Source: Solibacteraceae bacterium (lineage in GTDB: Bacteria > Acidobacteriota > Terriglobia > Bryobacterales > Bryobacteraceae). Taken from it: a stretch of DNA of 64,000 nt. Each line of letters starts with the position of its first letter. Within the stretch, counting starts at the first letter, position 1. Of the stretch, positions 1 to 64,000 are shown piece after piece. Below the pieces are notes generated by a model that had not been told where the DNA came from, did not search any database, and saw only the letters and a list, made by a program, of their open reading frames with translations. The position numbers and the translations under genes were made by a program. The DNA is taken from assembly GCA_021324015.1 (NCBI GenBank), contig JAJPJX010000211.1:1-64000 (forward strand), given 5' to 3'.

Positions 1-309
1 GAGGCCATGGAAATCGCGCTGTATCACAACTTGGGACGATTGCCGGAGCCAGAATCAACCCACAGATTCTGCTGAGGAGGCCGTATTCGGTGCCAGATTC
101 CGCACCGTCATGTCCTCGATCATCCGCTGGCGCAAAGGGGGGACCTTGCGGGCGGGCGGAATGGAATATCCCAAGGGTGTTGTGTTGCTCATGGAGAGCA
201 ACGATAAACGAAACAACTCCGAAAGGCAGGCTGGCGAATCTCCACCTCATGCCGAAGCCGGCGACCTGAGAAGCCTGTTCGTGGCAACCGGATTCTTACG
301 TAGCGGGTT
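1..309. other. Unassigned left edge
   Basis: No gene can be supported here. The plus strand is open from the window edge to a TGA at about position 84 (24 codons, ending HRFC), which could be the tail of a gene lying outside the window. The rest has short overlapping open frames without recognisable domains. The stretch abuts a decayed recombinase, so it may be eroded mobile-element DNA. Confidence 0.4.
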
Positions 310-311
310 AG

Positions 312-549
312 TACTATGGGCGTATTGCAGTTCTCCTCAATATGCGCAGTTCGAAAGGGAGATTCTGCGGGAACCAACCAGGGCTGGGTTGGCTCATGCG
401 CGGGAGAACGGAAACGGCCGGGTCGGCCGGCAACCGCGGCCGTCCATGCTGCGGAAATCCGGAAACTACACCGCGCCAGCGTCAGCAAATCGGAAATCGC
501 CCGCCGCATGCACATCGGCCGCACCTCGGTTCGCCGGATCTTGGCCTAA
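312..549 (+). pseudogene. Serine recombinase (resolvase/invertase) remnant
   Basis: Two adjoining plus-strand frames carry consecutive pieces of a serine recombinase. One frame gives AQFEREILREPTRAGLAHAR, the end of the catalytic domain and long E-helix. After a frame change near 395-415 the other gives GRPATAAVHAAEIRKL and then SKSEIARRMHIGRTSVRRIL, the typical C-terminal helix-turn-helix, ending in TAA. A further frame change near 340 would join GRIAVLLN, resembling the GR-LA-LL segment that precedes the EFER motif. The catalytic N-terminus with its serine is not found. I infer a dead resolvase from an old mobile element. Confidence 0.75.
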
Positions 550-568
550 CCTATTTCCCAGAAATAGG
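550..568. repeat. Perfect 8-bp inverted repeat after recombinase relic
   Basis: The arms CCTATTTC and GAAATAGG are separated by CCA, starting directly after the TAA stop of the recombinase remnant. It could be a hairpin at the recombinase 3' end or an element-end repeat; there is no T-run. Confidence 0.45.
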
Positions 569-611
569 GTGCGCAGGCCTCCCGCGAAAGCTGGTCCCTT
601 GCCGTCGCGGC

Positions 612-639
612 CCTGTCGCGTGCTCCGGGGCGCGACAGG
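612..639. repeat. Perfect 9-bp inverted repeat
   Basis: The arms CCTGTCGCG and CGCGACAGG flank a 10-nt loop, about 60 nt beyond the 3' end of the minus-strand methyltransferase gene. It could fold as an end-of-operon RNA hairpin, but no U-tract follows on either strand, so it is not called a terminator. Confidence 0.4.
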
Positions 640-696
640 CGGGAAGAGGTTGCTACTCCCGCTGTTATGGTCCGGCGCCTTCCGTCGCAGCCGCTT

Positions 697-1278
697 TTAG
701 CTTCCGCCGAATTCGCTCTTGGCTTTTTCCGTCACGGTCCAGAGATACACGCTGCGCCAGCCGATCTCGATTTTCTTCTCGGGCTTCCAGTTGTCCATGT
801 CGAACTGGTGGGAGACGATCCGGGTCCCGTCCTTCAGGTCGTGGAGCAGCTTGGGGCGAAGCCTCAGGTTGACGTCCGGCAGCAGGTACAAGGTCACCAC
901 CGTGGCCTCGTGCAGGTCGACGTCGAACAGGTTCTTCTCGAGGAATCGCACCCGATCGGTTACCCCGGCGTGGCGCGCATTCTCATTTGCCTCCTTGATC
1001 CGTTCGGGATTGATATCGACCCCCGTGCCGTGCGCGCCGAACTTCTGCGCGGCCATGACCACGATGCGGCCGTCTCCGCACCCCAGATCGTACAAAATGT
1101 CGTTCTTGTTCACGCCGCCCAGTTTCAGCATTGCCTCCACCACTTCCGGAGGAGTCGGCACATAAGGAACGTCGCCGCGGACCCCTTCCTCCTGCCCGGC
1201 GGACGGCACGGTGAGGGAAAATACGGAAGCGAAAGCCCCGGAAACCCCGTAGAGGAGATCCCGTCGAGAGATTGTCAT
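697..1278 (-). CDS. Class I SAM-dependent methyltransferase with Tat-like signal
   Basis: A 193-residue Rossmann-fold methyltransferase. Motif I is visible as DLGCGDGRI near residue 62, followed by GTGVDINPERI, a typical acidic ribose-binding loop. The N-terminus (TISRRDLL, then a hydrophobic stretch and PSAGQ) looks like a twin-arginine signal, which is odd for an enzyme that needs cytoplasmic SAM. The start has a clear ribosome site (GGGAGGTG, 4 nt before ATG). It is the last gene of the fucosidase/GH109 operon, 45 nt after the UroD-like gene. The substrate is unknown; no specific subfamily is claimed. Confidence 0.8.
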   Translation of the reverse strand: MTISRRDLLYGVSGAFASVFSLTVPSAGQEEGVRGDVPYVPTPPEVVEAMLKLGGVNKNDILYDLGCGDGRIVVMAAQKFGAHGTGVDINPERIKEANENARHAGVTDRVRFLEKNLFDVDLHEATVVTLYLLPDVNLRLRPKLLHDLKDGTRIVSHQFDMDNWKPEKKIEIGWRSVYLWTVTEKAKSEFGGS

Positions 1279-1323
1279 CCAGCACCTCCCTGCCAGCTTC
1301 GGTTTAGAGCAAAGATAGCACGA

Positions 1324-2493
1324 TCAGTTCACGTCCGGAAGATCGAATTCGCCCAATTGCAGAGGGTACACACCGTGCTTGCGCACGAGGTTCAGCACGT
1401 ACTCATAGTTCCCGGCCGAGACATTGTTCGGCACCGAATGGTCTGACTGGAAGATGTACCCTCCGCCTTTGCCGGCGTTCAGTTTCGTGAGCGCCGCGGC
1501 GCGCAGTTCTTCCCGCGTGCCGTTCGCCCACACGACCACGTCCATGTTGCCGCAGAACGCAATGCGGTGGCCGTATCGCCGCCGCAGCTCCACCACGTGC
1601 AGGCCGCTTTTCGCTTCCAGCGGATTGTAGGCGTCCACGCCCACTTCGATGAAATCCTCGAAAATCCGGCTGACGTTTCCGCAGCCGTGATAGATCACCG
1701 GCAGCCCCCGCTGGTGGCAGTAATCCACGATCGCCTGGACGCCGGGTTTGAAATAACGCCGCCAATACGTCGGCGAGAAGAGCATTCCTTTCCGGTACGC
1801 CACGTCCCCCCAGATCACCATGCCGTCCAACAGGCCGCCGGCCGCCTGAACCTGGGCCTTGGCCAGTTCGAGCGCGAAGGCGCAGGTGCGCTCCACGCAC
1901 CGTCCCAACCGCTCGGGGTGCTCAGCGATCCAGAGCATGACGTTCTGGGACCCGACCATGCGCCACAGCATTTCATGCCCTTCGCAGACGCTGCCATAGA
2001 CCGGGAAGTCCGAGTGGATTTTCCGCACCGTCTCGACCCACGGCGGCGAGTTGCGCTCGAAGCCGTCGCCCACCCCGGCAATCTGGTTGTCGCCGGCGCG
2101 AAAGAAGCGCCGCTCGTCCCAGGGGTCGTCGAACTCGAAAGCCTCCAGCTTTTCGATGGTGTCCGTGTCGAAGCCCAGGAAGGCCGGCATGGGCAGGTCA
2201 AACCGCTTGCGGATCACCGCCCCGAACCCCGTGCGGACCACCACCTCCGATTCCGTCGTGGCGAGCGTCTCAAACGCCCGGATCTTCGGGTCCATGTTGG
2301 GGATCGTCACCTGCCAGTCCAGGTCGTAGTAGCGGTAGATGTCGGCGTCCGGTGCGAGGCCCAGTTCCGCCCGCCAGCGCGTCAGGAAGGAGCCCCAGAA
2401 GAAATCGCTCACCGGCACTCGGTCTGGCTCCTGGTGCCGCAGCGCCTTGTTCATGCGCTCGAGTTTGGCCCGGCAGTTCGCGGTTCGCTCCAC
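1324..2493 (-). CDS. Uroporphyrinogen decarboxylase-like (MtaA/CmuA-type) protein
   Basis: A UroD-fold TIM-barrel protein of 389 residues beginning near NCRAKLERMNKAL and RHQEPDRVP, the usual N-terminal signature of this superfamily. Unlike HemE it carries a His-X-Cys (YHGCG) and a later Cys (FCGNMD), matching the zinc site of corrinoid-methyl transferases of the MtaA/CmuA type. The GTG start was chosen because AGAGGG lies 6 nt upstream, between the TAG of the fucosidase gene and this codon; an internal ATG at 2454 would cut conserved residues. True HemE is encoded separately at 41.3 kb, so this is a paralogue with another role, possibly demethylation of an O-methylated sugar or phenolic compound (inference). 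Confidence 0.8.
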   Translation of the reverse strand: MERTANCRAKLERMNKALRHQEPDRVPVSDFFWGSFLTRWRAELGLAPDADIYRYYDLDWQVTIPNMDPKIRAFETLATTESEVVVRTGFGAVIRKRFDLPMPAFLGFDTDTIEKLEAFEFDDPWDERRFFRAGDNQIAGVGDGFERNSPPWVETVRKIHSDFPVYGSVCEGHEMLWRMVGSQNVMLWIAEHPERLGRCVERTCAFALELAKAQVQAAGGLLDGMVIWGDVAYRKGMLFSPTYWRRYFKPGVQAIVDYCHQRGLPVIYHGCGNVSRIFEDFIEVGVDAYNPLEAKSGLHVVELRRRYGHRIAFCGNMDVVVWANGTREELRAAALTKLNAGKGGGYIFQSDHSVPNNVSAGNYEYVLNLVRKHGVYPLQLGEFDLPDVN

Positions 2494-2503
2494 GGGTCGC
2501 CCT

Positions 2504-3970
2504 CTACAGACGCCGGCAGCCGATGCGGAACGTGTAGGCATAGCGGCAGGGGCGGGCGGCCGGCGGTTGAATCACCAGCCCCCGGCTGTCCTGCTTCCAG
2601 CGGATGGTCTCGGCAGAGCCGAGCATGTCCACCTTCACCACCTCTTTGCCGGCCAGCGATGTGAGCCGCAGTTCTTCTTCCGGCCATTCCAGCGCGATGG
2701 CGTAAAGCACATCCCCCTTGCGCGTGAAGCGCACGTCGCCGTCCCTGAACGTCTCCCAGCAGCGCGAGCCGTAGATCGCCTCTCCGTTGATGCGCAGCCA
2801 CTCGCCCACCTTGCGCAGGCAATTCTGCATGACCTCCGGAATTGTGCCGTCCGCCCGCGGCCCGATGTTGATCAGCAGGTTGCCGTTCTTGCTCACCACG
2901 TCCGCCAGGTAGTCCACCACGTCGTTCGGCGTCATGTACTCGCTGTCCTGCAGTCGGCGGTTATATCCCCAGGAGGTTGGATCCAGCGAATCGCAGGTTT
3001 CCCACTTTTGCGGCGAAATGCGCTGGATGCGGGCGCGCTCGGGGGTAGCAAAGTCCCCCATCGACTTGCCGTCCACGTCCGGCCCCCACCGGTCGTTGGC
3101 CACTACCCCGGCGGGATCGGCGGAGTGATTGTAGAAGTATGCCAGCACCTGCTTGCTGTTCCAGTAGTCCGCGGTCAGGGGCTTGCCGTCGCCGTCCTTC
3201 ACCGGCCCGGTGTGCACATCGCCCCACAGGATGCTGGGCTGATACCGGTCCACCAGTTCCTCGATGGAACGGTTCATGTAGTCCACCCAATCCCGGCCAG
3301 GGTAGCGCTGGTCCCAGAAGGTGTAGGTGGTGTTGTGATAGAAGCCCATCTTCAGCCCGGCCTGGCGCACGGCCTTCAGCAGATCGCCGGCCAGGTCCCG
3401 GCGTGGCCCCATTTCCATGCTGTTGCGGTGCGTGTACCGGGTGGGCCACAGGGCAAACTCGTCTCCGTGCTTGGCCGTCAGCACCACGTAGCGGGCGCCC
3501 GCGTCACGAAACAGCGCGGCCCAGGCGGCCGGGTCGAACTTCTCGGCCCGGAACATGGGGATGAAATCGTCGTAGGCGAAGTTCGGCCCCCAATGCGCCA
3601 CGTGGTACCGGACGGCGTCCTCGCGGATATGAGCCCGGTACAACTCTTCCGGCAGGTCGCCGCGCGTGGCGGTGTACGGCGGACCGCCCAACATGAAGCC
3701 AAAATTGGCTTTGGGGCTGATGAGCTCCACGTACCATTCGTGATACGCCGGCACGGAGTACACGCCCCAGTGGATGAAGATGCCGAACTTGGCGTCCTCG
3801 AACCACTGCGGCACGGCATGCCGGCGAAGCGATTCGGTGGTCGGCTGGTACGGCCCGGCCTTGCCCGGCTGGGCTGCCGGGCCGCTGCCGGCCCAGGCAA
3901 AGCAGGCTGCCGCCAGGAGCAGCGCCCCGCGCCCCTTGCCCCGAAAACCTGTTGGATCGGTTGCCCTCAT
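2504..3970 (-). CDS. Alpha-L-fucosidase, GH29
   Basis: A secreted glycoside hydrolase of 488 residues that removes terminal alpha-L-fucose. It has a signal peptide (LLLAAACFAWAGSG), then the GH29 barrel: WFEDAKFGIFIHWG near residue 60, a YVVLTAKHGDEFALW segment, and the nucleophile Asp in ILWGDVHT near residue 250. A short C-terminal beta domain follows (VLYAIALEWPEEELRL). It starts 10 nt after the upstream GH109-like gene with AGGA before ATG, so it is cotranscribed with two GH109-like genes. Together they suggest stripping of fucose and GalNAc from glycoconjugates. The family call is firm; linkage specificity is not visible. Confidence 0.92.
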   Translation of the reverse strand: MRATDPTGFRGKGRGALLLAAACFAWAGSGPAAQPGKAGPYQPTTESLRRHAVPQWFEDAKFGIFIHWGVYSVPAYHEWYVELISPKANFGFMLGGPPYTATRGDLPEELYRAHIREDAVRYHVAHWGPNFAYDDFIPMFRAEKFDPAAWAALFRDAGARYVVLTAKHGDEFALWPTRYTHRNSMEMGPRRDLAGDLLKAVRQAGLKMGFYHNTTYTFWDQRYPGRDWVDYMNRSIEELVDRYQPSILWGDVHTGPVKDGDGKPLTADYWNSKQVLAYFYNHSADPAGVVANDRWGPDVDGKSMGDFATPERARIQRISPQKWETCDSLDPTSWGYNRRLQDSEYMTPNDVVDYLADVVSKNGNLLINIGPRADGTIPEVMQNCLRKVGEWLRINGEAIYGSRCWETFRDGDVRFTRKGDVLYAIALEWPEEELRLTSLAGKEVVKVDMLGSAETIRWKQDSRGLVIQPPAARPCRYAYTFRIGCRRL

Positions 3971-3980
3971 CGGAATTGTC

Positions 3981-5249
3981 CTAGGCGAACGAAATCGGCG
4001 GTGTGCTCTTCCACTTCCCGCGCGTGAAGTCCGGGAAATCCACCGGGCGGCTCTTGGCGGCCACGGATTTTTCCGTCAGAGGCGAGATCACGCTCCAGGT
4101 CACCGCGTCGTATACGTTCTGGTCCGGCGCGCGGCCCGCCCGCAGGGCTTCGAGCAGCCTTCTCCACAGCAGCGGAGTGGTGGCGCCGCCGCCGTGCCCG
4201 CGGGAAGTCCGGAACTTTTCTTCGTCGAACCTCTTCCACAGCGGATGCTGGTATTCCTTCTCGTACTCGGCCAGCGGCTGCCATTCGTGCGCCGTGGGGC
4301 TGCGCCCTTCGAGGTACAGCTTGCGAATGTTGCCAGCATAGAGCCCGCGGGTGCCTTGCAGCCGCATCTCGGCCGTCTGCGGATGCGGCGTGTTGGTGTC
4401 GTGGTGCAGCGTGACGGTCCTGCCCCCCGCGGTGCGCAACAGCGTGGTGTTCACGTCTCCGCAGGCCATCCGCATGGACGCGTACGGATGCCGGTCGCCA
4501 AAAAAGTGCGCCGCGTAGTCGTTCAGGCAGCGGGCCTTGGTGCTCATGGAGACCAAGTATTCGAACTGGTCGCCGCGGTTGATGCCCAGCCACCAGGCGA
4601 TGGGGCCCATGGGGTGCGTCGGATAGTTGTTGCCGTTGCGGTCGATGGAGTGCTGCAAACGCCAGGGCTCGCGCTCCGGATCGAACTTCACCAGGCGCAG
4701 ATCGTGCACGTAGCCCCCGCTGGCGTGCAGCAGGTCGCCGAAGATCCCCTGCTGCGACATGTTCAGCACGGTCATCACGTCCGGGCTGTAGTTGGCCTGT
4801 TCCAGCATCGTGCAGTGCTTGCCGGTCTTCTCAGAGGTTTCCACCAGCTCCCAGCATTCATCCACGGTGAGGGCGGCGGGCACCTCGGTAGCCGCGTGTT
4901 TGCCCGCCTGCATGGCGGCGATGCACACCGGCGCGTGATATTGCCATGGGGTAGCCGTCACTACCAGGTCCAGGTCGTCGCGGTCACACAGACGCAGGTA
5001 GTCCGTCTTGCTCCGGGAGTACAGCGCGGGCGCCGGCTTGCCGGTGTCCTGCACCCATTTCTTGGCGCGGTACAGGAAGCCGTCGTCGATGTCGCACAGC
5101 GCCTTGATCTCCACGCTGTCCATGCCCAGGAGCAGGTCCAGGTGGTAGGAACCGCGCTCCCCCACCCCGACCATCCCCACCCGGAGCGGTCCGCCCTCGG
5201 CCGCGTTCGCCATCGCCAGAAACGATCTTCTGCTGACTCGTTCACGCAT
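3981..5249 (-). CDS. Gfo/Idh/MocA oxidoreductase, GH109-like (paralogue 1)
   Basis: An NAD-binding protein of 422 residues with GMVGVGERG near the N-terminus, the nucleotide-binding loop, then the C-terminal Gfo/Idh/MocA domain. NYPTHPMGPIAWW and INRGDQFEYLVSMST match the signature region of GH109, which hydrolyses alpha-N-acetylgalactosaminides by an NAD-dependent redox mechanism. The start follows a GGGGGGA ribosome site placed after the TAG of the upstream paralogue; the gap is 13 nt. It keeps twin arginines (SRRSFL) but lacks the hydrophobic core expected of a Tat signal, so it may stay in the cytoplasm, unlike its neighbour. Activity on GalNAc is inferred from the family only. Confidence 0.85.
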   Translation of the reverse strand: MRERVSRRSFLAMANAAEGGPLRVGMVGVGERGSYHLDLLLGMDSVEIKALCDIDDGFLYRAKKWVQDTGKPAPALYSRSKTDYLRLCDRDDLDLVVTATPWQYHAPVCIAAMQAGKHAATEVPAALTVDECWELVETSEKTGKHCTMLEQANYSPDVMTVLNMSQQGIFGDLLHASGGYVHDLRLVKFDPEREPWRLQHSIDRNGNNYPTHPMGPIAWWLGINRGDQFEYLVSMSTKARCLNDYAAHFFGDRHPYASMRMACGDVNTTLLRTAGGRTVTLHHDTNTPHPQTAEMRLQGTRGLYAGNIRKLYLEGRSPTAHEWQPLAEYEKEYQHPLWKRFDEEKFRTSRGHGGGATTPLLWRRLLEALRAGRAPDQNVYDAVTWSVISPLTEKSVAAKSRPVDFPDFTRGKWKSTPPISFA

Positions 5250-5262
5250 ATTCTTGTCCCCC

Positions 5263-6621
5263 CTACCCGATCGCATCCGGGTCGATGGGCGCGCGGGTCT
5301 TCCATTTGCCGCGCGTGAAATCCGGGATGTCCACGGGTTTGCTGCGTCCGGCGACGGAGGACTCGGTCAAGGGCACGATCACACTCCACGCGGCGGCGTC
5401 GTACACATCGATATCCAGCGGCTTGCCTTCTCGCAGGTTCTTGATCAGGCGGTACAGTTCCAGGTAGTCCACGCCTCCGTGGCCGGCGTTCCGGGCGTTG
5501 GCCTCCTGCTCGCGCCAGAGCTTGTGGTCGTACTGCTTCCGGTATTCCGCCGGATCCTCCCACTCGTGCGTAGCCCGCCAGCCCTCCCGCAGTTTTGAGG
5601 CGGCGCTCGAGCGGCCGTCCACGAAGATTCTTTCCATCATGCTGTTGTAGACGCCCTTCGAGCCCTGGATGCGCACCAGGTGCTCCTTCGGGCGCGGCGT
5701 GTTGGTGTCGTGATACAGCGTGACCGTGCGGCCCTGCTCGGTGTGGATCAGCGTCACGTTGACGTCGCCCAGCTTGTACTGCGTCTTGCTGCGGCGGTCT
5801 TCGGGGCCAAAGGTTTTGGCGGCGAATTCCTGGAGCGAGCGGGCCTTCGAGCTCATCGAGACCAGGTACGAGAAGCTGTCGCCGCGGTTGATACCGAACC
5901 ACCAGGAAAGCGGGCCCAGGGGGTGAGTGGGATACAGATTCCCGTTGCGCGAGACCGCGTGCTCCAGCCGCCAGGGCTCGCCGTTCGGGACCGTGTTGAA
6001 CTTGACGGCCCGGATGTCGTGCATGTACCCAGCTTCGGCATAGAGGGGCTCGCCCAGCAGCCCATCCCGGAGCATGTTGAGAATCATGAGGACTTCGCGG
6101 TAGTAGCAGTCGTTCTCCAGCAGGGCGCAGTGCCGGCCGGTTTTTTCCGAGGTCTCCACCAGTTCCCAGCACTGCTCCACGGTCTGCGCGGCCGGGACTT
6201 CCGTGGCGGCGTGCTTGCCGGCTTTCATAGCGGCCACGCTGATGGGCGCGTGCCATTGCCAGGGCGTGGCGTTGACCACCAGGTCCAGGTCGTCGCGGTC
6301 GCACAAACGCTGCCAGTCGGTATCGCTTTTGGAGTAGCCCGGCGGCCGCGGTTGTCCGGCTTTCTGCACGAGGTCCTGGGCACGGGCCAGGTTCGCCTCG
6401 TTGATATCGCACAGCGCCACGATCCGGACGCCCTCCAGGCGAAGCAGGTTGCGCAGCAGTTCCGTGCCCCGCCCGCCGGTTCCCACGAATCCGACGCGCA
6501 CGCTCTTCAACGGTTCGGCGGCGAAGCCCTCGGACAGCGCCGCTGCTCCCACTCCCGCCAGCGCGCCGCCTTTCAGCACCTCGCGCCGGTTGTAAGCGTT
6601 GTCCCTGGGGAAGCGTTCCAT
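5263..6621 (-). CDS. Gfo/Idh/MocA oxidoreductase, GH109-like (paralogue 2)
   Basis: A 452-residue paralogue of the next gene and the first gene of the operon. A Tat-type N-terminus (NRREVLKGGALAGVGAAAL) is followed by the Rossmann motif VGFVGTGGRG, then YPTHPLGPLSWW and INRGDSFSYLVSMSS of the GH109 signature, and a conserved C-terminal tail (DFTRGKWKTRAP) shared with its partner. The start is fixed by a perfect AGGAGG 4 nt upstream of ATG. This copy has a plausible export signal, so the pair could act in two compartments. GH109-type alpha-N-acetylgalactosaminidase activity is inferred from the family. Confidence 0.87.
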   Translation of the reverse strand: MERFPRDNAYNRREVLKGGALAGVGAAALSEGFAAEPLKSVRVGFVGTGGRGTELLRNLLRLEGVRIVALCDINEANLARAQDLVQKAGQPRPPGYSKSDTDWQRLCDRDDLDLVVNATPWQWHAPISVAAMKAGKHAATEVPAAQTVEQCWELVETSEKTGRHCALLENDCYYREVLMILNMLRDGLLGEPLYAEAGYMHDIRAVKFNTVPNGEPWRLEHAVSRNGNLYPTHPLGPLSWWFGINRGDSFSYLVSMSSKARSLQEFAAKTFGPEDRRSKTQYKLGDVNVTLIHTEQGRTVTLYHDTNTPRPKEHLVRIQGSKGVYNSMMERIFVDGRSSAASKLREGWRATHEWEDPAEYRKQYDHKLWREQEANARNAGHGGVDYLELYRLIKNLREGKPLDIDVYDAAAWSVIVPLTESSVAGRSKPVDIPDFTRGKWKTRAPIDPDAIG

Positions 6622-6684
6622 AAGGCCTCCTGCACCGGTCTGCGCCCACACCCGAAACCCGGCCCGGGCATGCTGCGTGCCCCT

Positions 6685-6714
6685 CTTTTAGCAGGTTTCG
6701 GACCTGAAATGCAA
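6685..6714 (-). promoter_or_regulatory. Candidate promoter and operator for fucosidase/GH109 operon
   Basis: On the minus strand TTGCAT (6714-6709), an 18-nt spacer and TAAAAG (6690-6685) lie about 65 nt before the operon start. The spacer contains the inverted repeat CAGGT-N5-ACCTG (6692-6706), a possible repressor site. Both boxes are weak matches. Confidence 0.35.
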
Positions 6715-6806
6715 CGGTGGCGGGCGGCGGCGCGCAGCGCAAGAGCGCGAATCCCGTAAAGCTATGATGATCGCGGTTTATCAAAGATAATCAGCTAGTA
6801 ATCTCC

Positions 6807-6835
6807 TTGACAATCACCGGGAGTGGCACTACAAT
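6807..6835 (+). promoter_or_regulatory. Sigma-70 type promoter for TonB receptor
   Basis: A perfect TTGACA (6807-6812), a 17-nt spacer and TACAAT (6830-6835) give one of the best consensus promoters in the window. Transcription would start near 6842 and leave a leader of about 90 nt before the receptor ATG. Confidence 0.75.
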
Positions 6836-6933
6836 TCCGTCCAGAGAGCCAGGCTTGCTTCGGCGGGTTTCGGAAGAAAATCCGCTGTCTGCCCTCGAAC
6901 TGCGCGACAAGATCGCCGCGCGAGAGGTTTGTC

Positions 6934-9900
6934 ATGTCACATCGTCTGTTCGCATTGCTCCTCCTGGCGGCGTCGGGATGGGTGGCGCTGTTCGCCCAGA
7001 CTCCGACTGCGACGCTCCAGGGAACCGTCGTGGACCCCAGCGGCGCCGTCGTGCCCGATGCCACGGTCGTGATCACCAACATCGGTACCAACGAGTCCGT
7101 TCAGGTTTCCACCTCGTCGGAAGGACGCTATCTCCGGCCGTTCCTGCCGCCGGGAACTTACGTCATCACCGTGGAAAAGACCGGTTTCCGAACGGTCCGG
7201 CAGGAGAACATCAAGCTCGATGTGGCCCAAAACCGGTCTGTCGATGTCACGCTCGAAGTGGGCGCCATCGCCCAGCAGGTGGAGATCAGCGCCGCACTGG
7301 CGGCCTTGGACATTAATACATCGTCCATCGGCCAGGTGATCGAGAACAAACGCATCATGGACCTGCCGCTGAACGGCCGCAGCCCGTTCTCCCTGGCCAA
7401 CCTGACGCCGGGCGTGAACCCCACCGGCGGCGGCGCGACACCGGCGATGGGCGGCGGGCGGAATGCCACCAGCGAATTGCAGATCGACGGCATGACCGAT
7501 ATCGCGCCCGAGAATAACATCGGGATCAACAACCGGGTTTATGAGCCGCAGGTGGACGCGGTAGCAGAGTTTTCCGTACAGGTAAACTCCCTGGCCGCCG
7601 AATATGGCCGGTTTGCGGGCGGCGTCATCAACGTGGTGACCAGGTCTGGAACCAATAGCATGCACGGCACAGCTTACGACTACTTGCGTAACAGCGTACT
7701 GGATGCCAACGACTTCTTTGCCAACCGCGCCGGGCGCGGAAAAGGCAGCTTCAAACGCAACCAGTGGGGCGGCACCGTAGGCGGGCCGATCTTTATCCCG
7801 CACCTGTACAACGGCAAGAACAAGTCGTTCTTCTTTGTGGGCTTCGAGGGGACCAATGCGCGCAGCCTGAGCGTCTACACGGGCACCGTGCCGCCGGCGG
7901 CCTGGCGTGCAGGCGATTTCTCGAATCTGAAGACCAGCGGCGGCCAGCCGATCACGATCTACGATCCGTCCACCGTCCGGGCGGATCCCAACAATCCGGG
8001 CAAGTACATCCGCGATCCGTTCGCGGGCAATTTGATTCCGTCGACTCGTTTTGATCCGGTGGCAGTGACGATGATGAAGTACTTCCCGGATCCGAATACG
8101 ACTCCGGTCAATCCTTATACCTACGCCAACGACTTCACCAGTTCGGGCACCGGGCCGAGCAACAGCTACCGCGTCGATACGCGCATCGACCACAGCTTTA
8201 GCGAGAAGTGGCGCATGTTCGCCCGGGTGTCAACAGGGTGGAGCAACAGTGTGTCGTTCAACGGCTTCGGCAATATCGCCTCGCCGACCGGCGGCGGTCC
8301 GGGCAGTGGGCGGGCCACTCAGCTTTCGCTCGACAACACCGTTACCATCAGTCCGACCCTGCTGCTGAATTTCCGCTACGGCTTCGGCCGTACCCGTTCG
8401 ACCAGCCTGCCCTTTTCGGACGGAATTGACCTGACGACGCTGGGCTTCCCGTCATACTACAACGACGCGGCGGCCCGGGAAGGCCGCGAATTCCCCAGGA
8501 TGGATTTCAGTGGCACTCTGGCGTCCCTGGGACAATCCGGTTGGACCCGCCTGTTCATGGCGCCGATGGTTCATTCGTGGACGGCGTCCATGACGAAAAT
8601 TCTGCCGAAACATACCATCAAGTTCGGAGGCGAGTATCGAAAGTTGCTGATCAACTTCCAGCAGGCGGGATACCCGTCGGGGAACTACTCGTTCACGAAT
8701 GGGTGGACGCAGCAGGAGATCGCAACTACAAGCGCGACGGCGGGATTCCCGATCGCTTCTTTCCTGCTCGGGCTCGGGAACAGCGGCACGACGATGACAG
8801 TGGACGGCACAGCCGCCTCTGCCAGTTCGTATTTTGCGGGGTATGTCCAGGATGACTGGAAGATCGCGCGCAAGCTGACCCTGAACATCGGGCTGCGGTA
8901 TGACGTCGACCTCCCGCGCACCGAGCGGTTCAACCGATACTCGTATTTCAACCTGTACGACCCTTCGCCCATCGCGGGCAAAGTCCCGGCATCCGCTTGC
9001 CCTGCGTGCGGGAACTTGATGGGCGCCATGCACTTTGTGACGCCGCAAGACCGCACCCAGACGCCGGCCGACCTCAACAACTTCGGTCCGCGGTTTGGCT
9101 TTGCCTGGAACGCTACCAGCAAGATGGTGGTGCGCGGCGGCTACGGCATCGCCTATGCACCTTCCCCGATGCAGGCCGCCGGGACGACGGGGGCCCCCGG
9201 TATGGAGGGCTTCCGGGACAGCACCACTTACAACAGCACGTACGACAGCATGCGGACCGTATTCGCCTACATCAGCAACCCGTTCCCGGTCGGCTTCAGC
9301 TTCCCTACGGGGACCAGCCTGGGAGCGTCTACTAAACTGGGAAGAGGCATCGGCGAATCGGTCTTCGACGCCTACCGCAACCCCTACGTGCAGGAATGGA
9401 ACCTGAATATCCAGCACGAAATACCGGGCAACATGGTGGCCGAGATCAGTTACCTGGGCAACCGCGGGATCGCGCTGATCGACGGAGAGGGCTCGTATCA
9501 GTACGATCAACTCGATCCGTCGTACATGAAGCTCGGCTCGGACCTGCTCAGGATCGTGCCCAATCCGTTCTATGGGATCATCACCGATCCCACGACAGCC
9601 TTGAGCAAACCGACGGTGGAGTACCGGCAGTTGCTGCGGCCGTGGCCGCAATACACGGGCATGAGCTCCTTCCGGAAGCCGAAGGCCGATTCGATTTATC
9701 ACGGCATGACGATCCGGGTGGACAAGCGCTTCTCGCAGGGCTTCAGTTTCCTGATGGCGTATACGGCCGGAAAGCTGATCGATAACGCATCCTCGGCGGT
9801 CAGTTTCCTGGGCCCGGTCGCCAGCGGACCGGAAACCGGAATCTCGGCCACGAAGCTGAATGCATATGATGAGCGGTTGGAGCGCTCCATCTCCTCCATG

Positions 9901-10464
9901 GACGTCGCCCAACGGGCGGTGTTCAGCTATGTCTACGAGTTGCCGTTCGGAAAAGGCAAGAAATTCGGCGGCAACGTGTCCGGAGTGGTGAGCCTGCTGA
10001 TCAGCGGCTGGCAGGTGAACGGAATCACCACATTCCAGAGCGGCCAGCCGATGTTCATCGGTGCGCTTTCGAACAATACTAATATCTACACAAACTCTCA
10101 GCGGGTGAACAACAACGGCCACAGCGCCAAGATCACGGGCGGCACTGTGGACTCGAGGCTGAAACAATGGTTTGACACCAGCGTCTTTTCGCAGCCCGCT
10201 GCGTACACCTTCGGCAATACCGCGCGCACGCTCCCCGATGTGCGCGTGCCGGGCCTGAAGTACACCGACCTGTCGTTCTTCAAGAACACCTATTTGAGGG
10301 GTGAACAACTGACCTTGCAGTACCGGCTCGAGATGTTCAACGCCTTCAATACCCCGCAGTGGGGCAGGCCGGGGCCGGGGCTCGGTACCGGCAACTTTGG
10401 CGTCATCAGCGGCACTTCTCAGGCGCCGCGTAATATCCAGATGGCGCTCAAGCTGCTCTTCTGA
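6934..10464 (+). CDS. TonB-dependent receptor with carboxypeptidase-regulatory-like domain (Oar-like)
   Basis: An outer-membrane protein of 1176 residues. Order: signal peptide (HRLFALLLLAASGWVALFAQ), a carboxypeptidase-regulatory-like beta domain at about residues 25-105 (LQGTVVDPSGAVVPDATVVI, later GRYLRPFLPPGTYVITVEK), a plug containing LPLNGRSPFSLANLTPGVNP, then a large beta-barrel ending in the hydrophobic LKLLF typical of outer-membrane barrels. The start was placed at the ATG before the signal peptide, preceded by GAGAGG; upstream in-frame codons would spoil the signal. These Oar-like receptors are common in Acidobacteriota and are presumed to import large substrates. Divergent from the fucosidase operon and followed by glycosidases, so a glycan ligand is plausible (inference). 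Confidence 0.93.
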   Translation: MSHRLFALLLLAASGWVALFAQTPTATLQGTVVDPSGAVVPDATVVITNIGTNESVQVSTSSEGRYLRPFLPPGTYVITVEKTGFRTVRQENIKLDVAQNRSVDVTLEVGAIAQQVEISAALAALDINTSSIGQVIENKRIMDLPLNGRSPFSLANLTPGVNPTGGGATPAMGGGRNATSELQIDGMTDIAPENNIGINNRVYEPQVDAVAEFSVQVNSLAAEYGRFAGGVINVVTRSGTNSMHGTAYDYLRNSVLDANDFFANRAGRGKGSFKRNQWGGTVGGPIFIPHLYNGKNKSFFFVGFEGTNARSLSVYTGTVPPAAWRAGDFSNLKTSGGQPITIYDPSTVRADPNNPGKYIRDPFAGNLIPSTRFDPVAVTMMKYFPDPNTTPVNPYTYANDFTSSGTGPSNSYRVDTRIDHSFSEKWRMFARVSTGWSNSVSFNGFGNIASPTGGGPGSGRATQLSLDNTVTISPTLLLNFRYGFGRTRSTSLPFSDGIDLTTLGFPSYYNDAAAREGREFPRMDFSGTLASLGQSGWTRLFMAPMVHSWTASMTKILPKHTIKFGGEYRKLLINFQQAGYPSGNYSFTNGWTQQEIATTSATAGFPIASFLLGLGNSGTTMTVDGTAASASSYFAGYVQDDWKIARKLTLNIGLRYDVDLPRTERFNRYSYFNLYDPSPIAGKVPASACPACGNLMGAMHFVTPQDRTQTPADLNNFGPRFGFAWNATSKMVVRGGYGIAYAPSPMQAAGTTGAPGMEGFRDSTTYNSTYDSMRTVFAYISNPFPVGFSFPTGTSLGASTKLGRGIGESVFDAYRNPYVQEWNLNIQHEIPGNMVAEISYLGNRGIALIDGEGSYQYDQLDPSYMKLGSDLLRIVPNPFYGIITDPTTALSKPTVEYRQLLRPWPQYTGMSSFRKPKADSIYHGMTIRVDKRFSQGFSFLMAYTAGKLIDNASSAVSFLGPVASGPETGISATKLNAYDERLERSISSMDVAQRAVFSYVYELPFGKGKKFGGNVSGVVSLLISGWQVNGITTFQSGQPMFIGALSNNTNIYTNSQRVNNNGHSAKITGGTVDSRLKQWFDTSVFSQPAAYTFGNTARTLPDVRVPGLKYTDLSFFKNTYLRGEQLTLQYRLEMFNAFNTPQWGRPGPGLGTGNFGVISGTSQAPRNIQMALKLLF

Positions 10465-10489
10465 CCGGGCGCGCAACGCGCTACCATCA

Positions 10490-10515
10490 GGTGACGGGCC
10501 TCGCGGCCCGTCACC
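10490..10515. terminator. Strong hairpin between TonB receptor and glycosidase genes
   Basis: An 11-bp perfect stem (GGTGACGGGCC / GGCCCGTCACC) with a TCGC tetraloop lies in the 62-nt gap. No U-tract follows, so it may stabilise or end the receptor transcript rather than act as a classical intrinsic terminator. Confidence 0.5.
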
Positions 10516-10526
10516 ACAATAGTTCC

Positions 10527-12332
10527 ATGTGGATTTTCAGGTCGCCGATTTGCGCGCTCGCGATGGCGTTTCCGCTGTTGTCCGGAACCAGCCGGTGGGC
10601 AGCGCAGGAGAAGCTGTCGGTCGGGCAGGCCAAGGTCCTCACGACGGCTCCGGTCCAGTGGCAGCGGGTGGAGTTGCGGGCCGCGGTCACGGGCACGTAT
10701 ACCACGCCCTTCGATCCCGACGAGATCGCGGTGGATGCAGAAATCACGGCGCCATCGGGAAGGAAATGTTCGGCTCCCGCATTCTTTTACCAGAGGTTTG
10801 AGAGGGAGGTCCGGGGCGGGCGCGACAACACCACCCGGGAGATCATGACGGCGGTGGATCCGCCGGAGTGGCGCGTGCGCTTGATGCCTTCGGAGGCGGG
10901 GACGTATACGGTCCGGATCACGGCGCGCGACCACAGCGGGACCGTTTCGGGACCCGCGGTCCAGCTTACGGTGCAATCCGGGGTGGCGCACGGGTACCTG
11001 CGGGTTTCGCGGAAAGACCCGCATTACTTCGAATTCGAAGATGGCACGCCCTACTTTGCCATTGGCGAGAACCTGGTGGAAGGACCGCTTTCGGAATACT
11101 ACCGCTGGATCCCGCGGCTGTCCCAGAACGGCGGCAACTACATCCGGCTGTGGATTGGGCATCCCTACTTCGCGCTCGAACTCGGCCCGATGGGCGAGTA
11201 CCGCCTGGACAATGCCTGGCGCCTGGATCAGGTAATGGAACTCAGCGAGGAGCACGGCATTTACCAGAAGATGTGCATCGACTGGATCCGGCACATCACA
11301 CCAAGAGTCGAGCCTCGCAAGCAATTCGATCTGGAAGACTACGCCTATAGCATCAGCAACGGCGGCCCCTGCGGCAAGATGCGCGATTTTTTCGCGCTGC
11401 CCGAGGCGCGGCGCCTGTTCCGTAACCGGCTGCGCTACACGGTGGCGCGCTGGGGCTACAGCACCCATGTCATGGCCTGGGAACTGTGGAACGAAGTCAA
11501 TGCCGTGGACCGCGAGGTAAGTGGAGACCGCCCATTACTCCTGGACTGGAACCGCGAGATGTGCGCTTACCTGAAACAAATCGACCCCGCGCACATGACC
11601 ACGAACAGCCTCGGCTCCAGCGGCTTCTGGCCGGAGATGTGGCGGATGCCGGAAAATGATTTCGCGCAGATGCATAACTACTACGGTTGGCACCGCCCTG
11701 AGGACGAAGAACTGGCGCACGACATGGCCGGGCTGGCACTCAAGTGGATGGAGCCGGTGCGTCATTTCGGCAAACCGTTCCTTTTCGCGGAATTCGGCAT
11801 TATTCGCGAGAAGCCGGATTTCCGCAAGCTGTGCGATGCGGATACGCGCGGCGTTCACCTTCACAACGGCCTCTGGGCGCCGCTGGCTTTCGGTGCCGCG
11901 GGGACCGGTGCGCTGTGGTGGTGGGGCCAATACGTCGATCCGAAGGATTTGTACTTCCAGTTCCTGCCGGTTGCCAGGTTTGCGGCAGATATTCCCTGGA
12001 CCACCGCGGGGTTCGAGCAGGCCCGTGTGGAGACGAATAATACGCAGGTGCGCGCCATAGGCTTGCGCGGGAAATCTCTTTCCATCTTATGGATCCAGAA
12101 CCGCGCGCACACCTGGTGGAATGTCGTCCACAATGTGCCGATTCCGCGGGTCGAGGGAGCGTCTGTCACTCTGAACGATGTGGAGCCTGGCCGCTACCGC
12201 GTCGAGGTCTGGGACACCTGGAACGGCGCCCCCGTAGAGTCGAGCCAGGTGAACGCGCCTGAGGGCGCCGCCCGCATTCCGATTCCGCCGCTCGAACGCG
12301 ATCTTGCGGTGAAGGTTCACCGCCTCGAATGA
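10527..12332 (+). CDS. Clan GH-A glycoside hydrolase with DUF5060-like N-terminal domain
   Basis: A probable secreted glycosidase of 601 residues. After a signal peptide (PICALAMAFPLLSG) comes a beta-sandwich resembling DUF5060 (VQWQRVELRAAVTGTYTTPF), then a TIM barrel in which WELWNEVNAV near residue 321 holds the acid/base Glu and PFLFAEFGI near 421 the nucleophile Glu, as in GH5-like enzymes. A small C-terminal beta domain ends the protein. The ATG has no clear ribosome site and lies just after a strong hairpin; an in-frame GTG at 10491 is possible. Its stop overlaps the next glycosidase gene (ATGA), so the two are translationally coupled. Substrate unknown. Confidence 0.82.
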   Translation: MWIFRSPICALAMAFPLLSGTSRWAAQEKLSVGQAKVLTTAPVQWQRVELRAAVTGTYTTPFDPDEIAVDAEITAPSGRKCSAPAFFYQRFEREVRGGRDNTTREIMTAVDPPEWRVRLMPSEAGTYTVRITARDHSGTVSGPAVQLTVQSGVAHGYLRVSRKDPHYFEFEDGTPYFAIGENLVEGPLSEYYRWIPRLSQNGGNYIRLWIGHPYFALELGPMGEYRLDNAWRLDQVMELSEEHGIYQKMCIDWIRHITPRVEPRKQFDLEDYAYSISNGGPCGKMRDFFALPEARRLFRNRLRYTVARWGYSTHVMAWELWNEVNAVDREVSGDRPLLLDWNREMCAYLKQIDPAHMTTNSLGSSGFWPEMWRMPENDFAQMHNYYGWHRPEDEELAHDMAGLALKWMEPVRHFGKPFLFAEFGIIREKPDFRKLCDADTRGVHLHNGLWAPLAFGAAGTGALWWWGQYVDPKDLYFQFLPVARFAADIPWTTAGFEQARVETNNTQVRAIGLRGKSLSILWIQNRAHTWWNVVHNVPIPRVEGASVTLNDVEPGRYRVEVWDTWNGAPVESSQVNAPEGAARIPIPPLERDLAVKVHRLE

Positions 12333-14254
12333 GTTTGAGGACCCTGATTATGCGCTGCTGGTTGATTCTGGTATGCCTGTGCCTTCCTGCGGCGGCGGTC
12401 GAAAAAGCCGCCTACGACAGCAACGGGCGGATCATCGCCCTGCTCTCGCAAGCCGAGGATGTCGAAGCCGTTTCGAATCTCGTAGCGGTGCTGCCCACCG
12501 GCAAGCGCATTCCTCTCCAGTTAAGGCGCCGCGACCGGCGCGGCGTCGTGCGCCAGGGACGGGAACTGGCGTGGTCCGGCGATTTCGAACTGCCGGACGG
12601 CGGCAAGGGACGGATGGAATTCAAGGCGGAAGAGGACTCCTCCGGAGTGCGCTATGCGAGCACGGTCACCGCGGAGACGCCGCTCGACGTGGACGGCATC
12701 GAACTAACGCTGGACCTGCCGCGAGCCGTCTTTGTCGGCGGCAAGGTCACGCCGGAAGGCGCCGAACCTCTGCCGTTAAGCGCCACCAAGCCGTCCGACC
12801 CGGTGTTCTATCGGGGCGACACGGCGTCTCTGCGCTTTGACGACTCGGCCGGCTACATCTCGCTGGCGATCGGCTTTGGGGAACCGCACGCGGCTCAGGC
12901 GGTGGATCGGTGGGATGCCCAGGGCCGTTCCTTCCAGGTGCGCGCGGCCCTCAAGCGCGGGGCGTTCAACGCCGGCGAGTCCGCCAGCCTCAGCGCATCG
13001 CTCCGACTCACCAACACCACGCCGGCGCAGCCCGTCCGGCTCACCTTGGACGCCTCCAAGCCGCGCTATCACTTCGACGGCTTCGGCGGCAACTATTGCT
13101 GGAATAACCTCTCGCCCGTATCCGCCTACACGCGCAAGAACCTCAAGCTCGCTTGGGCGCGCACCGAAATGAAGCTGCTGCAATGGGACAAGCAGCGCGA
13201 CAACCCCGGTCCCGAGATCCGCGCCGATCTGGAGGCCATGCGTGATTTTCAGCGCTTGGGAGTGCCCTACGTCATCAGCATCTGGTGGCTGCCCGAGCGT
13301 TTTTACACCGACCCCTACGAGAAGCCCCGCATGGCCCACTTCCGCCTCATCAAGCCCGAGAAGTGGGATGAGTTGCTGGACCTGTTGGGCAGTTACCTGC
13401 TCTACGCCAGACGCGAATACGGCGTGGAACCCGATCTGTTCTCCTTCAACGAGGCCAATATCGGCGTCTACGTGGGCCTCACGCCGGAGACCCACGCGGA
13501 GACCATCAAGCGCATCGGCGCATACTTTCACAAGCTGGGCCTGAAGACCAAAATGCTGCTCGGCGACGCCACCGGGCCGCGCGATACGCACAAGTTCGTG
13601 CTGGATGCCGCGGCCGATCCGGAAGCCATGCAATACGTCGGCGCCGTGGCCTTTCATTCCTGGGGCGGCGGCACCCCGGAGCAATACGCCGCCTGGGGAG
13701 ACGTCGGTGAGTGGCTGAAGCTGCCGCTGCTGGTGACCGAACTCGGCGTGGACGCGGCGGCCTATTACACGCGCTCCTGGGATAGCTACCAGTACGGGCT
13801 GCGCGAAGCCAGAATGACGCAGGAACTCCTGCTCTACGCCCGCCCGCAAGGCACGCAGTTCTGGCAATTCACCAACGACTACGCGCTGGCGCGCGCCCGC
13901 CCGGACGGCACGGTCGAACCCTCCGCCCGCTTCTGGCTGATGAAGCACTTCACCGATCTCACGCCGCAGAAGAGCGAAGCCCTCGAAACTGCCTCGGATC
14001 AGCGCAGCGTGCTGCTTACCGCCTTCCGGAACGGCAATCGCTACGCGCTGCACATCCTGAACCTCGCCGCCGGCCGCGAAGCCTCGCTGGAGGGCGTACC
14101 CGATGCCGAGTGGCGCGTCGTCGAGACCACGGAAGCGGCCTCATTTCAAACGCAGCCTGCCTTGCGCTCCAGCGAAGGAAAACTCGCCCTGAAGCTGCCC
14201 TCCCGGTCGCTGGTGACCATTACCGCGGAAGGCGCCCCGATCAGCACGCAATAG
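12329..14254 (+). CDS. GH30-like clan GH-A glycosidase
   Basis: A secreted protein of 641 residues with a signal peptide (CWLILVCLCLPAAA), an N-terminal beta-rich region of about 230 residues, and a catalytic barrel starting at HFDGFGGNYCWN, the typical opening of GH30 and related families. The acid/base Glu is in FSFNEANIGVYV near residue 375 and the nucleophile Glu in LLVTELGVDAA near 470. A C-terminal beta domain completes the GH30 pattern. The first ATG overlaps the preceding stop as ATGA; a second in-frame ATG at 12350 is a possible start. GH39 or GH79 are alternatives because only motifs were used. Confidence 0.75.
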   Translation: MSLRTLIMRCWLILVCLCLPAAAVEKAAYDSNGRIIALLSQAEDVEAVSNLVAVLPTGKRIPLQLRRRDRRGVVRQGRELAWSGDFELPDGGKGRMEFKAEEDSSGVRYASTVTAETPLDVDGIELTLDLPRAVFVGGKVTPEGAEPLPLSATKPSDPVFYRGDTASLRFDDSAGYISLAIGFGEPHAAQAVDRWDAQGRSFQVRAALKRGAFNAGESASLSASLRLTNTTPAQPVRLTLDASKPRYHFDGFGGNYCWNNLSPVSAYTRKNLKLAWARTEMKLLQWDKQRDNPGPEIRADLEAMRDFQRLGVPYVISIWWLPERFYTDPYEKPRMAHFRLIKPEKWDELLDLLGSYLLYARREYGVEPDLFSFNEANIGVYVGLTPETHAETIKRIGAYFHKLGLKTKMLLGDATGPRDTHKFVLDAAADPEAMQYVGAVAFHSWGGGTPEQYAAWGDVGEWLKLPLLVTELGVDAAAYYTRSWDSYQYGLREARMTQELLLYARPQGTQFWQFTNDYALARARPDGTVEPSARFWLMKHFTDLTPQKSEALETASDQRSVLLTAFRNGNRYALHILNLAAGREASLEGVPDAEWRVVETTEAASFQTQPALRSSEGKLALKLPSRSLVTITAEGAPISTQ

Positions 14255-14289
14255 GCCAGTCCGGCTACGGGATATGTTATTTAAAGAGG

Positions 14290-15129
14290 ATGCGGTTTCA
14301 AGCTATCCAGTGCGCCGTGGCCGGCGCGCTGTTCGTGTCCGCGTTGCTGGCCCAGCGGAATGCCGGCCCGGCTTCTGAGGCCAATCCGCTCGGGCACGAC
14401 CCGCAGGCGGTGGCCCAAGGCCACGAACTCTACAATCACAACTGCACCGTGTGCCACGGGCTGAATGGGGCTGCCGGAGACCGCGGCCCGGCTTTGGGCG
14501 CCGGGCGTTCCCACGTGATCCGTACCGACAAGGCCCTCTTTGAGGCGATCCAGAATGGCATTCCGGGAACGGCCATGCCGCCCTTCTCTTTGCCCGCCAC
14601 GGACATCTGGAAAGTGGTGGCGTACATCCGCAGCCTGCGAGCCACCGCGTCCGACGCTTTCGTCCCTGGCGACGCCGCCCGCGGCGAGCAGATCTTCTGG
14701 GGCCAGGGCCGCTGCGGCAACTGCCACATGATCCGCGGCCGCGGCGGCATCAGCGGGCCGGACCTCTCCAATGTCGGCGGCGAGCGGACGCTTGAATCCA
14801 TCCGCGACTCGCTCACCAAGCCGAAGCAGCCGATCCCCGGCGGATATCAGCCCGTGGAAGTGGTCACCGCCGACGGACGGCGCCTCTCCGGCATCGCCAA
14901 AAACGACAATAACTTCTCCCTGCAACTCCTCGATAGCCACGACCGGCTGCAACTGTTCACCGCCGGAGAACTCCGCCAGGTCCTCTATGCAAAACAGTCT
15001 CTGATGCCCAGCAATTACGACCGTGTGCTCAAACCATCCGAATTCCAGGATCTGCTCGCTTTCCTCAGCCGCCAGGTGGTCCACAAGGTGGAACGCCGCC
15101 GGCGGAGCGAGGAGGACGACGAACAATGA
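14290..15129 (+). CDS. Dihaem cytochrome c, partner of PQQ dehydrogenase
   Basis: A periplasmic protein of 279 residues with a signal peptide and two CXXCH haem sites, CTVCH and CGNCH. The first domain has its Met ligand in TAMPPFSLP. The second has an insertion (VVTADGRRLSGIAKNDNN, later SLMPSNYD) resembling the putative haem-binding module often seen in Planctomycetes and Acidobacteria. AAAGAGG immediately precedes the ATG. The stop overlaps the start of the PQQ dehydrogenase gene by 4 bp, so this cytochrome is very probably the electron acceptor of that enzyme. Confidence 0.88.
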   Translation: MRFQAIQCAVAGALFVSALLAQRNAGPASEANPLGHDPQAVAQGHELYNHNCTVCHGLNGAAGDRGPALGAGRSHVIRTDKALFEAIQNGIPGTAMPPFSLPATDIWKVVAYIRSLRATASDAFVPGDAARGEQIFWGQGRCGNCHMIRGRGGISGPDLSNVGGERTLESIRDSLTKPKQPIPGGYQPVEVVTADGRRLSGIAKNDNNFSLQLLDSHDRLQLFTAGELRQVLYAKQSLMPSNYDRVLKPSEFQDLLAFLSRQVVHKVERRRRSEEDDEQ

Positions 15130-16739
15130 ACGGTTACGCCGCTTCTCTGTGCCTGGCTGGCGCGCTGCTCTCATCCGCGGCTGCCCAGGTCACCTACCAG
15201 GACCTTTTGAAAGCCGATCCGGCTAATTGGCTCACTTACTCGGGTTCTTATAACTCGCAGCGCCACAGCTTGCTCAAGCAGATCAATACGGCCAACGCGC
15301 GGGCCCTGGTGCCCAAATGGATTTACCACGTGCCCGGCGCCGGCAGGCTGGAGAGCGTGCCGCTGGTGGTGGACGGGGTGATGTATCTTTCCCAGCCGAA
15401 CGAGGTGTTCGCGCTGGACGGCCGGACGGGGCGCCTCATCTGGCAGCACCGGCGTGAGCCGGCCATGCGCCGGGGCCCGAACCGGGGAGTGGCGGTGCTC
15501 GGCAACCGGGTCTATTACACGACGCCGGATGCCTACCTGGTCGCGCTCGACGCGCGCACCGGCAGCCTCCTTTGGCAATCGAAAATCGCCGAGGCCAAGG
15601 AAGGCTACTGGGCGCCCGCCGCGCCGCTCGTACTCAACCGGAAGATCATCACCGGCGTCGCGCCCGGCGATTACGGCATGAACGGTCTGCTGGCCGCCTT
15701 CGACGCGTCCACCGGCGAGCGCCTCTGGCGCTGGAACGCCATTCCACGCCCCGGCGAACCCGGCGGGGATACCTGGGCCGGGGATTCCTGGAAGACCGCC
15801 GGCGGCGACACCTGGCTGACCGGCAGCTATGATCCGGAACTGAACGTCATTTACTGGGGCATCGGCAACCCCGCGCCGGACTTCAACGGCGACCTGCGCA
15901 AGGGCGATAACCTCTACACCGAGTGCATGGTGGCTCTGGATGCCGACACCGGCAAGATGAAGTGGTATTTCCAGTTCACGCCGCACGACCTGCTCGACTG
16001 GGATGCCGTGGAGATTCCAGTGCTGGTGGATGCCGAATATCAGGGCCGCCGGCGCAAACTTCTGATCCAGGCCAATCGCAACGGCTTCTATTACGTGCTC
16101 GACCGCGTTACCGGCCAATTCCTGCACGGCACGCCCTTCGTGCACTCCGTCAACTGGGCGAAAGGTCTGACGCCGGAGGGCCGCCCGATCCTGGTTCCAG
16201 GCGTGGAGCCGAGTCTTCAGGGCACCAAGGTCTGCCCGTCAACCTCCGGCGCCACCAACTGGATGTCTCCCGCCTACAACCCGGATACGGGCTTGTTCTA
16301 CGTGGCCGCCCTCGAAGGCTGCGGCATCAACACCAAATCATACGAGGAATTCCGCCCCGGCGGCTTTCCGTTCGACGCCACCGGCTATATTGAAAGCCCC
16401 CAGGAACCGCGCCAGTTATACGTCCGTGCGCTCGAGTTGACCACCGGTAAGCTGGTGTGGGAATTCAAGCAGATCGGCTCGCGAGCCTATGGCGCGGGTC
16501 TGCTCTCCACCGCCGGCGGCCTCATCTTCGCCGGCTGCGACCAGGGGATCTTCACCGCTCTCGATGCCCGCAGCGGAAAGCCGCTCTGGCATTTCAACAC
16601 CGGCCAGGCGATTTCGGCTTCGCCCATGACCTACAGTTTCAAAGGCCGGCAGTACGTGGCAGTGGAGGCCGGCTCCAACGTAATCGTCTTCGGCTTGTTC
16701 GAGGATTCGGAGGAATCCACCTTCGGCCGGACGCAGTAG
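15126..16739 (+). CDS. PQQ-dependent alcohol/sugar dehydrogenase
   Basis: A periplasmic quinoprotein of 537 residues with a signal peptide and an eight-bladed propeller of W-motif repeats (ALDGRTGRLIWQH, ALDARTGSLLWQS, AFDASTGERLWRW, ALDADTGKMKWYF). WLTGSYDPELNVIYWGIGNP and HDLLDWDAVEIPV match the calcium/PQQ site region and catalytic Asp of methanol/ethanol dehydrogenase relatives. The start overlaps the cytochrome c stop (ATGA). It oxidises an alcohol or sugar and passes electrons to that cytochrome. A decayed AbiEi-like gene begins right after its TAG. The substrate cannot be read from sequence. Confidence 0.9.
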   Translation: MNGYAASLCLAGALLSSAAAQVTYQDLLKADPANWLTYSGSYNSQRHSLLKQINTANARALVPKWIYHVPGAGRLESVPLVVDGVMYLSQPNEVFALDGRTGRLIWQHRREPAMRRGPNRGVAVLGNRVYYTTPDAYLVALDARTGSLLWQSKIAEAKEGYWAPAAPLVLNRKIITGVAPGDYGMNGLLAAFDASTGERLWRWNAIPRPGEPGGDTWAGDSWKTAGGDTWLTGSYDPELNVIYWGIGNPAPDFNGDLRKGDNLYTECMVALDADTGKMKWYFQFTPHDLLDWDAVEIPVLVDAEYQGRRRKLLIQANRNGFYYVLDRVTGQFLHGTPFVHSVNWAKGLTPEGRPILVPGVEPSLQGTKVCPSTSGATNWMSPAYNPDTGLFYVAALEGCGINTKSYEEFRPGGFPFDATGYIESPQEPRQLYVRALELTTGKLVWEFKQIGSRAYGAGLLSTAGGLIFAGCDQGIFTALDARSGKPLWHFNTGQAISASPMTYSFKGRQYVAVEAGSNVIVFGLFEDSEESTFGRTQ

Positions 16740-16740
16740 C

Positions 16741-17110
16741 CGGAAACTGCGCCGGACGCGCCGCGAGGCTGTATACAGCCACCAGACGGCGTTCAGCCTC
16801 TACGATCTGTCCGATCTGAGCCCGGCGAAGCTCCACATCACCGTTTTGACGGAATTCCGACGCAACAGCGATATTCCTGTATCCTCGTCCTTCATTATGC
16901 CGACCTGCCCGAAAACGACATACAGACCGTGCAGGGCTTTAAGGTCACCCGCCCTCTGCGGGCGATTCTTGACCTTATGGAGGCGGGTACGGTCGAGCGG
17001 AACTTCATCCGCCAAGCGCTACGACGGGCTGTCGACCGTGGCCTGATCACTCGCCAACAGATTCGGAATACGCGGATGGGGGAAGTGCCGGGCAGAAAGG
17101 CTGGAGAGGC
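16741..17110 (+). pseudogene. AbiEi-type antitoxin/regulator remnant
   Basis: Two plus-strand frames hold consecutive pieces of an AbiEi-family protein. One reads AVYSHQTAFSLYDLSDLSPA then KLHITVLTEFRRNSDIP. After a frameshift near 16875-16885 the other continues ILVLHYADLPENDIQTVQGF, then VTRPLRAILDLMEAGTV and RQALRRAVDRGLITRQQI. The order and spacing match the family, which supplies antitoxins of type IV toxin-antitoxin systems. The N-terminal winged-helix part is missing because the relic begins immediately after the PQQ dehydrogenase stop. No AbiEii toxin is nearby. Confidence 0.75.
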
Positions 17111-17155
17111 ATCTTTCCAAGGCAAAGATCACGGTGGCGGGCTGACGAGCCGTCG

Positions 17156-18775
17156 TCAGGCCGTGCGGATTCCGGCAGCGCCTTCCAGGCCGCGCGCCTG
17201 AATTTCCATCTCCCTGATCCGGAATTTCTGGATCTTGCCGGTGACGGTCATGGGGAACGAATCCACGAAGCGCACGTATTGGGGAATTTTGAAGTGCGCG
17301 ATCCTGCCGCGGCAGTGCGCGCGGAGTTCCTCTTCGGTCATGCTTTCGCCGCTTTTCAGGCGCACCCAGGCGAGCACCGTTTCGCCCAGCCGGGCGTCGG
17401 GAACGCCCACCACGTGGACATCGGCGATTTTGGGGTGCAGGTGCAGGAACTCCTCGATCTCGCGGGGATAGATGTTCTCACCCCCGCGGATGATCATGTC
17501 TTTCAGGCGGCCGGTGATGTGGAAGCAGCCATCCGGCCGCATGACGGCCAGGTCGCCGGTTCGCAGCCAGCCCTCGCGGTCCACGGCACGCGCGCTGGCT
17601 TCGGCCTCCCCGTCGTAACCCTGCATGACCAGATAGCCACGGGTGCGGAGTTCGCCGCACTGGCCCGTCTCCACCACCTGTCCGGTCTGCGGGTCCACGA
17701 TGGCGACCTCCGTGTGCGGCAGAGCGCGCCCGACGGTCGAGACGCGCACTTCCAGGTTGTCTTCGGTGTCCGACATGATGATGACCGGGGAGCTTTCGGT
17801 CTGCCCGTAGGCGATGGTCATCTGGCGGCAGTGCATATCTTCCACCACGCGCCGCATGATTTCGATGGGGCACGGCGCGCCGGCCATGATGCCGGTGCGC
17901 AGGGAGGAGAGATCGAAGCGGGCGAACTCGGGATGTTCCAGTTCGGCGATGAACATGGTGGGGACCCCGTAGATCATGGTGCAGCGCTCCGCCTCGATAG
18001 CCTCGAGGGTGGCGCGGGGCTGGAACTGCGGCGCCGGGAACACAATGGGGATGGCGTAGACCAGGCAGAGCAGCGAGCTCATCACGCAGCCGAAGCAGTG
18101 GTACATGGGCACGGGGCAGCAGAGCCGGTCGGCGCGGGAGACGCGCATGGCGTTGCCGATCAGGAAGGCGTTGTTCAACAGGTTGTGATGGCTGAGCAGC
18201 ACGCCCTTGGGCGACCCGGTGGTGCCGGAAGTGTACTGGATGTTGACCACGGCGCGGGGATCGGGCGGCAGCGCGTCATAGGGCCGACCGCCTGCGAGCA
18301 TCCGATCCCAGGCGCCGGTGCCCAGCAGCACCACGTGCTCCAGGGGCAGATCCTGCGAGTGGCGCGCTTCCCCGAGGATCTCAAGGTAGTTGGCGCGGCC
18401 GTCTTTCTCATGCAGGAACAGGGCTTTCATGCGCGACTGGCGCAGCACGAAGGCCAACTCATGCGAGCGGTAGGCCGGGTTGACGTTCACGAGCACAGCG
18501 CCGGTGAGCGCGGTGGCGGCTTGCAGGTAGATCCATTCGGCGCAGTTGGCTGCCCACATGCCCACGCGGTCGCCGGGACGGATGCCCAGGCCCCACAGAC
18601 CGCGCGCGGTGGCCTCCGCCTGCTCCCGCAAGTTCGCATAGGACAGGCGCAGCCCCTGGTGGCGGGAGATCAGGGCGTCTCCGCCGGGATTGGCTGCCGC
18701 GGATTCGGCGAGCACCTGACCGATCGTCCTTTCCAGCAAGGGAGGCGCGGAGGGTCCGCGCGCGTAGCTCTGCAT
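17156..18775 (-). CDS. AMP-forming acyl-CoA synthetase (FadD-like)
   Basis: A 539-residue member of the adenylate-forming family that activates a carboxylic acid to its CoA thioester. The P-loop motif YTSGTTGSPKGV lies near residue 180, YGQTESSPV is the A5 region, GWLRTGDLAVM is A7, GRLKDMIIRGGENIYPREIE the hinge, and the catalytic lysine sits in TVTGKIQKF near the C-terminus. No transmembrane signal is seen, so it is cytosolic. It starts 10 nt after the decarboxylase gene, at the downstream end of a long co-directional run. Chain-length preference is not visible; medium- or short-chain acids are typical of this subfamily. Confidence 0.9.
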   Translation of the reverse strand: MQSYARGPSAPPLLERTIGQVLAESAAANPGGDALISRHQGLRLSYANLREQAEATARGLWGLGIRPGDRVGMWAANCAEWIYLQAATALTGAVLVNVNPAYRSHELAFVLRQSRMKALFLHEKDGRANYLEILGEARHSQDLPLEHVVLLGTGAWDRMLAGGRPYDALPPDPRAVVNIQYTSGTTGSPKGVLLSHHNLLNNAFLIGNAMRVSRADRLCCPVPMYHCFGCVMSSLLCLVYAIPIVFPAPQFQPRATLEAIEAERCTMIYGVPTMFIAELEHPEFARFDLSSLRTGIMAGAPCPIEIMRRVVEDMHCRQMTIAYGQTESSPVIIMSDTEDNLEVRVSTVGRALPHTEVAIVDPQTGQVVETGQCGELRTRGYLVMQGYDGEAEASARAVDREGWLRTGDLAVMRPDGCFHITGRLKDMIIRGGENIYPREIEEFLHLHPKIADVHVVGVPDARLGETVLAWVRLKSGESMTEEELRAHCRGRIAHFKIPQYVRFVDSFPMTVTGKIQKFRIREMEIQARGLEGAAGIRTA

Positions 18776-18785
18776 GGCGGGGGTA

Positions 18786-20177
18786 TTATATCGCCGACCC
18801 GGCCTGTTCCTGGATGATTTGCCAGGCGCGCTGCACGTGGCCGCGGGTGGTGCCGATGTTGCCGATGGCCAGGTGCAAGGTGAACTTGCCGTGGAGCACC
18901 GTGTGCGAGAGGAACACCTCGCCCGAGGCGTTCACACGATCGAGCAGGCGGCGGTTTTCCTCGTCCGTGCCCTTGCGGCGGAAACACACCACGGAGAAAG
19001 GCGCGGGTGCGGCCAGTTCGAAATCCCGGTGGGCCTCCACCTGCGCGGCGAGTTCCCGGGCCCACGCGATATGCGCGCGCAGCCGGGCGGCCAGGCCCTC
19101 GCGGCCGTAGTAGCGCAGCACGAACCACAGCTTCAACGCGCGGAAGCGGCGCCCTAGCGGCACGCCGTAATCCATCAGGTTCACGGCGCGTTCGTCCTCG
19201 GAGGTGCGCAGATATTCCGGCACCAGCGAGAAGGCGCGGCGCAGGATTTCCGGGCGGCGGGTGTAGAGCACGCTGCAATCCACGGGGGTGAAGAGCCACT
19301 TATGCGGGTTGATGACCAACGAATCCGCCCGCTCGACGCCGCGGAAGACATGGCGCATCTCGGGCAGGATGGCCGCCGCGCCGCCGTAGGCCGCATCCAC
19401 GTGCAGCCAGAGGCCGTGCTTTTCGGCCAGACCAGCGATGGCTTCCACCGGATCGATGCTGGTGGTGGAGGTGGTTCCCACCGTGGCAGCCACGCAAAAC
19501 GGCCGGCGCCCGGCGGCCAGATCGCTCTCGATGGCCTCAGCGAGCAGGTCCGTGCGCATGCGGAACTCCGCATCCACGGGAATGCGGCGCACATTCTCCC
19601 GGCCGATACCCAGCGCCATGGCGCCCTTTTCGATCGAGGAATGCGCTTCGGCCGAGGTGTAGAGCACGAGGCCCCCGCGCGCGCCCCGTTGACGCGTCTC
19701 GGGATCGGCCATCTCACGGGCGGCGGCGATGGCGTGCAGGCTGCTGGTGGAGGCCGTATCGAAGATCAGGCCGAACAGATCGTTTTCGAGGCCCAGCCAC
19801 CGGCGCAGCCAGCCGAGGGTCACCTGCTCGAGTTCGGTCACCGCGGGCGCGGTCTTCCAGAGCATGCCGTTGGGGTTCAACGCGGCGGTCAACAGTTCTC
19901 CCAGGATTCCGGGGCCGGGCGAGGAGATGGCGAAGTAACCCATGAAGCCGGGGTGGTTCCAGTGGGTGAGGGCCGGCACGATCAGGCGCTCGAAATCCTC
20001 CAGGATGCCCTCGATCGGCTCGCCCTGCTCGGGGCCGGCGTGCGGCAAGGCTGCGGCCACCTCGCCGGGGCGGACATCCGGCAAGACCCGGTACCGTTCG
20101 GGATGCGCGAGGTAACCGGCAATCCAATCCACCACCTGGTGGCCGTAACGGCGGAACTCCTCCGGAGACATCCCCAT
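18786..20177 (-). CDS. PLP-dependent group II amino-acid decarboxylase
   Basis: A 463-residue decarboxylase of the aromatic-L-amino-acid decarboxylase type. MSPEEFRRYGHQVVDWIAGY is the usual N-terminus, HVDAAYGGAA carries the Asp that holds the PLP ring nitrogen, and NPHKWLFTPVDCS near residue 292 carries the Schiff-base Lys. The chosen ATG shares one base with the upstream esterase stop (TAATG), which indicates coupled translation; a second ATG two codons later is possible. The product would be an aromatic amine, such as tyramine or tryptamine; which one cannot be told. Confidence 0.9.
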   Translation of the reverse strand: MGMSPEEFRRYGHQVVDWIAGYLAHPERYRVLPDVRPGEVAAALPHAGPEQGEPIEGILEDFERLIVPALTHWNHPGFMGYFAISSPGPGILGELLTAALNPNGMLWKTAPAVTELEQVTLGWLRRWLGLENDLFGLIFDTASTSSLHAIAAAREMADPETRQRGARGGLVLYTSAEAHSSIEKGAMALGIGRENVRRIPVDAEFRMRTDLLAEAIESDLAAGRRPFCVAATVGTTSTTSIDPVEAIAGLAEKHGLWLHVDAAYGGAAAILPEMRHVFRGVERADSLVINPHKWLFTPVDCSVLYTRRPEILRRAFSLVPEYLRTSEDERAVNLMDYGVPLGRRFRALKLWFVLRYYGREGLAARLRAHIAWARELAAQVEAHRDFELAAPAPFSVVCFRRKGTDEENRRLLDRVNASGEVFLSHTVLHGKFTLHLAIGNIGTTRGHVQRAWQIIQEQAGSAI

Positions 20178-21895
20178 TATTGGATCACAACAGCGCCGGT
20201 TTCCCGCATTCTGGCGGCGGCCTGCGGCGGCAGTTTCCAGTTCGAGTCGAAGGAACCTTCGGCCACTACCCTCGGCGGGGAGCCTTTGAACAGGCGATAG
20301 TCCGGCAGGCTCTGGAGCAGGCGCACGGCTCGCGGCAAAAAGCGGAATCCGGGCGGCTCGACTTCCTCCGCACCGGCCCACCAGGGGAGCCCCGAGCTCA
20401 CCACCACCTCCCGATCGCCGATGGGGAAGACGTACACCAGGCCGTAGTCCGCGGCGCCGGCGTTCAGATCCAGCGGCAGGCGATCCGCAAAGCGCCGGAT
20501 GAGAGCGTTGGTCTCCCGGGTGCCGAAAAGCACCAGGTTAGATTCGGCCAGATCCTTCGCGGTGACGTCGCGGTCCGCCTTGACCGGCAAGGACAGCAGG
20601 AGGCGGCTCGGCGGTGTAGACCAGTCGGCCGCGTGAAGGGCCATGTCGTGGCGGCGCTGCAACTCGTCGGCAGCGGGCGCGTCCGCAGTGCCGTAGACGT
20701 ACAGGTGCCGCGCGGAGACGGCTTCCAGCACCGGCCCTTCGGCACCCGGCCGCTTGGCGCCGGGCGGCGGAGAGCGGCGCCCTGTCTTCCACCCGCCATC
20801 ACCGCGGGAAAAGGAGAGTGCGCTGGCCGGTTTGCTCCGGAAGGCGGCGCCGTCCACGGTCACGCTCAGGGGCCGCGCCGGGGAGAAGCGCGGATGTCCG
20901 GCCAGGTTCAGCGTGAAGCCCACCAGGTTGGCGGTGGCGATTTCCAGTTGATTCGGCCCGGTGAAACGCGCGTCGATGGAGGCCAGCGTGCCGGGCGTGA
21001 GCACGTCCAAATGCACCCACCAGGCGGTGTTGTAGCGGTAGGCCCGGGTAACGAAGCGCACCCGGTCGGGATCGCGCCGGCGCTCGAAGCCGGCGAACCA
21101 ATCGAATATGGCGCCGTTGCGGTAGGCAAAATCCCAGGAATTGTGAAGCACGTTGGGATATTCGGTGTACTCGGCATGCCCGCCCAGATCCAGCAGGCGG
21201 CGCTGCCACAGGCGCGAGACCTCCACTGGGACGATGGGATCGGCCTCGCCGTGGAACAGGTGCACGGGAAGGTTCAGGGCGTTCGGTGCCAGGTCTTCCG
21301 TGCCGGGCGGCACGGCCGGGCACACGGCGGCCACCGCGGCCCAGAGGTCCGGCCGCGTGAGGCCCAGCCACAGTGCGCCGCCGCCGCCCATGGAGAGTCC
21401 GGTCAGGTAGATGCGGTCCGGGTCGATTGAGAAGCGGCGCTGCAGATCGGCGAGCATGTCGTAGACATCCTTCTCCGCGATGCCCTGGTATCCCATGGTG
21501 CCGCGCGCCAGGGGACAGGCCACGACGAAGTCCACATTGCGGAGCGCAGAGAAGTAGCGGGCGGCTTCCGCATCGGTTTCCCGCGGCAGGTTGCCGCGGC
21601 CGAAGACCCGGCGCATGTTGAGCCGGTGGTTGGAGTCGGCTCCGTGCAGGCTGACCACCAGCGGGTACTTGCGCGCGGGATCGTAATTGCGCGGCAGGTA
21701 GAGCGCGTAGGGCTGGTCGGAATCGTCCACGCCGGAGAAGAAGGTGAGTACCTGCGGCCCCGGGCGGTACACCTGGGCGAGGGCTGAGGCGGCCAGCAGG
21801 AGGGCCAGCGCGGCGAGGCGTAAGCAGGAAAGTTCGAAAGAACCGCTCCCTGACGGTCGCGGCTCGGTGGCACTTGCCTTCTTACGCCGGGCCAC
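20177..21895 (-). CDS. Secreted alpha/beta-hydrolase esterase
   Basis: A hydrolase of 572 residues. After a signal-like segment (LAALALLLAASALAQ) come YALYLPRNYDPARKYPLVV, the nucleophile in LTGLSMGGGGALW near residue 165, the Asp in FHGEADPIVPVE and the His in YPNVLHNSW, in the order of a feruloyl-esterase or PHB-depolymerase-like triad. The C-terminal half is beta-rich and unassigned. The start is uncertain: the first available codon is GTG at 21895, overlapping the upstream lyase gene by 14 bp, and the first dozen or so residues (TEPRPSGSGS) are encoded by a dispersed repeat, so the native start may have been replaced. Its stop overlaps the decarboxylase start. Confidence 0.78.
   Translation of the reverse strand: MARRKKASATEPRPSGSGSFELSCLRLAALALLLAASALAQVYRPGPQVLTFFSGVDDSDQPYALYLPRNYDPARKYPLVVSLHGADSNHRLNMRRVFGRGNLPRETDAEAARYFSALRNVDFVVACPLARGTMGYQGIAEKDVYDMLADLQRRFSIDPDRIYLTGLSMGGGGALWLGLTRPDLWAAVAAVCPAVPPGTEDLAPNALNLPVHLFHGEADPIVPVEVSRLWQRRLLDLGGHAEYTEYPNVLHNSWDFAYRNGAIFDWFAGFERRRDPDRVRFVTRAYRYNTAWWVHLDVLTPGTLASIDARFTGPNQLEIATANLVGFTLNLAGHPRFSPARPLSVTVDGAAFRSKPASALSFSRGDGGWKTGRRSPPPGAKRPGAEGPVLEAVSARHLYVYGTADAPAADELQRRHDMALHAADWSTPPSRLLLSLPVKADRDVTAKDLAESNLVLFGTRETNALIRRFADRLPLDLNAGAADYGLVYVFPIGDREVVVSSGLPWWAGAEEVEPPGFRFLPRAVRLLQSLPDYRLFKGSPPRVVAEGSFDSNWKLPPQAAARMRETGAVVIQ
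21838..21871 (+). repeat. Dispersed acidobacterial repeat (EPLPDGRGSV type)
   Basis: The plus strand reads ccgctccctgacggtcgcgg with flanking bases and translates as EPLPDGRGSV; the minus strand gives TEPRPSGSGS at the N-terminus of the esterase. I recall this short peptide pair as a recurring motif in predicted proteins of Solibacter-like Acidobacteriota, which would make it a REP-like dispersed element. Only one copy was noticed in the window. Confidence 0.55.
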
Positions 21896-22787
21896 CGCGT
21901 TGGATCTCCGGCAGCCAGGCCCGGAACCACTCCTGGAATTCCGCGAGGAGTTTCTGGCGGGACGGCGACAGGGGCACCGCGGCGGGCCCGATCTTCAGGC
22001 CGCGCGCCGCAGCCGCCGCCTTGACGCCCACCGGCGTGGGGAAGCGGTCCAGCCAGGCGATGAACTCCTGGAGGCGGGCTTCCAGCCAATCGACGCGCGC
22101 GCGGTTGCCGGATTGAATGGCGGCATCCAGCCCCAGCATCAGCTCGGGCACGGCGCAGGCCACTCCCGAGACCACGCCGTCGGCTCCCGCGGCGCGGGCC
22201 CGGGTGAAGACCACGTCGTTGCCCACCAGCAGCGTGAAAGGATGCGCCGTGGTGATCTGCTTCAGACGGGAAAAGTAGTCGAAGCTGCCGCTTGAGTCTT
22301 TGATGCCCGCGAACAGGCCGGTGGAGAGCAGTCCGACGGCCGTTTCGCATTCGATTTCGGTCGTGAAGAACGGGATGTTGTAGAGATAGATGGCAACCTG
22401 TTTGCCGACCTGCGCGGCGAAATCCAGAAAGAACTGGCGCAGGTCGTCCTGCTGGTAACGGAAGAAGTAAGGAGGCATCAGCAGAAGGCCGGCGGCCCCC
22501 GCCGCGACGGCTTCGCGGCCCAGTTCCAGCGCGCCATCCAGCGTGGAGTGCCCCACACCCGCCAGCACCGGTACGCGGGAGCGCTTAGTGGCCAGGTAGA
22601 CCAGGCGGATGCGCTCTTCAGAGCTGAAGTTGACGAATTCGCCGGTGGAGCCCATCAGGGCGATGCCTTTCACGCCGGCGCTGCACAGAAAGTCGATCAG
22701 TTCCAGCGTGCCGCCCACATCCGCCCCGTGCGGTTGTTTCCCGCGCGGCGTGAGGGCCGCCACATTCACTCCGCTGATGGGTTTCAC
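21882..22787 (-). CDS. DapA/NanA-superfamily lyase
   Basis: A class I aldolase of 301 residues from the dihydrodipicolinate synthase/N-acetylneuraminate lyase superfamily. It shows MGSTGEFVNFSSEER (substrate carboxylate loop), the catalytic Tyr in YLYNIPFFT and the Schiff-base Lys in GIKDSSGSF near residue 160. The GTG start follows GGAG. It lies between a DUF1080 protein and an esterase, not beside lysine genes, so a role in sugar-acid cleavage is more likely than lysine synthesis (inference). Confidence 0.85.
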   Translation of the reverse strand: MKPISGVNVAALTPRGKQPHGADVGGTLELIDFLCSAGVKGIALMGSTGEFVNFSSEERIRLVYLATKRSRVPVLAGVGHSTLDGALELGREAVAAGAAGLLLMPPYFFRYQQDDLRQFFLDFAAQVGKQVAIYLYNIPFFTTEIECETAVGLLSTGLFAGIKDSSGSFDYFSRLKQITTAHPFTLLVGNDVVFTRARAAGADGVVSGVACAVPELMLGLDAAIQSGNRARVDWLEARLQEFIAWLDRFPTPVGVKAAAAARGLKIGPAAVPLSPSRQKLLAEFQEWFRAWLPEIQRGGPA

Positions 22788-22802
22788 GCGCGCTCCGGGC
22801 TC

Positions 22803-23738
22803 CTACTTGACCAGTGGCGTGAGCACCACGTTGCGGAAATCCACCGGGCCGTGGTCGCCTTGCAGCAGAATGGGGCCGGGCTTCGCCTCGTCGGCGTTGT
22901 CGGCGATGGCCGTCAGGCCCTCGATGTATCCGTGATCGATCACTTTCTTGCCGTTCAGCACCACGGTGACAGAGCGGCCCACCAGGCGGACGTCGTAAGT
23001 CTGCCACTCGCCGGCGGGCTTGCTGGCGTTTTCCGAGGGAGCGATGCGGCTGTAGAGCGCGCCGTTGCTGTGCAGCCCGGCCGGCTTGCCGTAGTCCTCC
23101 AGGATCTGGACTTCGTAGCGGCCGCGCAGGCCGATTCCGCTGTTGCTGTGCGGGCCCACGCGATACTCCACGTGCAGGGTGAAGTTCCAGAACTTCGCGT
23201 CGCTTTCCAGGTTGTTCGCTCCGCCGGTGCTTCGGAGGACGCCGTCTTCCACGGTCCAGCCGAGCGCTTTGCCTGCGATCATGCCGTGCCAGCCGGAGAG
23301 GTCCTTGTGATTGAAGAGCTGGACGGGCTTGCCTTCATGCCAAGAGCCGTCGTCTTTGTCGCGAAGTTCCGGAGCGCGCACGCCCACCCACTGGAGGCGC
23401 TCCGCACCAGACTCGAAGGCGCCCCGGAGTTTCCCGCCGGCAAGGCGCGCGGTGTAGACCTGATGGACGGCGTGCTGCTGGCCGTGGGCCGGACGGTCGA
23501 AGGTGAAGCGCAACTCGCCGTTCTGCAGGGTGATCTGCTCGATGCGGTTCATGTCGCCGCCGGGGAAGCCCACGAATTTACCCGCGAGGTCCGGCGTTCC
23601 GGCGCCCGAGACTTCCAGCCACCAGGCGCGGCCGCGCGGTTCGCCGGTCACGGTGATGTCCCAACGGCCATTGAACGAGGCGTCCGCGGCGAGGAGCGCG
23701 GGCGCACTCGCCAACAGGAGCAGAAAGGTCATGCGCAT
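22803..23738 (-). CDS. Secreted DUF1080 (3-keto-disaccharide hydrolase-like) protein
   Basis: A 311-residue protein with a signal peptide (TFLLLLASAPALLAA), an N-terminal beta-rich domain of about 110 residues, and a C-terminal concanavalin-like DUF1080 domain: VQLFNHKDLSGWHGM, then NFTLHVEYRVGPHSNSGIGL and GRYEVQILEDYG. Members have been linked to glycan binding or 3-keto-glycoside hydrolysis. It ends 15 nt before the lyase gene and may work with it and the neighbouring esterase on an extracellular carbohydrate (inference). Confidence 0.85.
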   Translation of the reverse strand: MRMTFLLLLASAPALLAADASFNGRWDITVTGEPRGRAWWLEVSGAGTPDLAGKFVGFPGGDMNRIEQITLQNGELRFTFDRPAHGQQHAVHQVYTARLAGGKLRGAFESGAERLQWVGVRAPELRDKDDGSWHEGKPVQLFNHKDLSGWHGMIAGKALGWTVEDGVLRSTGGANNLESDAKFWNFTLHVEYRVGPHSNSGIGLRGRYEVQILEDYGKPAGLHSNGALYSRIAPSENASKPAGEWQTYDVRLVGRSVTVVLNGKKVIDHGYIEGLTAIADNADEAKPGPILLQGDHGPVDFRNVVLTPLVK

Positions 23739-23784
23739 GATTGGTTTCCTGCGGGAAATTATAACAGGCGGCCGGAAGCGGCCC

Positions 23785-24540
23785 TCACAGGAGATTGCGG
23801 CCGCGGTCCAACAGGAAGCGCGCGCCGCCGTAGTCGCTGCCCAGGCCCGAGGAGTCGTTGAGCCCCCAATGATACGGGTTGAACTCGATGGCCGTGTACT
23901 TGCCAGGGCGTCCGTAGCGCGACAGAAAATCCGCCAGCGAAAGCCCGCCTTCTTCGAAGTCGCCGCGGTACCACTTGAAGATCATGCTGACGCGGGCCAT
24001 GTGTTTCTCGGGAAAAAACTGGTTCAGACCGCCGGCCGCCAGCCACTGCCGTGTGTTGTCGTCCAGTTGGGCGTCCACGCGCGGACCCGTGTACGCCTCC
24101 GCCCGCAACGGCGGGCAACTGCGCGCCGCGCAGACCAGGGCAGCATGGATGCGGGCATCGCCGGTGCGGCGCAGTTCGGCCTCGATGTCGTCGAGCGAGA
24201 TCTTGCGGCCGTTCAGCACGTGGCGCGCGGCTTGAAAGGGATTGTCCGTGCGCCAGATGCTGGCCACGGGGTAGTTGGCCAGGATCCAGCGGATGGTCAG
24301 CGCGTTGTAGGCGTTGATCATGGCCGCCTTGCGGGCCGCCGGCGTCAGGCCCACGGGCCACGGGCGGCCAAGCAGTGCCAGATACGCGTCCAGCGCCGGC
24401 ACGTCGTGCTGCTTCCAGGCGGCGTAATCCACCAGGTGATGAGTGTTCACGTAGCGCTTCAGCAGGAGATCCCAGCCGGAGTGGTCCAGATCCGCCGCGC
24501 CCCCGAGCGTGAGCGGCAGCAACAGCAGAGCCAGCCTCAT
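23785..24540 (-). CDS. DUF547 protein with signal peptide
   Basis: A 251-residue protein with a short signal peptide (LALLLLPLTLGGA) followed by the DUF547 domain: VDYAAWKQH, KAAMINAYNALTIRWIL, HAALVCAARSCPPL and FNPYHWGLND. The conserved Cys of AARSCPPL is present. DUF547 has no settled function, though it is often found beside thioredoxin-like proteins, as here. The start overlaps the stop of the upstream selenoprotein candidate (ATGA), so the two are translationally coupled. Confidence 0.85.
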   Translation of the reverse strand: MRLALLLLPLTLGGAADLDHSGWDLLLKRYVNTHHLVDYAAWKQHDVPALDAYLALLGRPWPVGLTPAARKAAMINAYNALTIRWILANYPVASIWRTDNPFQAARHVLNGRKISLDDIEAELRRTGDARIHAALVCAARSCPPLRAEAYTGPRVDAQLDDNTRQWLAAGGLNQFFPEKHMARVSMIFKWYRGDFEEGGLSLADFLSRYGRPGKYTAIEFNPYHWGLNDSSGLGSDYGGARFLLDRGRNLL

Positions 24541-25643
24541 TGACGGCGCAGGTCTTCCGGCGAGCGCTGCGCATCCAGCCTCTCGATGTGAAAAATCCAC
24601 TTCAACGGAAGCGTGCGAGGGGCATAGCACATGCGGTCGTCGCAGGCCTGGTAGCGGAAGGAGCCGGCCACGGTGAGCGTGCGATCGGGCCCGAGCAGCG
24701 GCCTGAGGTCCTGGCTGCCGCCGAGAGTAAGGTCGCGCATCAGGCGGAGACGGCCGCGGTAGACGGGCACGGTTTCGCCGATGGCCGCGAGGTGCAGCTG
24801 TTCCGACGGCGGATAGTTGACGGGCCGTACCAGCCAGGCCTTGGGCGCCCGTTCCGGCGTTGGAGAAACCTGCCAATCCACCGGGATGTAGCCGCCTTCC
24901 ACTCCCGGGGCGTACAAGTGCATGCCGGGCTTTAGGTCCACATCCAGCAGGAGCGTCAGGCGGGCTCCCGGCGGAACGGCTGCGTCACTGGCCGACGAGG
25001 TGAGCGTCAATTGCGGCGTCTCGACGGTGGGGCCGGCCTGGCCGGCCGTGCCCCCGAACTCGCGCACCAGAATGCTGGCCGCGGTGTAGCGTTCCGTGTG
25101 GTCGTCCTCGAAATACTTGGCGCGCACGATCCCGTTCACGTCGATCAAGTACATGCCCGGGAACGGCACTCCGTAAGGCATCTCGCCGGGGTGGAAATTG
25201 GTGTTCAGGATATCGAAGGCGCGAATGATGGTGGAGTCGGCATCACCCAGCAGCGGGTAAGTAATGCCCTTGCGGCGCGCAAAGTCGCGCAGCAGGGCCG
25301 GGGAATCGTAACTCACGGCCGCCACGGCCAGTCCATTCTTGCGGTAAGCCTCCTGCTGACGCTGCAACTCGACCAGTTGCGCTTTGCAGTAGGGTCACCA
25401 GTCGGCGGTGCGCACAAACAGCAGCACCAGGCCGTTAGGGCCGCGCAGGGTAGCGAAAGTCTGGAGCTTTCCGTTCTGATCCCGGCCGGTGAAATCCGGA
25501 ATCTGCGCGCCCACCGCCGGACCGGTCTTCAGGTGCAGATCCACCTTCGGGACCGGGCGCAGGCGGGGCTCTTCTCCGGCGCCGGCAAGCAGGGCGCAAG
25601 CCGAGCACACTAGCAGAAGCAGGCGCATGCGTGGCGAAAACAC
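24537..25643 (-). CDS. Thioredoxin-fold redoxin + DsbD-N-like protein, predicted selenoprotein (in-frame UGA)
   Basis: One reading frame interrupted only by a TGA at 25397-25395, codon 83. Upstream it encodes a signal peptide (LLLLVCSACALLAGA) and the start of an AhpC/TSA-like redoxin domain (AQIPDFTGRDQNGKLQTF, LVLLFVRTADW); downstream it resumes in frame with PYCKAQLVELQ, SYDSPALLRDFARRKGITYP and FPGMYLIDVNGIV. Relatives have Cys at the TGA position (CPYC), so the site would be a UXXC redox centre. A SECIS-like hairpin follows. Residues from about 200 match the DsbD N-terminal/DsbC-like domain, with YQACDDRMCYAP holding its Cys pair. The GTG start has GGAG 7 nt upstream; ATG at 25628 is an alternative. 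It is coupled to DUF547. Confidence 0.85.
25364..25380 (-). promoter_or_regulatory. Bacterial SECIS element (apical stem-loop)
   Basis: On the minus strand GCAACT-GGTCG-AGTTGC forms a perfect 6-bp stem with a 5-nt loop beginning GGU, the base pattern bound by SelB in known bacterial SECIS elements. The loop GG lies 20 nt after the TGA, against 18 nt in E. coli fdhF. A lower stem CTGC/GCAG can add further pairing across an internal loop. Confidence 0.8.
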
Positions 25644-25687
25644 GGAGATTCTCCTTACACAAGGTATCATTCCGGAAGAGCCCCGGT

Positions 25688-27412
25688 ATGCGCGCCGCCG
25701 CCGCAATCACCATCCTGGTCCTGCTCCAAGGCGGGTACGCCACTTACCGCAGCCGGCGATTCTATCAGAGCCACACTCCATTTTTCGACTCGTGCTCGTA
25801 CACCAACCAGCTTGCCGAGGTCTACGCGGTGGCGCGCACGCAAGGAGTGGCGGCGGGCTGGAAGAACGCTACCACCAATCGCAACGTGGCGCTGCCGTGG
25901 CTCGTTGCGGCGGTGCTTGCGCCTTTAGTACCGCTCTCGCGCGAGCTGGGAACCTGGATGCAGACGGCGTGGCTGCTGTGGCTGGGTCTCGCGCTGGGCT
26001 GGTATTTCGTACGCTGCCGCGGCGCGGACGCGTGGCTGGCGGTGACGCTGACGTTGCCCTTCCTGAGTTTCGGCGGGATCTACTGCGTGGACGGGGGCCT
26101 GGCGGATTTCCGCATGGATCTGCCGCTGTACATTCTTCTGGCGGCGGCGGGCGCGTGGTACCTGGCAGCGTGTTCCCTGCCCTCCGCCGTGCCTTGGCTG
26201 CTATGCGGTGTCTCGGCCATGCTGGCCTGCCTGACGCGGGCCACCGCCGTGGCTTACCTGGCGGCCATGTTCGGTCCGCCATGGGGGCTTCGGCTGTTGC
26301 GCGCATCCGGCGCCGAACGCCGGGCGCTGCTGGCCGGACTGCCTTGGTTGTTGGCGCCGCCGCTGGCGGCCGTCGCCGTGTTTCTGGGACACAGCTACCG
26401 GTATCTGTATCAGTACTACTTTGTCTGGAGCCCGGACGCCACCGCGCACCTGCCGCCGTGGCGCTCCGCGATTCACCTGGCGCTGGGCCTGGCGCACATC
26501 GGCGTGCCTCTGGCGGCGGCTTCCGTGGCGGTGCTGGGGATTCTGCTGTGGGTCGAGCGGCCGGCGGCAAAGGTTTCGGCAGCCGCGTGGCTGGCGCGGC
26601 TCGACTGGGAGATCCTGTACCTAGGATTGGCGCCCGTGCTGTTGCTGGCGGCGCTCGGAGCCGGGCCAAATCCCTATGTCTCGATGCCTGCGGTGTTCGG
26701 GTTTCTGTCATTCAGCTACGTGCCGTATCGCGGGATTTCGCTGGCCGCGCTGCGGCCGCCGGCGCGCCGCGCTGTGTGCGCACTGCTGCTCGGCGCCTGC
26801 GCGTTCAACGCAACCACGGCCGGCGGCAAGCATCTGCTGGAGCAGCCCCACCTGGCCGGCATGGCCGCCGTGCGGAGCATCCTGGACAGCATCCGCGCGG
26901 ACGCGGCCAGGCGGGGCCTGCGCGAGGTCGCGTTCGTCAATACCTATATCGGGGAGCTGAACAACAGCATGCTGCGCAACATCCTGATTTACGAGTACGG
27001 CGGCATGCCCGCAGGCGGCGGCATCGCGGATCCCTCCGGCATGCGCTTCGGCGGCGCCGCGGATCTCGCTTTCAGCGCCGCGAGCCCGGGAGAATGGGCG
27101 CGCAACGTGCCCGGCGCGACCGACGAGCAGAAACTCTCCGACCTGGTGCGGACGGCGCTCGAGCGTGTGGATTATGTGCTGCTGCCGGACGAGGCCACGC
27201 TGCGCTACCTGGAGAGCCGCGTGGGATTCGTGTATCTGAACGGGAAGGCGCGCGAATTGCGGCGCCGGATTCTGGCCACCGGCAGGTGGACACCACTGGG
27301 CGAGCCGGTGGCCCTCAGCCCGCACGAAACCGTGCGCATTTATCGCAAGGAGCCGGGACCGGAACCTCAGCCCAGGCGGGCGAGTTCCTCCAGGCTGAGG
27401 CGGCCGGTGTAG
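25688..27412 (+). CDS. Multi-pass membrane protein, possibly GT-C type
   Basis: A 574-residue protein with about ten hydrophobic segments (for example LPWLVAAVLAPLVPL, TAWLLWLGLALGWYF, LPWLLAPPLAAVAVFL) and a soluble C-terminal part of about 170 residues. The N-terminal loop holds acidic residues (HTPFFDSCSYTN), as in polytopic glycosyltransferases, but no family motif is certain. The ATG at 25688 follows GGAAGAG; a longer start at 25631 would overlap the divergent selenoprotein gene. Its 3' end overlaps hisA on the opposite strand by 46 bp. Function not recognised. Confidence 0.7.
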   Translation: MRAAAAITILVLLQGGYATYRSRRFYQSHTPFFDSCSYTNQLAEVYAVARTQGVAAGWKNATTNRNVALPWLVAAVLAPLVPLSRELGTWMQTAWLLWLGLALGWYFVRCRGADAWLAVTLTLPFLSFGGIYCVDGGLADFRMDLPLYILLAAAGAWYLAACSLPSAVPWLLCGVSAMLACLTRATAVAYLAAMFGPPWGLRLLRASGAERRALLAGLPWLLAPPLAAVAVFLGHSYRYLYQYYFVWSPDATAHLPPWRSAIHLALGLAHIGVPLAAASVAVLGILLWVERPAAKVSAAAWLARLDWEILYLGLAPVLLLAALGAGPNPYVSMPAVFGFLSFSYVPYRGISLAALRPPARRAVCALLLGACAFNATTAGGKHLLEQPHLAGMAAVRSILDSIRADAARRGLREVAFVNTYIGELNNSMLRNILIYEYGGMPAGGGIADPSGMRFGGAADLAFSAASPGEWARNVPGATDEQKLSDLVRTALERVDYVLLPDEATLRYLESRVGFVYLNGKARELRRRILATGRWTPLGEPVALSPHETVRIYRKEPGPEPQPRRASSSRLRRPV

Positions 27413-28062
27413 ATGGCCATGCCAAGCGCGGCGTGGACATTCATGGACAGCAGTTCGCGCACTTCATCGAGGGTGGTGATACCGCCGGCGGCCGTGAGTT
27501 CGAGGGCGGTGGCCTGCCGCAGGCGCCGGAACCAGGCCAGGTCCGTGCCTTGCAACATACCCTCCTTGTCCACGTAGGTGCACAGGAAGCCCGAGCAATA
27601 GGGCTCCAGCGCGGCCAGCACCTGTTCGGCAGTGAAGTCCGTGGCTTCGCGCCAGCCCTTCACCACGATGCGGCCCTCTTTGGAATCGAGCGCCACGATG
27701 AGGCGTTCGCGGCTCACGGCGGCGGCCAGGGACGCCAGGAAGGCCTGGTTCACGCCCTCGCGGGTGAAGGCGGCGGTGCCGACGATCACTTTGCGCGCGC
27801 CCTGTTCGACCAGCGCCCGGGCTCGCTCGACAGTGCGGACGCCGCCGCCCACGCGGGTGACGGCGCGGCCGGCCAGCAGGCGCACCAGGTCGTCGTTCGA
27901 ACCGCGGCCCATGGCGGCGTCCAGGTCGATCACCTGAATCTCGGGGAAGGCGGCGAACTTGCGCAACATCTCCAGCGGAGCGTCGCCCTCCAGCGCCTTG
28001 TCGCGGCCTTGCACCAGTTGGACCACTTTTCCATCCATCAGGTCGATGCAGGGCAGAATCAT
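27367..28062 (-). CDS. hisA: Phosphoribosylformimino-5-aminoimidazole carboxamide ribotide isomerase
   Basis: HisA is 231 residues, a half-barrel-repeat TIM barrel that performs the Amadori isomerisation of ProFAR to PRFAR. It opens with [19 protein letters not shown] with the catalytic Asp, and the second-half Asp lies in [24 protein letters not shown] is the phosphate-binding loop. The start overlaps the hisF stop as ATGA. It is the last gene of the his operon and converges with a membrane-protein gene whose end it overlaps. Confidence 0.95.
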
Positions 28063-28823
28063 GCGGTCTTCCTCACCGGGATGCCGTGGCGCTCCAGAAA
28101 TTCCTTGAGCTCGTTCACCGTGTATGTGCCGTAGTGGAAGATGGAGGCGGCCAGCGCCGCGTCGGCTTCGCCTTCCGTGAGCACGCGCAGGAAATCCTCG
28201 GGCTTGCCGGCACCTCCGCTGGCGATGACGGGGATATGGGTGGCCCGGGACACGGCGCGCGTGAGTGGGCAATCGAAGCCCTGCTGCACGCCGTCGCTAT
28301 CCATGGAGGTGAGCAGGATCTCGCCGGCGCCCAGCGTCTCGCCGCGCGCGGCCCACTCGACCGCGTCGATGCCTTCGTCGTCGCGGCCGCCGCGGGTGTA
28401 AACGTTCCAGGCGCCCGCCGCGCGCCGCCGCGCGTCGATGGCTAGCACGACCGCCTGCGCGCCGAATTCGGCGCTCAATTCGGCGATCAGCTCCGGGCGG
28501 CGCACTGCCGCGGTGTTCACCGAAACTTTGTCGGCGCCCGCCATGAGAATAGTGCGCGCGTCCGCCACCGAGCGGATGCCGCCGCCCACCGCCAGGGGGA
28601 TGAAAACCTTGCGCGCGGTGCGCGCCACCACGTCGGCCATGATGGCGCGCGCGTCGCTCGAGGCGGTGATATCCAGGAACACCAGTTCGTCGGCGCCGGC
28701 GCGGTTGTAGCGGTCCGCCAGTTCCACGGGGTCGCCGGCATCGCGCAGGTTCACGAAGTTGACCCCCTTGACCACGCGTCCGCCGGTCACATCCAGACAG
28801 GGAATGATGCGTTTGGCCAGCAT
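28059..28823 (-). CDS. hisF: Imidazole glycerol phosphate synthase, cyclase subunit
   Basis: HisF is 254 residues. [20 protein letters not shown] carries the first catalytic Asp, [12 protein letters not shown] and [11 protein letters not shown] form the first phosphate site, and [15 protein letters not shown] holds the second Asp. It uses ammonia from HisH to convert PRFAR into imidazole glycerol phosphate and AICAR. Its start lies 2 nt after the hisH stop and its stop overlaps hisA, consistent with a HisH-HisF complex made stoichiometrically. Confidence 0.96.
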
Positions 28824-28825
28824 GT

Positions 28826-29419
28826 TCAGAGATCCACGAAGTTGCGCACGATGCGCAGCCCCACGGGGCCGGATTTTTCGGGGTGAAACTGCACGCCGAA
28901 CACATTGCCGGATTCGAGCAACGCCGTGTAGGGCACGGTGTAGGTGCAGACCGCGGCGGTCACTGCGGTTTCGGGGACGTAGTAGCTGTGCGCGAAGTAA
29001 ACGTAGGGCTCGGGCCCGAGACCCGCCAGCAGGCGCGCGGCGCGGCGCGGCTCGATGGAGTTCCAGCCCATGTGCGGCACGCGCGCTTCGGCGGAGAAGC
29101 GCCGTACCGTGCCCTGATAGATGCCCAGCCCGCGCACTTCGGGAGCTTCTTCGCTGGACTCGAACAGGCCTTGCAGCCCGAGGCAGATTCCCAGGAACGG
29201 GACGCCCGCGCGGATGCGCCGGCAGAGCGTGTCGCGCACGCCCAGATCGTCCAGGGCGCGCATCATCTGGCCGAAGTGACCCACGCCCGGCAGGATGATT
29301 TTCGTGGCGCTCTCCAAGCCCGCTGCGTCCCGCACCAGGGCGTATTCCGCGCCGATCTCGGCCAGCGTATTTTCGACCGAACGCAGGTTCCCGGCGCCGT
29401 AGTCGAAGATGGCGATCAC
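28826..29419 (-). CDS. hisH: Imidazole glycerol phosphate synthase, glutaminase subunit
   Basis: HisH is 197 residues, a class I glutamine amidotransferase: [19 protein letters not shown] at the start, the catalytic Cys in [12 protein letters not shown], and the His and Glu in [11 protein letters not shown]. The start is GTG at 29419, overlapping the hisB stop as GTGA with AGGA 6 nt upstream; upstream in-frame ATGs would add non-homologous residues. It provides ammonia to HisF. Confidence 0.95.
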
Positions 29420-30003
29420 AGCAGTCCTTTCGTGGAGGGCAACTGATCCTTCAGCCGCCGGTCCGTGGAGCAGGCGTATTTCAAAGCCCGCGCGAAACAC
29501 TTGAAGATGGCCTCGATCTTGTGGTGGCTGGAGCGCCCGTAGAGCACCTTGGCGTGCAGGTTCGCTCCGGCGTGGTTGACGAAGCCGCCGAAGAAATCCT
29601 CCACCAGTTCGGTTTGCAGGTCGCCAACCAGCCGCACCTTCACCAGGTCGCGATACACCAGCGCCGCACGCCCGCCCAGGTCGAGCGCCACCACAGCCAG
29701 CGTTTCGTCCATGGGCAGGACGAAATAGCCGGCGCGGTTGATGCCGCGGCGGTCGCCCAGCGCCCGGGAGAACAACTGCCCCAGCACGATGCCCACGTCC
29801 TCAACGGTGTGGTGCTGGTCCACGTCCAGATCGCCATCGGCGTGCAGGGTGAGATCGAAACCGCCGTGTTTGGCGAACAGCTCCAGCATGTGATCGAAGA
29901 AGCGGATGCCGGTGGAGATCTCGTAGCGGCCGCGGCCTTCGATCTTCAGCGAGCCGCGAATGCGGGTCTCTTTGGTGTCGCGTTGAATAGTGGCGGATCT
30001 CAT
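29416..30003 (-). CDS. hisB: Imidazoleglycerol-phosphate dehydratase
   Basis: HisB is 195 residues and monofunctional. It carries the family's manganese-binding motifs: [42 protein letters not shown] and [13 protein letters not shown]. It lacks the N-terminal histidinol-phosphatase domain of the enterobacterial bifunctional enzyme, so that activity must come from elsewhere, possibly from the HAD gene just upstream. The start overlaps the HAD stop as ATGA. Confidence 0.96.
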
Positions 30004-30680
30004 GAGGCGAGCACGGGCTCCAGTTGGTTGATGTCGTCGAGAACGGCGATGGCATGTTCGGCCCGGAACAGGCGGACCACCTCCTCGTAGCGTAGGTTCG
30101 AGGGCGCGGCGATACCGATAAACGGCACACCCGCGGCGCGGGCGCAGCGCGCGTCATCCACCGTGTCGCCGATATACCAGGCCGGGGCTCCGGGAAACTG
30201 CCCCACGATGTGCAGCAGGCCGCCGGGCGCTGGCTTGTGCGGCAGGCCGGAATCCGCGCCCACGATGGGATCGAACACCAGGCCGCGCGCGAAGCGCCGC
30301 AGCGTCAGCTCGGCTTCCCAGCGCTCCCGCCCGGTGAGCACGGCCAGGCGATACGCGCCGCTCAGCCGCTCGAACAGGCCTTCGCGCGCCAGCCAGCGCT
30401 CGCGCAGGATCAGGCCGTTTTCGCCGTTGCCGTGGAAGATGCCCTGGAAGTACTCCACCACGGCGGGGAAGGGCGTCTCCACGCCGAGCTCGGAGATGAT
30501 GTGGTGCGAAAGCTTCCAATCGTCGTTCCAGCCGCCCTGGTTTTTGTAGTCCTGGATTCGGGCACGCGAGATCCGCCGGCCGGTGAAATGCTCCACTGTG
30601 CGGCAGATGGTCTCGCGGTAAGATTCGGTGACGTCCACCAGGACTCCGTCCATATCGAAGACCAGTACCCCTTGCGGCAT
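30000..30680 (-). CDS. HAD-family phosphatase, candidate histidinol-phosphatase
   Basis: A HAD subfamily IA phosphatase of 226 residues. Motif I is [10 protein letters not shown] with the nucleophile and acid/base Asp, motif II lies in [11 protein letters not shown], the motif III Lys in LPHKPAPGG, and motif IV is [14 protein letters not shown]. It sits between hisC and hisB with overlaps at both ends (TGATG and ATGA), exactly before the step where histidinol phosphate must be dephosphorylated, and no other HisN or PHP-type phosphatase is in the operon. The specific role is therefore inferred from position; a phosphoglycolate phosphatase-like activity is the main alternative. Confidence 0.8.
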
Positions 30681-31756
30681 CACCAGACCTCCTTGAGCGC
30701 CTCGATCAGGCGGCGGGTCTGCTGGCGCGTGCCCACGGTAACGCGCACACAGCCGGGAATCTCGTAGCTGCGGTCGCGCACCAGGATGCCCCTGGCCCGC
30801 AGGGCGTCGCGAATCTCGATGGCCCGCGAGCCGGCATCCAGCAGCACGAAGTTCGCCGCGCTGGGAAAGTGGCGGATACCCAACTGATCGAGGCCCACGA
30901 TGAGCAGTTCGCGCGCGGCCAGCACCTCGGCTACGTAGTTGTGGATGTAGGCGGTGTCGCGAATGGCCTCCTGCGCCGCCAGCACCGCCAGCGAGTTCAC
31001 GCTGTAAGGAGACTGGGCCTTGTGCAGGTAGGCGACGTTGGCGGGGTGCGAAAACAGGCAGCCCAGCCGCATCGCCGCCATGCCGTAGACCTTGGAAAAG
31101 GTGCGGCTGACGAACAGGTTCGGGCAATGCTCGATGAGCGGAAGGGCCGTGACGCCGGAAAACTCGTAGTATGCCTCGTCGATGAAGACCACCGCGCGCC
31201 GCGCGCGCTTGAGGATGCGCTCGATGGCTTCGAGCGAGACGCCCGTGCCCGTGGGATTGTTCGGATTGGCGATCAGCACGGCGCGGGTGGCGGGGGTAAT
31301 GGCGCGCAGCAGTTCGTTGAGCGGGAAATCCAGGGTGGGACGCAGGTAATCCATCTCCCGGATGGCGGCGCCGGCCACCTCCGCGTAGAAGCGATACATG
31401 GCGTAGGCGGGCCGCAGCAGCAGGACTTCGTCGCCGTCGTCCACGTAGGTGTTGAGGAAGACCTGGATCGCCTCGTCAGTGCCGTTGGTGAAGACGAAGG
31501 ATTCCGGCTGGACGCGAAAGAACTCCGCCACGGCTGCCTTGGCCTCGCCGTATTCGGGGTAGACCGCGAGATGCGCGGCGTCGAGCGAGCGGCGCAGAAA
31601 CTCGACCACGCGCGGCGAGCAGCCCACGGTATTCTCGTTGAAATCCAGGCGGAGCTTATCCGCGCGGCCGGCAGTGGGTGGTGAATAAGGCGCCATTTTC
31701 AGCACCGCATCGCGCGGCCGGATGCCGCCCTTGGGCAGTTTTACGGCCTTAGGCAT
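30680..31756 (-). CDS. hisC: Histidinol-phosphate aminotransferase
   Basis: HisC is 358 residues, a fold-type I PLP aminotransferase. It shows LRLDFNENTVGCSP near the N-terminus, NPNNPTGTGVS, FIDEAYYEFSG with the PLP-ring Asp, and the Schiff-base Lys in SRTFSKVYGMAAMRLG. It converts imidazole acetol phosphate to histidinol phosphate. It overlaps hisD by 8 bp upstream and shares one base with the HAD gene downstream. Confidence 0.94.
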   Translation of the reverse strand: MPKAVKLPKGGIRPRDAVLKMAPYSPPTAGRADKLRLDFNENTVGCSPRVVEFLRRSLDAAHLAVYPEYGEAKAAVAEFFRVQPESFVFTNGTDEAIQVFLNTYVDDGDEVLLLRPAYAMYRFYAEVAGAAIREMDYLRPTLDFPLNELLRAITPATRAVLIANPNNPTGTGVSLEAIERILKRARRAVVFIDEAYYEFSGVTALPLIEHCPNLFVSRTFSKVYGMAAMRLGCLFSHPANVAYLHKAQSPYSVNSLAVLAAQEAIRDTAYIHNYVAEVLAARELLIVGLDQLGIRHFPSAANFVLLDAGSRAIEIRDALRARGILVRDRSYEIPGCVRVTVGTRQQTRRLIEALKEVW

Positions 31757-32993
31757 GGGTTCGCACCTCCACGGAACGCGCGTGCGCCTCCAGGCCCTCG
31801 GCGCGGGCCAGGGTGGTGATCGCCGGCGCCAGCGCGCGCAGGGCGCGCCGGTCCAACTCCTGCACGGAGATCACTTTCACGTAGTCGGCCACCGAGAGCC
31901 CCCCGCGCAGGCGGGCCGCGCCGCCAGTGGGCAGCACGTGGTTGGGGCCGGAGGCGTAATCGCCCGCCGCCTCCGGGCTGAAGGGACCCACGAACACGCT
32001 CCCCGCGTGCGCGATGCGCGCCAGCAGCGCGCGGTCCGGGATGCTCAGATGCTCCGGCGCGAAGCGGTTGGAAATCTCCACGGCCTCCTCGAGCGAAGCC
32101 ACGTGCACGATGGCGCTGTTGCGCGCGATAGCCTGGCGGGCGACGGCGGCGGTGGGCAGATCCGCCAGGCGCCTCTCGACCTCCCGGGCCACCGCCGCGG
32201 CGAGCCGCTTCGAGGTGCTCAGCAGCACCGCCGAGGCGTCCACGTCGTGTTCGGCCTGCGCCAGCAGGTCGGCAGCCAGGTAGCCCGGATCTCCCTCGGC
32301 CGCGATGATCAGAATCTCGGTCGGCCCGGCCACAAAGTCGATGCCGGTTTCCCCGGCCAGCAGCTTTTTGGCTGCCGCGACGTAGATGTTGCCCGGGCCC
32401 ACGATGCGGTCGGCCCGCGGCACCGTGCGCGTGCCGAAGGCAAACGCGGCGATGGCCTGCGCGCCGCCCATCTGGAACACGTGGCGCACCTTCAGCAGCG
32501 CGGCCGTGCCCAGGATTTCCGTCACCGGCCGCGGGCAGGCGACGCAGATGTTTTTGACGCCGGCCACCTGTGCCGGCACCACCGTCATCATCAGCGTGGA
32601 AGGCAGCGGATAGCGGCCCGCCGGGATGTAGGCGGCCACCGTATCGAGCGGGCGCACGATCTGGCCCAGGCGCAGTCCCGGCCGCGGCTGGAGTGTCCGC
32701 GCGGCGGGCATCTGCATGCGGGCGAAGGCGCGAATGTTGGCCGAGGCCTCCCGCACCGCCTTGCGAAACGCCGGCGCCAGTTCGCCGGAGGCGCGCTGCA
32801 ATTCCGCCTCCGGGACGCGCACGGTGGGCCGGTCGAGACCGTCGAACTTGCGGCCGTACTCGACCAAAGCCCGGTCGCCCTGTTTGCGCACGGCTTCGAG
32901 GATGGGGCGGACAATCTGCTCGGCCTCGCTGAGCCGCGCCTGGCGGCGGGCCAGCAGCCGCCCGACCTGGTTGGAAGGAAGGATGCGAATCAT
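31749..32993 (-). CDS. hisD: Histidinol dehydrogenase
   Basis: HisD is 414 residues, the zinc enzyme that oxidises histidinol to histidine in two NAD-dependent steps. Family signatures are visible: AAYIPAGRYPLPSTLMM, VFQMGGAQAIAAFAFGT, DRIVGPGNIYVAAAKK, DFVAGPTEILIIA, and the zinc-ligand region LLAQAEHDVDA. FAPEHLSI and GPNHVLPTGGAAR carry late active-site residues. ATG at 32993 was chosen because MIRIL begins the family homology 6 nt after hisG; the longer open frame is non-homologous. Confidence 0.96.
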   Translation of the reverse strand: MIRILPSNQVGRLLARRQARLSEAEQIVRPILEAVRKQGDRALVEYGRKFDGLDRPTVRVPEAELQRASGELAPAFRKAVREASANIRAFARMQMPAARTLQPRPGLRLGQIVRPLDTVAAYIPAGRYPLPSTLMMTVVPAQVAGVKNICVACPRPVTEILGTAALLKVRHVFQMGGAQAIAAFAFGTRTVPRADRIVGPGNIYVAAAKKLLAGETGIDFVAGPTEILIIAAEGDPGYLAADLLAQAEHDVDASAVLLSTSKRLAAAVAREVERRLADLPTAAVARQAIARNSAIVHVASLEEAVEISNRFAPEHLSIPDRALLARIAHAGSVFVGPFSPEAAGDYASGPNHVLPTGGAARLRGGLSVADYVKVISVQELDRRALRALAPAITTLARAEGLEAHARSVEVRTHA

Positions 32994-32998
32994 GGGCT

Positions 32999-33868
32999 CT
33001 ACAAGACGATCTTCTTCAAGGGATACTCGACGATGCCCTGCCCGCCGGCCTGCTTCAGCCGGGGAATGATGTCTCGCACGGTGGTTTCGTCCAGAATGGT
33101 GTTCACCGCCAGCCACTCTTCGTCGCTCAAGTGCGAGATGGTGGGCCGCTTCAGCGCCGGCAATACCCCCAGAACGGCTTCCAGGTCGTTCTTGTGCACA
33201 TTGAGCATCAGCCCCACCTTGCCCAGCGCGTTGATGGCGCCTTCGAGCAGCATGCGCATACCCTCGAGCTTGCGCCGCTTCCAGGGATCCTGCCAGGCTT
33301 GCTGGTTGGCGATGAGCTGGGTGTTGGATTCGAGCACCGTATCGATGATTTTGAGCTTGTTGGCGCGCAGCGAAGAGCCGGTTTCGGTGACCTCCACGAT
33401 GGCGTCGGCCAGCACCGGGGGCTTGACCTCGGTGGCGCCCCAACTGAACTCCACCTTGGCGCTGACCCCGTGGGCCGCCAGGTAGCGCCGCGTGGTGGCT
33501 ACCAGTTCGGTGGCGATGATCCTGCCCTCCAGGTCCTTGACGGAGCGGAAGGCGGAAGCCTCCGGCACGGCCAGCACCCAGCGCACCTTGCCGAAGCTCT
33601 GCTTGGCGTAGACGAGGTCGGCCACGGCTTCCACCTGGGCTTCGGTTTCCGCCACCCAGTCGCGGCCGGTCATGCCGGCATCCAGGATGCCGTCTTCCAC
33701 GTAGCGCGCCATCTCCTGCGCCCGGATGAGCATGCACTCGATCTCGGGATCGTCGATGGCCGGAAAATACGACCGGCTGCTGGTAGTGATGTTGAAGCCG
33801 GCCCGCCGGAACAGGTCGATGGTGGCGTTTTCGAGGCTGCCCTTAGGAATGCCCAGCTTGAGTTTCAC
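32999..33868 (-). CDS. hisG: ATP phosphoribosyltransferase, long form
   Basis: HisG is 289 residues, the long form with a C-terminal regulatory domain that normally allows histidine feedback inhibition without His[16 protein letters not shown] opens the protein, [18 protein letters not shown] is the central motif, and the C-terminal domain follows near residue 210 ([19 protein letters not shown]). The start is GTG, overlapping the hisI stop as GTGA. It commits PRPP and ATP to histidine synthesis. Confidence 0.95.
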
Positions 33869-34245
33869 GCCCGCCCTCCGTAAACCGCGTCCGGATCATA
33901 GGCCCGCGGCTCGGATTCCACCCATTGACCGTCCGCCAGGCGGCGGTAGAAGCAACTCTCGTAGCCGTTGTGGCACACCCCCGGGCCCAGGGCTTCCACG
34001 CGGATCAGCAGGGCGTCCTGGTCGCAATCGGTGGCGATCTCCTTTACCACCAGACGGTGCCCCGAGGTCTCCCCCTTCAGCCACAACTTCCGGCGCGAGC
34101 GGCTGTAGAAGGTGGCATAGCCGGTCTCCACCGTCTTGCGGAAGGCTTCCTCGTTCATGAAGCCCACCATCAGCACCCGGCCGCTGCGGTGATCCTGGAT
34201 CACCGCGGTCACCAGTCCATCCAATTTGGCAAAGTCCAGATTCAT
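33865..34245 (-). CDS. hisI: Phosphoribosyl-AMP cyclohydrolase
   Basis: HisI is 126 residues and contains only the PRA-CH domain: [36 protein letters not shown], and the metal sites [12 protein letters not shown] and [13 protein letters not shown]. The HisE (PRA-pyrophosphohydrolase) domain is absent here and no hisE gene is in the operon. It is the first structural gene; its ATG lies just after the T-run of the attenuator terminator and has only a weak AGAGA ribosome site. Confidence 0.95.
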
Positions 34246-34251
34246 GTCTCT

Positions 34252-34284
34252 AAAATGAAAAAGCCCGCCGACGCTGCGGCGGGC
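34252..34284 (-). terminator. his operon attenuator terminator
   Basis: On the minus strand GCCCGCCG and CGGCGGGC form a perfect 8-bp GC-rich stem with loop CAGCGT, followed by TTTTTCATTTT. It ends 6 nt before hisI. The 5' arm can instead pair with GACGGGC at 34330-34324 inside the leader-peptide gene (6 of 7 pairs), a candidate antiterminator. Confidence 0.85.
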
Positions 34285-34313
34285 ATCCTTTCCGATTTCC
34301 AGATGGGTTCCAA

Positions 34314-34388
34314 TCAGAACAGCGCCCGTCGCAAGAAAGACGCACCCGGATGATGGTGGTGATGCCGCGCGACGGACCCGATGGCCAT
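34314..34388 (-). CDS. hisL: his operon leader peptide
   Basis: A 24-codon gene ATG...TGA that encodes MAIGSVAR, then five consecutive His codons (CAT CAC CAC CAT CAT, 34364-34350), then PGASFLRRALF. It lies between a -10 box and an intrinsic terminator directly upstream of hisI, the arrangement of hisL leaders that sense charged tRNA-His. There is no ribosome site, and the predicted transcript starts within a few nucleotides of the ATG, so it may be translated as a leaderless mRNA. Confidence 0.85.
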   Translation of the reverse strand: MAIGSVARHHHHHPGASFLRRALF

Positions 34389-34396
34389 AAAGCAGC

Positions 34397-34425
34397 AGTA
34401 TAGCAGATCCACGTGGGGCTGTGCC
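34397..34425 (-). promoter_or_regulatory. Candidate his operon promoter
   Basis: TATACT on the minus strand (34402-34397) is a good -10 box; 17 nt upstream GGCACA (34425-34420) is a poor -35. The implied start is near 34390, almost at the leader ATG at 34388. It lies back to back with the rimP promoter. Confidence 0.6.
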
Positions 34426-34429
34426 CGGC

Positions 34430-34457
34430 TTGCGTTTTGCCCCCGGCGCGGTAAAAT
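34430..34457 (+). promoter_or_regulatory. Candidate promoter of rimP-nusA-infB operon
   Basis: TTGCGT (34430-34435), a 16-nt spacer and TAAAAT (34452-34457) point to the rimP operon. Only 4 bp separate its -35 from the -35 of the divergent his promoter. Confidence 0.5.
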
Positions 34458-34482
34458 AAGGTTTGGAGTGTCGAACGTTCTG

Positions 34483-34505
34483 AGTGGGCGAAAGCCCACT
34501 TTTTT
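34483..34505 (+). terminator. Terminator-like hairpin in rimP leader
   Basis: AGTGGGC-GAAA-GCCCACT makes a 7-bp stem with a GNRA tetraloop followed by a run of T, about 25 nt before the rimP start and after its promoter. A hairpin in this place is well suited to attenuation or NusA feedback on the nusA-infB transcript. Confidence 0.75.
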
Positions 34506-34530
34506 GTTGAGTTCGGCGCGCCTTTGAGTC

Positions 34531-34989
34531 ATGCGGCAGGCGGTAGTGGCCAAAATCGAAGAAATTGCCCGGCGGGTCGCCGAATCCGAAGGGATGGAAT
34601 TGGTCGATGTGGAATTGAAGGGCGGCGGCAAAAACCAGTTCCTGCGGATCTCCATCGATAAGCCGGCGGGCGTCTCGCACGCCGACTGCGAACTCGTCTC
34701 GCAGCAGGTGGGCACGATTCTGGACGTCGAGGACCTTCTGCCGGGTTCGTACACTCTCGAAATCAGCTCTCCGGGAATCGAACGCAAACTACTCAAGCCG
34801 AAGGATTACGAGCGATTTCAGGGCAAAAAGGCCCGGGTCACCCTGCGCCAGGCGGTGGAGAACCAGCGCCACTGGGAGGGAACCCTGGCCGGCTTCAGTG
34901 AAGGTGTCATCAGCCTGGAAGCAAACGGCAGAACCATCCGGTTCCCGTTCGAACAGGTGGAAAAGGCGAACCTGAAGTTCGAGTGGTGA
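34531..34989 (+). CDS. rimP: Ribosome maturation factor RimP
   Basis: RimP is 152 residues and assists 30S subunit assembly. It shows AESEGMELVDVELKGGG, LRISIDKPAGVSHADCELVS, and the SPGIERKLLKPKDYERFQGKK motif in the middle, followed by the SH3-like C-terminal domain. It is the first gene of the operon with nusA and infB, the common bacterial order, and its leader carries a terminator-like hairpin. Confidence 0.93.
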   Translation: MRQAVVAKIEEIARRVAESEGMELVDVELKGGGKNQFLRISIDKPAGVSHADCELVSQQVGTILDVEDLLPGSYTLEISSPGIERKLLKPKDYERFQGKKARVTLRQAVENQRHWEGTLAGFSEGVISLEANGRTIRFPFEQVEKANLKFEW

Positions 34990-35043
34990 CGCCTCCCCCG
35001 GAAACGTCTTACCGCCAAGCGATAGAGCCAAACGAGGAGCACA

Positions 35044-36558
35044 TTGGAAACCATCTTTCAGTCCATCGAAATTTTGAGCAAGGAAAAGGGTATCGACCCG
35101 CAGATCGTGCTCGACGCGGTGCGCGACGCCATGCTCATCGCCGCCAGGAAGCATTTCCGGACCAACGAGGATTACATCGCCGAGCTGGATGAAAAGACCG
35201 GCGCCATTCAGTTGTTCGCGGTGAAGAAAGTGGTCGAGCAGGTGACCGATCCCTCGCACGAGCTCACCCTGGCGGAGGCTTCGCGCTTGGACCCGGCGGC
35301 CGAAATCGGTTCCGAGGTCCGCATCCAGAAGAACACCGACGCCCTGGGCCGCATCTCCGCGCAAACCGCCAAGCAGGTGATCTTCCAGAAGGTCCGCGAA
35401 GCCGAGCGCGAAACCGTCTACCAGGAATATTCTGGCAGGGTCGGCGAGTTGGTCAACTGCACCGTGAAGCGCATCGAGGGTCCCGACTATATCCTGGACT
35501 TGGGCAAGACCGAATCCCGCCTGCCCAAGAAGGAGCAGTCCAAGCTGGAGAGCTACAGCGTCGGGGACCGCGTCCGCTGCGTCATCAAGATGGTGGACAA
35601 GTCCAGCAAAGGCCCCGGCGTGGTGGTTTCGCGCGCCGTGCCGGAACTAGTGATGCGCCTGTTCGAGCAGGAAGTGCCCGAAATCTACGACAGCACCGTG
35701 GTCATCAAGGGCTGCGCGCGGGAAGCCGGCGAGCGCACCAAGATCGCCGTGCAGAGCCGCGACCGTGACGTGGATAGCGTGGGCGCCTGCGTGGGCATGA
35801 AGGGTATGCGCGTGCAGTCCATCATCCGGGAACTGCGCGGTGAGAAGATCGACATCATCGAGTACTCGGACGACCCGGTGGTCTTTGCCACGCACGCCCT
35901 CAGCCCGGCCAAGATCAGCCGGGTGACCATCCTGGATCCCCAGGAGCGGCACATGGAGGTCATCGTGGATGACTCCCAGCTTTCGCTGGCCATCGGCAAG
36001 AAAGGCCAGAACGTGCGCTTGGCGGCCAAGCTGCTCAACTGGAAGATCGACATCAAGAGCGAAGAGGAGAAGCGTCAGGAGGTCGAATCCGCCATGGCCG
36101 CCCTGGTAGCTCCGGGTGCGCCGGTCTCGGTGCTGATCGATTACGGCCTGGGAGAGAAGCTCGCCGAAAAGCTGCTGGAAGCCGGTGTGGGAACGGTCGA
36201 GAAGCTCGGCCAGATGACTCCGGAGCAGCTCGAGGAGATCCCGGGGATCGGCCCCAAGATGGTGGCCCGCATTCAGGAAGCCGTCAACGCGTATTACGGC
36301 CAGTACGAAGAAGGAGCGGCCAGCCCAGCCGCGCCGGAGGAGCACGCCCCCGCGCCGGCCGGGGAGGCTGCCGCGGAAGAAGCCGCCGCAGGCGAGGCGG
36401 AACCCACCGCGGAGGTGGCGGCTAGCGCCGCACCGGCGGAGGAAGTTGCCTCCAGAGCGGAAACTGTGGAAATGGTGCAACCCGAGTCTGATACGATAAA
36501 GGACTCGGAGCCCGAGACTTCCCCGACGGGAGAACAGGGGGACCGGCCGGAGGTATAG
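35044..36558 (+). CDS. nusA: Transcription termination/antitermination factor NusA
   Basis: NusA is 504 residues. Domains in order: N-terminal RNA-polymerase-binding domain (residues 1-130), S1 domain (GRVGELVNCTVKRIEGPDY near 137), two KH domains (GMKGMRVQSIIRELRGEKID; LSLAIGKKGQNVRLAAKL), and a C-terminal helix-hairpin-helix (LEEIPGIGPKMVARIQE), then an acidic Ala/Glu-rich tail of about 80 residues. The start is TTG, supported by GAGGAG 5 nt upstream. No ylxR or L7Ae-like gene separates it from infB, unlike in many bacteria. Confidence 0.95.
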   Translation: METIFQSIEILSKEKGIDPQIVLDAVRDAMLIAARKHFRTNEDYIAELDEKTGAIQLFAVKKVVEQVTDPSHELTLAEASRLDPAAEIGSEVRIQKNTDALGRISAQTAKQVIFQKVREAERETVYQEYSGRVGELVNCTVKRIEGPDYILDLGKTESRLPKKEQSKLESYSVGDRVRCVIKMVDKSSKGPGVVVSRAVPELVMRLFEQEVPEIYDSTVVIKGCAREAGERTKIAVQSRDRDVDSVGACVGMKGMRVQSIIRELRGEKIDIIEYSDDPVVFATHALSPAKISRVTILDPQERHMEVIVDDSQLSLAIGKKGQNVRLAAKLLNWKIDIKSEEEKRQEVESAMAALVAPGAPVSVLIDYGLGEKLAEKLLEAGVGTVEKLGQMTPEQLEEIPGIGPKMVARIQEAVNAYYGQYEEGAASPAAPEEHAPAPAGEAAAEEAAAGEAEPTAEVAASAAPAEEVASRAETVEMVQPESDTIKDSEPETSPTGEQGDRPEV

Positions 36559-36562
36559 CGTT

Positions 36563-36584
36563 CGTTGCGGGCCTGCCCGCAACG
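36563..36584. other. 10-bp inverted repeat between nusA and infB
   Basis: CGTTGCGGGC and GCCCGCAACG are separated by CT and followed 7 nt later by GTTTTT. The hairpin fills most of the 42-nt gap and could cause partial termination, mRNA processing, or shield the infB start, which has no evident ribosome site. Confidence 0.5.
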
Positions 36585-36600
36585 AGCAAAGTTTTTATCT

Positions 36601-39582
36601 ATGAAGAAGATCCGCATTAACGAGCTGGCCCGGGAGCTTGAGGTGAAGGCCCACGAAATCCTCGATAAACTCCCTGAGTTGGGCGTCCAGGAGAAAAAGA
36701 CGCGCTCCAGTTCGATCGACGAAGATGTGGCGGCGAAGCTGCGGCGTATATTTGGCTTCCCCGCGGAACCCGGCGAGGAAGGCGCGGAGCCAGAGGCCTA
36801 CGCCGAGTCGGAAGCACTGCCAGCCCACGAGCGGGCGCCGGAAGCGGCCCCGCCCGCGCCAACCCCCGCTGCCTCCCAGCCTGCCGCGCCGGTCGAAGCT
36901 CCATCCGTGGCATCCGAGGCAACTCCGGAAACGTCCCCGGAAAAGCCTGTGTTTCGCCCTGCGCAGCCGATCCGGCCGCCCCTGGCGGGTATGACGCCTG
37001 CCGCGCCGCCCGCGGCCCCTCCGCCGGCTCCCACGCCCTCGCGCCCGGCGGTGACCGTCCGCGGACCCGAAGCGCCCGTAACCCCTCCGGCGGCGGTGAT
37101 CGCACCGGGCCGGCCGGCCGCTCCGCAGGCCAAGCCGTTGCCGGTAGCTCCCAAACCCGGCCAGATTCTCTCCGGACCGCGCCAGCCCTTCCCGGCGGCC
37201 GTAACTGAAGGGGTCCGCGTGCCCGGCGCTCCGAGTCTTCCTAAGCCCGCGATTATCCCGCGCACGCAGCCGCTGCGCGCCGCCACACCGGCAACTCCCG
37301 CAGCGCCTGCGGCATCCGCGGCTCCCGCGGCGGGGGCGCCGGCGGCGCCCACGCCAGGCACGCCGCGGCCCGCGCCACAAGGCCGCCCGTTGGTGGGCCA
37401 GCCCGCCGCGCGTCCCGTGGTTCCGCCCCGGCCCGATCTGGTGGCCAAACTGAGCCAACCCCGTCCGGCTTCGCCGGTGCCGGGTGTACCCGCCCCGGTG
37501 CCGCGTCCCGGCGTGCCACTCCGGCCGCAAGCGACGCCCGTGCCGGGCCAGCCGATCTATCGCGGCCCCATTCGCCCCGGCCAACCCATCGTGGCCCGCC
37601 AGGGTGCCAGACCCGGAGCCCCGGCCCGTCCCGGCGGCCCGCGGCCCATGCACCCGACCTCCCGCCCGCGGTTGGACGCCGGTGTGGCGCCTCCACCGGA
37701 CCAGCAACGCCGCCTCCCCGATAAGCGCGGGGCTCGTCCGCAGCGCGATCGGCAAGCGGAGCCGGAAGAGAAAATCCTGCGCCCGGCCAGCCGGCGGCAA
37801 GCCGAGCAAGGTCCCCCGCCCATCAACCGCGCCATCACCATTTCCGAGGGCATCACGGTCAAGGAACTCTCCGAGAAGTTGGACGTCAAGGCCAACCTGG
37901 TGATCAAGAAGCTGGTGGATCGCAACATCTTCGCCACGATCAACCAGACCCTCGACTCCAAGCTGGCCAACGAGATCGCCCGCGAGTTCGGCGCTTCCAC
38001 GAGCACGGTGACCTACGAAGAGGAAGCCATGCAGCAGATCGAAGTGGCTGAAGTGGAGAAAGATCTGCACAAGCGGGCCCCCGTGGTCACCATCATGGGC
38101 CACGTCGATCACGGCAAAACCTCGCTGCTGGACGCCATCCGGGAAGCCAACGTGGCCGGCAAGGAAGCCGGCGGCATCACCCAGCACATCGGCGCCTATT
38201 ACGTGGAAAAGGACGGCCGCAAAGTAGTCTTCATCGACACGCCTGGCCACGAGGCGTTCACCCGTATGCGGGCGCGCGGCGCGAGGGTCACCGACATCGT
38301 GGTCCTGGTGGTGGCGGCGGACGACGGGGTGATGCCCCAGACGCTCGAGGCCATCGATCATGCCCGCGCCGCCAAGGTGCCCATCATCGTGGCCATCAAC
38401 AAGATCGACAAGGCCGATGCGCAACCGGAGCGCATCAAGCAGCAATTGGCCGACCGTGGGCTGCTGGCCGAGGATTGGGGCGGCGATACCGTCATGGTGC
38501 CCGTCTCGGCGCGCGCCAAGACCAACCTCGACCTGCTGCTCGAAATGATCCTGCTCGTAGCCGACCTGCAGGATCTCAAAGCCAACCCCGCCCGGCCAGC
38601 CATGGGAACGGTGCTCGAAGCCAAGCTGGACCGCGGCCGCGGACCGGTGGCCACTGTGCTGGTGCGCAACGGCACGCTGCACGTGGGCGACTTCTTTATT
38701 TGCGGCGCCGTGTTCGGCAAGGTGCGCGCCATGCTCAACGACCGCGCCCAGCAGGTGCGCGAGGCGGAGCCCTCCACCCCGGTGGAGGTGCTGGGCCTCG
38801 AATCCCTGCCCGAAGCCGGCGACGACTTCCAGGTGGTGACCGATACCGCCAAGGCCAAACAGATCGTGCTGTACCGCGAGGCCAAGGCTCGCGAGGCCAG
38901 TATGGCCAAAAGCAGCCGCCTGACCCTCGAGCAGTTGCAGAAACAACTGGTCAGCGGAGAAGTCAAGGAGCTGGCCATGATCCTGAAAACCGACGTGGGC
39001 GGCTCCGCCGAGGTGCTCACCGAGACCCTCCAAAAACTCTCCAACGACAAGGTCAAGGTGCGCGTCCTGCACAGCGGCGTGGGCGCCATCAACGAGTCCG
39101 ACGTGCTGCTGGCTTCCGCCTCCGACGCCATCATCATCGGCTTCAACGTACGCCCGGAGCGCAACGCGGCGGCCCTGGCGGAGCAGGAAAAGGTGGATAT
39201 CCGCCTGCACACCATCATTTACAACTTGACCGACGAGATCAAACGGGCCATGTCCGGCCTGCTCGAGCCGGTCTTCCGCGAGGTTTACCAGGGCAAGGCC
39301 GAGGTGCGCGAAACCTTCCGCATCAGCAAGGTGGGCAACGTGGCCGGCTGCTTTGTTCAGGACGGCACGCTCTCCCGCGGCAGCGAGGTGCGCCTCCTGC
39401 GCGACAACGTGGTGGTCTACACCGGCAAGATCGCCTCCCTGCGCCGCTTCAAGGACGACGTCTCCGAAGTCAAAACCGGGATGGAATGCGGCGTCACGCT
39501 GGAAAACTATGGGGACGTCAAGCAGGGCGATATCATGGAAGCGTTCGTCACCGAGCGCGTCGCGAGCGAAGTGTTTGCCTGA
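36601..39582 (+). CDS. infB: Translation initiation factor IF-2
   Basis: IF-2 is 993 residues and delivers initiator tRNA to the 30S subunit with GTP. It has an IF2_N domain at residues 1-50 ([18 protein letters not shown]), then about 350 residues rich in Pro, Ala, Gly and Arg, a second IF2_N-like domain near 415 ([19 protein letters not shown]), and the GTPase: GHVDHGKTS near 500, [20 protein letters not shown]. Domains II-IV follow to the C-terminus. The low-complexity linker is unusually long and accounts for the protein's size. The ATG lacks a clear ribosome site. Confidence 0.96.
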
Positions 39583-39614
39583 TCCGCGCCGGAAAGGCGC
39601 CGGAGTAGCAGCCC

Positions 39615-39902
39615 ATGCCGACCGTTGGGGTTCTCACGCTGGAGTTGCGGCTGGAGAACTCCCACTCACTGAAAGACAAGCGGCAGGTGGTCAAGAGCCT
39701 CAAAGACCGCCTGCGGAACAAATTTAACGTCGCGGTGGCCGAAATCGACTACCAGGACCTGTGGCAGCGCGCGGCAGTGGCCGCCGTTACGGTGTCCTCC
39801 GATCATAGCCACGCCCAGCGGGTGCTCGCATCCGTGGAAGAGGAAGCCGTTTCGTTTCTTGGGGATGGTCTGGCCGGCGCGACCATCGAGTGGCTGGCAT
39901 GA
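39615..39902 (+). CDS. DUF503 family protein (YlxP-like)
   Basis: A 95-residue protein with the DUF503 signature (LTLELRLENSHSLKDKRQVV, VKSLKDRLRNKFNVAVAEID). Members often lie between infB and rbfA, as here, and are suspected to take part in ribosome biogenesis, but no activity is settled. GGAG lies upstream of the ATG, 33 nt after infB. Confidence 0.9.
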   Translation: MPTVGVLTLELRLENSHSLKDKRQVVKSLKDRLRNKFNVAVAEIDYQDLWQRAAVAAVTVSSDHSHAQRVLASVEEEAVSFLGDGLAGATIEWLA

Positions 39903-39965
39903 CCGTGGCGACCGGGCACCACGGCCAGGCAACCCGGGGCGGGCACGTTTCCCGATTTCTGCATT

Positions 39966-40334
39966 ATGCATGATCACCGCATCGAACGAGTCTCCGAGGC
40001 GCTGCGGGAGGAGCTGTACGAAATCATTGGTTTCGAGATGGACGATCCGCGCCTGGGGGGTATCGCAGTCACCGAGGTGCAGGTGAGCCCGGACTCCCGG
40101 CACGCCCACGTGAAGGTGTGCCTGGAAGGCGATGACTTGGAGCAGCGGCGTGCCCTCTCCGCCCTGGACCACGCCCGCCATTACCTGCGCCAGGAACTGG
40201 CCCGCCGCCTGAACCTGCGCAAGGTGCCGGAACTGCACTTTGAGCCGGATGCCTGGGCGGACGCCCCCGCCCGCATCGAACTTCTCCTGAAACGGGCCAA
40301 GAAAAAGCGTGGAGCGACCGAAAAGCAGCCCTAA
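39966..40334 (+). CDS. rbfA: Ribosome-binding factor A
   Basis: RbfA is 122 residues with a KH-like fold: RIERVSEALREELYEII at the start, VTEVQVSPDSRHAHVKVCL, and LRQELARRLNLRKVPELHF near the C-terminus, ending with a basic tail. It matures the 5' end of 16S rRNA. Its last codons overlap the next gene (apbE) by 26 bp. Confidence 0.94.
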   Translation: MHDHRIERVSEALREELYEIIGFEMDDPRLGGIAVTEVQVSPDSRHAHVKVCLEGDDLEQRRALSALDHARHYLRQELARRLNLRKVPELHFEPDAWADAPARIELLLKRAKKKRGATEKQP

Positions 40335-41316
40335 AGTCAAACAAATTGTGCTAGTTTTGTTTTTGTTGGCAGCCGCGTGGGGGCGTCCCGCGGCCGGCGC
40401 CGAATTGCTCCGGCTGGAGCAGAGCGCCGATGCCATGGGCTCGACCTATTCCGTGGCCGTGTATGGAGAGGACCGGAACCAGATGGAGACGGCTGTCGAA
40501 GCGGCGTTTGATGAAGTCCGGCGCCTGGACAACCTGCTCTCCAACTACAAGCCCGACAGCGAGTGGAGCCAGGTCAACCGCTCCGCCGCTGAGCATCCCG
40601 TGGCCGTCTCGGCCGAACTGTATCAACTGCTCTCCGAATGCCTGCACTACAGCGCGGAGAGCGAAGGGGCTTTCGATATCACCGTGGGTCCGCTGATGAA
40701 GGTCTGGGGGTTCTACAAGGGCACGGGCCGCCTCCCGCACAAGGCCGAGGTGCTGGCCGCCCTGACGCGCGTGGGGTATGGGCACGTGCATCTCGATCCG
40801 GAGCGGCTCACGGTGAGCTTCGACCGGGAGGGCCTGGAACTCGACCCCGGGGGCATCGGCAAGGGCTATGCGGTGGATCGCATGGTGGAGGTCCTCAAGC
40901 AGAAAGGCATCCACATCGCCTTGGTTTCGGGTTCCGGCAGCAGCATCTACGGGCTGGGCGCTCCTCCGAGCGAGCCCCGCGGCTGGAAAATCACCATCCG
41001 CGACCCCAAGAGCGAGCGCAAAACCGTGGCCACGGTGTATCTGAAAGACGAGTCCCTCTCCACCTCCGGCAGCTACGAAAAGTTTTTCCGGGCGGAAGGC
41101 AAGATCTGGGCGCACATCATGGATCCGCGCACCGGATACCCGGCTCCAGGCATGCTCTCGGTCTCGGTGATGGCGCCTCGCACCCTCGACAGCGAGGCAT
41201 GGACGAAGCCTTATTTCATCAACGGCCGCCAGTGGGCGGCCCGACATCTGCAACCAGGATTTCGCGCATTTTTTTGCGAAGACAGGACGGAACAGGCATG
41301 CGCGTGGCTCCAATGA
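40309..41316 (+). CDS. apbE: FAD:protein FMN transferase
   Basis: ApbE is 335 residues with a signal peptide (IVLVLFLLAAAWGRPAAG). Signatures: GSTYSVAVYG, SNYKPDSEWSQVN, ESEGAFDITVGPLMKVWGF, LDPGGIGKGYAVDRMVEVL and SLSTSGSYEKFF, with HIMDPRTGYPAPG near the end. It flavinylates Thr residues of exported redox subunits such as Nqr/Rnf components. The start is GTG inside rbfA; its stop overlaps the hemE start (ATGA). Being chained to rbfA and hemE is unusual for this enzyme. Confidence 0.92.
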   Translation: MERPKSSPKVKQIVLVLFLLAAAWGRPAAGAELLRLEQSADAMGSTYSVAVYGEDRNQMETAVEAAFDEVRRLDNLLSNYKPDSEWSQVNRSAAEHPVAVSAELYQLLSECLHYSAESEGAFDITVGPLMKVWGFYKGTGRLPHKAEVLAALTRVGYGHVHLDPERLTVSFDREGLELDPGGIGKGYAVDRMVEVLKQKGIHIALVSGSGSSIYGLGAPPSEPRGWKITIRDPKSERKTVATVYLKDESLSTSGSYEKFFRAEGKIWAHIMDPRTGYPAPGMLSVSVMAPRTLDSEAWTKPYFINGRQWAARHLQPGFRAFFCEDRTEQACAWLQ

Positions 41317-42335
41317 CAAGCCGCTTTTTGGATGCGTGCAGGCGCAGACCCACGGATGTGCGGCCCGTGTGGTTTATGCGCCAGGCGGGCCGGTATCTCC
41401 GGCAGTACCGGGAAATCCGGGCCCGGCACGGCATCCTGGAAATCTGTAAGCGCCCGGATCTGGCGGCGACGGTGACCTTGCAACCCGTCGAGATCCTGGA
41501 CGTGGACGCGGCGATCATCTTCGCCGATCTCCTTCTGCCGGTCGAGCCCATGGGACTGAAGCTGCGGTTCGTGGCCGGCGAAGGCCCCTCCATCAGCAAC
41601 CCCGTGCACACTTCTTCCGACGTGGATTCTCTTTCCACCGCGAACACGGACGATCTGGGGTACGTGGGCGAGGCCATCCAGGCGGTGGTGCGAGCCCTCT
41701 CCGGAAAAGTGCCGGTGATCGGCTTCGTGGGCGCCCCTTTCACCCTGGCCAGCTACATGATCGAGGGCGGCGCTTCCCGCAACTACATTCGCACCAAGAA
41801 GATGATGTACGGCGACGAGACCCTGTGGCGGCGCCTGATGGGCAAAATCGTGGACGTGCAGGCGCCCTTCGCCAGCCTCCAGGTTACCGCCGGGGCGCGG
41901 GCCATTCAGGTCTTCGATAGCTGGGTGGGCGCGCTGAGCCCGGACGACTACGTGCGCTTCGTGCAGCCTTATTCGCGCGCCCTGATCGAGCGCATCCGAT
42001 CCGCCGGCGTGCCGGTCATCCATTTCGGCACCGGCGCTTCCGGCTTCTTCCGCGAGTTGCACGCCGCGGGCGGCGACGTCATGGGCGTAGACTGGCGCGC
42101 CAACATCGACCAGGCCTGGATGGACATCAGCTACCGCTCCGCCATCCAGGGCAACCTCGATCCGGTGGCTCTCTTCGCCCCCCTTCCCGAGCTGAAGTTG
42201 AAAATCGCCGAATTGCTCAAGCGCACCGGCGCGCGCCCCGGCCATATCTTCAACGTGGGCCACGGCATCCTTCCCGAGACGCCGGTGGAGAACGTGAAGG
42301 CGGCCGTGGAGATGGTGCGGGAATTCCGCCCATGA
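41313..42335 (+). CDS. hemE: Uroporphyrinogen decarboxylase
   Basis: HemE is 340 residues. RRPTDVRPVWFMRQAGRYL is the diagnostic N-terminal motif with the substrate-binding Arg, followed by FADLLLPVEPMGL, GFVGAPFTLASYMIEGG, VFDSWVGALSPDDY and FNVGHGILPETPVENV. It converts uroporphyrinogen III to coproporphyrinogen III. ATG at 41313 overlaps the apbE stop as ATGA; an in-frame ATG at 41298 is an alternative. Distinct from the zinc-site UroD paralogue at the left of the window. Confidence 0.96.
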   Translation: MTSRFLDACRRRPTDVRPVWFMRQAGRYLRQYREIRARHGILEICKRPDLAATVTLQPVEILDVDAAIIFADLLLPVEPMGLKLRFVAGEGPSISNPVHTSSDVDSLSTANTDDLGYVGEAIQAVVRALSGKVPVIGFVGAPFTLASYMIEGGASRNYIRTKKMMYGDETLWRRLMGKIVDVQAPFASLQVTAGARAIQVFDSWVGALSPDDYVRFVQPYSRALIERIRSAGVPVIHFGTGASGFFRELHAAGGDVMGVDWRANIDQAWMDISYRSAIQGNLDPVALFAPLPELKLKIAELLKRTGARPGHIFNVGHGILPETPVENVKAAVEMVREFRP

Positions 42336-42360
42336 GGCGAGCGGCCGCGCACGCCCCCCG

Positions 42361-43734
42361 ATGCCCCGTGTAACCATCATCGGCGGCGGGATCTCGGGCC
42401 TTTCCACCGCGTACTATCTGGCCAAAGCCGGCATCCCTTCCACTCTGGTCGAATCCCGGCCGCGGCTGGGCGGCGTGATTCAGACCGAACGCGTCGAAGG
42501 TTGCGTGATCGAGGGCGGTCCCGACAGTTTCCTGTCCATCAAGCCGGCTGCCATGGAGCTGGTGCGCGAACTGGGCCTGGCGGACCAGGTGATTGGCTCC
42601 AACGATCATCTCCGCAAGACGTACGTCTGGAAGCGCGGGCGCCTGGTGCCTATCCCCGACGGGCTGCAACTCATGGTGCCCACCAAGGTTCTACCCATGC
42701 TGGGCAGCCGCCTGCTGAGCTGGTCCACCAAGCTGCGCATGGGCATGGAGCTGTTTCACCCGCCCGCCGGGGTTCCGCGCGGGGACCGCTCCGTGGCTGA
42801 GTTCGTGCGCGCGCACTACGGCCAGGAGGCCGTGGACTACCTCACCGAGCCGCTGCTTTCCGGCATCTATGGCGGCGACCCGAACCTGCTGAGCATCGCC
42901 AGCGTCCTGCCGCGCTTCGTGGAGATGGAGGCGCGCTACGGCAGCCTCACCCGGGGGGTCCTCAAGGAACGCAAGGCCGCCCGCGCGCAGGCCGCCAAAC
43001 TGCCCCTGTTCCGCACGCTGAAAGGCGGCCTGGCCCAGTTGATCGAGGCGCTCGGGAAGGCCCTGGCCAGCGGCCTCACGGTGATCTCCGGAAGCGCCGA
43101 GGCCCTGGAGCGCAATGGCTGCGGATTCCGCGTCCGCGTGAAGGGAGACTGGCTGGAAACCGAGCGGCTCGTGCTGGCCTGCCCCGCGCACGCCGCCGGA
43201 GGGCTGCTCGGCACGCTCGCGCCGGACGCAGCCGCGCTGCTGGCTGCTGTCCCCTATAGCTCCTCGATGACCGTGGCCTTGGGGTTTGATCAGAACGCCT
43301 TTCCCCGCCCCCTCCACGGCTTCGGATTCCTGGTGCCCAAACGCGAGCGCCGCCGCCTGGTCGCCTGTACCTGGGTGGGCACCAAGTTCCCCTTCCGGGT
43401 TCCCGACGGGCTGGCCGTGCTGCGCTGTTTTTTGGGCGGCGCGCAAGATGCCGGCGTGCTGGCCGAAAGCGACGACGCCGTGGTGGCCGCCGTGACCGAA
43501 GAACTCCGCCGGATCGTGGGGGTGGCTGCCCCGCCCCGTTTCACCCGTATCTTCCGCTGGCCCGCCTCCATGGCCCAGTACACCGTGGGCCACCAGGATC
43601 GCATGGCCGAGCTCCAGGCCCGCCTCGCCGCCCTGCCGGGCCTGCACCTGGCCGGCAACGCCTACCAGGGCATCGGCATCCCCGACTGCATCCGCACGGG
43701 CAAGCAGGCCGCCGAGGCGATTGCGGGGGTATAG
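42361..43734 (+). CDS. hemY: Protoporphyrinogen/coproporphyrinogen oxidase (HemY type)
   Basis: An FAD enzyme of 457 residues. VTIIGGGISGLSTAYYLAK is the dinucleotide-binding motif, followed by PRLGGVIQTERVEGCVIEGG and PDSFL, and the C-terminal FAD contact GNAYQGIGIPDCIRTGKQA. It oxidises protoporphyrinogen IX or, in the coproporphyrin route, coproporphyrinogen III; no hemH or hemQ is in the window to decide which. It follows hemE by 25 nt and ends the long rimP-to-haem run, just before the accessory island. Confidence 0.93.
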   Translation: MPRVTIIGGGISGLSTAYYLAKAGIPSTLVESRPRLGGVIQTERVEGCVIEGGPDSFLSIKPAAMELVRELGLADQVIGSNDHLRKTYVWKRGRLVPIPDGLQLMVPTKVLPMLGSRLLSWSTKLRMGMELFHPPAGVPRGDRSVAEFVRAHYGQEAVDYLTEPLLSGIYGGDPNLLSIASVLPRFVEMEARYGSLTRGVLKERKAARAQAAKLPLFRTLKGGLAQLIEALGKALASGLTVISGSAEALERNGCGFRVRVKGDWLETERLVLACPAHAAGGLLGTLAPDAAALLAAVPYSSSMTVALGFDQNAFPRPLHGFGFLVPKRERRRLVACTWVGTKFPFRVPDGLAVLRCFLGGAQDAGVLAESDDAVVAAVTEELRRIVGVAAPPRFTRIFRWPASMAQYTVGHQDRMAELQARLAALPGLHLAGNAYQGIGIPDCIRTGKQAAEAIAGV

Positions 43735-43812
43735 GCCGCCGGATCAGCCATTGAACATAGAGATGGCGGACAAAACAGCCGTCGAATCCCGATCTCTTCG
43801 CATCGGGGGTCT

Positions 43813-44145
43813 TCAAGACAGGGCCAGGAATGACTTCTGCTCATCTGCGAGGAACTCTTCGAGTTCGGCGGCCCGCCTTCGAAGCAGCGCTTCAATAGCT
43901 TTTGTCGAGCAATTGCCCAGGCTCAGCCATACGATCTTGGGAGGGTGCCCAAAAAGAAAGCTGCGCTGCCGGAAGTCCGCGTCTTTCGTAACGATGGCGA
44001 ACCCGTGGCGGGCAGCATATTCCCAAATGACGACGTCGCTGGCCTCGCGCAGGCCGACTTCGCGCACATGAGTGGAATCCGGGAACAGGTCGGAAAGCGT
44101 CTTGCACAGCCACGGCGAGACGTTCTGGTCAAAGAGAAGCTTCAC
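43813..44145 (-). CDS. DUF5615 PIN-like toxin
   Basis: A 110-residue PIN-like protein: MKLLFDQNVSPWLCKTL with the first conserved Asp, HVREVGLREASDVVIWEYA, and VTKDADFRQRSFLFGHPPKI with the next acidic pair. Members pair with DUF433 antitoxins and are presumed RNases. The start is GTG, overlapping the DUF433 stop as GTGA, so the toxin is translated only after the antitoxin. The catalytic acidic residues appear intact. Confidence 0.87.
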   Translation of the reverse strand: MKLLFDQNVSPWLCKTLSDLFPDSTHVREVGLREASDVVIWEYAARHGFAIVTKDADFRQRSFLFGHPPKIVWLSLGNCSTKAIEALLRRRAAELEEFLADEQKSFLALS

Positions 44146-44366
44146 GCAGGAATGCTTGCCAGCCGTCGTTCGCGGTCCGCGGCAAAGGCCAGGCAGGCGC
44201 GGATGTCCTCGCGAGTGAGGTCAGGGAAGTCATGCAGGATTTCGTCTTCGCTCATTCCCGACGCGAGATAGTCGAGCACGTCGTAGACGGTGATGCGCAT
44301 TCCGCGGATGCAGGGCTTGCCACCCATCTTGCCCGGCTCGATGGTGATGATATGGCTGTAATCCAT
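44142..44366 (-). CDS. DUF433 antitoxin
   Basis: A 74-residue protein with the DUF433 signature: ITIEPGKMGGKPCIRGMRIT, VYDVLDYLASGMSEDEIL, HDFPDLTREDIRACL. It has a helix-turn-helix-like fold and should neutralise the DUF5615 toxin and repress the pair. The start is uncertain: ATG at 44366 fits the family; ATGs at 44372 and 44399 are in frame. Confidence 0.87.
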   Translation of the reverse strand: MDYSHIITIEPGKMGGKPCIRGMRITVYDVLDYLASGMSEDEILHDFPDLTREDIRACLAFAADRERRLASIPA

Positions 44367-44420
44367 AAGCATACGTCTCGCTGCGTCTACAGACAACATA
44401 CCAAGGACACTTCGAAACGG

Positions 44421-44633
44421 CTAGCCTTGCGGCTCGTAGCCGGCCTCCTCCAAAACTTCATCGAGGGTGCCCATATCGGCGCTGGCGGCGAGAAACCCGC
44501 GCCCCGCGTCGCGGATGTTCCAGCGGGCTTCCTCGCCCGTGGCCCCACAGCTAGACACGTCGAGCGCCGGCACATAGGCGACGTAGGTCTCCCCTTCCTT
44601 GAAAATGTGCACGTCGAAGGAAAAATCCTGCAT
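44421..44633 (-). CDS. Solitary HicB-like protein
   Basis: A 70-residue protein with the HicB/UPF0150 pattern: FSFDVHIFKEGETYVAYVPA, LDVSSCGATGEEARWNIRDA, FLAASADMGTLDEVLEEAGY. HicB antitoxins have a degenerate RNase H fold. No hicA is found on either side, so it is an orphan antitoxin or has another regulatory role. It lies between the DUF433/DUF5615 pair and the type III restriction gene. Confidence 0.75.
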   Translation of the reverse strand: MQDFSFDVHIFKEGETYVAYVPALDVSSCGATGEEARWNIRDAGRGFLAASADMGTLDEVLEEAGYEPQG

Positions 44634-44680
44634 GTTGCCCCTATTGTTCGCGTTCAGTGTAGGTCCTGCCTTCGGATCGG

Positions 44681-47600
44681 TCAAACCCGGGAAGGAGAGG
44701 ACGGGTCCGGCACCGCGCGGGCCAGGTATTCCAGCTCCTTGTCGAGCAACTGCGGGTTCCGGCAGACGTGGAAGGTCCACGCACCCAACTGGCCCCAGTT
44801 GTTCACCGCTTCCACCCACCGCCTCGCCGCCGTGTGCTTGGCCTTGTCCTGGTCCTCCTCGTAGCCTTTGATCTCCAGCACCACCGTCACCTCGTTTGCC
44901 AGGCGCACGAGGAAATCGGGTTCGTAGGCGTGGTCGATGCCCATGTACTCGTACGGGATGGTCAAGCCCAAGTGGTCGTTTCGCGCGTAGAACCGGACCG
45001 CGTGGCTCGATTCCAGCCGGAAGCCCGCACTCGCCTCCCACGCCAGGTTATCCAGCACGACCTGATCGATGTGGCTTTTAAACGTCGCGTGACAGGCGCG
45101 CGTGGTCTTGAAATCGACTTCTGCTGTGGTACCCACGGGCTTGTAGCGGTTCAGGATCGGCATGAGCGGAGCTTCGCCTTCGCTTTCGTCCGGCACGATG
45201 CCGTCCCGCAGCCGCTCCACCATGCGCTGGACGTATTTTTCCAGCCCCAGCTCGCACGGATGGCAGTTTTGGAAATTCACCTTCCGGCGCACGTACTCGT
45301 CCACGTAGCGGAATACCTGCGGAAACAATTGATGCCGCGACTGGAGCGCCAACACCCGCCTCCGGCGGTCCGCCGCGTTCGCGCCCGATCCGGTCAACTG
45401 ATCCACGACGAGCCGGGCGATCTGGAACTTGATGGTTTCGAGGTGCGTCTCGCGGTAGTACCGCTCGCGATTCTGCTCCTCGAAGGCGAAAGGCGCCGGG
45501 TGTGACGAGGCGCTGCCCTCCTGGTAGCCCACCGTCGCGCGCACGAACGTGGCCGTTGGCTCGCGGTTCGGTTCGATCATCAAGGGCTCCAGGGCTTGGA
45601 TGTCGCAGCGGATCAGGTTCTTCCGCAGCGCGAACGCATAGCCCTCGACCACCGGGAACCGGATCTCCATTGCCTGGCGCTCGGGGAGCGCGTGGACATG
45701 ATTCTTGGGCCGGTCATCGGGCGCCGGAGCCGTTACGGGCCGGCCCTTGAACGGGATCACCGAGAACGGGATACCGTACACATCCACGTATTCCTCGGTG
45801 AGCAGCCCCGTCGCCGGGTCCGGAACGTAATCCATGCGGCGCAACCCGCGCCCCACCACCTGCTCGCACAGGAGCTGGCTTCCGAAGGCGCGCACCCCCA
45901 GCACCTGCGTCACGTTGTTCGCGTCCCAGCCCTCGGTCAGCATGGAGACGGATACCACGCACCGGACGTGCTCTCCCGGCTGGCCGCGCTTGCCCACGGT
46001 GGCGACGATCCGCCGTAGCTCCTCGGCAGCCTCCTGTTTCTTTTTCCTCGGGTCCGCGCTTTCGGCCTCCGCCAGCAGCTTCGTGTCGATCCGGATGGTC
46101 CGTTTCTCCCCCGGCGTGTTGGAGAAATACTCGGGGAAGATCGCCCCCTTTCCATACACCACCGTCTTCTTCCGCTTCGCCGCCCTACCCTTCTTCGGCG
46201 TCCCGTTGCCGTTCCCGCTTTCCTCCTCCGCGAGCACTTCGGCCACCTCCTCTTCGGTGACCGTCTCGATCTCGGTCTCCCCACTGATCCTGCGGTAGAA
46301 GACTTCGGCGGTGCCCGTATCATTGCAGACCAGGATCAGCACCGGCGGAACGCGCTCCTGCCCCGGCGTAGCCTCCTGCATCTGCCGGTAGCGCTCCACC
46401 CACTGCGCGGCGATCTGTTGCAGCGCGCCCTCGGCCTCGCGGTAGACCACTTCGGGTTTGGGCCGGCCCGCCTTGCCGGGGAGCCGCTCGCGGGGCTCCA
46501 GGTTCTCGTTGATCGCCCTCCAGAGCTTGAAGTACTTCGGGTCAGGCCGCCCGGTGGTGTCCAGCACCGGCAGGCGCGGGATCTTAACGATGCCGCTTTC
46601 GATGGCGTCCACCAGCCCGAAATCGCTCACGATCCACGGGAAGGGGCGTCCCTCGGGGTGGCCGGAGCCTTTGAGGTAGAATGGCGTGGCCGAGAGGTCC
46701 ACGCACACATAAATGCCCGGCTGCTTCACCGGGTCCGCGGTCGAATTGTTGATCTGATCCAGGCCGTTCAGCCAGACCCGCGCTTCGGCTTCTTCCTCTT
46801 CGAGCTCTTTCTTCTCCTCGCCGGTCAGTTCCTCGCTCGCCGGGGCGGGACGCCAGCAGTGGTGCCCCTCGTCGTTCAGCACCAGGATCGGCAGCCGGTC
46901 GTAGAGGTCCCCGAGAACGCGGCGCGCGAACGTGTCCGCCGTCTCCGGACCCTTATTCACCACCGCGTAGCTCCTGCCGCCCTCGACGTGTTCCGATTCC
47001 GGCGCAAACAGGTGCCAGTTGGTCACCAGCACCTTGCCCGCCTGAAGGAGCGGCCTGTACTTGACCGGAACGATATCGAATGCCTCATAGTAGTTGTCCG
47101 CGCGCTCCGGCCGCAGGACCTGCAACCGTTCCTTCACCGTGAGATTCGGGCAGCAGATCAGCACGCCATTCGGGAAATACGCGCTTGCCGGGTTCCGGCC
47201 GCGGTTGCAGAAGGCCCACGCGATGAGCATGGACATGACCACCGTCTTGCCGCTCCCGGTCGCCATCTTGCAGGCCAGCCGGCGGAGCGGCGCCAGGCCA
47301 TCGTCGCCGGACGGGTCGATCAGCCGCGGAAAGAAGTCCTGGTCCGGCTTGCTGAAAGATGGCCGCTCCCCTTTGACCAAACGGCCCAGATCCTCTCTGG
47401 TGAGCCTCGGCCTGGCCTGCATTCCGGCGCGGCCCGCGAAGCGGATCTCCAACAGATAGATCATCGTCTCGACAGCCTCGCGCTGGCAGAAGAACAGCCG
47501 CCGTGCGCGGTCCCTCCGCGCCCAGTGATGGAGCAGGTCGCGTGTGACGATGCTCGCGCCCGGATAGCCGGATTCGCGCCAGCGCCGCACGTCGTCGCGC

Positions 47601-47881
47601 AGCAGGTTCACCAGGGGCAGGTCGTCGCGCTCCTCTTCGGCCATGCCCGTGAGGGTCAACTGCGCGCTGCCCGTGCGCTCGGTCTTGTACCAGTAACTCG
47701 CCGGCCGGCGCGTTCCCGCGCGGCTGGCCGCGCCGCTGTCCTTGTCGTAGATCCAGTGGTCGCCTGGCTCGTCGTAGGGATTGCAGAGGATGGGCCGCTC
47801 CACCGGCTGAACCGGAATCTGTTCCTGGCCGGCGACGGGCTTTCCGTTCTTCCGCGCCACGCCGCTATCCCTCGCCGCCAT
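44681..47881 (-). CDS. Type III restriction endonuclease, Res subunit
   Basis: A 1066-residue helicase-nuclease. Walker A is KMATGSGKTVVMSML near residue 205, Walker B is ILVLNDEGHHCW near 338, motif III is VDLSATPFYLKG, and later helicase motifs include SVSMLTEGWDANNVTQVLG and CEQVVGRGLRR. The C-terminal nuclease has the PD-ExK pattern: HAYEPDFLVRL and VVLEIKGYEEDQDK near residue 1000. The ATG at 47881 overlaps the mod gene by 17 bp. With Mod it forms the restriction complex that cuts DNA after collision or sliding from two unmodified sites. Confidence 0.92.
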   Translation of the reverse strand: MAARDSGVARKNGKPVAGQEQIPVQPVERPILCNPYDEPGDHWIYDKDSGAASRAGTRRPASYWYKTERTGSAQLTLTGMAEEERDDLPLVNLLRDDVRRWRESGYPGASIVTRDLLHHWARRDRARRLFFCQREAVETMIYLLEIRFAGRAGMQARPRLTREDLGRLVKGERPSFSKPDQDFFPRLIDPSGDDGLAPLRRLACKMATGSGKTVVMSMLIAWAFCNRGRNPASAYFPNGVLICCPNLTVKERLQVLRPERADNYYEAFDIVPVKYRPLLQAGKVLVTNWHLFAPESEHVEGGRSYAVVNKGPETADTFARRVLGDLYDRLPILVLNDEGHHCWRPAPASEELTGEEKKELEEEEAEARVWLNGLDQINNSTADPVKQPGIYVCVDLSATPFYLKGSGHPEGRPFPWIVSDFGLVDAIESGIVKIPRLPVLDTTGRPDPKYFKLWRAINENLEPRERLPGKAGRPKPEVVYREAEGALQQIAAQWVERYRQMQEATPGQERVPPVLILVCNDTGTAEVFYRRISGETEIETVTEEEVAEVLAEEESGNGNGTPKKGRAAKRKKTVVYGKGAIFPEYFSNTPGEKRTIRIDTKLLAEAESADPRKKKQEAAEELRRIVATVGKRGQPGEHVRCVVSVSMLTEGWDANNVTQVLGVRAFGSQLLCEQVVGRGLRRMDYVPDPATGLLTEEYVDVYGIPFSVIPFKGRPVTAPAPDDRPKNHVHALPERQAMEIRFPVVEGYAFALRKNLIRCDIQALEPLMIEPNREPTATFVRATVGYQEGSASSHPAPFAFEEQNRERYYRETHLETIKFQIARLVVDQLTGSGANAADRRRRVLALQSRHQLFPQVFRYVDEYVRRKVNFQNCHPCELGLEKYVQRMVERLRDGIVPDESEGEAPLMPILNRYKPVGTTAEVDFKTTRACHATFKSHIDQVVLDNLAWEASAGFRLESSHAVRFYARNDHLGLTIPYEYMGIDHAYEPDFLVRLANEVTVVLEIKGYEEDQDKAKHTAARRWVEAVNNWGQLGAWTFHVCRNPQLLDKELEYLARAVPDPSSPSRV

Positions 47882-50800
47882 CGAGCGCGTGAACGCGCAT
47901 GACTTCGTTGCCGCGCGGGTCAATGACCTTCACGGCCACGCACCTGTGCTCGCCCGCCGGGAACGGCAGCGACGTGGTGCCCGAGAGGGCCTCGAACCGT
48001 TCCGGATCGACTACCCCGTCGAGCGCTTTGGCGAGTTTCTCCCACGCGCTCCGGTCGGGAAAGAACGCCTGCGTGATGCAGAATGTGCGCCCGTCGTAAT
48101 CGCTGTCCAGGAACCAAGCCGCGACTTTCGCTGAGCCGGTATCCAGGACCTGGTTCGCCACCGGATCGTAGATGTCCACGCCTTCCATGGCCACCGTGTA
48201 CATGCCGTCCGCGTCCGGTTCGCTGAGTTTCGTGCGCGGGCGCCCGAAGACGGTGAACAACTGGCTGCCGGGCTGCTGTTTCAGCAGCCCGTTCATGCCC
48301 GGATTCACGTCCGGACGGATGTGCGCGATATGGATGCGCATGCGCGGATGGCCTTCCTCGATGGCCGCCTGTGCCGGGCCGTCAAAACTGAAGCCCGCGA
48401 AGACCAGGTCTTCGTAGCGGCGCGCCGCCGGCCGGATGACCTCTTCCACCATCTTCGCCGTGATCGGGCCGTACTGCGGGCCGAAGACCACGCCCACGGT
48501 GGCGTGCCCGTTGGGGTCCTCGTCGGTTTCCGCCTGGTTGACCCACCGCCCTTCGGCGTGGATGCCGCCTGAGCGCCCGCTCGCGAACAGCGCATCGAGG
48601 CGCGAGAACCTCTTCTGCTTGTTGTCAGGGAACCGCACGCCGTCCATGCGGAGCAGTTCGGTCATGTTCGTCAGGTACGCCTCGATATTCTCGGGTGTAT
48701 CGCCCATCCGCACTTCGCGGATCACGAAGGTCTGGGCCGGTTCTTCGGGCTCCCCACCGAACTGTGCGGTCGAGACCTCCATCGGGTCGTCCAGCGACAT
48801 CTCCGGAGGCTGGACGGCTTCCACCGTAAACGGGCCGCTCACGCGCGTGATCTTCCGGTCCACCTCCGGCTGGTCGACGAGTTCTTCCTGTTCGGCGTTG
48901 GCGGCGATGCAGGCGTTGACCTCGTCCATCTTCGCGCGCCAGGCGGCCCGGTATTCCTCGACCGCGTTCTTCAGGGCGGCGGGGTAATCGGGGTCGGTGT
49001 CGAAGGGGATTTCCCAGTGTTGCCAGCCTGTGCCCTTCGAAGGCAGTTCCCAGCGCCGGCGGTCGGCGTCCGTGATGGCTTTCCTGCCGCGCCGTTTCTG
49101 CTTGAGCGCGAGTTTCGAACGTAGGTCGTTACGGAGCTTGTCGGGCACCTTGGCGAGCGCGGCATTTGCCGCGGAAAGTTTTGCCTCCAGGACCGGCTCG
49201 TGCCTGGCAAAGATCGGGTCGAGGTTCGCGTTCTGAGCGATGCTCTTGAGAGTGATGTGTGGGACGGTCTTGTACCGCAAGCCCCCTGCCACACCCTTGG
49301 ATTCGTCTTTGAATCTGAAGTAGTCGTACCGGGCGGTGAGCAGCCGTTGCCGCGCGATGGCGATGGCCACGCGGCTGGTGTCGATAGTGATCCAGCGGCG
49401 GCCCCATTGCTCGGTAACGTATGCGGTCGTGCCGGAGCCGCAGGTTGGGTCGAGCACGAGATCCCCGGGGCGGGTCGTCATCAATATGCATCGCTCAACG
49501 ATCTTCGTCGCGGTTTCCACGATGTACCTGCGGTCAGGCGCCCCACCGATGTCGGCCCAGACGTTGTTGAGGGGATACACGGAGAAGTCATCGATGTACC
49601 GAACGTACCGAAGTGCCTCGTCCTGCGGCAGGACTCTGTCCGATGCAATCAGTCGCCGGATGCCAGATTCGTTCGTTTTCCACCGGCTCCGTTGGTTCGG
49701 GAGATAGGATGTGCCCGCCACTTCGACCGGGAACCAGCATGCCGCTCCCTCGCCTTTATCGCGGCCCATGCTGGCTGACTGAAGTTGATCCGCCGTGAAC
49801 AAGCGCGCCTCTGGCGGTGGACCGTCCTCTCTCTCCTCTTTCGTGAGTGACCGTCTGAGGCCCGTCGGAAGCTCGACCATGCTGTAGTGTTCGGCTCCAC
49901 TCGCGCCTTTGTCCAAATAGATAGCTTGATACGTGGTCTGTTGCCGGTTCCGGCCGTACCACAGGACGTAATCGGCAACTGCCGGCAGAAACAGGTTCGT
50001 CGCACTCGTGGTCTTCCGGAGCGTGATTTCCGCGATGAAGTTCTCGCGCCCGAATACCTCGTCGAGCACGCTTCGAACCAGGTGAACGTTCTCGTCACCG
50101 ATCTGTACGAAGATGCTGCCGGAATCCGACAAGAGTTCTTTCGCCGCGATCAGCCGGTCGCGCAGGTATGCGAGATACGAATGAACACCCAGCGTCCACG
50201 TATCCCGATATGCCTTGACCATCTCCGGTTCGCGCGTCAGGTCCGTTTCCTTATCTTTGACGTCGCGCTTTCCGATCTCCGGCTGGAAGTTGCTTGCGAA
50301 CTTGATCCCGTAGGGCGGGTCGAGGTAGATCATCTGGACCTTGCCGGCGAGGTCCTCGCGGCGGGCCAGCGACGACATGACCTGGAGGCTGTCGCCCAGG
50401 ATCAGCCGGTTCGCCCAGTCCACGTCGTGCTGGTAGAACTGGACTGCCTCGTTGTACTCCTGCTCCGGGTCGGCGAACAGCGAGCGCATCACGTCCTGCC
50501 GCGCGGCTACGCGCAGGATCGCCTGCGCGCTCACGCGCTCGTGGATATGCAGGGCCACCGGGTCCACGGTGAACGACTTGGCCTCGCGCTTGCCAGCCCA
50601 CTCGAGCCAAGGCTCGTTGACCCGCAGGGCCTCCGCCAGCGCCCACGCCTCCGCTTCGGTCAGCGGCTCCCGCGTGGCCTTCGCGAGCAGTTCCGGAAGC
50701 TCGTCGGCGCGGCCGGTGGGATCGAAGCGGAGCTCGGGCGGCCGCCGCGGGCTGTAGGCGTATTCGGCCTTCGGAACCAGCGGCACGTACCCCTCACCCG

Positions 50801-50909
50801 CGATCTTCGCGGGCGGGTTGTTCTTGCGGTTGGCATCGGGAAACCGGTAATCGGTGACCTTGTCGAGGCCGCCGGCAGCCTCGGCCTGCGCCTTCTTCCT
50901 GTTCGCCAT
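47865..50909 (-). CDS. Type III DNA methyltransferase, Mod subunit
   Basis: A 1014-residue beta-class adenine methyltransferase. The catalytic motif IV is QMIYLDPPYGIKFASNF near residue 195 and the SAM motif I is VLDPTCGSGTTAYV near 484, in the beta-class order; the target-recognition region lies between them. About 400 residues after the catalytic core (VPHITLKSIAQN to the end) make it much longer than classical Mod proteins. It provides recognition and N6-adenine methylation for the Res partner that follows with an overlap. ATG at 50909 was chosen over an upstream TTG. Confidence 0.9.
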   Translation of the reverse strand: MANRKKAQAEAAGGLDKVTDYRFPDANRKNNPPAKIAGEGYVPLVPKAEYAYSPRRPPELRFDPTGRADELPELLAKATREPLTEAEAWALAEALRVNEPWLEWAGKREAKSFTVDPVALHIHERVSAQAILRVAARQDVMRSLFADPEQEYNEAVQFYQHDVDWANRLILGDSLQVMSSLARREDLAGKVQMIYLDPPYGIKFASNFQPEIGKRDVKDKETDLTREPEMVKAYRDTWTLGVHSYLAYLRDRLIAAKELLSDSGSIFVQIGDENVHLVRSVLDEVFGRENFIAEITLRKTTSATNLFLPAVADYVLWYGRNRQQTTYQAIYLDKGASGAEHYSMVELPTGLRRSLTKEEREDGPPPEARLFTADQLQSASMGRDKGEGAACWFPVEVAGTSYLPNQRSRWKTNESGIRRLIASDRVLPQDEALRYVRYIDDFSVYPLNNVWADIGGAPDRRYIVETATKIVERCILMTTRPGDLVLDPTCGSGTTAYVTEQWGRRWITIDTSRVAIAIARQRLLTARYDYFRFKDESKGVAGGLRYKTVPHITLKSIAQNANLDPIFARHEPVLEAKLSAANAALAKVPDKLRNDLRSKLALKQKRRGRKAITDADRRRWELPSKGTGWQHWEIPFDTDPDYPAALKNAVEEYRAAWRAKMDEVNACIAANAEQEELVDQPEVDRKITRVSGPFTVEAVQPPEMSLDDPMEVSTAQFGGEPEEPAQTFVIREVRMGDTPENIEAYLTNMTELLRMDGVRFPDNKQKRFSRLDALFASGRSGGIHAEGRWVNQAETDEDPNGHATVGVVFGPQYGPITAKMVEEVIRPAARRYEDLVFAGFSFDGPAQAAIEEGHPRMRIHIAHIRPDVNPGMNGLLKQQPGSQLFTVFGRPRTKLSEPDADGMYTVAMEGVDIYDPVANQVLDTGSAKVAAWFLDSDYDGRTFCITQAFFPDRSAWEKLAKALDGVVDPERFEALSGTTSLPFPAGEHRCVAVKVIDPRGNEVMRVHALDGGEG

Positions 50910-51047
50910 CGGGTTTTTTCCGGACAACACAGCGATTTTATCGCGGCATCGCCCATCGGGTTACCCCTGTTCCAGGCGCTTACCTCATTTCGCCCGTCTC
51001 GGGATGGCTTGAGTCGAAGCTTTGGACGCCGGCCCCAATCCACCGTT

Positions 51048-51338
51048 TCAGGCTGCTCTCCTGACCTTCAGATCGACACGCAGTCCCGCTGCGGCGAGCA
51101 GGACAACCAGGTTGTCGATCGAAAAAAGGTGAATCTTGCCGCGCATCAGGTCCGAGACGCGCGGCTGGGTCACGCCGAGCAGCCTGGCCGCCTGAGCCTG
51201 GGTGAGTTTCTCCTGTCTGAGAAACGCAACCAGCGCCCTCATCATCGCCGAGCGAATCCGGAGATTCTCAGCTTCCGCGGGAGCAAAGCCCAGGGTGGTG
51301 AAAACGTCACCGCCGGATTTGGGTTTCTCCGCCTTCAT
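51048..51338 (-). CDS. higA: HigA-type XRE antitoxin
   Basis: A 96-residue helix-turn-helix protein: LRIRSAMMRALVAFLRQEKL, TQAQAARLLGVTQPRVSDLM, and RGKIHLFSIDNLVVLLAAAG. This is the pattern of HigA/XRE antitoxins encoded downstream of HigB-type toxins. The ATG overlaps the stop of the toxin reading frame (ATGA). The gene is intact although the toxin frame is broken by an amber codon, so it may now act only as a repressor at the palindrome upstream. Confidence 0.85.
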   Translation of the reverse strand: MKAEKPKSGGDVFTTLGFAPAEAENLRIRSAMMRALVAFLRQEKLTQAQAARLLGVTQPRVSDLMRGKIHLFSIDNLVVLLAAAGLRVDLKVRRAA

Positions 51339-51667
51339 TTCCTCATTGCCTCCATCCGCAACGCTTCCTGAAATCGCGCCTTCGCGAGATCGATCTCGAC
51401 CTTCGAGGTCTTGCGGCTCGTCTTCCGAAACACATGCAAGACATAAATCGCGTGCCGGAGCCTGGCCAAATAGAACACCCTATGCTCGCCTTCCGCATGG
51501 ATACGCAGCTAGTTCACGCCCGGTCCGATTGTTGTCATCGGTTTCCAGTCGCTTGGCTCCAGTCCGTGCTGGACCAGTTCGAGTTCGTACCCCACTTGCT
51601 GCCGCACAGGCTTGGCAAAAGCACGCACCCGTTTGAGACTGTCGCCCACCCATTCGACCGGTTTCAG
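51335..51667 (-). pseudogene. higB: HigB/Gp49-type toxin with in-frame amber codon
   Basis: One frame encodes a whole phage-Gp49/HigB-like toxin of about 110 codons: KPVEWVGDSLKRVRAFAKPV, ELVQHGLEPSDWKPM, TTIGPGVN, then TAG at 51511-51509, then LRIHAEGEHRVFYLARLRHA, IYVLHVFRKTSRKTSK and DLAKARFQEALRMEAMRK. Relatives carry GV-E-RIH here, so a GAG to TAG change at codon 53 is the simplest cause. The likely start is CTG at 51667, preceded by GGGAGA, with TTG further upstream as the alternative. I infer a disarmed toxin, the remaining sequence being too well kept to be old. Confidence 0.8.
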
Positions 51668-51686
51668 GGCTTCTCTCCCGGATCTA

Positions 51687-51706
51687 ATATACAAGATTGT
51701 GTATAT
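51687..51706. promoter_or_regulatory. Palindromic operator at higBA promoter
   Basis: ATATACA-AGATTG-TGTATAT is a perfect inverted repeat with 7-bp arms, 20-40 nt upstream of the toxin start. It overlaps a minus-strand TATATT (51691-51686) that could be the -10 box, the usual layout of a HigA-repressed promoter. Confidence 0.65.
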
Positions 51707-51810
51707 GGCTGTCCTGCCGGGCAGCCACGAACTGCGGCTGCCTGGCTGACGGGGAACTACGTATTGCCCACCAAGGGTGTCCACCAGGGAGCCTGGATTC
51801 CGGATATCTC

Positions 51811-51819
51811 TGTTACAAT
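51811..51819 (+). promoter_or_regulatory. Extended -10 promoter of YVTN gene
   Basis: TGTTACAAT is an extended -10 element without a good -35. Transcription would begin near 51826, immediately before a strong GGAGGTGA ribosome site, giving a very short leader. Confidence 0.5.
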
Positions 51820-51841
51820 ACCTGGACCTCGGAGGTGAACT

Positions 51842-53740
51842 TTGTTGCGCACGCAACTGCAGGTGCTGATCGGTTCCTCCCTGCTCCTTTTCCTGCCCTC
51901 CAACTTGCCGGCGGCCCCGTATGTGTTCCTGGCCGGCGGAGGCGGAACGGTTTCCGTCTTTGACACGCAAAGCTTTGGCGAGACGGTCTCGATTCCCTAC
52001 CCCGGCGTCGTACTCAGCGAGGCGTTTTCGGCGGACGGCGCGAAAGCGTACATCTCGACCGGCACGATCTTTGTCACCAACGCCGCCACGCACCGGATCA
52101 CCGGCGCGCTCCCCTCGCACGGCGCCCGGATCCTGCGCTTATCGGCGGACGGCACACGCCTGTTCGCGGCCAACGCAGACCGGAGTGTGTGGGTCTACGA
52201 TCTGACTACCAATACGGTGAAGGCCCGGATCCCCTATCTGGTCCGGGACGCGACGTACTACTCCGTGACGGACCTGGCGGTCTCCGGGGATGGCAGCCTG
52301 ATCGTGCTAAGCACCATCGAGAACAACTGCGGGGAGTTCGGCTGCCCGCCCGGAGATCCGTTTGCGCTGGCCACGGAAATCGACGGCAATTCGTATCAGG
52401 TGATCCGGCGCATCCATCCTCCGAACGCCTCCGCGGTGGCCATCTCACCGGACAACCAGACGATTTACGTGGCCACCGGCGGAAACATCCAGAAGTACGC
52501 CGCCTCGACGGGGGCGCTCAGCGGTTCGATCGCCGCCGCCGCGAATACGCTCCTGGTGGATAGCGCGGCGGGCCGGTTGTACGCCGGATCCGGTTCTACC
52601 ACCGGGCAGGTTTCGGCCATCGTGATCGCTACCGATCAGGTTGTGGGCCAGGCAGGCACCCCCCATCCGGCCGCGGCGCTGGGGCTTTCTCCGGACGGCG
52701 CCACGCTGTACGCGGGGGGGTGCGCGCGCACGAACAACTCCGCCTGGTATCCCTGCGCGGCGGCCGTCATTTCGACCGCCACCATGCAGGCGGGCGCGGC
52801 GGTCCCCCTGCTCGGGTTTCCCGGCAGCCTGGCCGTCTCCCGGAACGGCGCGGAGTTGTGGGCCGGCAATGCCACCCCCACGCAGGTTACCGCAGTGGGC
52901 GCGAAGCTCAACCGGGTTGTGGGAGGCGCCGAATCCGGCTTCTCGCCCTACTCGCTGGCCGTAACGCCGAACGGGAGCAAAGTGTACGCATCCAGCCCCA
53001 TCTCGGGGTCCATTTCGGCGATCGACGGACAGACTTTCGCGCGCCGCGCCATTCTAAGCGCTCCCACCACCTTCAACACGGTCGGCGAGAATGCCGTTTC
53101 GCCCGACGGCGCCCGCGCGTACATGATCCTGAACGGCGTGCAGGTGATCGACACCGCGAGCGATCAGATCGTGGGGACCATCGCGGACGTGCCCCAGAGC
53201 GTGGCCGTCTCGAACGACTCGCAGACCGTCTTCACGCTGGACCTGTTTCCCTCCACCTCCGTGGGCGCCTGGTCCGCCGCGACTCTGCAAAAGCTCTACA
53301 GCGGCACGGTGGCGAACGACATCGCCAGCCGCCTGCTGATCTCGCCGGTGAACAACCGCCTCTTCGTGATTGCAGACAGCTCCATTCAGTTCGTCCGGCC
53401 GCAGCCCATCCAGGTGCTGAAGAGAATCACTCCGGGGTGCCTGGACGCGGTGCTCTCGCCGGACGGATCGCTGCTCTACTGTCTGGCTCCGGCGCCTTCC
53501 GGCGGCGCGATCAACAACGTGCTGGCCTACGATACCGCCGCCGGGGCGCTCATGCGCACCTATTCGATCGGACTTTTTGCTCCCGGCGGATCCATCGCCA
53601 TCACGCCGGACGGCGCCTCTCTGTTCCTCTCCCTGGAGCCCACGGCGTACGGACAGGGTGTGCTGGAGAAGATCGACCTGGCCACCGGGGCGGTGCAGGA
53701 CGCCAACACCGCCCTATACGGCCAGATCGCGATTCAGTAG
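51842..53740 (+). CDS. Secreted YVTN-type beta-propeller protein
   Basis: A 632-residue extracellular protein: a signal peptide (LIGSSLLLFLPSNLPAA), then about 12 propeller repeats of the YVTN/WD-like class (AISPDNQTIYVATGG, GLSPDGATLYAGG, AVTPNGSKVYASSP, AITPDGASLFLSLEP). No catalytic motif or anchor is seen. Such proteins are frequent in Bryobacterales and of unknown function. The start is TTG, with GGAGGTGA just upstream; the following TTG is equally possible. Confidence 0.85.
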   Translation: MLRTQLQVLIGSSLLLFLPSNLPAAPYVFLAGGGGTVSVFDTQSFGETVSIPYPGVVLSEAFSADGAKAYISTGTIFVTNAATHRITGALPSHGARILRLSADGTRLFAANADRSVWVYDLTTNTVKARIPYLVRDATYYSVTDLAVSGDGSLIVLSTIENNCGEFGCPPGDPFALATEIDGNSYQVIRRIHPPNASAVAISPDNQTIYVATGGNIQKYAASTGALSGSIAAAANTLLVDSAAGRLYAGSGSTTGQVSAIVIATDQVVGQAGTPHPAAALGLSPDGATLYAGGCARTNNSAWYPCAAAVISTATMQAGAAVPLLGFPGSLAVSRNGAELWAGNATPTQVTAVGAKLNRVVGGAESGFSPYSLAVTPNGSKVYASSPISGSISAIDGQTFARRAILSAPTTFNTVGENAVSPDGARAYMILNGVQVIDTASDQIVGTIADVPQSVAVSNDSQTVFTLDLFPSTSVGAWSAATLQKLYSGTVANDIASRLLISPVNNRLFVIADSSIQFVRPQPIQVLKRITPGCLDAVLSPDGSLLYCLAPAPSGGAINNVLAYDTAAGALMRTYSIGLFAPGGSIAITPDGASLFLSLEPTAYGQGVLEKIDLATGAVQDANTALYGQIAIQ

Positions 53741-53758
53741 CGCGCGGCGCGGCTCTGT

Positions 53759-54406
53759 TCAGAACCGCCCGTAGGTTTCGTAGGCCTTCACCGGGTGCAC
53801 GCCTTCCAGAATGGCCTTGCGCACCAGATTCTCGGTGTGCACCAGGGCCTCCGCTTTGCCCACCACTTCTTCGGCCACCGCCTGCGGAATGACCACCACG
53901 CCGTCCACGTCTCCGAGCACGTAATCCCCAGGATGCACCACCACGCGGCCGATGGTGATGGGTACGTTGTAGCCGGTCATGCGCCAGCGGCCCACGATGT
54001 CCAGCGGCGTGCGGTAGCGGGCGAAGACCGGGAACCCGATCTTGTTGGCGTAGTCCAGGTCGCGCGCGCCGCCGTCGATCACCACGCCGCGCCCGCCCCG
54101 GTACTTGGCCGTCTCGCAGCACAACTCGCCGAAGTGCGCCGTCAGGCAGTCGCTCGGCTGGCTGACCACCACATCGCCGGGCTGGATGGAGCCTAGCATG
54201 GTCAGCAGGGGCAGAAAATAATCGTCCCGCGGCCGGCCGGGCGCCGGCTCCCCGGAAACGGTCAGCGCCCGGCCCGCCACTGTCTGGCCGGGCTGCATGG
54301 CCTGAATCTCCGCCGGCAGAACCTGGTTGGTCCAGCCCATTTCGTCCAAAATGTCGCTGATCGCTCCCGAATAGGGAATGGCGGCCAGCCGTTCCACTAA
54401 ATCCAT
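53759..54406 (-). CDS. RraA/HMG-aldolase-like protein
   Basis: A 215-residue protein of the RraA/4-hydroxy-4-methyl-2-oxoglutarate aldolase family. GAISDILDEMGW opens it, PGDVVVSQPSDCLTAHFGEL holds the loop before the metal/substrate site, GVVIDGGARDLDYANKIGFP contains the Arg and Asp typical of the active site, and VLGDVDGVVVIPQ closes it. Whether it is an aldolase or an RNase E regulator cannot be read from sequence; aldolase or decarboxylase is more likely outside gammaproteobacteria. GAGGAG precedes the ATG. Confidence 0.87.
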   Translation of the reverse strand: MDLVERLAAIPYSGAISDILDEMGWTNQVLPAEIQAMQPGQTVAGRALTVSGEPAPGRPRDDYFLPLLTMLGSIQPGDVVVSQPSDCLTAHFGELCCETAKYRGGRGVVIDGGARDLDYANKIGFPVFARYRTPLDIVGRWRMTGYNVPITIGRVVVHPGDYVLGDVDGVVVIPQAVAEEVVGKAEALVHTENLVRKAILEGVHPVKAYETYGRF

Positions 54407-54467
54407 GCACTCCTCTTTCTTTTCTTGGTTCGGTCGTATGCCGGGCGAACGCGCCCGTTTCCTGATC

Positions 54468-55028
54468 TTACCGCCCTATGGAGACGTCCACCTGCGTCGG
54501 CTGGACCTGGATGCGCTCGATGCGGTGTCCGAGGGCGAAAGGCTGCCCGATTTTGGCGTCGGGTACGCGCGGCAGAACATAATTGCGGATGAGGTAATCC
54601 AGAACCGGCCCCTGGATGGTCACGCCGGAGATCTGCACGCTGTCCAGGTCCACGGTGGCTTGCCCGCCGCCGGAGCGGATGTGCGCCATTACCTCCACTG
54701 GGCGCTCCCCGGAAAGCAGTTGGGACATCAGCCAGCCCGGCGGATTCCCCTGGGATTGCTGCACCTTGGCAAAATCCACCCAGGCGGTCGCGGTGACCGA
54801 ATTCGGCCCCAGCGCGAGTTTGGGGTCGCGCACCCCTTCGGGCACCGTTTCCCGGACCGCCTGCTGGGCATAGGCGTTCAACTCGCGAGCCGTGAGCACG
54901 ACGTGCGTTCCGGCGCGCAGCCGCTCCTGCTCGATCTGGTCGAATTTCCGCCTGGCCGAAAGGTAGTCGGGGCTGGAGCCCAGCAGGAGCGAAATCCCTG
55001 CCAACGCCAGAACCATCCGCTTCCTCAT
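54468..55028 (-). CDS. Hypothetical secreted protein
   Basis: A 186-residue protein with a signal peptide (MVLALAGISLLLGSS) and a mature part of mixed alpha/beta character (VVLTARELNAYAQQAVRETV; VEVMAHIRSGGGQATVDLDS). The pattern of a helical N-part and regularly spaced beta strands recalls lipid-binding LmeA/DUF2993-like folds, but no motif proves it. The ATG at 55028 was chosen for the signal peptide; the open frame continues upstream. Confidence 0.6.
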   Translation of the reverse strand: MRKRMVLALAGISLLLGSSPDYLSARRKFDQIEQERLRAGTHVVLTARELNAYAQQAVRETVPEGVRDPKLALGPNSVTATAWVDFAKVQQSQGNPPGWLMSQLLSGERPVEVMAHIRSGGGQATVDLDSVQISGVTIQGPVLDYLIRNYVLPRVPDAKIGQPFALGHRIERIQVQPTQVDVSIGR

Positions 55029-55198
55029 GCTGTTCCAGACGCGCGGCGGGGCGCTCAAGGTTGCGCCTCCTCGGGTGATAGCACCCAGCGACTGTGGCAA
55101 TTCCCCACCTGCCGGTCCGTAAAGCTGTGGAAAAACATGGCCGGCGGCGGGCTGTGGTTTGGTCCCCCTGTTGCTACGTTCAAGCCGGGGACAATCCG

Positions 55199-55747
55199 AT
55201 GATCACCGCTATTGCCGTGGTATCCATCCTTCTGGCCGCCTGTGTGCTGTACCTGGTTGGCCGAGCCATCCTGGGTGTTTTCCTGCAATACCGGGGTACC
55301 CGGGTGGTGACCTGCCCCGAGACCGAGCGCGCCGCCGGCGTGCACGTGGACCTGAGACGCGCCACCCAGGCGGCCCTCCGCGGATCCACGGAGATTCGCC
55401 TCGATTCCTGCACCCGATGGCCGGAAAAGCAGCATTGCGGGCAGGAGTGCCTCAAGCAGATCCAGCAGTCCCCCGCGGATTGCCTCATGGTGAACATCGT
55501 AACCCGCTGGTACCAGGGCAAAAACTGCGCCTCGTGTGGAAAGTCCATCGGCGAAATTCATTGGGCCGATCATAAACCCGGCCTGCTCAGCCCGGCCAAG
55601 CAACTCGTCGAGTGGTCCCGACTGGCCCCCGAAACCCTCCCCGACGTCCTGGCGACGCATCAGCCCGTGTGTTGGAATTGCATGATCGTGCAGGGCATGA
55701 TCGTACAGCACCCCGGGTTGGTGCTCGATCGCGCGCGAAAAATCTGA
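55199..55747 (+). CDS. Cys-rich membrane-anchored hypothetical protein
   Basis: A 182-residue protein with one N-terminal membrane helix (AIAVVSILLAACVLYLVGRA) and a soluble part with at least nine Cys: VVTCPET, SCTRWPEKQHCGQEC, a CASC pair in GKNCASCGKSIGEIHW, and a CWNC pair near the end, with His residues in IHWADHK. Two CXXC pairs suggest zinc-ribbon metal binding. I recall close relatives across Acidobacteriota without known function. No ribosome site is evident before the ATG. Confidence 0.75.
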   Translation: MITAIAVVSILLAACVLYLVGRAILGVFLQYRGTRVVTCPETERAAGVHVDLRRATQAALRGSTEIRLDSCTRWPEKQHCGQECLKQIQQSPADCLMVNIVTRWYQGKNCASCGKSIGEIHWADHKPGLLSPAKQLVEWSRLAPETLPDVLATHQPVCWNCMIVQGMIVQHPGLVLDRARKI

Positions 55748-55845
55748 GCCTGCCGTCGTTTTTTCTTGAAATCTGTATGTTTTCGCACTACTGTTAATAC
55801 AAGAGTTGCCGATCTTAAAACCTGCAACTGAACCGGCACCCGAAA

Positions 55846-56505
55846 ATGCAGCGTCTCCTTTTCGGAGTGGTGGCCTTGGTTCTGTTTAGTACCAGCGCCC
55901 GGGCGCAGTGGAACGAGGGCGGCAGGTCCTCAGCGCCTATTACAATTTACACAGAGTTCGAACACGAAAACTCCCCGCGATCTCTGAAGAGCCTGAAGTC
56001 GGAACTGGTCGCCATCATGGGTCCCTTCGGCCTGCAGTTTGAGTGGCGGGATTTGAAAAGAGTGCGCCGCAACGAGGTTTCCGTCGAACTCGTGGTGGTC
56101 TCGTTCAAGGGACGCTGCGACATGGAGGGATTGGCCCTGCCCATACACCCGCCGACGGGAGCGCTGGGATGGACCCACATGAGCGACGGCGACGTGCTGC
56201 CCTTCAGCGATGTGGACTGCGACCGGGTGCGCGCCCTGATCGCGCCGGTCACGCTGGGTACTTCCCGGGATGAGCGCGAGCGGCTATTCGGCCGGGCCCT
56301 CGGCCGCGTGCTCGCCCATGAACTCTACCACATCTTTGCCAATACCACGCGGCATGGCCACATGGGCGTGGCCAAACCGTTTTATACCGCCACCGAATTG
56401 GTATCGGAGACTTTTCAGTTCCAGAAACGGGAAGGTAAGACCCTGCGCCAAGGCAAACTTCGCAACCTGTTCGTCAGCCAGGCGGTCAGCAGCGCCGGCC
56501 AGTAA
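55846..56505 (+). CDS. Secreted protein with HExxH metalloprotease motif
   Basis: A 219-residue protein: signal peptide (LLFGVVALVLFSTSARAQ), a central beta-rich part, and LAHELYHIFANTTRHGHMG near residue 157, which contains a zinc-type HExxH and a following His-Gly-His that could supply the third ligand. It may be a small metallopeptidase or a relic of one. A good intrinsic terminator follows its stop. The family is not recognised beyond the motif. Confidence 0.7.
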   Translation: MQRLLFGVVALVLFSTSARAQWNEGGRSSAPITIYTEFEHENSPRSLKSLKSELVAIMGPFGLQFEWRDLKRVRRNEVSVELVVVSFKGRCDMEGLALPIHPPTGALGWTHMSDGDVLPFSDVDCDRVRALIAPVTLGTSRDERERLFGRALGRVLAHELYHIFANTTRHGHMGVAKPFYTATELVSETFQFQKREGKTLRQGKLRNLFVSQAVSSAGQ

Positions 56506-56528
56506 GACGGGCCGGCGGTCATCCCGGC

Positions 56529-56555
56529 GGGGGCGGGTTTCGCCGCCCCCTTTTT
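56529..56555 (+). terminator. Intrinsic terminator
   Basis: GGGGGCGG and CCGCCCCC form an 8-bp stem with loop GTTTCG, followed directly by TTTTT. It ends the transcript of the HExxH protein gene and lies 5 nt from the convergent gltA stop. Confidence 0.85.
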
Positions 56556-56559
56556 CCCT

Positions 56560-57927
56560 TCACCCCACCCGCACCATCCGGCCCGGGGCCCGTTCTTCAA
56601 TCCGCACAAAATCGCGCTTCTCGTGGCCCGTATAAATCTGGCGCGGCCGTGCGATCTTCTGTTCGCCGTCTTCCAACATCTCCTGCCACTGCGCCAGCCA
56701 CCCGGCCGTGCGCGGGATCGCGAACAGCACCGTGAACATGTCCGGCGAGAATCCCATGGCCTGATAGATGATCCCCGAGTAGAAGTCCACGTTGGGATAC
56801 AGCTTACGGCGGATGAAAAACTCGTCCTCGAGCGCGATGCGCTCCAGTTCCAGGGCGATGTCCAGCTTGGGATTCCGTCCGGTCACCTGGAACACCTCCT
56901 CGGCCACGCGCTTGATGATCCGCGCCCGGGGGTCGTAATTCTTGTAAACCCGGTGCCCGAAGCCCATCAGCTTACCGTGGCCCGCCTTAATCTGCGCGAT
57001 GTAGGCCGGCACACGGTCCTTCGACCCGATCTCGTCCAGCATGCGTAGCACTTCCTCGTTGGCCCCGCCGTGCAGGGGCCCGGAGAGCGCCGCGATAGCC
57101 GCCGCCGTGGTGGCATACGGATCCGCCTGCGAACTGCCCACCGCCCGCATGGTGTTGGTGCTGCAATTCTGTTCGTGGTCGGCATGCAGGATGAAGAGGA
57201 TGTCCAGCGCGCGCGCCAGTACGGGGTTGGCGCTGTACTTGGGCTCCGTCTTCTTCCACAGCATGTGCATGAAGTTCTTCGTGTAGCTCAGCTCGTTGTC
57301 CGGGTACACATACGGCAGCCCCAGGCTGTGCCGGTAGGAATGCGCCGCCAGCGTGGGCATCTTGCCGATCAGGCGCGTGATTTGAAGCTTACGGATGTGG
57401 GGCTCGTGGATGTTGCGGGCCTCCCGGTAGTATGTCGAGAGCGCCGCCACCGCGCTGATCAGCATGCCCATGGGGTGCGCGTCGTAGTGGAACCCGTCCA
57501 TGAACTTCTTGATGTTTTCATGGATCATGGTGTGCGCCGACACTTGGCGCACCCAGTCGTCCAATTCGCTTTCCGTGGGGAGTTCCCCATTTAACAGGAG
57601 GTAAGCCACTTCCAGGAACGAGCAGCGCTCCGCCAGTTGCTCGATGGGGTATCCGCGGTAGCGCAGGATCCCCTTGTCGCCGTCCAGATAGGTGATCGCG
57701 CTGCGGCAGGAAGCGGTATTCAAAAAGGCCGGATCGTAGCTCATGAGGCCGAAATCGTCCGGAGCGGTCTTGATCTGGCGGAGATCCGTGGCGCGGATCG
57801 TGCCGTCGCTCACGGGAATGGTGTACGTCTTGCCGGTCCGGTTATCGGTCACCGTCAGGCTTTCTTCGGGAAGGGGTTTGTCGGAAGCTGGGGCAGTATG
57901 GGCAAGGTAGCCGGTCTCGGGGTGCAT
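56560..57927 (-). CDS. gltA: Citrate synthase
   Basis: A type II citrate synthase of 455 residues. Catalytic His residues lie in FILHADHEQNCSTNTMR, LSGPLHGGANEEVLRML and GFGHRVYKNYDPRA, and the Asp in YPNVDFYSGIIY. The N-terminal extension of about 60 residues (KPLPEESLTVTDN, YTIPVSDGTIRATDL) is typical of the hexameric bacterial type. It condenses acetyl-CoA with oxaloacetate. The gene stands alone between a convergent terminator and a candidate promoter with an inverted repeat. Confidence 0.96.
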   Translation of the reverse strand: MHPETGYLAHTAPASDKPLPEESLTVTDNRTGKTYTIPVSDGTIRATDLRQIKTAPDDFGLMSYDPAFLNTASCRSAITYLDGDKGILRYRGYPIEQLAERCSFLEVAYLLLNGELPTESELDDWVRQVSAHTMIHENIKKFMDGFHYDAHPMGMLISAVAALSTYYREARNIHEPHIRKLQITRLIGKMPTLAAHSYRHSLGLPYVYPDNELSYTKNFMHMLWKKTEPKYSANPVLARALDILFILHADHEQNCSTNTMRAVGSSQADPYATTAAAIAALSGPLHGGANEEVLRMLDEIGSKDRVPAYIAQIKAGHGKLMGFGHRVYKNYDPRARIIKRVAEEVFQVTGRNPKLDIALELERIALEDEFFIRRKLYPNVDFYSGIIYQAMGFSPDMFTVLFAIPRTAGWLAQWQEMLEDGEQKIARPRQIYTGHEKRDFVRIEERAPGRMVRVG

Positions 57928-57975
57928 TCAGGATATCCTCTCGTGCCGCTTCCTGCATTCAGATTTCCACATCTG

Positions 57976-57995
57976 ATTGTAGCTATCTTCTACAA
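57976..57995 (-). promoter_or_regulatory. Candidate gltA promoter with inverted repeat
   Basis: On the minus strand TACAAT (57981-57976) resembles a -10 box, about 50 nt before gltA. It overlaps TTGTAG-N7-CTACAA (57977-57995), a possible repressor site. No convincing -35 was found. The rest of the gltA-permease gap (57928-58074) holds nothing recognisable. Confidence 0.35.
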
Positions 57996-58074
57996 AATGT
58001 GGATAATCCGAAGGTCCGCAGGGCCTGGCACAGGGTGAAATCGCGCTTGCCTGGGTGAAAGTTCCCCGCCCCGG

Positions 58075-60510
58075 TCACTCGTACCGGAGGGCCATCGCCG
58101 GGTCTACGCGCATGGCGCGCCGGGCCGGCAAGTAGCCCGCCGCCAGAGCGACGGCCGAAAAAACCGCGGCGCTGGCCAGATAGGTGGCCGGATCGGTCGC
58201 GCTCACATGGTAGAGCAGGCTCCCCAACACCCTGTTTATGGCCAGCGCGCCCGCGATTCCCAGAGTCACACCGGCCGCGGCCTGGAGCAGAACCTGGCGC
58301 AGCACCAGCCGGAGGATGTCGCCGCGCTGCGCTCCCACCGCCATCCGGACCCCCATTTCCTGGGTCCGCGCGGTGACCACCCAGGCGACGGAGCCGTAGA
58401 TCCCCACCAGCGCCAGGAACAGGGCGGCCGCGCAAAAGAGACTCAGCAGGTAGGCCGTCAACCGCGATTGCGCCACGGAGGCCGCCAGCGCCTCCTCGAG
58501 CGTCTGCACGAAAGCCACGGGCTGCTCCGGGTCCACCTCCAGAATCCGGCGGCGCACCGCGCCCGCGACCGCGCGCGGATTTCCTTCCGTGCGCACGCTC
58601 AGCCACATGGTGGTCCAGGGCTGCTGGCGGTACGGCAGGAAAATCTCGGGCTGCGGATCCACGGTCAGGGACATATTCTTTACGTCGCCCACCACGCCCA
58701 CCACTTCGGCGGGTTTCTCGAGGCGGCCCACCAGCACCCGCTTGCCCAGGGGATTGAGATCCGGCCAGTAGCGGGCCGCGAAGGCCGCGTTGACCATGGC
58801 CACCGGCGGTGCGCCGGCGCGATCCCCGTCCTGAAACAGACGCCCGCGCAGCAGCGGCACGGCCAGCGCGGCGAAATAGCCCGGGCTGACAGCCTGAAAC
58901 GGCAGCAGCGGCCGCTCCGGCAGCGGCGCCTCGGGCTGCCCTTCGATCAGCACTGGAGCGAAGCGGAACGGCGACGCCGGCAAGGTATAGGACAGGGCGG
59001 TGGCGCGCACCCCCGGGAGCCCGGAGACCTTTTCAAGCACCTGGTCGAAGAACGCCACGATCCGCTCATTCGACGGATACCGCGAGGGAGCGAGCGAGAT
59101 GCTCATCGTCAGGACGTTGCGCGGATCGCATCCCAGGTTGTCGCCCAGGGTGTGCAGCAGGCTGCGCATGAGCAGACCGGCGCCCACCAGCAGCACCATG
59201 GAAAGGGCGATTTGCCCGACCAGCATCAGGCCGCGCGCCCGCTGCCTCCCCGGGCCGCCGATCATGCCGCGGCCTTCTTCCCGCAGCACACCCTGCATGT
59301 CGGCGCGGGAAAGCTGCAGCGCCGGCAGCAGCCCGAATAGCACGCCGGTGGCCAGCGAGGCCGCCAAGCCGAACGCCAGCACCTGCCAGTCCATGCCGAT
59401 TTCTTCTGCCCGCGGCAGATTCTCTTGCATCAGGTTCGCCAGCAGGCTGGTGCCCCAGGCGGCGGCCAGCACGCCGGCTAGCCCGCTGGCCAGGGCCAGC
59501 ACGATGGCCTCCGTCAGGAACTGCCGGATGAGGTTGGCCCGGCTGGCGCCCACGGCCAGACGCAGGGCGATCTCCTTGCGGCGGGCCATGCCGCGCGCCA
59601 GCAGCAGGCCGGCCACATTGGCGCAGGAAATCAGCAGCAGCAGGGCGACGGCGCCCGCCAGCACCAGGAGGGCCGGGCGCAGGTTCCGCACAAGCTGCTC
59701 CTGAAGCACGCCCAGCTTGACCAGCGAGGAGGGATCGGCATCCGCCAGCTTCGGAAACTCCCGCAGGTATTGCCGGCCGAGCACTTCCATCTCGGCCTGC
59801 GCCGCCGCGAGTGAGACGCCGGGACCGAGGCGCGCCACCGCCGTCAGGTAGCCCGCCCCCGCCTGTACCTGCGCCGGCTTGAGCAGGCTCTGCTCGAATT
59901 CCCGCGTGGTCCACAGATCCGGCTTGAACCCGAGGAAACCGAACTCGAACCGGGGCGGCATCACGCCGATGATGGTGTACACGTTCGCGCCGGCCGTGAG
60001 GGTCTGCCCCACGATGTCCCGGGCGCCGCCGAAGCGGCGTTGCCACAAACCATCGCTCAGGATGGCCACTAGCTTGCCACCCGGCTGGTCTTCCTCCGGC
60101 CGGAAGGCGCGTCCCAGGGCGGGCCGCACCCCCAATACCTCCAGGAAGCCGGCCGAGGCCCGCGCACCGTTGAGTTGCTCCGGGTCGCCCCGCCCGGTCA
60201 GCGTGAAGGTGTCGAAGGTGAAGGCTGCGATCCGCGAAAACGACCGGCTGTGATCCCGCAACTGCTGGAAGCGCGCGTAGGAGAACGGCCCGCCCGCTGC
60301 AGGCTGGCGCGCGCTGGCGGTCGAGACCAGCACGAGGCGCCCGGGGTCCTGGTAGGGCAAGGAGCGGAGCAGCAGCACGTTCACCACGCTGAAGATGGCC
60401 GTCGTGGCCCCGATGCCCAATGCCAGCGTCAGCATGGCCAGAACAGTAAAGCCCGCGTTTTTGCGCAGCACGCGGAGCGCGAAGCGGACGTCTTGCGACA
60501 GCAACCCCAT
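58075..60510 (-). CDS. MacB/FtsX-type permease of the ADOP group
   Basis: An 811-residue membrane protein with two MacB-periplasmic/FtsX-permease halves. It begins with LLSQDVRFALRVLRKNAGFT and a first membrane helix (AMLTLALGIGATTAIFS), a periplasmic domain, then a permease block (VLAGAVALLLLISCANVAGL), a second N-terminal half (LMLVGQIALSMVLLVGAGLL) and a final permease block ending AMRVDPAMALRYE. The two-half architecture without a linked ATPase gene defines the acidobacterial duplicated orphan permeases. It should form the transmembrane part of a MacB-like machine; its ATPase and substrate are unknown. Confidence 0.93.
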   Translation of the reverse strand: MGLLSQDVRFALRVLRKNAGFTVLAMLTLALGIGATTAIFSVVNVLLLRSLPYQDPGRLVLVSTASARQPAAGGPFSYARFQQLRDHSRSFSRIAAFTFDTFTLTGRGDPEQLNGARASAGFLEVLGVRPALGRAFRPEEDQPGGKLVAILSDGLWQRRFGGARDIVGQTLTAGANVYTIIGVMPPRFEFGFLGFKPDLWTTREFEQSLLKPAQVQAGAGYLTAVARLGPGVSLAAAQAEMEVLGRQYLREFPKLADADPSSLVKLGVLQEQLVRNLRPALLVLAGAVALLLLISCANVAGLLLARGMARRKEIALRLAVGASRANLIRQFLTEAIVLALASGLAGVLAAAWGTSLLANLMQENLPRAEEIGMDWQVLAFGLAASLATGVLFGLLPALQLSRADMQGVLREEGRGMIGGPGRQRARGLMLVGQIALSMVLLVGAGLLMRSLLHTLGDNLGCDPRNVLTMSISLAPSRYPSNERIVAFFDQVLEKVSGLPGVRATALSYTLPASPFRFAPVLIEGQPEAPLPERPLLPFQAVSPGYFAALAVPLLRGRLFQDGDRAGAPPVAMVNAAFAARYWPDLNPLGKRVLVGRLEKPAEVVGVVGDVKNMSLTVDPQPEIFLPYRQQPWTTMWLSVRTEGNPRAVAGAVRRRILEVDPEQPVAFVQTLEEALAASVAQSRLTAYLLSLFCAAALFLALVGIYGSVAWVVTARTQEMGVRMAVGAQRGDILRLVLRQVLLQAAAGVTLGIAGALAINRVLGSLLYHVSATDPATYLASAAVFSAVALAAGYLPARRAMRVDPAMALRYE

Positions 60511-60595
60511 GGAGCTTCCCTGCGCGGTTCGATAACCAGGGTAGCAGGCCGCCGCAGGCTTCCGCGCTCCCTCCGATGATGATAGGCTGGCTCGC

Positions 60596-62728
60596 ATGCA
60601 CCGACGCGAATTCGTGCAGGCCAGCCTGGCGGCAGGTCTGATCCCCCGCGCCGGCCGCGCTTCGGCCGCCCGCTCTTACCTCGAAGATGCCCCGGATATG
60701 CTGCTCACCTACCTGGCCGGCCGCCTGAATGCCCTGGCCGCGCGCTGGGACCAGGAGCGCGCCCGCATCCGCACCGCCGCCGATGTGGAAGCCCGCAACC
60801 AGTTCGTGCGTGCACGCTTCCGCGAGATGATCCACGGCCTGCCGGAGCGCACGCCGCTGGCCCCGGTGGTGGTCCGCTCCATGCCGCGATCGGGCTACCG
60901 CGTGGAAAACGTCATGTTCCAGAGCCGCCCGGATTTCTGGGTGACCGGTAATCTGTATATCCCGGCAGGCCGGGGCCCCTTCCCCGCCGTGATCTCCCCT
61001 TGCGGCCACTATCCTTTGGCCCGCATGTATCCCGACTACCAGTTCGCCTACCTGAACCTGGTTCACGCCGGCTTCGTGGTCCTGGCCTACGACCCTATCG
61101 GACAAGGCGAGCGCCGCCAATACTGGGATCCGGAAACCGGGCACGCGGAAATCAACGACCCGGTAGACGAGCACTCCATGCCCGGCCAGGTGCTGCTCCT
61201 GATGGGCGAAGACCTGACGCAGTACCGTGTCTGGGACGGCATGCGCGCGATCGACTACCTGCTCACCCGCCCGGAGGTGGACCACGCCCGCATCGGCTGC
61301 GCCGGACACTCCGGCGGCGGCACGCTCACGCTGTTCATCAGCGCCCTGGACGAGCGCGTGCAGTGCGCGGTGGTGAACGAGGGCGGCACCAGCCACCGCT
61401 GGCCCCTCGACATCCGCCCGGAAAGCCGCATAGGCCCTTCCGACGTGGAGCAGAATCTGTTTCCGGCCGCGCTTTACGGCGTGGACCTGTGCGACCTGCA
61501 CGTGGCCATCGCGCCGCGGCCTCTGCTGGCCCTGATCGAGAACTATAACCCGCGCTTCAATGCCGCCGCCGAGCACATCCGCGCGCGCTACCAGCAGTGC
61601 GGCGTCCCCGAAAAGTTCGCCACCGAGGAGGCCACCGATCCGCACGCGTGGACCTGGAAACTCCGCCAGGCCACGACGCAGTGGTTCAGCCGCTGGTTTT
61701 ACAGCCACAACGGCCCGGACCGGGAACCGGAGTTTACGCCGGAGCCACCGGAGGCGCTCTACTGCACGCCCGACGGGTCCATCCGCTATTCCCGCCAGGG
61801 CCAGACGATTTTCTCGCTGCTCTTGAAGAAACAGGCCACGCTGCCGCCGTCGCCCGAAAAACCGGCTGCCCCCGAGATTCTGAAAAAGCGCATCGGCTAC
61901 CGCGAGTCGCGGGAGCCGATGGCCCCGCGCCTGCTGGTCACCACGCCGCGCAAAGGCTACCGCATCGAAAAGCTCGAATTTGTCTCCGAACCCGGCATCT
62001 ACATCCCCACCTGGGTCTTTCTTCCGGATAACGCGCGCGGGCGCCTGCCGGCCACGCTGTTCGTGAACGAGGCCGGCAAAGAGGCGGAGGCCATGGAATT
62101 CGGGCGCTACGAACGCCTGGCGCGGGAGGACCGCCTGGTGGCGGCGGTGGATCTGCGCGGCATGGGTGCGACCCGGCCCGCGCACCCGCCCGCCAACAAC
62201 CGCACCGATCCCTACCGCCAGTTGTTCGACGTCGAGGCGGCCATGTGTTACATGGCCTGGTACATGAACCAGTCCCTCTTCGGCATGCGCGTGGGCGATA
62301 TCGTGCGCAGCGTGGATTACCTGCTCGGCCGGCCGGACGTGGCCTCCGCCGGGCTGCGCGTGGTGGGCCAGGGGGCCGCCGCGCCCCTGGTGCTCTGCGC
62401 CGCGGTAATCGATGCGCGCATCGCTGAGGTGGCCGCCGAGCACTGCCTGCTCTCCTGGCGCACCCTGGCGCAGGTGGACCGCTACACCCACTCCACGGGC
62501 ATCTTCGTACGCGATGTATTGCTGGATTTCGACCTGCCGCAGATTGCCGCCGCACTGGCCCCCCGCCCGCTGACGCTGGCGGCCGTTGTGGATCACCTGA
62601 AGCACCCCGTGCCCGCCTCGCGCGTGCGGACCGAATACCGCGCAGCCCTGGAGGCCTATCGCCGGGCGGGCGCGCCGGACCGCTTTCGCATCGTGCAGGC
62701 CGGCGCGGAAACCGACTGGGTGGCATAA
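60596..62728 (+). CDS. Double alpha/beta-hydrolase, acetyl-xylan-esterase-like
   Basis: A 710-residue exported enzyme with a Tat-like signal (MHRREFVQASLAAGL) and two alpha/beta-hydrolase modules. The first (residues 90-340) has an oxyanion region in PAVISPCGHYPL, the nucleophile in GCAGHSGGGTLTLF near 236, and a late acidic segment. The second (about 430-700) repeats the layout (YRIEKLEFVSEPGIYIPTWV, AVDLRGMGAT), but the elbow reads VVGQGAAAPLVL near 589, with no Ser, Cys or Asp nucleophile, so this half is probably inactive. It is divergent from the ADOP permease, 85 nt apart. Confidence 0.82.
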   Translation: MHRREFVQASLAAGLIPRAGRASAARSYLEDAPDMLLTYLAGRLNALAARWDQERARIRTAADVEARNQFVRARFREMIHGLPERTPLAPVVVRSMPRSGYRVENVMFQSRPDFWVTGNLYIPAGRGPFPAVISPCGHYPLARMYPDYQFAYLNLVHAGFVVLAYDPIGQGERRQYWDPETGHAEINDPVDEHSMPGQVLLLMGEDLTQYRVWDGMRAIDYLLTRPEVDHARIGCAGHSGGGTLTLFISALDERVQCAVVNEGGTSHRWPLDIRPESRIGPSDVEQNLFPAALYGVDLCDLHVAIAPRPLLALIENYNPRFNAAAEHIRARYQQCGVPEKFATEEATDPHAWTWKLRQATTQWFSRWFYSHNGPDREPEFTPEPPEALYCTPDGSIRYSRQGQTIFSLLLKKQATLPPSPEKPAAPEILKKRIGYRESREPMAPRLLVTTPRKGYRIEKLEFVSEPGIYIPTWVFLPDNARGRLPATLFVNEAGKEAEAMEFGRYERLAREDRLVAAVDLRGMGATRPAHPPANNRTDPYRQLFDVEAAMCYMAWYMNQSLFGMRVGDIVRSVDYLLGRPDVASAGLRVVGQGAAAPLVLCAAVIDARIAEVAAEHCLLSWRTLAQVDRYTHSTGIFVRDVLLDFDLPQIAAALAPRPLTLAAVVDHLKHPVPASRVRTEYRAALEAYRRAGAPDRFRIVQAGAETDWVA

Positions 62729-62799
62729 CGCACAAACTTGATATTGGGGGTTCTAATAAGCCGCTGTTTGCGATATCATGATCCGCTTACCAGCTACTT

Positions 62800-64000
62800 A
62801 TGCTTCGTAACATGTGTTTCACCCCGCGCATGAGCCTCCTGTTTTGGGCGGCGCTACTCTCCGCCCAAACCCCGCACCGGACACCCCAAATGCGTCCGGT
62901 AATCCGCGGGCGCCACTATGCAGTTACTTCCATGAAACCGGAAGCCACACTGGTGGCCGAGCGCATCCTGCGCGCGGGCGGTAACGCCTTTGACGCCATC
63001 GTAGCCGGGCAGGCGGTGCTGGCCCAGGCGGATGCCGCCAGCAACGGCGTGGGCAGCGACGCGGTCATCCTGATCTACGACGCGCGCGCCAATAAAGTCA
63101 TCTCGCTCAACGCCGAGGGCACCGCGCCGAAGCTTGCCACTATCGAATGGTACAAGGAACATAACAAGGGCGAACTGCCCGACAGCGACGGGCTGCTAGC
63201 CGGCACCGTGCCCGGCGTGGTGGATGCCTGGTACACGCTGCTCGACCGCTGGGGCACTATGACGTTCGCGCAGGTGCTGGCCCCCGCCATCGAGATCGCC
63301 GAGCACGGATTCCCCCTCAGCGAACGCCTGGCCGCGGCCATCAACGGCTCCCAGAAGCTCAAGAAGTACGCTTCCAGCCAGAAAGTCTACTATCCGGGCG
63401 GCAAGGTCTGGAAGGCCGGCGAGATCTTCACCAATCCGGAACTGGCGCGCACGCTGAAGCGCCTGGTGGAGGCCGAGCAAGCCGCCGCCTCCAAGGGACG
63501 CCACGCCGCCCTGCTGGCCGCGCGGGACCGCTTCTACAAGGGCGATATCGCGCGCGAAATGGCCCGCTTCTCCGAGGAGAACGGCGGCCTGTTCCGCTAC
63601 GAGGATTTCGCCTCCTACCACGTGGAACTGGAAACGCCCGTCTCGCTCGATTACCGCGGCTACCAGGTCTACAAGAACCCTTCGGCTTCGCAGGGCCCTT
63701 CGGAGTTATTCGCCCTGAGCTTGCTCGAAGGCTACGACCTGAAGGCCATGGGCCAGAATAGCGCGGCCTATATCCACACCGGCGTGGAGGCCATCAAGCT
63801 GGCCATGGCAGACCGCGAAAAATACCTGGGCGACATGGATTTCATCAAGATTCCGTACGCCGGGCTGCTCTCCCGCGACTATGCCGCGGAGCGCCGCAAA
63901 CTGATCGACCCGGACCACGCTTCCCTGGATCTCCGCATGGGCACGGCCGAGAAATACATGACTGGTGTCCGCCCCATCCAGCGGCCCACCGATGTCAACT
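62800..64000 (+). CDS. ggt: Gamma-glutamyltransferase (truncated by window end)
   Basis: The first 400 codons of a GGT-family Ntn-hydrolase precursor. A signal-like N-terminus (MSLLFWAALLSAQ) is followed by HYAVTSMKPEATLVAERILR, AGGNAFDAIVAGQAVL, GVGSDAVILIYDA, GLLAGTVPGVVDAWYTLLDR and FAQVLAPAIEIAEHGFPLSE, all of the large subunit. The autoprocessing Thr and the small subunit would lie beyond position 64000. Three in-frame ATGs (62800, 62812, 62830) are possible starts; none has a clear ribosome site. Function: cleavage or transfer of gamma-glutamyl groups in the periplasm. Confidence 0.9.
   Translation, partial: MLRNMCFTPRMSLLFWAALLSAQTPHRTPQMRPVIRGRHYAVTSMKPEATLVAERILRAGGNAFDAIVAGQAVLAQADAASNGVGSDAVILIYDARANKVISLNAEGTAPKLATIEWYKEHNKGELPDSDGLLAGTVPGVVDAWYTLLDRWGTMTFAQVLAPAIEIAEHGFPLSERLAAAINGSQKLKKYASSQKVYYPGGKVWKAGEIFTNPELARTLKRLVEAEQAAASKGRHAALLAARDRFYKGDIAREMARFSEENGGLFRYEDFASYHVELETPVSLDYRGYQVYKNPSASQGPSELFALSLLEGYDLKAMGQNSAAYIHTGVEAIKLAMADREKYLGDMDFIKIPYAGLLSRDYAAERRKLIDPDHASLDLRMGTAEKYMTGVRPIQRPTDVN

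Follow-up and report, generated by a model that had tools for sequence, protein, structure and literature searches.

A probable acidobacterial selenoprotein that joins a UxxC redoxin domain to a DsbD-N-like domain

In the window, the whole 64,000-nucleotide stretch of DNA that was analysed, the minus-strand gene at 24537-25643 is almost certainly a genuine bacterial selenoprotein gene, as judged from the comparison of sequences, with an in-frame UGA that would be decoded as selenocysteine (Sec). The product very probably has a two-domain export architecture, in which a redoxin domain carrying the Sec is followed by a DsbD-N-like domain. Taken together, Sec decoding, an exported redoxin-DsbD-N product and an electron relay are the best explanation of the data as a whole, to which we assign a probability of about 0.9. 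As folding energy alone is weak evidence, the Sec claim is carried by comparative evidence. A sequence-only reading of this DNA had taken the in-frame TGA for a probable Sec codon; the sel genes and tRNA-Sec of the genome, the exchange of Cys and TGA among homologues and a covarying hairpin all argue for this assignment.

The frame runs on the minus strand from a GTG at 25643 to a TGA at 24539-24537, and its sole interruption is the TGA at 25397-25395. This codon stands between ...LLFVRTADW and PYCKAQLVELQ and opens a UPYC motif. The open frame through it, and its place at the Cys position of CPYC, are as the sequence-only reading had described them. Under translation table 11, the same region is read as a 103-aa open frame (TTG 25706 to 25395) followed by a 276-aa frame from TTG 25367. 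The features of the gene are as follows:

24537..25643, minus strand: probable selenoprotein gene, a redoxin(UxxC)-DsbD_N fusion of 368 residues from the GTG, with Sec as residue 83 (readthrough translation and Pfam)
25395..25397, minus strand: probable Sec codon UGA, residue 83 (88 TGA, 56 Cys codons and 4 others in 148 aligned loci)
25651..25655, minus strand: AGGAG, likely ribosome-binding site, 7 nt before the GTG start (sequence, by eye)

Homologues were collected by a family search, which matched 82 of 200 genomes (E up to 1e-20, the window's genome being one of the 82), a phylum search, which matched 54 of 396 genomes (E up to 1e-25), and a contig scan, which gave 64 loci. In the contig scan, the first 27 loci with a name (L060-L086) bear acidobacterial titles, several of them from Bryobacterales. 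Altogether 148 of 156 loci align over residue 83, a set that is partly redundant in that some loci are one gene from two sources, and the codon there is TGA in 88, TGC in 42, TGT in 14, ACT in 2, ACA in 1 and GAG in 1. The four codons that are neither TGA nor Cys belong to three distant peroxiredoxin-like loci with Thr (L113-L115), of which L115 lacks the later Cys, and to the misaligned L171. A further phylum set of 28 loci contains 23 TGA and 5 Cys codons. In both sets, Cys and TGA swap at exactly the residue-83 codon, which is the exchange that the sequence-only reading had proposed to look for in an alignment of homologues.

Removal of matches weaker than E 1e-20, of codons other than TGA or Cys and of duplicate 81-nt stretches left 127 distinct loci (82 TGA, 45 Cys). 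The frame is open for 260-311 codons, the TGA counted, in 81 of the 82 distinct TGA genes, and the 82nd (L148) is cut by the contig end. A tree was built from the 107 distinct loci, 82 of them Sec and 25 Cys, that have at least 200 residues from the site onwards. The Sec/Cys label changes nine times on this tree, at least five of the changes being forced by supported branches, although this support is less sure because a quick method was used, and L185 and L177 sit on long branches. Some loci, including ones with the titles Gammaproteobacteria and Hyphomonas, hold short Cys forms that extend only about 115 residues past the site and so lack the DsbD part.

The genome of the window (8.2 Mb in 214 contigs; completeness 98.8, contamination 4.2%) contains selB (381.6 bits), selA (489.4 bits) and selD (368.9 bits, itself with one in-frame TGA), and these sel genes sit on contigs other than that of the window. 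A tRNA-Sec of 69 bits was identified by ARAGORN as tRNA-SeC with the anticodon tca (TCA, also given as UCA). Two weaker matches that also exceed the tRNA-Sec family cut-off, at 48 and 47 bits, were called tRNA-Ser by the same program. The sequence-only reading had asked for this search, and had named two outcomes that would speak against Sec, a genome with no sel genes, and an ordinary stop or a frameshift at this codon in all close relatives. All of selA, selB, selD and tRNA-Sec are in the genome, and neither outcome was found.

Among the relatives, selA was tested in 80 genomes, 77 of them drawn from the 82 that matched and 3 from those that did not, and was over the cut-off in 72, including 61 of the 66 genomes with a TGA gene. 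In the other five TGA genomes (G030, G040, G142, G158 and G164), selB was over the cut-off in four (not G040) and tRNA-Sec was found in four (not G158), and each of the five has selB or tRNA-Sec. Four further TGA genomes were tested for selB and tRNA-Sec only; G072 and G172 have selB over the cut-off and no tRNA-Sec, and G130 and G179 have tRNA-Sec and no selB over the cut-off. The sel genes missing from TGA genomes likely reflect incomplete assemblies. Sub-cut-off selB matches in G040, G130 and G179 were excluded from the selB count; they lie in frames of 380-403 aa, the size of EF-Tu. Seven of the 80 genomes carry a Cys form, five with selA and two without. The remaining genomes comprise one with another codon (the misalignment) and six with no gene or only a part of it that misses the site. 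In three genomes of genus g25, namely G088 and G169 (both Cys) and G024 (no protein match), no selA, selB or tRNA-Sec was found at the thresholds used, with completeness of 96-100.

Just behind the in-frame TGA lies a hairpin of the sequence GCAACU-GGUCG-AGUUGC:

25364..25380, minus strand: probable bacterial SECIS (bSECIS) hairpin with a 6-bp stem and the 5-nt loop GGUCG, the loop at 25374-25370 (sequence, relatives and covariation)

The 6-bp stem and the GGUCG loop had been noticed in the sequence-only reading, which placed the stem 20 nt after the UGA; the stem in fact begins at 14 nt and it is the loop that begins at 20 nt. The GU of this loop presumably corresponds to the SelB-contacting GU of E. 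coli fdhF. Both strands of the window hold 1302 TGA triplets, of which seven have a 6-bp/5-nt hairpin starting 11-17 nt downstream, and of these seven only the TGA at 25397-25395 has G and then G or U at loop positions 2-3. A hairpin can also be drawn behind the TGA of selD (pairing by eye); if the U of UGA is nt 1, its loop has GGU at nt 24-26, in register with the GGU of the window hairpin. A published bSECIS model asks for a loop of 3-9 nt, an upper stem of 4-16 bp, a G in the first two loop positions, a UGA-to-loop distance of 16-37 nt and an MFE of at most -7.5, as given in the available text (PMC13188914). The window hairpin fits this model, with 5 nt in the loop, 6 bp, a spacing of 20 nt and an MFE of -16.2 to -19.7 kcal/mol over three choices of stretch. 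Compared to shuffled sequences, its folding energy is unremarkable (z of -0.78, -2.07 and -0.91 for the three stretches), and folding energy was rejected as proof of a SECIS. None of the three matches that an Rfam search around the gene gave up to E 5 reached its gathering score, and we regard them as chance.

The relatives provide the stronger record. With the U of UGA numbered 1, 80 of 82 distinct TGA genes form every one of the pairs 19-33, 20-32, 21-31, 22-30 and 23-29, compared to 5 of 45 Cys genes, and the five-pair stem is complete in 23 of 23 TGA genes of the phylum set. The MFE of nt 15-37 is at or below -7.5 in 76 of 82 TGA genes, in 3 of 24 nearer Cys homologues and in 0 of 21 remoter ones. 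Among the 82 TGA genes, the pair 21/31 is A-U in 36, G-C in 42, G-U in 3 and A-C in 1. These positions are the third base of a Gln codon and the first base of a Leu codon, so that the changes seen are silent. The loop positions 24 and 27 fall on the third bases of a Leu codon and of a codon that is mostly Val, and are C-G in 42 genes, G-C in 36, C-C in 4 and G-G in 0, where 41 pairs would be expected by independence. The excess is 36.9, and the next-best combination of third bases no more than five codons apart reaches 8.2. Position 24 differs in 12 supported independent pairs of genes on the tree, and position 27 changes the same way in 10.6 of them on average and the opposite way in none; for 21/31 there are 9 independent pairs, with 7.0 changing the same way and 0 the opposite way. 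When the genes were resampled synonymously with the encoded proteins fixed, the 5-bp stem was formed in 31% and the stem plus the 24/27 pair in 10%. In TGA genes from beyond the window's family, loop positions 24 and 27 form a Watson-Crick pair in only 16 of 23. Furthermore, the hairpin-encoded residues QLVEL are nearly fixed in the Sec forms (Q in 82, L in 82, V in 80, E in 78 and L in 82 of 82) and looser in the Cys forms, as expected if the RNA constrains those residues. Collectively, synonymous covariation maintains the stem in TGA genes, whereas most Cys genes have lost it.

The readthrough protein contains the following parts:

25578..25628, minus strand: probable N-terminal signal peptide, hydrophobic from M6 (translation, by eye)
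25089..25514, minus strand: AhpC-TSA/Redoxin domain, peroxiredoxin-like with a thioredoxin fold, residues 44-185 (Pfam and predicted fold)
25386..25388, minus strand: Cys86, the partner Cys of UPYC (Cys in 107 of 107 long homologues)
24612..24995, minus strand: DsbD_N-like domain, residues 217-344 (Pfam and predicted fold)
24642..24644, minus strand: Cys334, first Cys of C-x4-C (Cys in 104 of 107 long homologues)
24627..24629, minus strand: Cys339, second Cys of C-x4-C (Cys in 104 of 107 long homologues)

The protein is predicted from its sequence to be exported, and the structure model has a low-confidence helix at residues 5-17, at the probable signal peptide. Pfam matched the readthrough protein to AhpC-TSA (2.4e-28), Redoxin (2.6e-16) and DsbD_N (2.2e-8, 34.6 bits). 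The scores for PF00578 and PF08534 were 99 and 60.2 bits against cut-offs of 26 and 26.6, which together with the UxxC motif places the protein in the Prx-like/Redoxin UxxC type. In 24 aligned members, Pfam found the redoxin domain in 24 and DsbD_N in 22. The full-length model (pLDDT 87.7) matched peroxiredoxins over approximately residues 39-197, with VIA Z 18-20 over about 150 residues among the 50 best matches. Only redoxin domains were among the 50 best matches of each list, and the C-terminal domain was for this reason modelled alone (pLDDT 93.0). Its five best PDB matches were the E. coli nDsbD structures 1l6p, 3pfu, 1vrs and 5nhi and the ScsB N-terminal domain 6c29, with E of 7.9e-6 to 1.4e-4 and TM-scores of 0.42-0.59 by query length; the next matches are unrelated by name, the nearest two at E 7e-4 and 9e-4. 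A PDB sequence search with this domain gave single matches at E 0.82 and 0.91, taken as chance, and nDsbD was found by the fold search only. Pfam and predicted fold back the redoxin/DsbD-N fusion that the sequence-only reading had proposed, and the CxxxxC pair it had seen in the second domain is Cys334/Cys339.

The genome also encodes a DsbD of its own, a single 697-aa open frame on contig C44 with the only PF02683 match in the genome and, by eye, a C-terminal thioredoxin part. Its motif YQTCNDRLC resembles YQACDDRMC of the selenoprotein, and the two domains are 29% identical over 124 columns. PF02683, the DsbD transmembrane domain, was absent from the Pfam matches of the selenoprotein up to E 0.1.

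These features suggest how the protein may work. First, the hairpin at 25380-25364 would direct SelB, with its Sec-tRNA-Sec, to the UGA at 25397-25395. Second, the exported product would present a Sec83-Pro-Tyr-Cys86 active site followed by the DsbD-N-like domain with Cys334-x4-Cys339. Sec83 would attack an oxidised substrate of the envelope, which may be a protein disulfide, a sulfenic acid or a peroxide, and Cys86 would resolve the substrate adduct as a selenenylsulfide. Third, the attached DsbD-N domain would re-reduce the Sec83-Cys86 bond and would itself be reduced by the membrane DsbD. CcmG is a client of nDsbD, and the net design here would be nDsbD and its redoxin client joined in one chain. 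We give about an even chance to an exported selenol oxidoreductase reduced through DsbD electron flow.

The most serious alternative is that the Sec protein is a classical peroxidase, in which the DsbD-N-like domain serves as a structural or binding module and relays no electrons. The fold of the redoxin domain is that of a peroxiredoxin and the similarity to DsbD-N is modest (34.6 bits; TM-scores of 0.42-0.59 to five nDsbD/ScsB chains), both of which would suit such an enzyme. On the other hand, Sec83 aligns with the Thr of TPxC in L113 and L114, which gives a dithiol-type site of the UxxC (Prx-like) type and not the TxxU (Prx) type. A classical Sec peroxiredoxin (TxxU) was rejected for this protein, as Sec replaces the Thr and the later position is Cys86. 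Conservation of the DsbD-N Cys pair in 104 of 107 homologues also argues against a purely structural module, and we consider the peroxidase alternative unlikely.

A far less probable proposal is that the selenoprotein works as one system with its downstream neighbour:

23785..24540, minus strand: DUF547 gene that starts in an ATGA overlap with the selenoprotein stop, a local neighbour only (Pfam PF04784)

PF04784 was matched at 1.9e-19 on the longer open frame 23785-24876. The sequence-only reading had coupled the two genes; the ATGA overlap of stop and start is present and would favour joint action, but the coupling is not conserved. Of the long homologues, 103 have 600 nt or more of sequence behind the gene; in these, a tblastn search at E up to 1e-4, a threshold at which remote versions might escape, found DUF547 beside the window's own copy only, so that it looks like a local neighbour rather than a partner kept across relatives. 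In a blastp comparison at E up to 1e-15, no cluster of neighbouring ORFs recurred in 6 or more of 107 loci, many of which have only about 1-1.5 kb of flank. Plasmid and phage collections held no record covering 80% of the query in one place.

It is still less probable that the UGA is read as cysteine or tryptophan, by an opal-reading tRNA or a reassigned code, in place of Sec. Such a reading would agree with the Cys of the non-TGA homologues, and tRNAs with a UCA anticodon were covered by the tRNA-Sec family search only. Three observations argue against it. First, the gene itself ends in TGA (24539-24537), so that TGA also serves as a stop. Second, the hairpin that covaries is a requirement of SelB, and a suppressor tRNA would not need one. 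Third, two genomes with a Cys codon have no selA, selB or tRNA-Sec at the thresholds used. The weakest alternative, that the UGA is an ordinary stop leaving a pseudogene or two genes made by a nonsense mutation, accords with the table 11 frames that end at 25395 and resume from TTG 25367 but is very unlikely given the comparative data, namely TGA in 88 of 148 loci, a frame open for at least 260 codons in 81 of 82 distinct TGA genes, Cys334 and Cys339 downstream kept in 104 of 107, and Sec machinery in the genome.

Selenoproteins with a UxxC redoxin domain are known. The Prx-like thiol:disulfide oxidoreductase (PF00578, UxxC/UxxU) and the "Redoxin family protein" (PF08534, UxxC) are families listed in Table 1 of PMC13188914, and UxxC Prx-like and Redoxin selenoproteins are also listed families in the available text of PMC9312934. 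The window protein shares with them the AhpC-TSA/Redoxin domain and Sec in UxxC. Unlike these families as described, it has a C-terminal DsbD-N-like domain with C-x4-C and looks exported; the Redoxin representative of that Table 1, HEU0032618.1, may share this architecture. In ocean metagenomes, a Prx-like 3 (pfam08534, UxxC) selenoprotein was described as fused to a CxxC-bearing domain, Unknown_3 (PMC2398784). Both fusions combine a UxxC redoxin selenoprotein with a Cys-bearing domain, but Unknown_3 has three conserved Cys including a CxxC by the description in that text, whereas the fused domain of the window protein has one conserved C-x4-C pair (PMC2398784).

Compared to the DsbD N-terminal domain and ScsB, the window protein shares the fold and Cys pair of its C-terminal domain, but it has no transmembrane DsbD domain in its Pfam matches and its N-terminal part is a Sec redoxin. 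It shares the thioredoxin fold with ResA/TlpA/CcmG-type thiol oxidoreductases, and ResA is among its sequence and fold matches; it differs in having Sec for the first Cys and a fused domain, and peroxiredoxins outrank these proteins in the fold searches. The best NCBIfam match was the SelL-related redox protein NF040769, and membership was rejected at 45.7 bits against a 120-bit cut-off. TsoB, a rhodanese/DsbD fusion-like selenoprotein (NF045694) in Table 1 of PMC13188914, has a DsbD-like part by its name, and its rhodanese partner and UxxxxU motif, as given in that table, differ from the window protein. NF045694 was not among the NCBIfam matches of the window protein up to E 1.

For Acidobacteria, one table gives four selenoproteins in three families, according to the available text (PMC1794560), and another article, in its available text, gives three known selenoprotein genes in one species (PMC12013277). 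No redoxin/DsbD-N selenoprotein is named in the available text of literature on acidobacterial, DsbD/redoxin and SECIS/SelB selenoproteins (PMC1794560, PMC13188914, PMC9312934, PMC5029168, PMC12013277, PMC8659212, PMC2398784). The DsbD-N fusion, of which we saw no named example in these texts, appears to be the new element, set apart from the listed families by their descriptions.

The redoxin-DsbD_N family of the window records the covariation of a bacterial SECIS cleanly, down to a cross-loop pair on either side of the GU dinucleotide, and its natural Sec/Cys exchanges let the effect of Sec be compared. If the present reading is correct, annotation that treats this UGA as a stop would truncate a large gene family of Acidobacteriota, and the selenoproteome would gain an envelope selenoprotein fused to DsbD-N. 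More tentatively, at somewhat less than even odds, the protein may be a widespread acidobacterial envelope enzyme, a Sec redoxin with its own nDsbD module through which cytoplasmic electrons passed on by DsbD would reach a selenol outside the membrane. This enzyme would usually carry Sec where sel genes are present, and would have changed from Sec to Cys on several occasions, one of them in a genus in which no Sec machinery was detected.

Upstream of the selenoprotein gene (24537-25643, minus strand), two neighbouring features can be described in the window:

27367-30003, minus strand, candidate histidine biosynthesis cluster of several open frames, assigned by resemblance
25631-27412, plus strand, divergent open frame, membrane-protein-like in the appearance of the frame

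We take the open frames of the first feature to be similar to hisA, hisF, hisH and hisB. If the GTG at 25631 is the real start of the divergent frame, the frame overlaps the start of the selenoprotein gene by 13 bases; its true start may instead be an ATG further in.

Elsewhere in the same genome, selD (locus L187, contig C212) also contains an in-frame TGA, behind which a hairpin can be drawn with its GGU loop at the same spacing as in the window gene.

Among the aligned homologous loci, the active-site motif UPYC, in which U is Sec, is replaced by CVYC, UMYC or UVYC among L159 (genome G148), L166, L170, L172 and L174. Another locus, L087, encodes a long redoxin of the acidobacterial type under a record titled Bifidobacterium breve, and its bin is probably mislabelled.

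Outside the window's family, genomes of genus g150 (family f48; L227 and other f48 genomes) each carry several matches, for example at three places in G334 in the phylum search. Some of these lie in TGA-containing open frames of about 400-500 aa, and the multiple matches possibly represent an expanded selenoprotein subfamily.

Closer to the window gene, a clade comprising L032 (G169), L034 (G088) and L063 (a Sulfopaludibacter record) has Cys at the Sec site. In the two genomes of this clade that were tested, G169 and G088, no selA, selB or tRNA-Sec was found at the thresholds used. Taken together with the Cys codon, this looks like a Sec-to-Cys switch accompanied by loss of the Sec trait.
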